From Methanocella sp. PtaU1.Bin125 (GTDB taxonomy: Archaea > Halobacteriota > Methanocellia > Methanocellales > Methanocellaceae), in assembly GCA_002067315.1 (NCBI GenBank), contig MVRA01000218.1, positions 1 to 34,541 of the forward strand: DNA of 34,541 bases. The letters run 5' to 3'. Shown piece by piece: positions 1 through 34,541 of the stretch. A program made the translations under genes and the position numbers. Position 1 is the stretch's first letter, and every line of letters starts with the position of its first letter. Below the pieces are notes generated by a model that worked only from the letters and a program-made list of their open reading frames with translations, did not search any database and had not been told where the DNA came from.

Positions 1-84
1 ACGTATCCTCCGGCACCGGATGAGATGCCGATCGATAGATGATCTCCTGCCGGGATATCAGGCATTCTGAAAAATCAAAGTAAC
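1..84. other. left window edge, unassigned
   Basis: No gene can be fixed here. One plus-strand frame ends with a stop at 68-70 after a short tail ending DDLLPGYQAF, and one minus-strand frame opens with ATG at 63-65 and runs off the window. Either could be the edge of a real gene next to the insertion element. The sequence is too short to decide. Confidence 0.3.
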
Positions 85-133
85 GTGCGGCCCCACCCCG
101 GGTTAAAACCCGGGGTATGCAAGGGGGCCGCAC
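85..133. repeat. IS right-end compound hairpin
   Basis: The outer arms GTGCGGCCCC (85-94) and GGGGCCGCAC (124-133) are perfectly complementary. The inner stem CCCCGGGT/ACCCGGGG (96-103, 108-115) closes on the loop TAAA. It lies downstream of tnpA, so it is the transposase-proximal right end of the element. Confidence 0.75.
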
Positions 134-157
134 TCTCAGGAACGCTACAACAGAGCC

Positions 158-610
158 TTATCTGAGGAAGTGTCGTAGACTTGACTGATCGGGCCCCTCT
201 GCTACTACCGGTTTATGTTGTGACTCGTTAATGTAATGCCTAATCGTATCGGCAGTCACGTTGCCAACACTCCGGTAGAATTTGCCAGCAGTCCACAAGT
301 TGCCCTTCCACAACCGTTTCCGCAGTTCCGGGTGCAAACGGAACAATAGTACGGCGGATTCGCCTTTCAACTGCTTGATCACACCTGACAGCGAATCCGT
401 TGGGTGGAACTCTAAGAACAAATGCAAATGGTCATCAGCCACATGAATACTGATCACCCGGTAGCCTTTCCTATCGCAAATACCCCGGATCACCTGTTCA
501 CAATCACGTTTCATTACCGGCCCGTAAAAGATCTTATGCCGGTACTTTGGCACAAGGACAATGTGGTAAGTTATTTGTCCATAGCCATGGCTATAACTAT
601 TCAATTCCAT
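158..610 (-). CDS. tnpA: IS200/IS605 family transposase TnpA (Y1 HUH)
   Basis: 150-residue single-strand transposase. The HUH metal-binding motif is H61-L-H63 within DDHLHLF, and the likely nucleophile is Y126 in TIRHYINESQ, with the downstream Gln characteristic of this family. The length is full-size for IS200 TnpA, so the gene looks intact. The chosen ATG (608-610) begins MELNSYSHGYG, which matches the usual N-terminus; an in-frame upstream start at 673 would add 21 residues unlike the family. The protein should nick and rejoin single-stranded element ends at the two flanking hairpins. It has no accessory TnpB partner here. Confidence 0.9.
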   Translation of the reverse strand: MELNSYSHGYGQITYHIVLVPKYRHKIFYGPVMKRDCEQVIRGICDRKGYRVISIHVADDHLHLFLEFHPTDSLSGVIKQLKGESAVLLFRLHPELRKRLWKGNLWTAGKFYRSVGNVTADTIRHYINESQHKPVVAEGPDQSSLRHFLR

Positions 611-730
611 CTTGGTACATCCTGGCCGTTGGAAACCTTTACCCAAAGACCAACGGCCAGGCATATTACGCATTACTCTTTTAAAAGGAACACGTCGAGC
701 CGTTTCTAGAAAAGCGTAGAAAAGCCAACG

Positions 731-777
731 AGGGTTCGCTTCATCCCTGGCCTAAAGGCCAGGGTATTCGCGACCCT
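731..777. repeat. IS left-end compound hairpin
   Basis: The inner stem CCCTGGCC/GGCCAGGG (745-752, 757-764) has the loop TAAA. The outer arms AGGGTTCGC (731-739) and GCGACCCT (770-777) pair with one bulged T. It lies upstream of tnpA and mirrors the hairpin at 85-133 in architecture while differing in stem sequence. Confidence 0.7.
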
Positions 778-814
778 CCGCACTCCCAATGTAATAAAAA
801 TGAGCGGTAACCTT

Positions 815-3706
815 CTATTTTATACATTCTTCTATTACTTGTCTCTGTTCCTGGTCAATCCCATAGAGCTGGTATACTCGGTTATCAATGTTAACGTCTG
901 TCTCTTTTATCTGATTTATCAATTGGGTACGTTCATCTGTGGCTTTATCTTTGATAGTAATCAGTTTTTTATTTAGCTCCATCATCTTTTCAGCCAGTGA
1001 TGATAATTCCGGGTCTTTCGTTTTTGGTATTGGCACCTTACTGAGATATTTCCATGAAGCCTTATACCCGTTTTGAATTGGGGTTCCATAGTATTGTATA
1101 AAGAACCACCCTATACGCGAATTAAGTATCGATAGTAGATGTGGATCGTCTACTGGAAGGAAAAATATGACATTGTGCGTGAAGTAACCCTCTCTATCAA
1201 GCGCAAATTTTGGTGAAACCTGCATTTCGGCATACATTATTTTTGGCTTTGTGAATAAATCATAGTAAGAGCATGTTCTAAGCTCATACCACATTTCACC
1301 TTGATCTCCCCTTTTAGACAACTGTTCTTTAAAACCTAAAAGGTACTCATATACGGCTGGATACTTCGAGATGTCAATACCAATCTTGGTTAAAATCAGA
1401 TAGTCTCCTTGATAGTCGATTGCATATCGTTTTAACTCATTTCCGGTTATCATCGGAACGAGTATCTCTGCGCTATTAGGATCTTTTTCTATAAGCTCGT
1501 CTCGCTTTTCTTTAGATATCTTAAAGACATCAATGAGACCGGTTTTAATGCCATTGTAGAACTGGTTGTTAACATATTCTTTCAATGTAATGGTCTGCTC
1601 TTGGACCTTAGATACGATTTTCACAATATTTGGATTTACAAAATTCCAGTTCTCATCTTTAAGGTTCTTTTGATCAAAGGTAAATTGGTTTTGGTTAATG
1701 TAGTTCGTCAGGTTTTCAAAGTTCAATGTGGTGATGTTACATACGCGAACCTCTGGGTTCTGTTTCTTGATGTTGCGTATGATAATGATGCAGGGGTATG
1801 TCGTGGCTCCCTTGAATAGTTGGAGGTCGCCAAAGTCGATTAATTCTTCGATCCAATACTTGTTGAGGAATTTTCTAAGGTTGACACCAAAGCCTGCTTT
1901 TAGCCATTTTGATGATACGATCATGCCGAAATAGCCGCCCTCCTTTAGCATTTTTAATTCTCTCTCAAAGAAGTATACACAAAGATCGGCTTGTCCGTGG
2001 TATGACTCGTAGTTTTTCTCAAGGTATGGTTTGATCTCCTTTAATTCCTCCTGCCGAACATACGGGGGATTCCCAATAATGACATCAAACCCTCCAGCAC
2101 CCATGATTTCCGAAAACTCCGTTGCCCAGTTAAATGGCCTGCCAGCTTCAGGATTGTCCGACACCCCCATCTCTTGTAACGGCACAGATAATAGCGCGTT
2201 CCCGCACTTGATGTTATTGCGTAAGTCGGGCAAACGGTGCTTTGTCTCCGTCGCCTTTAGCAGCAAGTTAAGCTGGGCGATCTCAACCGCCTTAGGGTCC
2301 AGATCAACCCCGTAGAGGTTGTTCTTAAGGATATTGTTCTTACGGGTAGCTCTCCTCTCATCGTCTTCCTTGTTGGACAGCATGTGCTTTGTCGCTTCGT
2401 CGTATGTGTCAAAATAATTGTTAATGTAATCAAAAGCTTTTAAAAGGAAAGAGCCGGAACCGCAGGCCATGTCTAAGACCGCTAGCTTTTCCAGTTCTGC
2501 TGGTTTTTTATTAAACGTTGCTCCAACCGTATTCTTAACAATGTAGTCAACGATGAAGGTCGGCGTATAGTATATACCCTGGTCGTGCCTATGCGCTTCT
2601 TGGGTCTCTACCTTCGCCCGTTTATCCGTTGTTTTCAATATGCTGCTAAGGTACTGCTCGTATATGTTGCCCAGCACATCGGCGTCAATGGCTGAAAAAT
2701 CGAAGTGTGTAACCCCATCTTTGCTATCATATAACCCTTCGACGACCTCTAGGATCACATCGTTATCAATCTCTAGGTTCTCGCAAAGGTGCCGCTGCTC
2801 CAGGTTATCCGGGTTGTATGTGAATAGCTTGCTATTATAAGTCTGGTCGTATGCCCTGAAAATGGTGTTGATAGCCTTTATCAGTTTTTTATCGGGTTTA
2901 TCCCTAAACTGCCTGATTATCCCCCGTAGCCACTGAGGTTCGATCTCCCTATCCTCCGTGGTGCGGATAAATATGAGACGATCGATGATTCGCTGCACAG
3001 CCTCGTCGATGTCCTCGTCGTCCAGTAGCTTATCTAGATTACGCGCCTTGATGTTTTTTGACAGCTTCTCGCGGTAAACCATCAACTCATTAAGCAACTG
3101 TTCATTAACCTTTGTCTTTTTTTGTTTTTTATTCCATTTTTCAGCTTGTTTATTCAATAGTCCTTCGAGAAATCCGGGTTTTGATAGTAGCCAGAGTTGA
3201 TCGAAGTTTTCAATGTACTTGTCATAGGTTAATTCAATAAATCTCGCGTATTGTGGGTCCTTCTCGTTCACCTCCGCATTGTAAACGATCAGCGTATTGA
3301 AATCTGTTAAAACCGCCCATACGACTCCCTTATGCCAAGAGTAGTTGATTGCCTGGGCCGCGTCTTCCTTTTCGTTAAGGCCTTTATTCAACGCTTTAGC
3401 TTCGAGAAAAAATTTGGGTACACTATTGATCCTAAAGGAATAATCTACCCTGCCCCGGGATATTTTATCCTCATTGGTGACCTCGTCGGGGCACATCACG
3501 TTCTCAACATCCCACCCTAAGATGCGGAAGAGGGGGGTGATAAAATCCTTTTTAGTGTTCTCTTCGTTATAATTTCGAAGTCTGCCACTTGATCTGACGT
3601 TATTGTATTTATCCACAAGTTCTTTGATACGCGACTTCACTACCTCGTAATCAACCACAATATGCACCCATCCCGCAATGCCTTGGTTATTTAGGTATTC
3701 AAACAC
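815..3706 (-). CDS. type IIG restriction enzyme / N6-adenine methyltransferase
   Basis: A single 963-residue polypeptide combines cleavage, methylation and specificity. The N-terminal HsdR-N-like nuclease region has D88 and E102-A-K104, a PD-(D/E)XK core. The methyltransferase core has the SAM motif LDMACGSGSF (411-420) and the catalytic NPPY (546-549), typical of gamma-class N6-adenine enzymes of the Eco57I type. The C-terminal ~250 residues resemble the TaqI-like specificity domain. The start is a GTG at 3704-3706 with GGAAG about 13 bases upstream and an AT-rich TATA-like run near 3728-3740; GTG codons further in are possible alternatives. The gene is visibly AT-richer than its neighbours and sits beside an IS element, suggesting acquisition by transfer. 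It appears intact. Recognition sequence unknown. Confidence 0.9.
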   Translation of the reverse strand: MFEYLNNQGIAGWVHIVVDYEVVKSRIKELVDKYNNVRSSGRLRNYNEENTKKDFITPLFRILGWDVENVMCPDEVTNEDKISRGRVDYSFRINSVPKFFLEAKALNKGLNEKEDAAQAINYSWHKGVVWAVLTDFNTLIVYNAEVNEKDPQYARFIELTYDKYIENFDQLWLLSKPGFLEGLLNKQAEKWNKKQKKTKVNEQLLNELMVYREKLSKNIKARNLDKLLDDEDIDEAVQRIIDRLIFIRTTEDREIEPQWLRGIIRQFRDKPDKKLIKAINTIFRAYDQTYNSKLFTYNPDNLEQRHLCENLEIDNDVILEVVEGLYDSKDGVTHFDFSAIDADVLGNIYEQYLSSILKTTDKRAKVETQEAHRHDQGIYYTPTFIVDYIVKNTVGATFNKKPAELEKLAVLDMACGSGSFLLKAFDYINNYFDTYDEATKHMLSNKEDDERRATRKNNILKNNLYGVDLDPKAVEIAQLNLLLKATETKHRLPDLRNNIKCGNALLSVPLQEMGVSDNPEAGRPFNWATEFSEIMGAGGFDVIIGNPPYVRQEELKEIKPYLEKNYESYHGQADLCVYFFERELKMLKEGGYFGMIVSSKWLKAGFGVNLRKFLNKYWIEELIDFGDLQLFKGATTYPCIIIIRNIKKQNPEVRVCNITTLNFENLTNYINQNQFTFDQKNLKDENWNFVNPNIVKIVSKVQEQTITLKEYVNNQFYNGIKTGLIDVFKISKEKRDELIEKDPNSAEILVPMITGNELKRYAIDYQGDYLILTKIGIDISKYPAVYEYLLGFKEQLSKRGDQGEMWYELRTCSYYDLFTKPKIMYAEMQVSPKFALDREGYFTHNVIFFLPVDDPHLLSILNSRIGWFFIQYYGTPIQNGYKASWKYLSKVPIPKTKDPELSSLAEKMMELNKKLITIKDKATDERTQLINQIKETDVNIDNRVYQLYGIDQEQRQVIEECIK

Positions 3707-3921
3707 AAGTATATACGTTCTTCCATAATTTTAAAAATCAAAATTGTTCATAAGATAGATTTCACCACCCGACTTTTGACAAGCTTACGATGGGTAGGCT
3801 ACCACCCGCCAACTTGACAGAACCCCTTGACGAGCTATGCATCATCGACACGGGCCATTCGTCGCCGGCAGCTGATCCGGCACCCTATCGACATGAACGG
3901 CTAATGTCAGTGGCCGCTGTT

Positions 3922-4188
3922 TCAGAAATAGATTAATCTATGGATGTATTTGGTCTTGACTTCGAGACCCGGCCCGTATTTCTTCACGGACTCGCCGCCG
4001 GGATCGGCCAGCAGGCTGCGCGCCTTTTCTTCCGCCTCCTCCTCGCCCTCCGCCATTACTTTAAAGACCACGTCTTCTGCGCTGCTGCCATAGAAGATGT
4101 GATCGGGCCTGACATAGGCGATCTGACCGGTCCTGCTGTCGGGAGATACGGTAAAACAAACCTCGTAGGCATACTCGTCCGGAGCCAT
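3922..4188 (-). CDS. small hypothetical protein (paired with next gene)
   Basis: 88 residues, not recognised as a named family. It has an N-terminal beta-rich part (YEVCFTVSP), then a Glu/Ala-rich helix (residues ~47-60), then a KYG-containing tail. The order of elements (extended strand, FK[IV].AE followed by a helix with spaced Ala, then KYG and a final strand) parallels the upstream gene at 4248-4469, so the two may be diverged duplicates. No clear Shine-Dalgarno sequence precedes the ATG. The 60-base gap to the upstream stop allows co-transcription. Confidence 0.55.
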   Translation of the reverse strand: MAPDEYAYEVCFTVSPDSRTGQIAYVRPDHIFYGSSAEDVVFKVMAEGEEEAEEKARSLLADPGGESVKKYGPGLEVKTKYIHRLIYF

Positions 4189-4247
4189 TATGGAGGTATG
4201 GTTTGTACGAGTATAAGAGTGTGCGTGCCGGATTATGGCAAAAAGTC

Positions 4248-4469
4248 TTAATTGACCGGCTCGATTTCCGAGATAAACCGCTCTTCGCAGTGCCCGTACT
4301 TGTAGAGTCTTCCCCGGGGAGAGGTGTCGTTCATAATCGCTTCGACCCGTTTCGCTGCATCTCGCCGGTTTTCCGCCCGGATCTTAAACACTTCGACGAA
4401 CGGGTCCCGGTTTAGCTTGTTCCCGCGTATCCGTACGATATATTCACGCTGTTTTACTGGTTCTTCCAT
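4248..4469 (-). CDS. small hypothetical basic protein
   Basis: 73 residues, Arg/Lys-rich: strand YIVRIRGNK, then FKIRAENRRDAAKRVEAIM, then a turn with LYKYGHCEERF. No named family recognised. The alternation of strand, helix and strand suggests a small alpha/beta fold. AGGT lies just before the ATG, and a TATA-like GGTATAATC lies near 4489-4497 on the same strand, so this gene likely heads a two-gene unit with 3922-4188. Codon use (G/C-rich third positions) matches the archaeal neighbours. Confidence 0.6.
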   Translation of the reverse strand: MEEPVKQREYIVRIRGNKLNRDPFVEVFKIRAENRRDAAKRVEAIMNDTSPRGRLYKYGHCEERFISEIEPVN

Positions 4470-4536
4470 GATTACCTGCTTCTTCGCCGATTATACCGGC
4501 GATGAGGAGGATTAACCGCCCCTTCCGCGCATTTAT

Positions 4537-4737
4537 TTAATGTCGCCTGTTGCCGCGGGACGTCATTCTTGCCGTGACGTACCCTGCGATGTGGTTACGG
4601 ACGTTTTTGGTCTGTATTTTTGCCAGTCTCGAGACCTTGTCTTTATTCGCTTCGAAATCGGTGCTGAACTCGTTCGGGTGCTGCCTTAATAAGGCGTCAG
4701 CGGTACTCTTGATATACGTCTGCCTGATATTTCCCAT
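4537..4737 (-). CDS. rps17e: 30S ribosomal protein S17e
   Basis: 66 residues. The N-terminus MGNIRQTYIK and the following segments HPNEFSTDFEANKDKV and NVRNHIAGYVTAR match archaeal/eukaryotic S17e, a small helical component of the small ribosomal subunit absent from bacteria. The C-terminus carries a short basic extension (MTSRGNRRH). The ATG has GAGGAG three bases upstream, and CTATAT near 4776-4781 is a plausible TATA box. It is a strong archaeal marker for the window. Whether it is the only copy in the genome cannot be told. Confidence 0.85.
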   Translation of the reverse strand: MGNIRQTYIKSTADALLRQHPNEFSTDFEANKDKVSRLAKIQTKNVRNHIAGYVTARMTSRGNRRH

Positions 4738-4780
4738 AATAATCTCCTCGTATACGGCTATCTTTTACAAGCGGATATAG

Positions 4781-4792
4781 ACTTGTACAAGT
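4781..4792. promoter_or_regulatory. 12-bp palindrome at rps17e promoter
   Basis: ACTTGTACAAGT is a perfect palindrome abutting the likely TATA box of rps17e and contains the TGTACA core seen three times upstream of the gene at 5405. A single TGTACA can occur by chance; the longer symmetry makes it a weak operator candidate. Confidence 0.3.
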
Positions 4793-4848
4793 TTGCTGCC
4801 TATTTAATATCTCGAATTTCAATAATCCTGAAAAAGGAGCTAATAAAT

Positions 4849-4929
4849 TTGCCAGACACAACTAATAGGACGTATAACTATAAGAGTGTGTGGATAAGCC
4901 CTTCCTCGAACGGGCAATCTGACCATTAA
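4849..4929 (+). CDS. possible 26-residue small ORF, TTG start
   Basis: A TTG codon nine bases after a strong AAAGGAG sequence (4833-4839) opens a 26-codon frame ending in TAA. The peptide is hydrophilic (Asn/Ser-rich), with no recognised family. The ribosome-binding site is the only positive evidence. The surrounding 4738-5072 stretch contains no other gene that I can support. Confidence 0.2.
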   Translation: MPDTTNRTYNYKSVWISPSSNGQSDH

Positions 4930-5072
4930 TGATTGCCAGCCAATAGCAGGAAGGCTATGGTTATCGTCATGCGACTTACCGGTCTGATCAGTTCAACCTG
5001 CGCCGGCGTTTATGTTGCCGTTTGTTTATAACCCGTAATAGATTGAAATACTTCGGGATATACCATGACATA

Positions 5073-5261
5073 ATGAGCGACCAGGAAATAGCCGACCCGG
5101 AGATCGACGTTGCGATGCTGCTGGACCACATCGACCGGATTCGGACGACAATTGTGGAAGCAGCCCCCGGACTGCGGCGGAACCACCACAACTACGTCCG
5201 CGTTTCGGCGATCGAGACGCTGGTCGAAAAAGCGCTGAACTATGCGCGTAGCATGAAGTAA
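5073..5261 (+). CDS. small hypothetical acidic-helical protein
   Basis: 62 residues starting MSDQEIADPEIDVAMLLDHIDRI; predicted mostly helical, family not recognised. Third codon positions are G/C-rich as in the neighbouring real genes, and a TTTATAA box lies about 45 bases upstream of this ATG. An in-frame start at 5022 would add 17 residues but falls inside that promoter. The opposite strand also has an open frame here, so the call rests on codon bias and promoter position. Confidence 0.5.
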   Translation: MSDQEIADPEIDVAMLLDHIDRIRTTIVEAAPGLRRNHHNYVRVSAIETLVEKALNYARSMK

Positions 5262-5326
5262 TTTGTCCTGACGTTATCGCCGATGTCTACTGCTCGTACG
5301 CCCGGCCAGCGCATGGAGACGACAGG

Positions 5327-5335
5327 CTTAAATAG
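5327..5335 (+). promoter_or_regulatory. TATA box of TrpP-like gene
   Basis: CTTAAATAG, about 70 bases before the gene start; transcription would begin near 5355-5360, which places the TGTACA boxes over the start site. Confidence 0.5.
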
Positions 5336-5346
5336 TTAGATACATA

Positions 5347-5382
5347 TGTACAAACAGATACAAGTCTGTACATCTTTGTACA
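5347..5382. promoter_or_regulatory. three phased TGTACA boxes (TRP-box-like operator)
   Basis: TGTACA occurs at 5347-5352, 5367-5372 and 5377-5382, so the repeats are 20 and 10 bases apart and lie on one face of the helix. TGTACA is the published TRP-box consensus bound by TrpY in Methanothermobacter. The boxes run from just after the TATA box to just before the coding region of a TrpP-like transporter. Seen: sequence and spacing. Inferred: tryptophan-responsive repression. Confidence 0.6.
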
Positions 5383-5404
5383 ATTATCAATGGTTGTGAT
5401 ATCG

Positions 5405-5956
5405 ATGAAGTCTAAAGACATCGTGATCGTAGGCGTGCTGCTCGGCATCGGCGCCATCGTCCGGCTGGTATCGCTGGTCATCCCCGGCGCCATCACGAGC
5501 AACCTCGTCATCGCTTTCTATGCGCTGGCCATCGCGCTCATCCTGCCGACCCTGACCGAAGCGATCGGCATCGGCCTGGTCGCCGGCATCATCTGTGCGC
5601 TGATCAGCCACTCCGTGTTCCCGCCGGCGAACCTGAACAGCGAGCCAGTCGGCGCTATCGTAGCATTACTCGTCATCAAGGGGGCCCTGATCCCGAACGT
5701 GCTGCGGAAGTATAAGGCCGGCGTCACCGCCCTGGTCGCCACGCTCGCCAGCGGCTTCACGTTCGCCGCCGTCGCCGCGTTCGTGATCGTGGCGCTGCCC
5801 GAGTTCCTGAACAAGGCCGCGCCCTCGCTGGCCAAAGGAGCCCCTCCGGTCGACGTGTTCATCCTCGGGCTGCTCCCGATCGTGATCGGCTGCGCCATCG
5901 TGAACTTCTTCATCGCGCAGGTGCTCTACATACCGGCGAAGAAGGCCATGCGATAG
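5405..5956 (+). CDS. TrpP/ECF-S-like integral membrane protein, probable tryptophan uptake
   Basis: 183 residues with about six hydrophobic segments and short polar loops (for example HSVFPPANLNSEPVG between the third and fourth). Length and pattern resemble ECF-type substrate-binding S components and the TrpP family of tryptophan transporters. No energising ATPase or T component is adjacent, as expected for S components that share a common module. The TGTACA cluster directly upstream independently points to tryptophan. The start is set at the ATG at 5405, preceded by GTGAT, which pairs with the 16S tail; ATG at 5390 would add five residues. A T-rich run at 5972-5987 may terminate transcription. 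Substrate is inference. Confidence 0.6.
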   Translation: MKSKDIVIVGVLLGIGAIVRLVSLVIPGAITSNLVIAFYALAIALILPTLTEAIGIGLVAGIICALISHSVFPPANLNSEPVGAIVALLVIKGALIPNVLRKYKAGVTALVATLASGFTFAAVAAFVIVALPEFLNKAAPSLAKGAPPVDVFILGLLPIVIGCAIVNFFIAQVLYIPAKKAMR

Positions 5957-6139
5957 TCCGAATCACCTCTCCTTTTTTCTTTTTTTCCCCACAACGAACT
6001 ACAGAAATAGCCGTGCGTTGTACAATGGCCTGTCACGTACACGGAATCCGATAGACGCGGGATAGTTATATCAACTGATTTTTATAAATGTTGATACTGG
6101 TATATCAGCCGTATTTACCGGAAACTGAGTTAAATTACC

Positions 6140-6147
6140 GGAGGTGA
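6140..6147 (+). promoter_or_regulatory. Shine-Dalgarno that fixes the Ub-E2 start
   Basis: GGAGGTGA is a full match to the archaeal 16S tail, eight bases before ATG 6156. It rules out the in-frame GTG at 6144, which lies within it. A TATA-like TTTTTATAAATG lies near 6078-6090. Confidence 0.7.
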
Positions 6148-6155
6148 ATATCCGT

Positions 6156-6782
6156 ATGGAAGCACAACAGGAGCTGGTCACGATCACCGTCGGGGGCCGT
6201 AAAGTAATGGTCCCGGGACAGACGAGCACGGCGGAGATCCGGACGATTGCCGGGCTGGACCGCGGGCACGTGCTCGCGCGAACGTCGGACGGCATGAACA
6301 GGGTGGTCAGCGGAAGCCTGCAGGTCAGGGAAGGCGAGGCGTTCGCCGTGGGGCGGTCGTTCACGAAAGGTTCCATGGACGACGCGCGGCTGCTGGACGA
6401 GCTGGAACGCCTCTCCCATTTTTTCGATCTCGAGACCGACGACCGCCTGAGCTGGGTGCTCATCTACGGGTACGGGCTGCCGGAGGGGTATAACCGGCCA
6501 CAGATTGATATCCTATTCAACACCGCCGGGTTCCCGTACATACCGCCGGCGAGCATTTTCGGCGTCTACATGGAGCGGGGGCTGACCTACGGGGGCCGGC
6601 GCCTGCCGAACTATTACGAGGCGCTGACCCGGAGGCTCTTCGGCCGCGAGTGGGCCTGGTTCTGTACCGGGCACATGGCCTGGGACCCGCAAAGGGACGA
6701 CCTCACCACGTTTCTCGTCACCCTGGACCTGATGCTGGCCGACCCCCTCGGGGAACGACTGGAGGACGGCGTCAATGCGTGA
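6156..6782 (+). CDS. ubiquitin-like domain fused to prokaryotic E2-like domain
   Basis: 208 residues. Residues ~6-70 look like a ubiquitin-like (multiubiquitin-type) domain: strand LVTITVGGRKVMV, helix with EIRTIAGL, then strands ending in EGEAFAVG. Residues ~95-195 match the prokaryotic E2 family E pattern: W100 with YGYGLPEGYN, FPYIPP, then W168-F-C170-T-G-H-M-A-W and DDLTTFL. C170 is the only cysteine, so it is the sole candidate for a thioester site; some family members may lack one, so catalysis is unproven. It overlaps the downstream JAB-E1 gene by eight bases, indicating translational coupling. The Ub-like domain is N-terminal and internal, with no free Gly-Gly end, so how it would be released or conjugated is unclear. 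Confidence 0.7.
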   Translation: MEAQQELVTITVGGRKVMVPGQTSTAEIRTIAGLDRGHVLARTSDGMNRVVSGSLQVREGEAFAVGRSFTKGSMDDARLLDELERLSHFFDLETDDRLSWVLIYGYGLPEGYNRPQIDILFNTAGFPYIPPASIFGVYMERGLTYGGRRLPNYYEALTRRLFGREWAWFCTGHMAWDPQRDDLTTFLVTLDLMLADPLGERLEDGVNA

Positions 6783-8244
6783 GGACGGCCGCAAGTTCCG
6801 GGTGATGGCGGCAAAAAAGCAGGTGCGGACCGACCGGACGCTGCACGTCGTTTTCCCGGAGGAGAGCTTCCGGAATATGACCGCGTCGTTCGATGACGAC
6901 GAGAAACGCGGTCGCGAAGGATACGCGGTCGCGATCTGCGGCCAGAAAGCCGGGGCAGATAAACGGTCCGTTACATACATGGCCCGGAGCATCGACATTC
7001 CCGGGAAGGGCGATCTCATCAGCCAGTCGAGCGTGAGCGTTACGCCGTCCGGGGACTTCATGGAATCGGTCCTCGCGGCAGCGGCCCGGCGCCAGGGCAT
7101 CGTGCTCGAGATCCACACGCACCCGGGGTCAGCCGACCCGGTCTTTTCGTCGGTCGATATCGACCACGGCCTGGACAACGGCCGGTTCCTGCGGTCCTGC
7201 CACACCCGTTTCTGCATGATGGTGATCGGCGCCGAGGGCTTCTCGGTCATGGAGTATAACGGCGAAAGCGACAGCCTGCAATTGCCGCGGGCGGCAGCTA
7301 TTTCGCTGATGGGGCGCCAGGGCTTGAGGCAGATACTGCCGGCCGCGGAGACGCTATGCGACGGGCCTTCGCCCGAGGCGGTGGACCGGCAGGTGCGAAT
7401 CTGGGGCGCCCGGTGCCAGCGCAGGATAGAAGCGACCATCGCAGGCATCGTCGGCCTCGGGGGCACCGGCGCCGCACTCCTGCAAATGCTGGCCCTGATA
7501 GGCGTGAAAAAGTTCGTCCTCTGCGACCCGGACGACATCGAGCCGTCGAACCTCAGCCGGCTGCCTTACGCCTGCGCCACGGACGCGGGCAAGAAGAAAA
7601 CCCGGGCCGCCGCCGGCTATCTCAGGAAGACCGCCCGGGATGTCGAGGTCGAAACCGTCAACGACCGCGTCCAGGACGCGAAGGAGGCGCTCCGGGCATG
7701 CGACGTGCTGTTCGGCTGCGTCGACAACGACGGCGCCCGGCTGTCGATGAACGAGGTGGCGCTCAAGTATTTTATCCCATACATCGACACCGGCACGGAG
7801 ATTTTTGTGGAGAACGGGAAGGTCCGTGATATGGGCGGACAGGTACGCATCGTGGTCCCGTCGGTCACGGGATGCCTGGAATGTGCGGGCGCCATCGATC
7901 GCACGGAGGCGGCCGCAAGCCTGGTCTCCGGCGAAGAGCACGCGGTGCGCGAGGCGGCAGGATACGTCCGGGGCACAGCAGATACCCCGGCGCCCGCGGT
8001 GATCACGCTGAACACGATCATCGCCTCGATGGCCGCCCAGGAGTTCGTGGACATGATCGCCTGCCGGGACCGCGAGAACGCGCCGAACTACCTGCTATAC
8101 GACGCCACCCGACCGCAAATCGAGCGATTTTTATTCGAGCGCAGCCCGGACTGCCCTATGTGCGGCCGCGACGGCATTCTGGGGGCGGGGGACCCGAAGC
8201 GGCACGGCCGGCCGGGCGTTAAAAAAATCAGGTCCCCGGGCTAA
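6775..8244 (+). CDS. JAMM deubiquitinase-like protease fused to E1/ThiF-type adenylyltransferase
   Basis: 489 residues. The N-terminal half is a JAB/MPN metalloprotease: HTHP at 114-117 followed by S125-x-x-D128, the zinc ligands and active-site residues of JAMM enzymes. The C-terminal half is an E1-like adenylating domain: DRQVRIWG (204-211), nucleotide-binding GLGGTG (227-232), DPDDIEPSNLSR (251-262), and two zinc-binding pairs CLEC (367-370) and CPMC (460-463). E1 enzymes adenylate the C-terminus of a ubiquitin-like protein; JAMM proteases cut isopeptide or linear fusions. With the overlapping Ub-E2 gene this makes a compact two-gene set of Ub, E2, protease and E1. No separate E1 catalytic cysteine is evident to me outside the zinc pairs. 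All core motifs are intact. Confidence 0.85.
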   Translation: MREDGRKFRVMAAKKQVRTDRTLHVVFPEESFRNMTASFDDDEKRGREGYAVAICGQKAGADKRSVTYMARSIDIPGKGDLISQSSVSVTPSGDFMESVLAAAARRQGIVLEIHTHPGSADPVFSSVDIDHGLDNGRFLRSCHTRFCMMVIGAEGFSVMEYNGESDSLQLPRAAAISLMGRQGLRQILPAAETLCDGPSPEAVDRQVRIWGARCQRRIEATIAGIVGLGGTGAALLQMLALIGVKKFVLCDPDDIEPSNLSRLPYACATDAGKKKTRAAAGYLRKTARDVEVETVNDRVQDAKEALRACDVLFGCVDNDGARLSMNEVALKYFIPYIDTGTEIFVENGKVRDMGGQVRIVVPSVTGCLECAGAIDRTEAAASLVSGEEHAVREAAGYVRGTADTPAPAVITLNTIIASMAAQEFVDMIACRDRENAPNYLLYDATRPQIERFLFERSPDCPMCGRDGILGAGDPKRHGRPGVKKIRSPG

Positions 8245-8253
8245 AAGATTATA

Positions 8254-8276
8254 ATACTTCAGCATGGCTAAAGTAT
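8254..8276. promoter_or_regulatory. palindromic operator candidate at DUF5788 promoter
   Basis: The arms ATACTTCAGC (8254-8263) and GCTAAAGTAT (8267-8276) are inverted repeats with one mismatch and a three-base spacer. They overlap the end of a TATA box (ATTATAATA, 8249-8257) and lie 12 bases before the ATG at 8288. There is no T-run, so a terminator is less likely than a repressor site. Confidence 0.45.
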
Positions 8277-8287
8277 AGCGTGATCTG

Positions 8288-8752
8288 ATGCCGGAGGATG
8301 CCAGACTGTCGAAGCGGGCGCGAGAGGACTACCTGATCAGGCTGGAAAAAGAGTTCGCGTTCGCCGGGGCAAGCATTCCCGAACACGTTACGATCGACGG
8401 CGAGGACATACGCCTGCGGGCCTTTGTTTTCGAGATTATGAAGAAGAAAGGCGGCCTTACGGACGACGAGCAGGCCCAGGTCGACCGCGTGGCGGCGCTC
8501 GTGCGACGGAAGCGCAGCGCCATCGTCAGGGAGATCTCTTCGGCGGATATATCCGCAAACGAGGCTGAAAATCTCTACAGGACCGCCATCGGGCTGGGCC
8601 GGGCGCTGGACACGCTGGGCAGGGCCCACGAGCCCCGGTCGTCGGTGCAGGACGAGGCCAGGAAAGCGAAAATTGAGGACGGGCGGCGCTGGCTGGGCCT
8701 GGTCCGGCGCATCTACACGAAAGAGAGAAGGGACAGGGACGGGTTCCAATGA
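8288..8752 (+). CDS. DUF5788-like archaeal protein
   Basis: 154 residues, highly charged and helical, no membrane segment. The N-terminal part (RLEKEFAFAGASIPEHVTIDGEDIRLRAFVFEI) resembles the archaeal DUF5788 family as I remember it; function unknown. It has its own TATA box and palindrome after the E1 stop, so it is probably a separate unit from the Ub-like cassette. The last four bases overlap the next gene (ATGA), so it is coupled to the YkgJ-type protein. The ATG lacks a strong ribosome-binding site and may be read from a short leader. Confidence 0.6.
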   Translation: MPEDARLSKRAREDYLIRLEKEFAFAGASIPEHVTIDGEDIRLRAFVFEIMKKKGGLTDDEQAQVDRVAALVRRKRSAIVREISSADISANEAENLYRTAIGLGRALDTLGRAHEPRSSVQDEARKAKIEDGRRWLGLVRRIYTKERRDRDGFQ

Positions 8753-9105
8753 GCGGAAAAAAGCGAGCGGGAAGCTGCCGGCAATGCGGCAACTGCTGCC
8801 GGGACTTCATCATCGACGTGCGCATCGGCGACGTGACCGACTTCGAGTTCACCGACTACCTGCAGTGGATCAATTGCCACGAGAACGTGCGGGCGGACAT
8901 TAAGAATTTCAAGCGCCGCGAGGTCGAGCTGCTGATCAAGACGCCGTGTAAGTACCTGGTGGACAACGGCGACGGGAAGTTCTCCTGTGCCATCCAGGAC
9001 TCGAAACCCGAAATATGTAAGCGCTACCCGGAAGAGGACTATGACGACGAGATCAGCCGCAAATGCGGCTTCAGGTTCGTCGATGTGCCCGAGCGCCGGG
9101 ACTAA
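8749..9105 (+). CDS. YkgJ-family cysteine cluster protein
   Basis: 118 residues. The metal-binding cysteine pattern is CRQCGNCC near the N-terminus, TPCKYL in the middle, then FSCAIQDSKPEICKRYP and a final CGF. This is the YkgJ/UPF0153 pattern, thought to bind zinc or an iron-sulfur cluster; the biochemical role is not established. The start overlaps the end of the DUF5788-like gene by four bases, the usual sign of one transcript. Confidence 0.8.
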   Translation: MSGKKRAGSCRQCGNCCRDFIIDVRIGDVTDFEFTDYLQWINCHENVRADIKNFKRREVELLIKTPCKYLVDNGDGKFSCAIQDSKPEICKRYPEEDYDDEISRKCGFRFVDVPERRD

Positions 9106-9110
9106 AAATA

Positions 9111-9118
9111 TTTATAAG
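9111..9118 (+). promoter_or_regulatory. TATA box of aIF1 gene
   Basis: TTTATAAG, 35 bases before the ATG, right after the YkgJ stop; it gives aIF1 its own promoter. Confidence 0.55.
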
Positions 9119-9152
9119 GACATAATTCATAGATACCATTCGAGAGCACAAT

Positions 9153-9458
9153 ATGGAAATTTGCAATAAATGTGGACTACCGTCCGATATCTGTATCTGT
9201 GAAGACCTTGCAAAAGAGACACAAAAAATCATCATAACGACTAACACGCGGCGGTTCAAGAAGCTGACCACCGTGATCGATGGCATCGATTCGAAAACGA
9301 TGAACATCAAAGAGCTCGCCCAGAAGCTGAAGACCAAGTTCGCGTGCGGCGGCACCATCAAGGAGGGCCGCATCGAACTGCAGGGCGACCATAAAGAAGC
9401 AGTCAAGAACCTGCTGATCAGCTACGGGTTCTCCCGGGACCTGATCGAAGTCAGGTAA
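9153..9458 (+). CDS. translation initiation factor aIF1 / SUI1 (YciH-like)
   Basis: 101 residues, the standard size for archaeal aIF1. It has an N-terminal zinc knuckle (CNKCGLPSDICIC) and the SUI1 core with RRFKKLTTVIDGID, ELAQKLKTKFACGGT and IELQGDHKEAVKNLL. aIF1 acts on the small ribosomal subunit to promote correct start-codon choice. A possible hairpin after the gene (paired ATGCC/GGCAT and GGTAA/TTACC between about 9518 and 9563, followed by T-rich sequence) may end the transcript. Confidence 0.92.
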   Translation: MEICNKCGLPSDICICEDLAKETQKIIITTNTRRFKKLTTVIDGIDSKTMNIKELAQKLKTKFACGGTIKEGRIELQGDHKEAVKNLLISYGFSRDLIEVR

Positions 9459-9693
9459 AGCTATATTTTAAGCCCGCAATCGCCATGTAGATAGGCTATG
9501 CCAGCTACGGCTGTCGATGATGCCGGTTCAGGGTAACGATTCTTTACCGTTTCGGGGCATTTTCGTCTTTTTCGCAGGTAATGTTCAATTCCATAAGTCA
9601 TCTAACATCATTTGATACTGGTCTGAGCGTTGAACGCGTATGGGTAAATCGTCTGCGCACAACCGGTTTTTATCTGGGTGTTGAGGTGTAGAG

Positions 9694-9936
9694 ATGGCAG
9701 GTAAGGACAGAGGTGACATGACCGTCAGGGAGGCGGGCCACAAGGGTGGCGAGACCACCCGGGAACGGTACGGGGAGGGCTTTTACGAGGAGATCGGCAA
9801 GAAGGGCGGCAAACGCGGCGGCGAGACGACCAAAGAGCGCTACGGCGGCAGCTTTTACGAGGACATCGGCCACAGGGGAGGGCAGAAAGTAAAAGAGCTG
9901 ATCGAGCGCGGCAAGAGCTCGCGGCAGCGAAAATAA
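9694..9936 (+). CDS. KGG-repeat stress protein
   Basis: 80 residues, very hydrophilic, Gly/Lys/Glu-rich, with repeated units of the form [HK]KGG.TT[RK][EQ]RYG.[GS]FYE[ED]IG, recognised as the KGG motif found in GsiB/plant Em-like (LEA-type) desiccation and starvation proteins. Two full units are present. GAGGTG lies upstream of the ATG. It is a close paralogue of the gene at 10184; each has its own upstream region, so they are a tandem duplication rather than one operon. Likely disordered and protective; precise role unknown. Confidence 0.8.
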   Translation: MAGKDRGDMTVREAGHKGGETTRERYGEGFYEEIGKKGGKRGGETTKERYGGSFYEDIGHRGGQKVKELIERGKSSRQRK

Positions 9937-10088
9937 CAGCCCTTTCGCCCCGGGAGCCATAAGACGACCGTTGCCGGTCATGCGACGGGAAATTTTAGCG
10001 TCATATGCTCCGGGACGACATATTATCTGTTTTGGGGCTTGTACAGGTTACCTGGCGGCTGTTTTTACGGTACAGATGCAATAAATCT

Positions 10089-10114
10089 GCCCGCGGGCAA
10101 TTTTAAACGCGTTT
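10089..10114. promoter_or_regulatory. two palindromes upstream of second KGG gene
   Basis: GCCCGCGGGC (10089-10098) and AAACGCGTTT (10105-10114) are each self-complementary and sit about 70-95 bases before the gene start, upstream of an AT-rich promoter region. Candidate regulatory sites only. Confidence 0.25.
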
Positions 10115-10183
10115 TAACCGGGCAAAATTAAAAAAGAATAAAATTTTAGGGATTATATGGCATAGAGTGGGGTGTTTTTAGAT

Positions 10184-10465
10184 ATGGCTGAGAAAAAGGC
10201 AGAAATGACTGTACGAGAGGCCGGACACAAAGGTGGCTCCACGACGAAACAGCGCTACGGCGAAGGTTTCTACGAGGAGATCGGCAAGAAGGGCGGCAAG
10301 ATCGGCGGCAAGAAGGGAGGTACCACGACCAAGCAGCGCTACGGCGAGGGCTTCTACGAGCAGATCGGCCGGAAAGGCGGGCAGAAGGTCCGAGAGCTGA
10401 TCGAGCGCGGCAAGGCGGCGTCCGAACCGCGCAGTACCAGTCGCAGCACAAGCCGCAAGAAATAA
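10184..10465 (+). CDS. KGG-repeat stress protein, second copy
   Basis: 93 residues from ATG 10184 (MAEKKAEMTVREAGHKGG); an upstream in-frame ATG at 10172 would add four residues. It has the same repeat architecture as the protein at 9694, plus an extra KGGKIGGKKGG block and a Ser/Arg tail. The shared MTVREAGHKGG start and (V)K/RELIERGK end show recent common origin. An AT-rich promoter (about 10128-10160) precedes it. T-rich sequence after the stop (10495-10502) may terminate. Confidence 0.8.
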   Translation: MAEKKAEMTVREAGHKGGSTTKQRYGEGFYEEIGKKGGKIGGKKGGTTTKQRYGEGFYEQIGRKGGQKVRELIERGKAASEPRSTSRSTSRKK

Positions 10466-10547
10466 AAACCCTGTAAAAACGGTTCCCAACCTAATATTTT
10501 TTAGAGATCGGACACGGAAGGCGCAGAGGGCACACAAGACACAATGT

Positions 10548-11756
10548 TTAGTTCTCGTACGCTTTCCGCAGCATGATGGGCACGATGATCGACAGGGTCA
10601 GGACGACTAGCGCCAGTACAGAATAGAGCTTGGTGTCGATGATCGGCGCGCCGTCGTACATCATGGTGAGCCCGATCTGCCCGATGACCAGCGTGTACTC
10701 GCCCATCGGCATCATGGTCAGGGCCATCTTGTGGATTTCCTTCGGCTTGTACTCGCCGATGATAGTGGTCGTGACCCATGTGGCCAGGTATTTGCTGGCC
10801 ATCACTGCCATCAATACCCCGAGGAAGAGGACCACGTCGATGGGAATGCTGACCAGCACCAGGTCGACGGGCGCCGAGGAGAATATCTCGAACGCGTTGA
10901 TACGGACGCCCGTGTAGACGAAGAAGAGGGGAATAAAGAACCCCTCGCTGATCGCCTCGATCTTCGGGGTGATCACTTTATAGGATAACTGTGACCGGGC
11001 CAGGATCGTGCCGGCCAGGAACGCGCCGGAGACCGAGGCCAGGTTCACGCTCTGGCCGAGCCACGCGACGAAGAACATCAGGATGAGCGAAAACGCGATG
11101 ATCGGCTGCTCGTCCCGGGACTTTCGCGCGAACGCGATCAGCCGGTCCGTGATGGTACGGCCGAAGCTCACCACGAAGATGATGAAGCCCAGGACGCCCA
11201 GCAGGAGCACGAAGGCCATGCGCACGTCGATCGTCGTGAAGAGGAAGGACGTGAACAGCGCGAGCCCGAGTATCGCGTAGATGTCGTCGATCACGCCCGC
11301 CGCCATGACCGTCTTGAAGACCTTGCTGTGCCGGTCGCCGAAGCCGCTCAGGACCATGAAGCCGATCGCGGTCGATGTGGAGATGAAAGAGACGCCGACC
11401 AGCAGGGCCGAGTTGACAGAAAACCCGAGCATCGCCGTGATAACGGCCGTCGTCGCGAAGGCCAGCGTGCCGCCGCATAGCGAGATCAGCGTCGCCTTAT
11501 AGACCGTCTCGCCCATGACCTTTTCGAGGTCTATCGACAGGCCCATCAGGAACATCATGAACAGGATGCCGATGTCCGTGAGCATCTGCATGCTGTCGTT
11601 CAGCCGGACGAAGTCCAGCACCATCGGGCCCAGGAGGATGCCGGCCGTCATCTGGCCGATCAGCGGCGAAAAGCCGAGCCGGCCCACCAGGTCTCCCAGC
11701 AGCTTTCCGAGCAAAAGCATGACCAGCAGCACTATGAGTAAGGTCGCGTCCAGCAA
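10548..11756 (-). CDS. CPA2-family cation:proton antiporter
   Basis: 402 residues, about 12 membrane helices. The paired aspartates D157-D158 in AAGVIDDIYAILG are the ion-binding signature of electrogenic CPA2 antiporters (NapA/KefB-type membrane domain), and the N-terminal GFSPLIGQMTAGILLGP is the family's conserved early helix. There is no C-terminal nucleotide-binding RCK/TrkA domain, so regulation by NAD(H) is not expected. The start is TTG (11754-11756) with a GGGGGATGA-like Shine-Dalgarno about four bases ahead and TATA-like sequences near 11783 and 11800. It exchanges Na+ or K+ for H+ across the membrane; the ion cannot be told. Confidence 0.88.
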   Translation of the reverse strand: MLDATLLIVLLVMLLLGKLLGDLVGRLGFSPLIGQMTAGILLGPMVLDFVRLNDSMQMLTDIGILFMMFLMGLSIDLEKVMGETVYKATLISLCGGTLAFATTAVITAMLGFSVNSALLVGVSFISTSTAIGFMVLSGFGDRHSKVFKTVMAAGVIDDIYAILGLALFTSFLFTTIDVRMAFVLLLGVLGFIIFVVSFGRTITDRLIAFARKSRDEQPIIAFSLILMFFVAWLGQSVNLASVSGAFLAGTILARSQLSYKVITPKIEAISEGFFIPLFFVYTGVRINAFEIFSSAPVDLVLVSIPIDVVLFLGVLMAVMASKYLATWVTTTIIGEYKPKEIHKMALTMMPMGEYTLVIGQIGLTMMYDGAPIIDTKLYSVLALVVLTLSIIVPIMLRKAYEN

Positions 11757-11810
11757 TCAGTCATCCCCCGGGAAACGGTTGTATAAAAAGCTTGTTTGTA
11801 TTTATACTTG

Positions 11811-12608
11811 TCACTGTAGAGACCGGAAGACGCCCTTGAGCTTCAGCGCGTCTTCCTCCAGCAGCGGCGACTCGCAGATGACGGTCGCGTCGCGTCTGCA
11901 GGCGGTCAATGTACGGGCGAACAGTCCGATGTCCGGCCCGCCAGAGCCAAAGGGCACATGCCGGACCTCCCGGGAGTTCTTGTACTCGATGCCCGAGAAG
12001 TGAATGTGAAGCGGGCCCGTTTTCACGGCCATGATCTTATCGAAGATCGCCTCGAAGTCCTCACGCGTCTTCAGGCCGCCATCCGTCCTCGCGTAGAGAT
12101 GGGCGAAGTCGACGACCACATCCGTGCCCGGCACCTTGCGGACGACGTCCAGCACGTCGTCCAGGCTGCCGAACTCGCCCAGGTCCCCCATGGTCTCGAT
12201 CCCCAGGGGCACGGTGATCTTCTCCTTTTTCAGCGCCTTCACGAGCTCGCGGAAGCTCTCCCGGACCACGTCGGGCTGTTCTTCTCTCGCCGCGTGTATC
12301 GTGACCATCGTGGCGCCCAAAGCGGCCGCTACCCGGGCCGACTTCATGATCCAGTCCTTGCTCTTTTGCCGGGTCTGCTCGCTCTTGCTGGCCAGGTTCA
12401 CGTAATAAGGCGCGTGCACCGACAGGCTGACATCTTCTTTCTTTGCCACGGCCGCGCCGGCCCTGGCCGCCTCTTCGGTCATGTACACGTTACGGCCGAA
12501 CTGCACTTCCATGGCGTCGAGCCCCAGCTCACGCAGCTTGATGATGCCCGCCTCCGTGCCCTTGCCTTTGGCGCTGTGCGGGATGCCCGCGATGCCGATC
12601 CTGATCAT
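11811..12608 (-). CDS. endonuclease IV-like / AP-endonuclease-2 family TIM-barrel protein
   Basis: 265 residues from ATG 12606-12608 (MIRIGIAGIPHSAKGKGTEAG). Metal-ligand positions typical of the family are visible: VHAPYYVNL, TIHAARE, GIETMGD, VVDFAHLYAR, LHIHFSG and CESP. The family covers endonuclease IV and xylose-isomerase-like sugar isomerases; the HAPYYVNL segment favours the Nfo type. Upstream in-frame codons (to 12704) are arginine/proline-rich and unlikely to be translated. It starts 108 bases after the ABC ATPase stop on the same strand and may be read with it. Role in base-excision repair is likely but not certain. Confidence 0.8.
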   Translation of the reverse strand: MIRIGIAGIPHSAKGKGTEAGIIKLRELGLDAMEVQFGRNVYMTEEAARAGAAVAKKEDVSLSVHAPYYVNLASKSEQTRQKSKDWIMKSARVAAALGATMVTIHAAREEQPDVVRESFRELVKALKKEKITVPLGIETMGDLGEFGSLDDVLDVVRKVPGTDVVVDFAHLYARTDGGLKTREDFEAIFDKIMAVKTGPLHIHFSGIEYKNSREVRHVPFGSGGPDIGLFARTLTACRRDATVICESPLLEEDALKLKGVFRSLQ

Positions 12609-12716
12609 CCTGGATACCGCGGGACTATAGGACGGGCGACGAGAAAAAACCAGCGGACGCACCGGGTCAGTACCGGCCCCGGGCTGTGGCTCGCGCGCGG
12701 GCACATCCCCGAGTTT

Positions 12717-14093
12717 TTACAACGACGCGAGCCGGGCGACGGCCTCGTCGACGCTGCCGGCGGCGATGGCGCCCTCCGCTTTGAGCTTATCGAGCATTTC
12801 CGTGGCCCTGCCGTCGGTGAAGTCGCGTTTTTCCGCGCTCTCGACGAGGATGACAGGCTTGCTGCCGGCCAGCGACGTCACCGCTTCGAGGTTCTGCAGG
12901 TTGCCCCAGCCGAAGGGCACGTCGCTGATCATCACGATATCTGCCGCTTTCATGGATTCGAGGTTCTGGGCCGAGGCCTCCGGCGTGATGGGCGAGAACG
13001 GCGCTTCGCTGATCGTCTTGATCTTCAGCTCGCCCGCCGTCTCGTAGTCCGAGTCCAGTACGTTCAGCACGCCGGCCGTGACCGCGTAGCCCCGCGAAAC
13101 CAGCGCGTACATCAGCCGGGCCCCGGTGCCTGCGCCGGAGACGAGATGGACTTTCCTGCCCTCGCACTTGTGAGCCTCCAGCGACACGGGATTCATCAGC
13201 GTGATATAGATCGAGCCGGTCATCGGGTGGCGCCGGACGATCACGTCTGTGTGGAAGGCCTTACGGATATTCTCGCGGGTCAGCACGTCTGCCGGAGAGC
13301 CCGCGGCCTGAATGGCCTTGCCGTTCAGCAGGATGAGCCGGTCGCAGTAGCGGGCCGCGAGGTTGAGATCGTGGATCACGAGGACGACGAGCAGCCCCCG
13401 GTCCTTTTTCAGCCGGCCGACCAGCTCCAGGATCTCGATCTGGTGGTTGATGTCCAGGTGCGACACGGGCTCGTCGAGCAGCAGGATCGACGGCTCCTGG
13501 GTCAGGGCCCGGGCGATGACCACCCGCTGCCGCTCGCCGCCGCTCAGCTCGTTGAACATGCGGTCCCGGAAGCCCCAGGTGCTGGTCAGCTCCATGGACG
13601 CCTGCGCGATCTCGTAGTCCCTTTTGCCCTCGATCGCGAACCGCTTCAGGTGGGGGCTCCGGCCCATGAGCACGATGTCGAGGCAGGTGAAGCTGAAGTC
13701 CGAAGGCGTGTCCTGCGCGACGACCGCCATGTTCCGCGCCAGCTCGCCCTGCGAGAACGACTTCAGGTCCCGGTCCAGGAGCACGATCGAGCCGGAGGAC
13801 GGCTTAATCGTCTTGCTGAGCGCTTTCAGCAGCGTGGACTTGCCCGAGCCGTTCGGGCCGACGATGCCGATGCACTCGCCGCTGCCCGACCGGAGGAACA
13901 CGTTCTCCAGCACCTTCACGTCCCCGTAGCTGCAGGACAGGGCCTGCACGTCAAGCGCCCGATTATCAAGCTGACGCCCTTCAATCGGCGCCCGATTATC
14001 AAGCTGACGCCCTTCAATCGGCGCCCGATTGTCAAGCTGACGCCCTTCAATCGGCGCCCGATTGTCGGGTGCCCGCCCGTCAATCAACGTCAT
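12717..14093 (-). CDS. iron/cobalamin-type ABC transporter ATPase with extra C-terminal domain
   Basis: 458 residues. The ATPase core (about 46-290) has Walker A GPNGSGKST (79-87), the signature LSGGE (183-187) and Walker B ILLLDEP (203-209), and most resembles FecE/BtuD importers of metal chelates. Residues ~305-458 form a second, Rossmann-like domain starting VHLVSGAGTGARLMYALVSRG; such fusions occur in archaeal chelate importers and the function is unknown. The N-terminus holds an 11-residue repeat (NRAPIEGRQLD, three full copies), encoded by 33-base tandem repeats, and is absent from normal ATPases. It overlaps the permease stop by four bases. No substrate-binding protein gene is nearby. 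Confidence 0.88.
   Translation of the reverse strand: MTLIDGRAPDNRAPIEGRQLDNRAPIEGRQLDNRAPIEGRQLDNRALDVQALSCSYGDVKVLENVFLRSGSGECIGIVGPNGSGKSTLLKALSKTIKPSSGSIVLLDRDLKSFSQGELARNMAVVAQDTPSDFSFTCLDIVLMGRSPHLKRFAIEGKRDYEIAQASMELTSTWGFRDRMFNELSGGERQRVVIARALTQEPSILLLDEPVSHLDINHQIEILELVGRLKKDRGLLVVLVIHDLNLAARYCDRLILLNGKAIQAAGSPADVLTRENIRKAFHTDVIVRRHPMTGSIYITLMNPVSLEAHKCEGRKVHLVSGAGTGARLMYALVSRGYAVTAGVLNVLDSDYETAGELKIKTISEAPFSPITPEASAQNLESMKAADIVMISDVPFGWGNLQNLEAVTSLAGSKPVILVESAEKRDFTDGRATEMLDKLKAEGAIAAGSVDEAVARLASL
13956..14087. repeat. 33-bp coding tandem repeat, about 4 units
   Basis: Units begin at 13956, 13989 and 14022, nearly identical (one A/G difference), with a degenerate fourth at 14055-14087. 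The period is 33 bases, a whole number of codons, so the ATPase frame is kept and 11 residues are repeated. Confidence 0.9.
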
Positions 14094-15175
14094 CCGGTCA
14101 CCTTCCGCTTTTTACGGGCCAGCAGATAAATGAAGAACGGTGCGCCGATGACGGCCGTGACGATGCCCACCGGCATCTCGGTCGGCTGCATGACCATGCG
14201 GGCGAAGGTATCGGCCAGCGTGAGGAACATCGCGCCGGCCAGGAGCGACGCGGGGATGAGAACCCGATGGTCCGGCCCCAGGATAAGGCGCATCATATGG
14301 GGGATGATCAGGCCCACGAACCCGATGATGCCACTCACCGAGACCGCGGCCGCCGCCAGCAGCGACGACGCGACGAGCAGGACGGTCTTGACCTTCGCGA
14401 CGTCCGTGCCCAGGTGCGCCGCCGACTCTTCGCCGAGGAGCATGAGGTTCAGGTCGCGCGCGAACGCGTAGATGACTCCGGCGCCGACCAGCAGGAACGG
14501 CGCGAGGATAAGCACGTCCTCCCAGGACGCGTTCCACAGCGCCCCCATCACCCAGAAGACGATCTGGTTCAGCTTGTGCCCCGATACGTACATCAGGAAG
14601 TAGGTGACCGCGGAAAAAAACGCGGACACGGCTATGCCCGAGAGCAGCAGCGTCTCGACCGGGAACTTGTTATGGGTCCGGGCGATGTTAAACACGATGA
14701 ACGCCCCGAGCAGGGCCCCGGCGAAAGCCCCGCCGACGATCCCGTACGCGAGCAGGCCTGCGCTCACGCCGACGAGGATGACCAGCGACGCCCCCATGGC
14801 CGCGCCAGACGAGATGCCCAGGATATAGGGGTCGGCCATCGGGTTCTTAAAGATACCCTGCGCGGTCACTCCAGCCAGCCCCAGCGACGCGCCGACCAGC
14901 AGGCCCAGCAGCACCCGGGGCAGCCGGATCACCAGGACGATACTCTCGTCGCCCGGGCTCCAGGTCTTCGCGATCTGATCGCCGAGCACGGGCACTTTGG
15001 AGAGCAGGATGAGGACAACTTTATCCGGGCCGACGTTCGACGGGCCCGTAGAAATGGCGAAAACCGCCACCACGACAGCCAGTGCTAACAGCGCGAGCAA
15101 GATGAGCATCCACCGGAATGCCCGTCGCTCCGTGCCGCCGACAGGACGCAGAATGCCGCTTAACTGACGTACCAT
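14090..15175 (-). CDS. FecCD/BtuC-family ABC transporter permease
   Basis: 361 residues from ATG 15173-15175 (MVRQLSGILRP), preceded by GGTGG. A TTG at 15206-15208 is in frame but would lie inside the operator region. About ten membrane helices are present. Family motifs include RLPRVLLGLLVGASLGLAG, FKNPMADPYILGISSGAA, and GFVGLIIPHMMRL near the C-terminus, the coupling-helix region that docks with the ATPase. It pairs with the overlapping ATPase gene to import an iron-siderophore, haem or cobalamin-like chelate. Confidence 0.9.
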   Translation of the reverse strand: MVRQLSGILRPVGGTERRAFRWMLILLALLALAVVVAVFAISTGPSNVGPDKVVLILLSKVPVLGDQIAKTWSPGDESIVLVIRLPRVLLGLLVGASLGLAGVTAQGIFKNPMADPYILGISSGAAMGASLVILVGVSAGLLAYGIVGGAFAGALLGAFIVFNIARTHNKFPVETLLLSGIAVSAFFSAVTYFLMYVSGHKLNQIVFWVMGALWNASWEDVLILAPFLLVGAGVIYAFARDLNLMLLGEESAAHLGTDVAKVKTVLLVASSLLAAAAVSVSGIIGFVGLIIPHMMRLILGPDHRVLIPASLLAGAMFLTLADTFARMVMQPTEMPVGIVTAVIGAPFFIYLLARKKRKVTG

Positions 15176-15190
15176 TTTGCCACCGCAAGT

Positions 15191-15212
15191 AAAATTGAGT
15201 AATGTCAATTTT
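15191..15212. promoter_or_regulatory. inverted repeat at permease transcription start
   Basis: AAAATTGA (15191-15198) and TCAATTTT (15205-15212) are perfect 8-base arms with a six-base spacer. They lie between a minus-strand TATA-like CTATAAAG (about 15216-15223) and the permease ATG, where transcription should begin. This is a classic repressor position, possibly for a metal-responsive regulator. Confidence 0.45.
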
Positions 15213-15223
15213 TCTTTATAGAG

Positions 15224-15239
15224 ATAGGCGTTAACCTAT
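15224..15239. promoter_or_regulatory. second inverted repeat upstream of transporter promoter
   Basis: ATAGG-CGTTAA-CCTAT, just upstream of the transporter TATA box. It loosely resembles DtxR-type iron-regulator sites (AGG...CCT with an internal TTAA). It could also act on the divergent GNAT gene. Confidence 0.3.
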
Positions 15240-15300
15240 AAAAACCTGATCGCCGGGCAACCGTTTCATTTTTATAGAATCCAGCGGGCATATTACTGCG

Positions 15301-15780
15301 GTGAAGACGATACAGGTCACGATCAGACAGGAAAGCCCGGTAACCGCCGATGCCAGGGCGCTGATCACCGAGCTCGCGGCCTATCTCGACCCCCTCTACC
15401 CGAAATGGAACCAGTTCGGCCTGATGCCCGAAGAGCTCGCGAGAGAACAGGTCGCGTTCTTCGTCACCCGCGTCGACGGCGTCCCGGCCGGCTGCGGGGG
15501 CCTGAAGCTCTACGAGGGCTTCGGCGAGCTTAAACGCATGTACGTGCGGCCCCGGTTCCGCGGGATCGGCCTGGGCAAGCGGATGCTCGACCACCTGGAA
15601 GCATACGCGCTGCGACAGGGCACCACCTTGCTCCGCCTGGAAACCGGCGTCTACCAGCCCGAGGCTATGGGCCTGTACGAGCGGATGGGCTACCGGACGA
15701 TACCGCCGTTTCCGCCCTACACAGAGTGCTCGACGCAGCTTAGCCGGTTCTACGAGAAACGTCTCAGCCCTATGCCGTGA
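15301..15780 (+). CDS. GNAT-family N-acetyltransferase
   Basis: 159 residues, GTG start at 15301 with a TTTTTATAG TATA box about 25-30 bases upstream, so a very short leader. The acetyl-CoA-binding motif A is ELKRMYVRPRFRGIGLGKRML (R-x-x-G-x-G pattern), and the C-terminal YERMGY segment is typical of the fold. The acceptor substrate is not predictable. It is divergent from the chelate ABC transporter, so the 125-base gap could serve both. Confidence 0.85.
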   Translation: MKTIQVTIRQESPVTADARALITELAAYLDPLYPKWNQFGLMPEELAREQVAFFVTRVDGVPAGCGGLKLYEGFGELKRMYVRPRFRGIGLGKRMLDHLEAYALRQGTTLLRLETGVYQPEAMGLYERMGYRTIPPFPPYTECSTQLSRFYEKRLSPMP

Positions 15781-15797
15781 AGGCCGCCGGTTAGCTT

Positions 15798-15807
15798 TTT
15801 ATATAAG
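15798..15807 (+). promoter_or_regulatory. TATA box of tRNA-Leu
   Basis: TTTATATAAG, centred about 33 bases before the mature tRNA 5' end. Confidence 0.65.
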
Positions 15808-15835
15808 ATACCGGGAATAGATACATTCACAGGAC

Positions 15836-15920
15836 GCTGGGATAGCCAAGTCAGGTCAACGGCGGCAGACTCAAGATCTGCTCCTGCAGAGGTTCTCCGG
15901 TTCGAATCCGGATCCCAGCA
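15836..15920 (+). tRNA. tRNA-Leu (anticodon CAA)
   Basis: 85 bases fold as a class II tRNA. The acceptor arms are GCTGGGA and TCCCAGC with discriminator A. The anticodon stem GCAGA/TCTGC encloses the loop CTCAAGA (anticodon CAA, reads UUG). There is a long variable arm, and a T arm TCCGG-TTCGAAT-CCGGA. No intron and no encoded CCA. Confidence 0.93.
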
Positions 15921-15937
15921 TAAAAGTTTTCGGGGCT

Positions 15938-15965
15938 CCCGGGGGCTTTTTCAAAAGCCCCCTGG
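15938..15965. terminator. strong hairpin downstream of tRNA-Leu
   Basis: GGGGGCTTTT (15941-15950) pairs perfectly with AAAAGCCCCC (15953-15962), extended by CCC/GGG on the outside. No T-run follows on the plus strand. It lies between the tRNA and the convergent hemerythrin gene and could end either transcript or aid 3' processing. Confidence 0.45.
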
Positions 15966-16025
15966 GAAATGAAGATTCCGCTTACATGATATCTCCGGGC
16001 CAATGCCATCGTGTCACAGTACTGA

Positions 16026-16613
16026 TCACCTGCGGGCCCGTGGCATGAACCGCGCCTCGTACCCGTCGACAATCGCCTTATACCGCTCCCCGATCAGCCG
16101 GCTGTCGAAGTCGATGAACTCTTCGAGCATCTGCTCTTTTTCCTCCTTCGTAAAGTAGCCCATCGACGGGACGAAGAAGCCTTTGTCTTCTTTAGCGATA
16201 TGCCGCGGGTAGAACTCGATAATGGTATTCAGGGCCGATATGATGTCCGCCGGGGCGTTACGCTCCCCGATCAGGTAGCGCTCTTTCGCCCGCTCGATAT
16301 CCTCGACGGTCTCGCGCGCGAACTTGTGTTCCTTGATCAAGTCTTCCATCGTTTTTCGGATGCCGGGCTCCAGCGGCTTCGCGGATAGAGCGGAGAACAG
16401 TATTCGCTCCTCCTTGCCATGATGGCAGACGTCGGAAAACGTCCGCATGAAGTCCACGGCGTCGTCGACGAAGTCGGCGTCGACGCGGCCATATTTGCCG
16501 ATGCGGTCCAGCTCTGCGCGCATCAGCCCGAGCATCCGCTCGATCAGCCGGTGCTCGATCATCAGCATGCCGACGGGCAGCATGCGGCGTCGCTGCATGT
16601 CCGAGATTGCCAT
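16026..16613 (-). CDS. hemerythrin HHE-domain protein
   Basis: 195 residues, all-helical. Di-iron ligand candidates are H21 (IEHRLIERM), H64/H65 and E68 (CHHGKEE), H96 (EHKFARE), and H138 with E142 (YPRHIAKEDKGFF). These match the four-helix hemerythrin-like cation-binding fold used for oxygen binding, O2/NO sensing or iron handling. In a strict anaerobe an oxidative-stress or iron role is plausible. ATG with GGTGA upstream. It is convergent with the tRNA-Leu transcript. Confidence 0.88.
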   Translation of the reverse strand: MAISDMQRRRMLPVGMLMIEHRLIERMLGLMRAELDRIGKYGRVDADFVDDAVDFMRTFSDVCHHGKEERILFSALSAKPLEPGIRKTMEDLIKEHKFARETVEDIERAKERYLIGERNAPADIISALNTIIEFYPRHIAKEDKGFFVPSMGYFTKEEKEQMLEEFIDFDSRLIGERYKAIVDGYEARFMPRARR

Positions 16614-16811
16614 TGCCGGTCACCATACGCCCTTACGGGAGTACATCATAGCGTATGAGGGATGCGACAAAATAGAATATGCCGGTTTATCACGCCTTTC
16701 GACGGGCTCGCAGGCGCACGAGCGCTGACGACAGCCAGCCGGGCGATCGCACGTGATTATCGGGCATATGACAGTTACAGATATTACTTTCATCAAACAC
16801 CATGCAAGAAC

Positions 16812-16819
16812 TTATATAC
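16812..16819 (+). promoter_or_regulatory. TATA box of NucS-like/HRDC gene
   Basis: TTATATAC within a longer alternating AT tract (about 16811-16827); the expected start is near 16840. Confidence 0.5.
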
Positions 16820-16837
16820 ATATATATGCAAGTAAGT

Positions 16838-16882
16838 ATGATGCCTGAAAGATTCACTCTGGGCAGCGGAGACAGCCTATGA
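16838..16882 (+). CDS. possible 14-residue leader ORF overlapping next gene
   Basis: ATG-ATG-CCT... encodes MMPERFTLGSGDSL, and its TGA stop overlaps the next ATG as ATGA. The overlap and its position just after the likely transcription start suggest translational coupling. It may equally be chance in a short leader. Confidence 0.25.
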   Translation: MMPERFTLGSGDSL

Positions 16883-17688
16883 CAGACGAGTTCGTACAAA
16901 TGTTAAAAGAGATCCTCGATAAAGCCGGCGTCGAGATCAGCATGGAACAGCTGGAAGCCGGCCTGAACGCTATGGCGGACGACGCCCCGAAGGAAGACCC
17001 GTGGCTGGACGAAGCCTTCCGGAAGATCGAGGAGGAGCGGAAAGCGAAAGGCGCCGACGAGGAAGATCACAAGGGCATATCGATGCGGGACTGGGGCAAC
17101 GCCTACGTCGTATCGGGGCCCGCGACGGTGGAGTTCAACGGTCGGACCGTCAAAAAGTCCGAGGGCGAGGCCGTGCTGTTGCTCAAGCCTGATAACAGCA
17201 TTGTCATCCACGGCCTGCACGGGGTAAAGCCTCTCGGTTACCTGGCCCGGGCTGACGAGATCCGGTCCCGGGGGAGTAACAGGACGTTTACGGTAGAGGC
17301 GGCGGCAGGCAATGACCGGCTGACCGTCACGTTCCAGAAAATATGCGCCTTTGAAAGCCTGTTCAAAGAGTTGCCGCGAGAGCTAAGAAGGCCCCGGACG
17401 GATAAGCCTGCGAGCGCGAAGACTGCCGATAGGCCGGACGAGCTAAGCGAAGAGGAAAAAAGCCTCGAGACACGGCTGAAGAAGCTACGTATCGACCTGG
17501 CGCAGAGCAACGGTAGCTCGTACCTCCCGGCCGTCTTCGACAACCGGATGCTACACGCGCTGGTCAAACTGCGGCCGGCAACGAAGGACGAGCTTAAGAG
17601 GGTCCGGGGTTTCGGGGATAAGCGCATCGAGAAGTATGGCGGGCCCATCCTTCAGGCCATACGGGAAGCGAGTGCTGCCTCAGCTTAG
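16879..17688 (+). CDS. protein with NucS N-domain-like region and C-terminal HRDC domain
   Basis: 269 residues. Residues ~70-130 (GPATVEFNGRTV...LLLKPDNSIVIHGLHGVKPLGYL) resemble the N-terminal DNA-binding beta domain of NucS/EndoMS. Residues ~188-265 form an HRDC domain (EEKSLETRLKKLR, YLPAVFDNRML, RGFGDKRIEKYG), a nucleic-acid-binding helical module of RecQ helicases and RNase D. The NucS catalytic nuclease domain is not present, so this looks like a DNA-binding accessory protein rather than a nuclease. The N-terminal 60 residues are acidic and helical. Function is inferred only from domains. Confidence 0.7.
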   Translation: MTDEFVQMLKEILDKAGVEISMEQLEAGLNAMADDAPKEDPWLDEAFRKIEEERKAKGADEEDHKGISMRDWGNAYVVSGPATVEFNGRTVKKSEGEAVLLLKPDNSIVIHGLHGVKPLGYLARADEIRSRGSNRTFTVEAAAGNDRLTVTFQKICAFESLFKELPRELRRPRTDKPASAKTADRPDELSEEEKSLETRLKKLRIDLAQSNGSSYLPAVFDNRMLHALVKLRPATKDELKRVRGFGDKRIEKYGGPILQAIREASAASA

Positions 17689-17738
17689 CACTTCAGGATA
17701 CGCGATGCCCCGGACAGCGTTTCATCCGGCGGCTGCCG

Positions 17739-17930
17739 TCATAGCCGCCTGTTGCTGATGCTGACGACGTGGAACGCTTCCCCGCCGCAGGCACACCGGT
17801 TCGCTTCCGATTCCTTGCCGTCGCTAATGCAGTAAAAATCGCCTACGATCGGTATGATATGGGAGACCACCTCGATCGTCCGCTCCCGGTCACAGTCTTT
17901 ACACCTGACGCGTGCTTTCAACCCGCTCAT
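17739..17930 (-). CDS. small zinc-ribbon-like protein
   Basis: 63 residues with C10-x2-C13 and C46-x-C48 (RCACGG), plus C34 between them. Together these suggest one structural zinc site. No DNA-binding extension and no named family recognised. It lies 61 bases downstream of another small zinc protein on the same strand (17992-18222), likely co-transcribed. Confidence 0.6.
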   Translation of the reverse strand: MSGLKARVRCKDCDRERTIEVVSHIIPIVGDFYCISDGKESEANRCACGGEAFHVVSISNRRL

Positions 17931-17991
17931 GTCATTACCCGATCAGGATAACCGCCGATGGTATTTAACGATGCCGGACTCCGGACAGGCC

Positions 17992-18222
17992 TTACAGGTC
18001 GACCCGCTCTGCGTACAGTATCTTGTTCGTCAGAGGGTTCCTGTAATACCTGATGCCGACCAGACCGCCGCCACATTCCGGGCAAATGCGGCTGCTGATC
18101 AGCCGGAGATCTGTGACCACAGACTTGCAGTCCTCGCAGCACAGCTCTATCTGCCGGTTTGCGGTATCGTAGCCGGCCATGCTTACCAAATCGCTTTGAA
18201 TGACTATACCCCCGACCGGCAT
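17992..18222 (-). CDS. small zinc-ribbon protein
   Basis: 76 residues with two CxxC knuckles, C29-ED-C32 and C47-PE-C50, the spacing of a zinc ribbon, then a beta-rich tail (VGIRYYRNPLTNKILYAE). A strong TATA-like tract TTATAAATATATAAG (about 18244-18258) lies about 25 bases before the ATG, so the message is probably leaderless or nearly so. The internal Met15 is an alternative start. Function unknown. Confidence 0.6.
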   Translation of the reverse strand: MPVGGIVIQSDLVSMAGYDTANRQIELCCEDCKSVVTDLRLISSRICPECGGGLVGIRYYRNPLTNKILYAERVDL

Positions 18223-18421
18223 GCTCGATGAGGAACCGGTCGCTTATATATTTATAACCAGGGTATATTTATGTTTTTTCTGATGAATATTGAAAAAACA
18301 TACAAGAAATGCGGAAAGCCGGGTGATTGTGCTATCCATGTCCATGACCCTTCCATACGGAGAAAAACGATATAAAACGTTAAATGCCGGTATTTAATAT
18401 TCGTATCGGGGTTGAGTTGAA

Positions 18422-18616
18422 ATGCCAGTCTGCGACGCATGCGGGAGAGACCATTCGGACAGGTGCGAGCTGATCGATTTCGCCGGACAGCGGTTTAACG
18501 TCTGCGGCGAGTGCATACCGCCGGTCAAAGAGAACCCGGCGGATTTCCTGGCGGGAAAGAAGGGGACCGAGCCCGAGAGCACCACGTTCGACGTCTGCGG
18601 CCCGGAGAGAAAATAG
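18422..18616 (+). CDS. small Cys-rich zinc protein, copy A
   Basis: 64 residues: C4-x2-C7, H11, C15, C28-x2-C31, then FDVC near the end; a treble-clef or LIM-like zinc knuckle is likely. It is about 65-70% identical by eye to the gene at 18754, with the same start (MPVCDACGRDHSDRCE) and core (VKENPA.FLA). The upstream block (TAAAACGTTAAA at 18373, then GGGTTGA before the ATG) is also shared with copy B. Function unknown. Confidence 0.65.
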   Translation: MPVCDACGRDHSDRCELIDFAGQRFNVCGECIPPVKENPADFLAGKKGTEPESTTFDVCGPERK

Positions 18617-18753
18617 GAGAGAACATTTAGCGGCCGGGAGACAGGAGACATACGAGAGCCTGACATATCGATGCCAGGCTTTGATTTTTTATGTGAATAA
18701 ACGCCCTAAAACGTTTAACGCGGCGGGAAAAAGAGATATCAGGGTTGATTGAG

Positions 18754-18939
18754 ATGCCGGTTTGCGATGCTTGCGGGAGAGACCATTCGGACAGGTGCGA
18801 GACCATCGAGTTTTCGGGCGAAAAGTTCAAGGTGTGCGGCAACTGTATCCCGGCCGTGAAAGAGAACCCGGCCCGGTTTCTGGCTGACAGGAAGCATAAG
18901 CCGTCGGATAGCACGATATTCGACGTCTGCAGGGAATAA
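18754..18939 (+). CDS. small Cys-rich zinc protein, copy B
   Basis: 61 residues, paralogue of the 18422 gene with all metal-ligand positions conserved (CDAC, H, C, CGNC). The ATG at 18754 follows GGGTTGATTGAG. An in-frame TTG at 18745 would add three residues but is part of the shared leader. The duplicated promoter block TAAAACGTTTAA lies 47 bases upstream, nearly the same distance as in copy A, so the duplication included regulatory DNA. Confidence 0.65.
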   Translation: MPVCDACGRDHSDRCETIEFSGEKFKVCGNCIPAVKENPARFLADRKHKPSDSTIFDVCRE

Positions 18940-18948
18940 AAAGGGTTT

Positions 18949-18976
18949 CCCGGCACATATGGGTTCCTGTGCCGGG
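18949..18976. terminator. hairpin between convergent genes
   Basis: CCCGGCAC (18949-18956) pairs with GTGCCGGG (18969-18976). On the minus strand the hairpin is followed by AAACCCTTTTT, and on the plus strand by TTAGCTTTTATT, so it can terminate both the zinc-protein and HtpX transcripts. Confidence 0.6.
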
Positions 18977-18999
18977 GAGTTAGCTTTTATTATACGGCT

Positions 19000-19866
19000 T
19001 CAGTAGCCGCGGATTTCGGCTCTGACCTTCTCGAGGTTCGCGATGCGCTTCTCCATGGACGGGTGCGTAGAGAACAGCTCGAGGATGCCTGCGGCAGTCG
19101 GCGATATGCACAGCGCCTTCGCCGATTCCAGCGCGCGGGCGCTCTCGCCCGAGACCGGCCTTGCGGCGATCTTCTTCAGCGCGCTGATCAGCGCGTCCGG
19201 GTTGCGGGTCGTCAGGGCGGCGCCGCGGTCGGCGCCGTACTCCCGGTACCGCGAGACCGTGTTAATGAGGATCAGGCCGATGGTGTTCGAGAACAGGATG
19301 GACACGAACCAGGCGGCCATGGACGCGCCGAAGCTGTTCCGGTCGTCGCGGAGTATCATGGAGAACGCGAAGTATATCATGTAGCTGATGACCGACACCA
19401 GGAAGCTCACGAAGGTGATCACGAACATATCCCGGTTCTTGACGTGGGACATCTCGTGGGCCAGCACCGCCTGCAGCTCCTGCTCGTTCAGGCGGTTCAG
19501 CAGGCCTGACGTGACCGCGACGACCGAGTTCCGGTAGTTCCGGCCGGTGGCGAACGCGTTTGGCATATCGTTCCCGACGATGGCGACTTTCGGCTTGGGC
19601 AGCCCCATCTTGAGTGCGAGGTTCTCGATGATCATGTGCAGGCGCGGCGCCTCGTTCACGCTGACTACCCGGGCGCCCGTCGACCACAGGACGAGCCTGT
19701 CCGACAGGAAGTACTGCAGGAATACGAAGCCTCCCGAGAACAACAGGATCATGAACCAGTAGTCCGGGAAGAGCGCAAACAGCACGGTCATCGCCAGCGC
19801 GTACAACACGAGCAGCGTACCGTAGACCAGTATTTTCCGGATGGTGAATCCCCAGTCTATAGCCAT
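19000..19866 (-). CDS. htpX: M48-family membrane metalloprotease HtpX
   Basis: 288 residues from ATG 19864-19866 (MAIDWGFTIRKILVYG). The zinc site is H137-E-M-S-H141, with the third ligand likely E209 in YREYGADRGAA. Two hydrophobic helices occur near the N-terminus and two flank the middle segment (about 150-205), as in HtpX. It degrades misfolded membrane proteins at the cytoplasmic face; heat or membrane stress regulation is typical of the family. An upstream in-frame extension to 20061 has no homology and runs through the intergenic region. A TATA-like tract lies near 19905-19920. Confidence 0.92.
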   Translation of the reverse strand: MAIDWGFTIRKILVYGTLLVLYALAMTVLFALFPDYWFMILLFSGGFVFLQYFLSDRLVLWSTGARVVSVNEAPRLHMIIENLALKMGLPKPKVAIVGNDMPNAFATGRNYRNSVVAVTSGLLNRLNEQELQAVLAHEMSHVKNRDMFVITFVSFLVSVISYMIYFAFSMILRDDRNSFGASMAAWFVSILFSNTIGLILINTVSRYREYGADRGAALTTRNPDALISALKKIAARPVSGESARALESAKALCISPTAAGILELFSTHPSMEKRIANLEKVRAEIRGY

Positions 19867-19946
19867 AAGATCATCAACTCCTTGTGCGGTGATAGTATTA
19901 TAGTCACACCTATATACTTTTTGTTTAGGCGTAAAAAAGGCGGGTA

Positions 19947-21026
19947 TTACCGCTTCTTTTTGAGCGTGTCGTCCTGGGTATAATACCACATCCGCCACAC
20001 CCACAGGAAGGAAATCCCCGTGGCGATGATCGTAGAAATGATGAGGAACGGGATGTACCACCAGGCTTCAGACATGTCCCAGGGGACGCTGCTGACTACC
20101 GTGGCGATCGTGTTGGGCCACAGGAACGCGGTGCCGAACACGGTCAGGTAAGCGGTGACGATGGCGAACCGGTTGTTCATCGTCTGCAGCCGGTTGTTAT
20201 AGATGCTCTGCATCACCTCGAGGCCCGAAGCGAGCACGTTGGACATCTGCTCCGAGAGCTCGATGTGCCGGTCGATGTTGTCGGACAGGATGCCGATCCG
20301 GCCGAGCAGCTTCTCGTCGTCGGTGATCAGGTCGGCGTCGCCGTACCGCAGCGAGTCGATCACGTCCTTGCTCGCCCACAGGGCGTTCAGGTAGATGATC
20401 AGGACGTGCTTCATCTCGTAGATCTCGCGGGCGACGATCTTCTTATCCAGATCCTCGTCGATCAGCCGCTTGCTGATGTCGTCCCCGTGCTTCTCGATCT
20501 CCCGCAGGTACTCGAAGTTCCGGTCGTTATTCTCATCGAGGATGCGCTCGAGGATGAGGGTGAGACGGTCGGCCCGGTTGTCCGCCTTGGCTTTCTTTAA
20601 GAACGTCGGGGCGTACCGGGCGAACTTCATGATCCGGTTCACGTCGCCTTCGTGGATCGTCATCAGGAAGTTGTTTTTAATCAGGATGATGACAGGCCTC
20701 ACCTTAATCTCGAAGCCGGTGACGATGATCGCGGGCATCATGATGCCCAGCTCAGTGTCCGCGTCCTCATAAGAAGACAGAAAGCCCGACAGCAGCTTCT
20801 GTATGGGCAGCTGGGTAAAGCCGGCCATGGCGGCGACCTTTTCCAGGTCCTTGTCCATGTCGTTTATCGTGTAGTCGATCCATGCGACGCTGGCCGACTG
20901 AATGCAGGCGATGTGCTCCTCCAGCGACCGATCCACCTGCCTGTCGACCTGGCCGTCCGGCTTGAGCCAGACGCAAACGTTCGGCTGCTTTGTCGACTGG
21001 ACGGCCTTAGCGACCGTGTTATCCAT
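19947..21026 (-). CDS. CorA-like divalent-cation transporter, atypical signature
   Basis: 359 residues from ATG 21024-21026, preceded by GGGGTG; a GTG at 21033-21035 is in frame. It has a long soluble N-domain with helices (EDADTELGIMMPAIIVTG..., RLTLILERILDENNDRNFEYLREIEKHGD), then two C-terminal membrane helices and a positively charged tail (LKKKR), all as in CorA pentamers. The usual YGMNF/GMN selectivity loop is absent; the equivalent segment reads FGTAFLWPNTIATVV. Transport activity or ion choice may therefore differ from Mg2+. Fold assignment is good, substrate open. Confidence 0.82.
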   Translation of the reverse strand: MDNTVAKAVQSTKQPNVCVWLKPDGQVDRQVDRSLEEHIACIQSASVAWIDYTINDMDKDLEKVAAMAGFTQLPIQKLLSGFLSSYEDADTELGIMMPAIIVTGFEIKVRPVIILIKNNFLMTIHEGDVNRIMKFARYAPTFLKKAKADNRADRLTLILERILDENNDRNFEYLREIEKHGDDISKRLIDEDLDKKIVAREIYEMKHVLIIYLNALWASKDVIDSLRYGDADLITDDEKLLGRIGILSDNIDRHIELSEQMSNVLASGLEVMQSIYNNRLQTMNNRFAIVTAYLTVFGTAFLWPNTIATVVSSVPWDMSEAWWYIPFLIISTIIATGISFLWVWRMWYYTQDDTLKKKR

Positions 21027-21274
21027 ACCGAGCACCCCGCCCCTGATCGTTTTAATGATATCCCTTCTGGCCTTTAAACTATATTAGCTATGCGCTGATG
21101 CGCTGAAGACGTATATCCCGATACAAATCTATATTAATTAATAGATAATAGTATAGCCTGCTTGCGCATGCCATGAATAGAGAAAAACTTTATGGGATGA
21201 CGCGTTATCTGGCAGTCAGGATGAAATAACGCCGTTTCACGGTGATTCAGCCGTTTTATTACAATCCCCGAAGG

Positions 21275-22144
21275 ATGGATACACAATTGCACAGGATCGT
21301 CTCTAAGTCCCGGATCGCATCGTTCACCACGCAGCTTGTCGTCGAGGCCCCCGACGTGGCCCGAAAGGCGCGGGCCGGGCAGTTCGTCATCGTGCGCGCG
21401 GCCGAGCACGGCGAGCGCATACCGCTCACCATCGCCGACTACGACCGCGAGCGGGGCACCATCACCATGGTCATCCAGCCGGTCGGTCGGTCCACGGGCC
21501 TGATCTGTTCTATGTGCGAGAGCGACAGCCTGCTCGACGTGGCCGGGCCGCTGGGCAACCCTACCGAGCCGGTGGAGGGCGGGACGGTCGTGTGCATCGG
21601 GGGCGGCATCGGCATCGCCCCGATCTACCCGATCGCCCGGGAGATGAAAGCCCTGGGCAACAGGGTCATCACGATCATCGGGGCACGCAGTGCCGACTAC
21701 CTGTTCTGGGAGGACAAGCTCGGCGCGGTCAGCGACGAGGTGCATATCGCGACCGACGACGGCTCGAAGGGCATCAAGGGCTTCGTCACGATGCCGCTGC
21801 AGGACCTGCTGAAGTCCGGCGCCAGGATCGACCGCGTCATCGCCATCGGGCCGCTGATCATGATGAAGAACGTGGCCAATACGACCCGGCCGTTCGGCGT
21901 CAAAACGATCGTCAGCCTGAACACCGTCATGGTCGACGGGACGGGCATGTGCGGCTCCTGCCGCGTCTCCGTCGCCGGCCAGACGAAGTTTTCCTGCGTG
22001 GACGGCCCCGAGTTCGACGCCCACGACGTCAACTTCGACGAGCTGCTGGCCCGGGGGAGGATATATTCGCTCGAGGAAGGCGCGGCCCGGGAAGCCTACG
22101 AGCACATGAAGGACGGTGAGCCGCTGTGCCTGGCGAGAAAGTAG
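21275..22144 (+). CDS. NfnA / SudB-type FAD-NAD(P)-[2Fe-2S] reductase subunit
   Basis: 289 residues. FAD-binding beta domain (RIPLTIADYD), NAD-binding GGGIGIAPIYPIAREMK, and a C-terminal [2Fe-2S] cysteine cluster in GTGMCGSCRVSV...KFSCVDGPEFDAH. This matches dihydroorotate-dehydrogenase-electron-transfer-like subunits: NfnA of the bifurcating NADH:ferredoxin-NADP+ oxidoreductase and SudB of sulfide dehydrogenase. ATG 21275 gives the family's usual N-terminus; a GTG at 21242 would add 11 residues. It overlaps the NfnB/SudA gene by 19 bases, so the two subunits are made together. Confidence 0.9.
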   Translation: MDTQLHRIVSKSRIASFTTQLVVEAPDVARKARAGQFVIVRAAEHGERIPLTIADYDRERGTITMVIQPVGRSTGLICSMCESDSLLDVAGPLGNPTEPVEGGTVVCIGGGIGIAPIYPIAREMKALGNRVITIIGARSADYLFWEDKLGAVSDEVHIATDDGSKGIKGFVTMPLQDLLKSGARIDRVIAIGPLIMMKNVANTTRPFGVKTIVSLNTVMVDGTGMCGSCRVSVAGQTKFSCVDGPEFDAHDVNFDELLARGRIYSLEEGAAREAYEHMKDGEPLCLARK

Positions 22145-23577
22145 ACGACTGGCTCAAGCGCAAGAAAGCCGCCAGCGTCGCTAAGGAAGAGAAGGTCATC
22201 GACCGCCGCCAGCGCGTAATGCCCCGCGAGCAGCCGCCGGAAGAGCGTATTAAGAATTTTGACGAGGTCAGCCACACCTACACCGACGACGAGGCGAAGC
22301 GCGAGGCTCAACGCTGCCTGAAATGCAAGACGCCCATGTGCATCGAAGGCTGCCCCGTCGGCATCGACATCCCGAAGTTCGTCACCGAGATCGCCGGGGG
22401 CAGGACGCAGGAAGCGGCGCGGACCATCAAGGAGCGGAACAGCCTGCCCGCGATCTGCGGCCGGGTCTGCCCCCAGGAGTCCCAGTGCGAGAAGCTCTGC
22501 ATCCTGGGCATGAAATGGCGGCCCCTGTCAATCGGGCGGCTGGAGCGCTACGCCGCGGACATGCAGCAGGACGAGCGCGTCGAACCGCAGCCGCCCAACG
22601 GCCATAAAGTCGCCGTGATCGGCTCCGGACCGGCAGGCCTTACCGCCGCCGGCGAGCTGGCGAAGATGGGCTACAAAGTCGTCATCTACGAGGCGCTCCA
22701 CACGGCCGGCGGCGTGCTGGCCTACGGCATCCCGGAGTTCCGTCTGCCCAAGGACATCGTCGCCAAAGAGGTCGCTTACGTCAGGAGCCTCGGCGTGGAG
22801 ATCCGCCTGAACCAGATCGTCGGCAAGACGGTCACGATCGACGAGCTGCTGGAGCAGTACGACGCCGTCTTCATCGGCAGCGGCGCGGGCCTCCCGAACT
22901 TTCTGGGCATCCCCGGCGAGAACCTGAACGGCGTCTACTCGGCCAACGAGTACCTGACCCGGGTCAACCTGATGAAGGCCTACAAATTCCCCGAATACGA
23001 CACCCCCATCAAGCGCGGCAAGACGGTCGCCGTCGTCGGCGGCGGCAACGTCGCCATGGACGCGGCCCGGACCGCAAGGCGGCTCGGCGCCCGTGTCTAC
23101 CTCATCTACCGCCGGGGCGAAGAGGAAATGCCCGCCCGGCGCGAGGAGATCGAGCACGCGCGCGAGGAAGGCATCGAGTTCAAGTTGCTAATGAATCCGG
23201 TTCGCGTGATAGGGGACGATCAGGGCTGGGTCAGGGGCATCGAGTGCGTGACGATGGAACTCTCGGAGCCGGACGAGTCGGGCCGCGCCCGGCCGGTGCC
23301 GGTCAAAGGCAGCGAGACGGTCCTCGACGTCGACACCGTGATCATCGCCATCGGCAACTCGCCGAACCCGCTGCTCGCGAAGACCACGCAGGGCCTGAAG
23401 CTGAACAGGCACGGCGCCTTAGAGGTGGACGGGTACACGTTCATGACCTCGAAAGAGGGCGTGTTCGCCGGGGGCGACGCGGTCTCCGGGTCGGCTACCG
23501 TGATCAGCGCCATGGGGCAGGCGAAGGAAGCGGCGAAAGCCATCGACGAGTACGTTAAAAGCAAGGCCGGTAAATAA
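22126..23577 (+). CDS. NfnB / SudA (GltD-like) flavoprotein subunit
   Basis: 483 residues, GTG start inside the end of the preceding gene. N-terminal cysteine motifs for two [4Fe-4S] clusters: CLKCKTPMCIEGCP and ICGRVCPQESQCEKLC. FAD-binding GSGPAGLTAAGELA and NADP-binding GGGNVAMDAARTARR follow, and a C-terminal GVFAGGDAVSG closes the flavin site. Often annotated as homotetrameric glutamate synthase, but the adjacent NfnA-type partner indicates an Nfn/Sud complex that exchanges electrons among NADPH, NADH and ferredoxin (or polysulfide). Both subunits look complete. Confidence 0.9.
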   Translation: MPGEKVDDWLKRKKAASVAKEEKVIDRRQRVMPREQPPEERIKNFDEVSHTYTDDEAKREAQRCLKCKTPMCIEGCPVGIDIPKFVTEIAGGRTQEAARTIKERNSLPAICGRVCPQESQCEKLCILGMKWRPLSIGRLERYAADMQQDERVEPQPPNGHKVAVIGSGPAGLTAAGELAKMGYKVVIYEALHTAGGVLAYGIPEFRLPKDIVAKEVAYVRSLGVEIRLNQIVGKTVTIDELLEQYDAVFIGSGAGLPNFLGIPGENLNGVYSANEYLTRVNLMKAYKFPEYDTPIKRGKTVAVVGGGNVAMDAARTARRLGARVYLIYRRGEEEMPARREEIEHAREEGIEFKLLMNPVRVIGDDQGWVRGIECVTMELSEPDESGRARPVPVKGSETVLDVDTVIIAIGNSPNPLLAKTTQGLKLNRHGALEVDGYTFMTSKEGVFAGGDAVSGSATVISAMGQAKEAAKAIDEYVKSKAGK

Positions 23578-23685
23578 GCCGACTCTTTCCGTTTTTATCT
23601 GGCGCCCCCGGCCCCTGGCGGCAGGATATTTTCACGCCGGTAATAAACAAAGTATATGAGCTTCCCGCAGGCATGTTATTCTTAA

Positions 23686-24540
23686 ATGACCGTCGAAGAC
23701 GTCCTCAAGCGCCGGATGAAGGAGCTGCTCCTGAAGGAGACACCTTACGTGCTGGAAGAGGCCCGGTTCGGGATGTTCGACCTCGCGGTGTACGTCCCGG
23801 AGGACTGCGCCTTCGAGGGCCTCTGCGAGGCGTTGCCGGTGAGCGCGGTCCGTGCATGTAACAGGTACCTCCTCGACGGCACCTGCGCGGACCGGAAAAA
23901 GACGTTCCTGTCGAACTACGAGCCGGAGTACGACGACCAGTGCCTGCTGACCGGATTCCGGGACAGGAAGACGGGGGCGCTGATACCCGAGCGCGACTTC
24001 AACGACATGCTCGCGGACCGCCGGTCGATGAAGAAGAAGACGAGCTGCGACGCGGCGGAGCGGCGGTGCGAATACCTGATCAAGCGCCTGTCGACCGAGC
24101 AGTGCTTCGCGCAGGGTACACGGCTAAAACAGGGCCTCCACCTTTTAGAATTCAAAAGCGACCACGACGACGTAAACCGCTTTTTAGAGCAGCTCCCCCA
24201 CTACGCGATGCTTGGCGACTACGTCTGGCTCGTGCTCGGCGAGCGCCAGAAAGAGCCGAAGTGGCTGCCGTCCTACGTGGGCATCTTCCGGGAACGCGAC
24301 GATGGCTTCGTTATGGTAAAGGACAGCCAGTATCTCAAGCGCCTGCCTCCGCTGAACGAGGCTGTCCTCCGCGAATGCGGCATCGAGGGGCTGAAAGGGG
24401 ACAAGCTCTACTCGTTCATGCGTAAATGGTTCATCAACTCGATCTTCTACCGCGCCGAAGGACTCGTCGTGCCCATGGACGACCTCGACAGCGTGTTAAA
24501 AGAGAAGAATGAGAAAGGGAAGCAGAGCAGGCTGTTCTAA
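23686..24540 (+). CDS. hypothetical protein with probable PD-(D/E)XK nuclease-like core
   Basis: 284 residues. The segment around 150-185 (GLHLLEFKSDHDDVNRFLEQLPHYAMLGDYVWLVLGE) has the E-x-K dyad on a strand, a following helix with QL..Y and a final hydrophobic strand, the arrangement of PD-(D/E)XK nucleases; upstream acidic ligands are uncertain. The last residues KGKQSRLF end the protein and resemble a short C-terminal PCNA-interacting (Q..LF) motif. No named family recognised. It is flanked by unrelated genes with a T-rich stretch after the stop. Nuclease activity is a hypothesis. Confidence 0.55.
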   Translation: MTVEDVLKRRMKELLLKETPYVLEEARFGMFDLAVYVPEDCAFEGLCEALPVSAVRACNRYLLDGTCADRKKTFLSNYEPEYDDQCLLTGFRDRKTGALIPERDFNDMLADRRSMKKKTSCDAAERRCEYLIKRLSTEQCFAQGTRLKQGLHLLEFKSDHDDVNRFLEQLPHYAMLGDYVWLVLGERQKEPKWLPSYVGIFRERDDGFVMVKDSQYLKRLPPLNEAVLRECGIEGLKGDKLYSFMRKWFINSIFYRAEGLVVPMDDLDSVLKEKNEKGKQSRLF

Positions 24541-24929
24541 TAGTTTTTTATCTATCTTCAGGGATGCGTGAAGGAACATCCGGAACAGTTTAAGACCGCT
24601 GAGGAGCGTGTATAGCACGCTGCAGGGCGCAAAGAACTCGGATAATGATAAACAGGTATTTTCATGTTAATGCTAATGAAAATTTTCCTTGTTCATGCAA
24701 CCCGACTCCTGTCACGCTCGCCAAGAGCGCCATGGAGCCAAGAGCGTGACAGGAGTCGAATAGCCTTAACAAAGAAAAATATCTTTGAACGCAATTTTTC
24801 TTATAGATAGAGCAAAGCGAAAAAAAGATACTGCGGTCTCTGCGGCATTTAACTGTTCCTATTGTACGATACACGGCCCCCGATAATCGTAACGCGTGCG
24901 CGCGCGAGCGGCCCGGCAAGCGGACTCTT
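24541..24929. other. non-coding gap with repeats
   Basis: No gene is supported. It contains a long inverted repeat (24703-24758, listed separately), an AT-rich tract, and a copy of the dispersed CTGCGGTCTCTGCGG-type repeat near 24831-24845. Confidence 0.5.
24703..24758. repeat. 17-bp perfect inverted repeat
   Basis: CGACTCCTGTCACGCTC (24703-24719) and its exact complement GAGCGTGACAGGAGTCG (24742-24758) flank a 22-base loop that contains CCATGG. The motif GCCAAGAGC occurs twice, once at each side of the loop. No gene inside. Confidence 0.85.
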
Positions 24930-26117
24930 TCACTTACCGCGGCGGACCATCATGTCGCAGTAATTACAATAAACGCGGCCGGACAGGATCGGCTCGCCGC
25001 ACCGGTGGCAGGAGTTCGTCAGCCCGGTTTCGGGGCGGCCGGCGTTGCGGCCTTCGCCTTTGCCCTTCGCTTTGGCCTCGTCTTCCGCGATCATTTTCAG
25101 GGTCTTCACCTGCTCGCGGGAGATATACTGCAGGTACCGGCCGATGGAGAACATGAAAACCGTGTCTCCCGCGCTGGCGACGAAGTGCTCGCCGGTGACG
25201 GTCGCGTCGAGGCCGGTGACGACGCCGTCGAAGGGGTACATCAGCAGCGCCTGGCCGTTCCGGTTCAGGACGTAGACGCTGCGGCTCGCGGTCGAGACGA
25301 AGATCAGGGTGCCGTCGCCCGAGACCTTGATGCGCTCCACGGGGCCGGGGACGGTCTGCCGCCAGAGCTGCTGGAAGTTCTTGTCCGTGTAGTAGACGAA
25401 CGAGTTGGCGAAGCCGATGGCCACGTAGCGGCCGTCCTCGGTGATCGAGATGTCCGTTATCCGCTGCGAGTACGAGTTCTCGGCCAGCTCGCCGCCCCGG
25501 TCGCTCAGCAGGTGCAGCGTGTTGTTCCGCGTCTCCAGGACGTAGCTGAACTCGCCGTCGAACGAGGTGTAGACGTGCACGACAGGGGAGCCCATGATGT
25601 ACTCCCAGCGCAGGTTGCCGTCTTTGCCGAACATGTAGGCCCGGCTGTCGGCGGTGCCGGCGACGACGAGGGCGCCGCTGCCCGAGATGCAGACGCTGGT
25701 GACCGGCTTGTGGTAGGCCTTGCTCCAGGCGATGTTACCGCTCCGGTCGAAGGCGCGCAGCACGCAGTCGTCCGCTCCCACGACCACGAAGGACCCGTCC
25801 GGCGAGACGTCCATGCAGCGGATCTTCCGGCTGATGCGGGCGGTCCATAGCTGATCGCCCCGGCGGCTGAAGAAGGATACTACGTTGTCTTTCGAGTAGG
25901 AGCCGACGAACTCGCCGTCGTCGGAGCACTTCGCGAAGACGACGTCGTCCCCGGTCGTGCTGGCCCATAACAGCCTGCCGCCATACTCCATTAAATAAAC
26001 GTCGTGGTCTTCCGAGGCGGCCGCGATGTGCGAGCCGTCCGGCGACATGTAGACGAACGGCACCCTGCCGTGCGCCTGCCTCGTCCATTCCGGTCCCAGT
26101 ATCTTTTCCGGCTGCAT
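24930..26117 (-). CDS. WD40/PQQ-like beta-propeller protein with C-terminal zinc ribbon
   Basis: 395 residues. Residues ~15-330 contain about seven blade-like repeats of the form [MV]S.DGS.[IV]A....D..[VA]YL(M/F)...G..LW, typical of WD40-like or PQQ-like propellers. A charged linker (EDEAKAKGKGEGR) leads to a zinc ribbon C-x2-C...C-x2-C in CHRCGEPILSGRVYCNYC. No signal peptide, so probably a cytoplasmic scaffold or sensor. ATG 26117 is close after GATAGGGG; a TATA-like GTATATATG lies near 26152-26160. Partner unknown. Confidence 0.75.
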   Translation of the reverse strand: MQPEKILGPEWTRQAHGRVPFVYMSPDGSHIAAASEDHDVYLMEYGGRLLWASTTGDDVVFAKCSDDGEFVGSYSKDNVVSFFSRRGDQLWTARISRKIRCMDVSPDGSFVVVGADDCVLRAFDRSGNIAWSKAYHKPVTSVCISGSGALVVAGTADSRAYMFGKDGNLRWEYIMGSPVVHVYTSFDGEFSYVLETRNNTLHLLSDRGGELAENSYSQRITDISITEDGRYVAIGFANSFVYYTDKNFQQLWRQTVPGPVERIKVSGDGTLIFVSTASRSVYVLNRNGQALLMYPFDGVVTGLDATVTGEHFVASAGDTVFMFSIGRYLQYISREQVKTLKMIAEDEAKAKGKGEGRNAGRPETGLTNSCHRCGEPILSGRVYCNYCDMMVRRGK

Positions 26118-26401
26118 CCCCTATCACTCTTAGAGTAAGTTATTAGATGAACATATATACACCCTTTATGGTCTACTACCCGGCCCACAAGCCTGTATAT
26201 ACGCCCTGCGCGAATGCCCCGTGATCAAATTTTCTGCAGGGCATCGCACCCTGGAACATATAGCAAACTTACAGGTTTAAGCTTATAATAGTGAAACAAA
26301 ATCTTTATAGCCTTTTAATTTAAAAATATCCGTATATTAACTTACAAAATAGAAAAAAAGCCTGTTTGCAACAGTTCTTAACTATGGAAATTGGTGGGAG
26401 A

Positions 26402-28429
26402 ATGGGGAATAAAGTCGATCTGCAGAACATTACCCTTAAATCGGTAATGCTTATCTTTTTTGTCGCTTTCGTACCGGTGATCATCGTCTCGTGGCTGGAC
26501 GGCGCTTCGCTGACGACCATTGGCATCGGCCTGGTTGTTTCGGCGTTTATGGGCGCCCTCGGCTTCATGGTCGTCAGGGGCATTATCACGCCCATCGGCC
26601 GGCTGGTCAAGGTCACCAGCCACCTCGCGGCGGGCGACCTCAACACGGACATGGACATCGGCGCCAAAACCGGCGAGCTGGGGCAGATTAACAAATCGAT
26701 CGTAACGATGGTCGGCAACATCAAGGACCGGATCACTTACAACGAGTCCATCCTGAAGGGCATCATCGACCCGCTGTACGTCGTGGACGTCGAGGGCCGG
26801 ATCACGTACGTGAACGAGCCGGGCGCCCGGCTGTTCGGTTCCACCGTCGAGGAGCTGAAAGGTAAAAAGCTCGAGGAGCAGTTCAACATCGCCGAGACAC
26901 GGTCGGGCGACACCTACCTCACCCGGTGCCTCCGGTCCGGCGAAATACGGAGCGGGTTCGAGAGCCAGCTCGTGATCGGGAAAACGGGTTGCAGGATCGT
27001 CGCCCGCAGCAGCATCGCCCCGGTAAGGGACGCGAACGGTAAAGTGATCGGCGCCGTGGAGCTGCTGCAGGACATAACGCAGGCGAAGGAGGCCGAAATT
27101 GCCGCCCGGAAGGCAGAGGCCGAGGCGAAGGGGAAGGTCGCGTTCAGCGAGGGAGTCCTGGCTTCGATCACCGACATTCACCTGGTCATCGACATGGACG
27201 GCAAAATAGCCTACATCAACGACGCCGCACTCAAGACGCTCGGCTATTCGAAAGACGAGGCTATCGGCCGGCAGGCTTACGAGATCCTCGGCACCTCGCG
27301 TGAAAAGGCCAACAACATTATCGCGAAAAAGCAGAACGTCTTCAACGTCGCGACTACGCTGACCACGCGGCAGGGCAGGTCGTTGCCCGTCGTGACGAAC
27401 ATCTCCATGGTGAGGGACGCGAACGGCAATATCGTCCAGATCAGTGGCATCTACCGCGACGTTACACGGGAAAAGGAAGCGAAGAAACAGCTGCAGGATA
27501 TCATGGCTTCCGCGAATAAGATCGCGGAACGCGTCTCAGGCGCGAGCGGAAACGTCTCGGCTTCCATCGAGCAGGTGATGACCTCGAGCAAGCAGATCAG
27601 CGAAAGCATCACCCAGATCGCCTCGGGAAGCCAGACCCAGGCCCGTAACGTGGAGAACGTGAACAAGCTCATGCACGAGATGAGCGACAGCATCGCCCGG
27701 GTCACCGGCGAGGCCAAAAAAGCCAGCGAGGACGCAGTCCGGGCGAACGCCGAGGCGAGGAAGGGCTCGGAGAGCGCCAAAGTCGCCATCAAGAAGATGG
27801 GCGATCTCCACAACGCGGTCAACGACACCGCGAAGATCGTCGCCGACCTGGGCGAGAAGAGCAAGCAGATCGGCCAGATCGTCGAGATGATCACCTCGAT
27901 CGCCAGCCAGACCAACCTCCTGGCCCTGAACGCGGCCATCGAGGCGGCGAGAGCCGGGGACGCGGGCCGCGGGTTCGCGGTCGTCGCGGAAGAGGTCAGG
28001 AAGCTGGCCGAAGAGTCGGCGAAAGCCGCCGACCAGATCAATACCCTGATCGGCGACGTCCGGGAGCAGACCGACCGGGCCGTCGCGAGCATGAACTCGG
28101 GCACGAAAGAGGTCGACGAGAGCAACCGGATCGTCGCCCAATCGCTCCGCAGCCTGGAGGATATCAGCCGCCTGATCGATACGACGGCGGCGAAGGCGCA
28201 GGAAATCGCGTCCATGACCGAGAAGCAGGCGACAGACACCAGGCGGGTCGTCAAGGACATCGAGGAGATGGCGGCCGTGATAGAGCAGAGCGCCGCCGGC
28301 GCCGAGGAAGTGAGCGCCTCGTCTGAGGAGACCACGGCGACGTCCGAGCAGGTCTTCGGCATGGCCAGCGATCTGGCGAAGATCGCCGACGAGCTGAAGG
28401 CGGAAGTGGGGCGGCTGAAGGTGGAGTGA
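26402..28429 (+). CDS. methyl-accepting chemotaxis-type signal transducer (HAMP, 2 PAS, MCP)
   Basis: 675 residues from ATG 26402, which has GGTGGGAG just ahead; in-frame TTG 26366 and ATG 26384 lack such a site. Two adjacent membrane helices (about residues 12-60) with almost no external domain lead into a HAMP region, PAS 1 ([23 protein letters not shown]), PAS 2 ([23 protein letters not shown]) and a long MCP coiled coil with the conserved tip [34 protein letters not shown]. Sensing is likely intracellular through PAS (redox or ligand). No che or archaellum genes lie in this window, so its output partner is elsewhere. Confidence 0.93.
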
Positions 28430-28593
28430 TTTTCCACCGTCCCATCTACGACATATCCATTTTTCTTTTTCGGGCGATGTGACAGCCATGCGTTATTGGT
28501 ACCAGATGATTATGTAACTATAATTAGTTGCATTAAATTTAATATGTAACATAAGCATATTGCTTCCTCAGCCTTATCAAGGGAGGTCAATTT

Positions 28594-29106
28594 ATGTTAC
28601 ATAAAAGGATTGTAGTTTTAATACTGATGGCGACAGCCATAATCGCTGTCGCCCTGGCCGGATGCACGACACCGACGCCGACGCCTTCGCCGACGGCGAC
28701 GCCAACACCGGCCCCGACGGCCACGCCGGCTCCGACCGCGGCGCCTACCGGGACTTCAACGCTAACCATCAAGGGCAAGGTCGCCCACCAGCTTGACCTG
28801 ACGACGAGCACGCTCAGCGGCTACGAGCAAAAGACGATCACCGTCCTGGGCAAGGACAATGTCTCCCAGACCTACACCGGCGTCTCCTATAACAAGCTGC
28901 TGGACGACGCGGCCCCGACCGGCGACGCCGCGACGGTGAAGATGACCGGCTCGGACGGCTACAGTAACTCGATAGCGCTGTCCAAGATCAGGGCACAGCC
29001 TGACGCAATTATCGCGATAAACGCCGACGGCTCGCTCAAGTCCGTCATCCCCAACGAGTCCAAGGGCGCCTGGGTCGGTAACCTGGTAACTATCGAGCTA
29101 GAATAA
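28594..29106 (+). CDS. lipoprotein with SUOX/molybdopterin-like extracytoplasmic domain
   Basis: 170 residues. Signal peptide ending in the lipobox LAGC (C near residue 24), then a Thr/Pro/Ala-rich linker, then a domain (about 58-170) with TLTIKGKV, YEQKTITVLG, TGVSYNKLLDDA, VKMTGSDGYSNSIALSKI and GAWVGNLVTIEL. This pattern resembles small sulfite-oxidase/molybdopterin-binding-fold domains without the cofactor cysteine. The same domain, with the GSDGY signature, is fused to the membrane protein at 30521-31594. A strong GGGAGG ribosome site precedes the ATG, and ATTAAATTTAAT (28532-28543) is a likely promoter element. The role is probably substrate capture at the cell surface; inference. Confidence 0.7.
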   Translation: MLHKRIVVLILMATAIIAVALAGCTTPTPTPSPTATPTPAPTATPAPTAAPTGTSTLTIKGKVAHQLDLTTSTLSGYEQKTITVLGKDNVSQTYTGVSYNKLLDDAAPTGDAATVKMTGSDGYSNSIALSKIRAQPDAIIAINADGSLKSVIPNESKGAWVGNLVTIELE

Positions 29107-29141
29107 AAGGAGGAAGAATATCCTCCTATATTCTCCTTTTT
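29106..29141 (+). terminator. hairpin terminator of lipoprotein gene
   Basis: AAAGGAGGAAGAATA pairs with TATATTCTCCTTTTT around a short CCTCC loop, ending in a T-run, immediately after the stop codon. Confidence 0.7.
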
Positions 29142-29233
29142 CCAGTTATTTAATTATAGGCCATGCTGGCAATGGGTCACAATCCGTTCTAACATGCGTA
29201 GCGGAACGCCGGGCGCGGTTAAAGGCCGCAGAG

Positions 29234-29289
29234 AGCGCAGTTTCCCTTTTTAGATATCGTATAGCGTAAAACCAATAAGAAACTGCGCT
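29234..29289. repeat. 11-bp inverted repeat
   Basis: AGCGCAGTTTC (29234-29244) and GAAACTGCGCT (29279-29289) are perfectly complementary around a 34-base spacer. Confidence 0.75.
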
Positions 29290-29344
29290 TCATGAAAATT
29301 GCGTTGTGTTAGTCATTCGCGTAATGATCTGGACATCGTGGCTA

Positions 29345-29446
29345 TAACACAAGGTTCACAAGGTACACGAGGTACACCAAATTTCGGTTAATTGCAGACA
29401 CTTTCAAGAAGTAGTGTACCTCGTGTACCTTGTGAACCTCGTGTTA
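29345..29446. repeat. 33-bp near-perfect inverted repeat
   Basis: Arms 29345-29377 and 29414-29446 are complementary over 33 bases with one mismatch, and a 36-base spacer separates them. Each arm is itself built of three 9-base steps of the form [AG]AGGT[TA]CAC. No coding content. It resembles a miniature palindromic element or a structured RNA stem. Confidence 0.85.
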
Positions 29447-29549
29447 ATGCTACGCAAGCATATAAAAATTACACCAATGACTATGTCTTATTTGCAATAA
29501 TGACTCTCGTATTGTTTGTCAGTACCTGAAATGTATAATTGTGTATGCA

Positions 29550-29724
29550 TCTGCGGTCTCTGCGCCAGTCTCTGCGAACTCTGCGAGTATCCAGTCTGCG
29601 CATGCCTGGAAAAGGCATACACAAGATAATTATCAGGGGATACGCCCGGGGATTCAGCCATGGATGGGCTCCCGTATCGCAAGATGCTCGCAGAGAACGC
29701 AGAGACTGGCGCAGAGAACGCAGA
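29550..29724. repeat. ~42-bp imperfect inverted repeat with structured centre
   Basis: Arms 29550-29591 and 29683-29724 are complementary over about 42 bases with about four mismatches and are made of CTCTGCG units. The 91-base centre has its own hairpins, ATGCC-TGGAAAA-GGCAT and GATACG...CGTATC with a nested AGCC...GGCT. Confidence 0.75.
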
Positions 29725-29863
29725 GACGTTATTTAAGTCGGAATATTTTCATCATCTGATACCTGACCCGGGCACCGGTCATCCGCCGACCCTCTGCGGT
29801 CGTAAATTGTTCACTGCATATCTTCTTACTGCACCGGAACGACATGGCACATGTACTCGATTA

Positions 29864-30514
29864 TTATGAATCGTGTTTAGTGTAGCACGACCCTTTACCG
29901 CAAGCCTTGCATAGCCCGTCCTCGAGCAGGTAATCGGGCACCATTTCGCCGCAGCCCGGACATATCACGGGTTTCCATTGATCGTCCTTGGACGGTATCG
30001 GCACCTCGACGCGTTCCCACGACAGTATCGACCGGCCTGCGCCCAGGATTTCTTCCAGGAGCTGCGGGAGCTTATTCTTGGCCCCGAACGCCGTATCGTT
30101 GAAATACCATGCGCGCAGGGCGGGATAGCCCTCCGTCCTCCCGGGGACCACAAATGCGCGGACACATTTCGCGATACCTGACCCGTCGTCGCGGCCGATC
30201 GCAAGCGACAGCCGGCCGGTGTTGAATAGTAAAAATTTACTGCTGCCGGGGGTACAGCCGGTCAGAATGCCGATCGAGTCGGACAGGCACTTTTTCGTCT
30301 CCGCCACTGCGAAAAACCGTTCCCCGGGCTCGGCTTCGAGCTTCTCGAGCGCCAGGTCGATCATGTATGCGCCCAGTATGACGCCGGGTGCCGGGAAGCC
30401 GTGGAAACGCACGGCCTCGTCGACGAACCGCCGGATGCGGCCGTCCAGCCGGTGCCGGTCCTCAAGGGCGGCAAACGTCGCCTTCATCTCACATTCCCAT
30501 GGCGTGTCCATCAT
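29864..30514 (-). CDS. FmdE-family protein with C-terminal zinc finger
   Basis: 216 residues. The FmdE (formylmethanofuran dehydrogenase subunit E) domain is recognisable by EAVRFHGFPAPGVILGAYM (about 34-51); compared with the usual FHGH.CPG, the second His is F40 and the Cys is A42, so one metal-ligand set is lost. The C-terminal zinc ribbon is intact: CPGCG...LCKACGKG. The start codon lies six bases after the ECF-S fusion stop, and its ribosome site (GAGGGAT) overlaps that stop, so the two form an operon. FmdE-like proteins are linked to molybdenum/tungsten or pterin chemistry, but the exact role is unknown. Confidence 0.8.
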   Translation of the reverse strand: MMDTPWECEMKATFAALEDRHRLDGRIRRFVDEAVRFHGFPAPGVILGAYMIDLALEKLEAEPGERFFAVAETKKCLSDSIGILTGCTPGSSKFLLFNTGRLSLAIGRDDGSGIAKCVRAFVVPGRTEGYPALRAWYFNDTAFGAKNKLPQLLEEILGAGRSILSWERVEVPIPSKDDQWKPVICPGCGEMVPDYLLEDGLCKACGKGSCYTKHDS

Positions 30515-30520
30515 TATCCC

Positions 30521-31594
30521 TCAATAGACCTTCACGGTCGCGATCATGTCCACCCAGTATTCCTGGCTCAGGTCTTTCGCGATGAGCTTGATCCGCCCGC
30601 GGACATCCACCAGCAGCACGCCGTCGCCCGTCGCCTCGGCCATCGTCAACGTATTGTAATAGCCGTCCGAGCCGACGATGTCGACGCTGGTGGCTCCCGG
30701 TTTCACGCCCGCGTCCTGCAGGACGTACTTCAGCGGCAGCCCCTCGTAGCTGGCGGTACCGTGCGGGTTCTGGATCTCAGGGGCGTTTATGCTGACGAAG
30801 TGATCTTTGTAATCATAGATGAAATACTCTTTTTCCGCGGCCACGCTGCCGGTCACCCGGAGAGACAGGCTTTCGGTCTTTTCCGGTAACGGAGTGGCCA
30901 ATGTCGCGCCGTCTGTGGAAGCCGGCGTGGAGCCCTGTGGCGGCAGGAATGTGACGGCCCCCGCGATCAGGACGATCGACAGCGCGACCAGTACGGCGGC
31001 CACCTTTGTGGCGGTGAGCCGCAGGCCTTCCTTCTTATGTGGCTCCCGGCGTAAAATGCCTGCCTCTTCGAGGCTATCCACGATACCCAGGCTGAAGATA
31101 CCGGCAAACACGACGCCGGAAATAAAAGCCATCACGGTCGCGAGCCCGAAAAGGAACGGGTTGTTGAAGGGAGCGAATACCTGGAAAGTGACCACGTTGG
31201 ACGCGGTGCCCAGGCCGCCCGCCAGCAGGTAGGAGACCCTCCGGTACTTGCGCAGTGGCCAGAAGCCGATCTCCGCGAACAGGCCCTCGATCAGCGATAA
31301 TAAGACTACGAACAGCCCGAGCCGGCTGCCCATGAAAAATTCGACGATGCCCTTCATCAGGCCGACCAGGGTCCCGGTGCCCTTCTTGTTGGTGATGCCC
31401 AGCACCAGCACGATCCAGATAACGTGTATTCCGCTCAGCGATTCGGCCACCGGGAACCACACCCGGATCGCATTGTAGGCGTCGGCGATGATGTAGCCCA
31501 TATAGACCGAGAAGATGCCGCCCAGCGCGCCGATGATAGCGATCGTGACCAGGTCCCTGGTCGAGAAATAATACTTATCCTTGCCAGCACCCAT
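30521..31594 (-). CDS. ECF-type S component fused to SUOX-like domain
   Basis: 357 residues. Residues ~10-200 are a hydrophobic S-component-like membrane domain (DLVTIAIIGALGGIFSVYMGYI, GIHVIWIVLVLG, GLMKGIVEFFMGSRLG), close to YkoE/HMP-type ECF substrate-binding proteins. A further helix (~216-235) and a Ser/Thr/Pro linker lead to an outside domain (about 255-357) with LRVTGSV, YEGLPLKYVLQDAG, VDIVGSDGYYNTLTMAEA and YWVDMIATVKV, the same domain as in the lipoprotein at 28594. A TATA-like AATATTTATT lies near 31634-31645. No ECF ATPase or T component is adjacent. Substrate unknown; the FmdE partner hints at a pterin or metal cofactor. Confidence 0.72.
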   Translation of the reverse strand: MGAGKDKYYFSTRDLVTIAIIGALGGIFSVYMGYIIADAYNAIRVWFPVAESLSGIHVIWIVLVLGITNKKGTGTLVGLMKGIVEFFMGSRLGLFVVLLSLIEGLFAEIGFWPLRKYRRVSYLLAGGLGTASNVVTFQVFAPFNNPFLFGLATVMAFISGVVFAGIFSLGIVDSLEEAGILRREPHKKEGLRLTATKVAAVLVALSIVLIAGAVTFLPPQGSTPASTDGATLATPLPEKTESLSLRVTGSVAAEKEYFIYDYKDHFVSINAPEIQNPHGTASYEGLPLKYVLQDAGVKPGATSVDIVGSDGYYNTLTMAEATGDGVLLVDVRGRIKLIAKDLSQEYWVDMIATVKVY

Positions 31595-31688
31595 AGGACA
31601 TCAGCTAGCAGTAGGTACACCTGAAGTAATAAATATTACGCCGTTAAGTTACCAATATCGATTACCATCCGATCGTTATCAGCTGGAA

Positions 31689-31741
31689 CTAACCTCGTAT
31701 GAACCGGGCTAATCCGGGATCTTCCGGCACATGCTTAGCGG
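31689..31741 (-). pseudogene. C-terminal remnant of a truncated gene (archaeal side)
   Basis: Reading the minus strand, about 18 codons end in ...TAKHVPEDPGLARFIRG and a TAG at 31689-31691. This looks like a natural protein C-terminus, co-oriented with the ECF-S gene 95 bases further on, but the frame loses protein-like character beyond about 31,741. The parent protein is not recognised. It would be the archaeal half of the broken joint. Confidence 0.4.
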
Positions 31742-31744
31742 TAG

Positions 31745-32077
31745 CGTCACTACCAGGCCGTGCGCGACGAGCCGCGCGACCTCGTCCCGGTCGCGATGGT
31801 CCGCTCGACGTTCGACGGCCTGCCGGCGATTTATTTATACGATCGGTTTGCGGGCGGCGTGGGTCTTGCACGAAGAGCGTTCGGGTTGGACCGGCAGATT
31901 TTCAGAGCGGCGCTGGAGCGCGCCACGCACTGCGCCTGCAAGGAAGGCTGCCCGGCGTGCGTCGGCCCGTCGCTCGAAATCGGCGACCGCGCACGAAGCT
32001 CCGCACGGGCGCTGCTGGAACGAATCCTTGGGTCATTCAACGCAGAGGCGCAGAGACGCGGAGAATCAGGGATTTGA
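31745..32077 (+). pseudogene. 5'-truncated DUF1998/MrfA-like helicase C-terminus
   Basis: About 95 residues, starting abruptly after an in-frame TAG (31742-31744): HYQAVRDEPRD..., then AIYLYDRFAGGVGLARRAF and the zinc motif C-x-C-x3-G-C-P-A-C-V-G-P. This is the extreme C-terminus of DEAD/DEAH helicases with a DUF1998/MrfA zinc domain, proteins normally of 700 residues or more; everything upstream is missing. The frame ends by running into a dispersed repeat (NAEAQRRGE). It lies exactly at the change from archaeal to bacterial character. Confidence 0.65.
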
Positions 32078-32143
32078 ATTTGAGCAGAAAAACTTCTTTG
32101 ATTTTCAGAATTATCGATTTTCTGTCCTCTGTGACTCTGCGTT
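32039..32143. repeat. GCAGAG-type inverted-repeat element
   Basis: Arms AACGCAGAGGCGCAGAG (32039-32055) and CTCTGTGACTCTGCGTT (32127-32143) are complementary with two mismatches around a 71-base AT-richer centre. Same unit type as the repeat at 29550-29724. Confidence 0.7.
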
Positions 32144-32150
32144 AGAGCCA

Positions 32151-32291
32151 TTGACAGAAAAGATCCAACCATGGCCGGCGAGGGCGCCGGCCCCACATCG
32201 CGAAAAACCATGCCCGATCGCATAGCCACTTGCGTTGTGGCGCTGGCGATCCTCCGCAACGATTGCCGGAAAACTTGGGGCACTGGTTATA
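32151..32291. repeat. dispersed repeat, copy 1
   Basis: Shares with 33851-34010, in direct orientation, the opening TTGACAGAAA, a nearly 40-base identical block (about 32170-32208) containing the GGCCGGC...GCCGGCC palindrome, and the closing GATTGCCGGAAAACTT-like segment. No gene content. It flanks the sigma-54 regulator. Confidence 0.75.
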
Positions 32292-32302
32292 AAATCCGCC
32301 CC

Positions 32303-33718
32303 TTATCGATGCACCCTCCATGAGGGATGCGTGAGGTTGAATTTTTTCACGCGGGCGTTCATCCGATCGACGGAAATGCCGAGCAGTGCGGCCGCTTGGC
32401 GCTGATTCCAGTTTGTTCTTTCCAACGCCTGCACAACCAACGAGCGCTCCACTTCTTCCAGGTCGATGCCGCCCTCGGGCAGGATCGCCGCGCCGCCGCC
32501 GGAGCCGGCCGACGCAATCAGGCCTACCTCGCGCAGCGCCGTCTCGTCGACCGTGCGACCGGCGAAGCGGATCGCCAGCCGCTCGACGACGTTGCGCAAC
32601 TCGCGCACGTTGCCCGGCCACGGGTTCGCCCGCATGATGTCGAGCGACTCGGGAGCGAACTCGGTCGGCGCGAGCCGGTGCTTGTCCGCGAACCGCGCGG
32701 CGAAAAACCGCGCCAACGGCGGCACGTCCTCGGGCCGCGCGCGCAGCGGCGGCACCTCGATCGGGTAAATATTGATGCGGTAAAACAAATCCTCGCGGAA
32801 CCGGCCGGCCTTGACTTCCTCGCCCAGGACCTTGTTCGTCGCGAACAGCAGCCGGCAGTTCACCTTGATCGGCCGCTCGCTGCCGAGCCGATTGAATTGC
32901 AGCGTCTCGACCGCTTTGAGCAGACGCGCCTGCGCCTGGGCGCCCAGCTCGCCGATTTCATCGAGAAAGAGCGTCCCGCCGTCGGCCAGCTCGAACTGCC
33001 CGCGCTTGCGATTGAGCGCGCCGGTGAAGGCGCCGCGCTCGTGGCCGAACAGCTCGCTCAGGAACATGTTTTCGTCCGGCAGCGCCGCGCAGTTGACCTC
33101 GACGAACGCGCCTCGCGCTCGATGCGACGCCTTGTGCAGCGCCCGCGCGACCAGCTCTTTTCCCACGCCGGTCGGCCCCTGGATCAAGACCGCGACATCG
33201 CTGGCCGCGATCTGCCGCACCTGCTCCTTGAGCTGCTTGACCCACGCGCTCGCGCCGACGATTTCCTCGAATTCCTCGTAACGGCCCAGCGTCCGGCGCA
33301 GCATTTTATTTTCGCTGGCCAGCTCGGCGCGGTCCAAAATGTTCTTCAGGCGCAACACGATCTCGTCGCGCGTCGCCTCCTTGGTCAGGTAATCGGCCGC
33401 GCCCTTGCGCATCGCCTCGACGGCCGTGTCGACCGAGTTGATCGACGTGAGCACGACGATCGGCGGCGCCTCGATCTCGCCCGCCTCGGCCTGCCGCGCC
33501 ACCCGGTCGAGCAGGTCCAGCCCGCTCGCGCCCGGCAGCCGGATGTCGGTCAGCACCACGTCGAAGCGGTCCTCGGCCAGCTTGCCGAGCGCCGCCTCGG
33601 CGTCCGCCGTCGCCGTCACGTCGAATCCGCTCGCCGACAGGTTCTTCGTCAGGCGCGCCGCATAATCGCGGTCGTCCTCCACGATCATTACCCGGCAGAT
33701 GCCTTCATTGGTTTCCAT
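32303..33718 (-). CDS. sigma-54-dependent response regulator (NtrC family)
   Basis: 471 residues. The receiver domain has phosphoacceptor D58 in VVLTDIRLPG. The AAA+ domain has Walker A GPTGVGKE (181-188) and the sigma-54-contacting GAFTGA (229-234). The C-terminal Fis-type helix-turn-helix contains RQAAALLGISVDRM. All parts are intact. It activates bacterial sigma-54 RNA polymerase after phosphorylation by a sensor kinase. Archaea have no sigma-54, so this gene has no target in the organism suggested by the rest of the window. No histidine kinase is visible before the window ends. Confidence 0.95.
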   Translation of the reverse strand: METNEGICRVMIVEDDRDYAARLTKNLSASGFDVTATADAEAALGKLAEDRFDVVLTDIRLPGASGLDLLDRVARQAEAGEIEAPPIVVLTSINSVDTAVEAMRKGAADYLTKEATRDEIVLRLKNILDRAELASENKMLRRTLGRYEEFEEIVGASAWVKQLKEQVRQIAASDVAVLIQGPTGVGKELVARALHKASHRARGAFVEVNCAALPDENMFLSELFGHERGAFTGALNRKRGQFELADGGTLFLDEIGELGAQAQARLLKAVETLQFNRLGSERPIKVNCRLLFATNKVLGEEVKAGRFREDLFYRINIYPIEVPPLRARPEDVPPLARFFAARFADKHRLAPTEFAPESLDIMRANPWPGNVRELRNVVERLAIRFAGRTVDETALREVGLIASAGSGGGAAILPEGGIDLEEVERSLVVQALERTNWNQRQAAALLGISVDRMNARVKKFNLTHPSWRVHR

Positions 33719-33769
33719 TTAAATCTCCATGAGCCCAACAACCCGCCCGGAAATCTAACACAACCCGAA

Positions 33770-33838
33770 CCACGAAATACACGAAAGACACGCAAACCAT
33801 TTCAGTCCACTCGGGCCACGAAACACACGAAAGCCACG
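33770..33838. repeat. two copies of a CACGAAA-type repeat
   Basis: 23-base units at 33770-33792 and 33816-33838 differ at two positions. They lie in the 300-base gap between the regulator and the TPR gene, together with dispersed repeat copy 2; I see no gene in that gap. Confidence 0.7.
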
Positions 33839-33850
33839 AAATGGGAGTCG

Positions 33851-34010
33851 TTGACAGAAATGTTACCCCCCATGGCCGGCGAGGGCGCCGGCCCCACATC
33901 GCGAAAAATCATTCCGTATGGAACAGCCCATGGCGCTGTGGCGTCGTCGGCGCCCCCGCCGGCGATCCTTCGCCATGGTTGCCGGAAAACTTCTGCCACG
34001 GGCTATAGAT
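33851..34010. repeat. dispersed repeat, copy 2
   Basis: Direct-orientation partner of 32151-32291; the identical core includes the GC-rich palindrome at about 33873-33892. It is slightly longer, with an inserted GTCGTCGGCGCCCCC-like segment. Confidence 0.75.
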
Positions 34011-34018
34011 ACACGGGT

Positions 34019-34541
34019 TTATTTGCGTGAACTTTGTGCATCGCGCGGCCGGGTCTGAGTCGTCGCGCCGTCCCGGCCCACGCCGAGCCCGCGCATCATC
34101 CGGTCGACTTCCTGCATCGTAGCCGGCGTGCCGGTCGTCGGCGTGTCGTCGAATCGGGACGGCCCGGGCGTCTGCCCTTTTTCGAGCTGCGCAAGCGCCA
34201 GCCGGTCGCGCACCATCGTGTAGAAATTGCGCGCCTTCTGGTAGGTCACCGTCCCCTTGTGGTGCTGGAAGATCGTGTCGAGAATCCCGTTCGCCTCCTC
34301 GTATCGGCCCGCGTAATAGGCTCGCTGGGCCTGATCCAGAAGACCCACGGCCTGCTGGTTCGGATCGGATTGCCTCAGGCGCAGGCCGTCGCGGATCATC
34401 CTGTCCAGCTCGCGCGCCTGCTTGAGGAACCCCTCGCCCGGGTTCGTGTTCATAAACAACTGCACGGCGGTGAGCGCATCGACGAGCTGGCCCGTCTCGT
34501 ACAGATTGAGAATGCGCTTAAGCTCCCGGTCGGCCAGGTCG
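34019..34541 (-). CDS. TPR-like protein, 5' end beyond window
   Basis: At least 174 codons, running off the right edge. The frame is open through the edge (DLADRELKRILNLYETGQLVDALTAV...), so GTG 34465 is internal rather than the start. The sequence has TPR-like helical pairs (LLDQAQRAYYAGRYEEANGILDTIFQ) and then a low-complexity Thr/Pro/Arg tail (MMRGLGVGRDGATTQTRPRD). It is part of the bacterial-looking segment. Function unknown. Confidence 0.6.
   Translation of the reverse strand, partial: DLADRELKRILNLYETGQLVDALTAVQLFMNTNPGEGFLKQARELDRMIRDGLRLRQSDPNQQAVGLLDQAQRAYYAGRYEEANGILDTIFQHHKGTVTYQKARNFYTMVRDRLALAQLEKGQTPGPSRFDDTPTTGTPATMQEVDRMMRGLGVGRDGATTQTRPRDAQSSRK

Follow-up and report, generated by a model that had tools for sequence, protein, structure and literature searches.

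Can two overlapping genes of a methanogen hold a complete ubiquitin-like (Ub) conjugation pathway and, if they can, to which family does it belong? Archaeal Ub-like conjugation is best known from the SAMPs and from the Caldiarchaeum-type system, and the question is raised here by a two-gene cassette of Methanocella sp. PtaU1.Bin125, within a window of 34,541 nt (the whole stretch of DNA that was analysed). An initial annotation had placed four Ub-pathway activities in the two genes, namely a Ub-like modifier, an E2, a JAMM protease and an E1, and this assignment is upheld by homology, fold models and conservation.

Gene layout and domain identity

Gene A (6156..6782, plus strand; 208 aa plus stop) starts at ATG 6156 and encodes a Ub-E2 fusion, as judged from homology and fold. 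Gene B (6775..8244, plus strand; 489 aa plus stop) starts at ATG 6775 and is by homology a JAMM/JAB-E1 fusion; the two genes overlap by 8 nt. Both are preceded by a purine-rich ribosome-binding site recognised in the sequence, the Shine-Dalgarno-like GGAGGTGA (6140..6147, plus strand) 5' of the gene A start codon and GGAGG (6761..6765, plus strand) within the 3' end of gene A for gene B. Comparisons were made with G000-G003, which we take to be Methanocella-type genomes.

The E2-like domain (gene A residues 73-208; 6372..6779, plus strand) was identified by both homology and fold. Residues 94-198, in a 212-aa numbering, match Pfam Prok-E2_E at the curated cut-off (E 1.7e-5), and the E2 part also matches Citrobacter BubB in sequence (E about 1e-5). 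In a fold search with the AlphaFold2 model of full-length gene A (mean pLDDT 64, with mostly higher values in the E2 part), BubB was the sole match below E 0.001 (5.7e-6); the E2 model was built on five sequences and is of moderate quality. The candidate nucleophile C170 (codon 6663..6665, plus strand, in the motif WFCTG) aligns with the Ser of bacterial Bub E2s, and was provisionally placed at the canonical E2 active site from the BubB-family alignment and the spacing to the next helix.

The Ub-like domain (gene A residues 1-72; 6156..6371, plus strand) is present as a single copy in the source genome and is kept in four genomes. It was modelled separately from full-length gene A because the Ub rows were misaligned in the joint alignment. 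The AlphaFold2 model of residues 1-78 (pLDDT 80.6) has the strand-strand-helix-strand-strand-strand order of a beta-grasp, and in Foldseek it resembles bacterial multi-ubiquitin proteins with a TM score of 0.69, at weak E values of about 0.01-0.04. A Ub-Ub profile comparison gave a modest match (probability 88%) in which the N-terminal half alone aligned. The initial annotation had singled out the beta-grasp and E2 folds as the points on which its reading should be checked, and both came out in its favour.

Gene B matches ThiF strongly (E 1.7e-43) and Prok-JAB weakly, under the cut-off (2.6e-4); among solved structures it matches Citrobacter BubCD best (1.5e-20), in an alignment that spans JAB and E1. 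Conservation and motifs delimit the JAMM/JAB domain to about residues 1-180 (6775..7314, plus strand), with H114, H116, S125 and D128 at 7114-7158. The E1 (ThiF) domain was located by homology (7336..8241, plus strand), and its motifs, on the same strand, are GLGGTG (7453-7470) and the zinc CxxC pairs (7873-7884 and 8152-8163). Across 10 diverse homologues, the four JAMM residues, GLGGTG and the two CxxC pairs show no or almost no variation, and the earlier statement that the JAMM and E1 motifs are complete holds.

Assignment to the Bub / row 6e family

Among solved structures, Citrobacter BubB and BubCD come closest to the cassette in both sequence and fold (Citrobacter BubA / BubB / BubCD: PDB 9ea4, 9eae, 9eav). 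From these sequence and model comparisons we conclude that the cassette belongs, as an archaeal member, to the Bub / row 6e conjugation systems and is no new system type. With Citrobacter Bub it shares an E2 of the Prok-E2_E type, a JAB domain N-terminal to E1 within one protein, intact JAMM ligands and E1 motifs, an E1 without the canonical catalytic Cys (a family trait observed in this analysis), and a beta-grasp Ub with a tail glycine, encoded alongside the enzymes. It differs in lying on an archaeal chromosome in conserved synteny, in carrying Ub and E2 in one protein with a single Ub domain, in having Cys for Ser at the E2 site, and in lacking DUF6527. A search of the source genome did not turn up this zinc protein, which most of the bacterial operons seen here encode, and the pathway may therefore be incomplete or rely on another E3-like factor; DUF6527 is also unannotated in several other loci and is therefore probably not strictly defining.

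Row 6e was described in 2006, from bacteria only, as JAB-E1 fusions with some Ub-E2 fusions (Iyer et al., PMC1779556), and its polyUbl operons resemble the cassette in combining Ub, an E2/RWD-like protein and JAB-E1, some of them with Ub fused to E2. The E2s of this row were described as lacking the cysteine and hence as inactive (PMC1779556). C170, by contrast, occupies the bacterial Ser column, and because the archaeal branch departs in this way from the 2006 description, the cassette is filed as a variant. Bub is the name of the family, for which 544 operons have been counted according to work cited in PMC13373217. The Jab-E1 fusion of methanogen RC1 (RC-I), mentioned in 2010 (Makarova and Koonin, PMC2948915), is very probably the G001 orthologue of gene B. 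A neighbouring Ub-E2 gene seems to have been overlooked at the time, since the same paper reports that, as of 2010, E2-like proteins had not been detected in archaea, and no description of such a gene beside the RC1 Jab-E1 was found in it (PMC2948915).

Gene pairs encoding Ub-E2 and JAB-E1 were found in Sinorhizobium, Paracoccus, Acinetobacter and pKAZ5, and with these bacterial precedents a new two-fusion system type is ruled out. The suggestion that an archaeal two-fusion form may be undescribed has to be narrowed accordingly, as the arrangement is not categorically new (PMC1779556, PMC2948915). As far as checked, the new elements are the conserved Ub-tail glycine, the archaeal E2 Cys versus bacterial Ser, and the conserved chromosomal synteny with purifying selection.

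Haloarchaeal loci (Natrinema, Natribaculum, Salinigranum and six other genomes) share Ub, a Cys-type E2 and JAB-E1 with the cassette but have one gene for Ub and another for E2; a second E2 paralogue occurs in four of these haloarchaeal loci, and in some the E1 is extended at its C terminus. These extensions are long in the JAB-E1 proteins of L032, L033 and L105, and in the first two they end in a hydrophobic, possibly membrane-anchoring segment. A small hydrophobic protein is encoded beside E1 in Natrinema (L031) and in G649 (L099). The Bil (BilABCD) and Caldiarchaeum Ub operons likewise have the full Ub/E1/E2/JAMM set, E2 Cys included, but their E1 and E2 families differ from those of the cassette: BilD gave a weak, partial match (5.5e-8, E1 core), and there was none for the E2. 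CBASS type II has an E2-E1 fusion, a separate JAB (Cap2/Cap3) and a cyclase, as opposed to the JAB-E1 order found here, and no cyclase was recognised adjoining the cassette.

Tail of the Ub-like domain and predicted processing of the fusion

According to the initial annotation, the Ub-like domain lies N-terminal to the E2 and has no free Gly-Gly tail. The first part stands; as to the second, a candidate C-terminal glycine, G72 (codon 6369-6371), is present at the end of the tail GRSFTKG (6351..6371, plus strand), and a JAMM cut is predicted between G72 and S73 (GRSFTKG/SMDD). In standalone relatives, the residue aligned with G72 is a glycine at or near the C terminus; in nearly all bacterial and haloarchaeal loci compared, the tails of these proteins have a glycine followed by 0-7 residues (for example TTEG, ANFG, VFG and ATFG+L). 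The bacterial fusions likewise have their junction glycine in line with G72 (Sinorhizobium TTEG/LETL, pKAZ5 TTEG/LLTL, Paracoccus TTAG/DAQS and Acinetobacter VNNG/DVSL). The junction in the window and its relatives, FTKG/SMDD, is invariant in three genomes. Because the conserved tail glycine sits where standalone relatives end, the Ub-E2 fusion probably serves as a precursor that the JAB domain cleaves after G72. Internal cleavage of the modifier by JAMM had been raised before as a possibility, and as a prediction it is supported by homology, fold models and conservation.

Alternatively, Ub might never be released, but stay on the E2 and dock or oligomerise in cis, with JAMM-E1 serving another modifier such as a SAMP. 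Such an arrangement would suit the position of Ub N-terminal to E2 in all three intact genomes, and bacterial multi-Ub proteins form filaments, to judge from the title of PDB 9d59. We nevertheless regard it as improbable: FTKG is invariant over four genomes, including G003, where the partner has changed and Ub is followed by JAB directly, a glycine occurs at the same junction in bacteria, and the one other ThiF match in the genome (C70) could serve SAMPs.

The E1 and the E2 active site

ThiF/UBA-type E1s carry their catalytic cysteine between the first zinc CxxC and the PAPAV segment. Cys is absent from this region in 30 of the 31 homologues in which it could be delimited by pattern, the Methanocella protein included, and because the canonical E1 cysteine is missing family-wide, we propose that C170 of the released E2 probably attacks the Ub-adenylate directly. 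Two haloarchaeal loci (L100 and L101) serve as natural controls. In their Ub and E2 pairs the E2 site is Glu and the Ub tail reads VFR, as opposed to VFG; no E1 was detectable nearby, and the E1, the tail glycine and the E2 nucleophile appear to have been lost together.

In an alignment of 43 E2 domains, the C170 column holds Ser in all 22 bacterial loci (an IMG/VR contig among them), in a bacterial sample made up of plasmids and a few genomes; Citrobacter BubB also has Ser, in what is by eye the same motif (QRWSRH). Cys occupies the column in 13 of the 14 archaeal loci in which E1 adjoins E2, the exception being G359 (Ser), and is invariant in the three Methanocella-type genomes. The second E2 paralogues of haloarchaea have Asp, Ser, Ser or Ile in this column. 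A His two residues past the nucleophile is present in 21 of 22 bacterial Ser loci versus 5 of 13 Cys enzymes, a bias compatible with, though no proof of, a serine that relies on a base; in Methanocella this His is absent. In a tree built from 35 JAB-E1 proteins, the Cys and Ser types are separated by one split (support 83/84) with one change, and the difference is therefore counted as one evolutionary event, so that a Fisher p value computed over the loci is not independent evidence; the Ub-E2 fusion takes four changes on the same tree, and thus probably arose several times.

The earlier proposal that C170 forms a thioester gains support from homology, fold models and conservation, which make this residue a candidate nucleophile. 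The primary Bub paper (Ye et al. 2026) reportedly favours an oxyester intermediate over a thioester. We tentatively suggest, at somewhat less than even odds, that archaeal Bub systems use an E2 Cys thioester fed by the E1 adenylate, and that bacterial ones use a Ser-His pair and an oxyester at the same position.

Genomic context, selection and distribution

Gene order is shared by G000, G001 and G002, in which Ub-E2 and JAB-E1 are followed by DUF5788, CxxCxxCC, SUI1, two KGG genes, a Na/H antiporter-like gene and a TIM-barrel-like gene. For gene A and gene B, dN/dS between G000 and G001 is about 0.10 and 0.17, respectively, with dS near saturation, and in every pair of intact copies dN is well below dS, which indicates purifying selection. 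Because of the conserved synteny and the low dN, we conclude that the locus is old and resident. In the window, the DUF5788, CxxCxxCC and SUI1/YciH-like array (8288-9458) is kept even where the conjugation genes decay, and the two tandem KGG/LEA_5-like genes for small stress proteins (9694-10465) are conserved in relatives. G002 has an extra third gene (L096, 8692-9105) directly 3' of JAB-E1; it is E2-like with a Cys motif, and resembles the E2 of L043, a MAG labelled Nanoarchaeota.

In G003, a remnant of the cassette adjoins DUF5788, CxxCxxCC, SUI1 and KGG. Here Ub is fused straight to JAB and a degenerate E1 (L097, 6501-7949), with the E2 deleted and the frame open; the E1 loop reads GLDGIG, and FTKG and the JAMM motif are retained. 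The fusion is an apparent step in pathway loss. That the cassette as a whole is decaying and has no conjugation activity, as in G003, could be argued from this loss of the E2 and of an intact E1 P-loop and from the missing DUF6527 of the source genome, but it is very unlikely given that all motifs are intact in G000-G002 and that dN is far below dS.

The synteny also bears on a role in anti-phage defence analogous to Bil or CBASS type II, a link that the initial annotation had drawn. Family resemblance speaks for this role, and a type IIG restriction-methyltransferase (815-3706) lies 2.5 kb upstream of the cassette, beside an IS200-type transposase-like ORF recognised by eye (together 161-3706, minus strand). 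The restriction enzyme is, however, absent from the syntenic stretch of the relatives, where the cassette and the genes downstream of it are kept in conserved order with ordinary genes. PADLOC gave no match for Ub-E2, no Cap-type regulator was recognised beside the cassette, and, according to PMC13373217, the Bub authors themselves state that phage protection by Bub has not been demonstrated. A defence function is thus doubtful, and in view of the conserved synteny a defence island was set aside as the favoured reading.

The bacterial members were recovered mostly on plasmids, which is partly a sampling effect, as opposed to the chromosomal archaeal cassette. An E2 of the cassette type was found in 5 of 393 genomes in the phylum sample and in 9 of 392 in a separate haloarchaeal sample; these counts come from an alignment-based search, since Pfam PF14462 alone missed the source genome. 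As a single-sequence query, Ub-E2 gave no match in the genome contigs and viral contigs searched, and a search with a diverse E1 alignment returned mostly ordinary ThiF proteins (30 loci, 5 useful).

Proposed mechanism and significance

We consider it probable that the two genes form a minimal archaeal Bub-type Ub-like conjugation cassette working by the following steps, for which we infer the catalytic chemistry, the cleavage site and the targets. Ub-E2 would be synthesised as a single precursor and then cut after G72 (FTKG/SMDD) by the gene B JAMM domain, yielding Ub with a free C-terminal glycine and E2 in equal amounts. G72 would be adenylated by the E1 domain, which shares a polypeptide with JAMM, and C170 of the E2 would attack the Ub-adenylate directly to form a thioester. 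The E2 would then hand Ub to a lysine or another nucleophile on targets, from which JAMM could also remove it. The most likely cellular role is that of a resident protein-modification pathway, perhaps in stress, rather than that of a recently acquired phage-defence island.

Should archaeal Bub E2s indeed form a thioester and bacterial ones an oxyester, the Bub family would hold a natural exchange between Ser and Cys as E2 nucleophile, and the cassette would be its most compact form, with a self-processed Ub-E2 precursor. The single Ser/Cys split offers a direct test of Bub E2 chemistry, and so makes the unusual chemistry of the family testable. As all core Bub parts lie in two vertically inherited genes of a methanogen, the targets of the pathway could be sought by proteomics.
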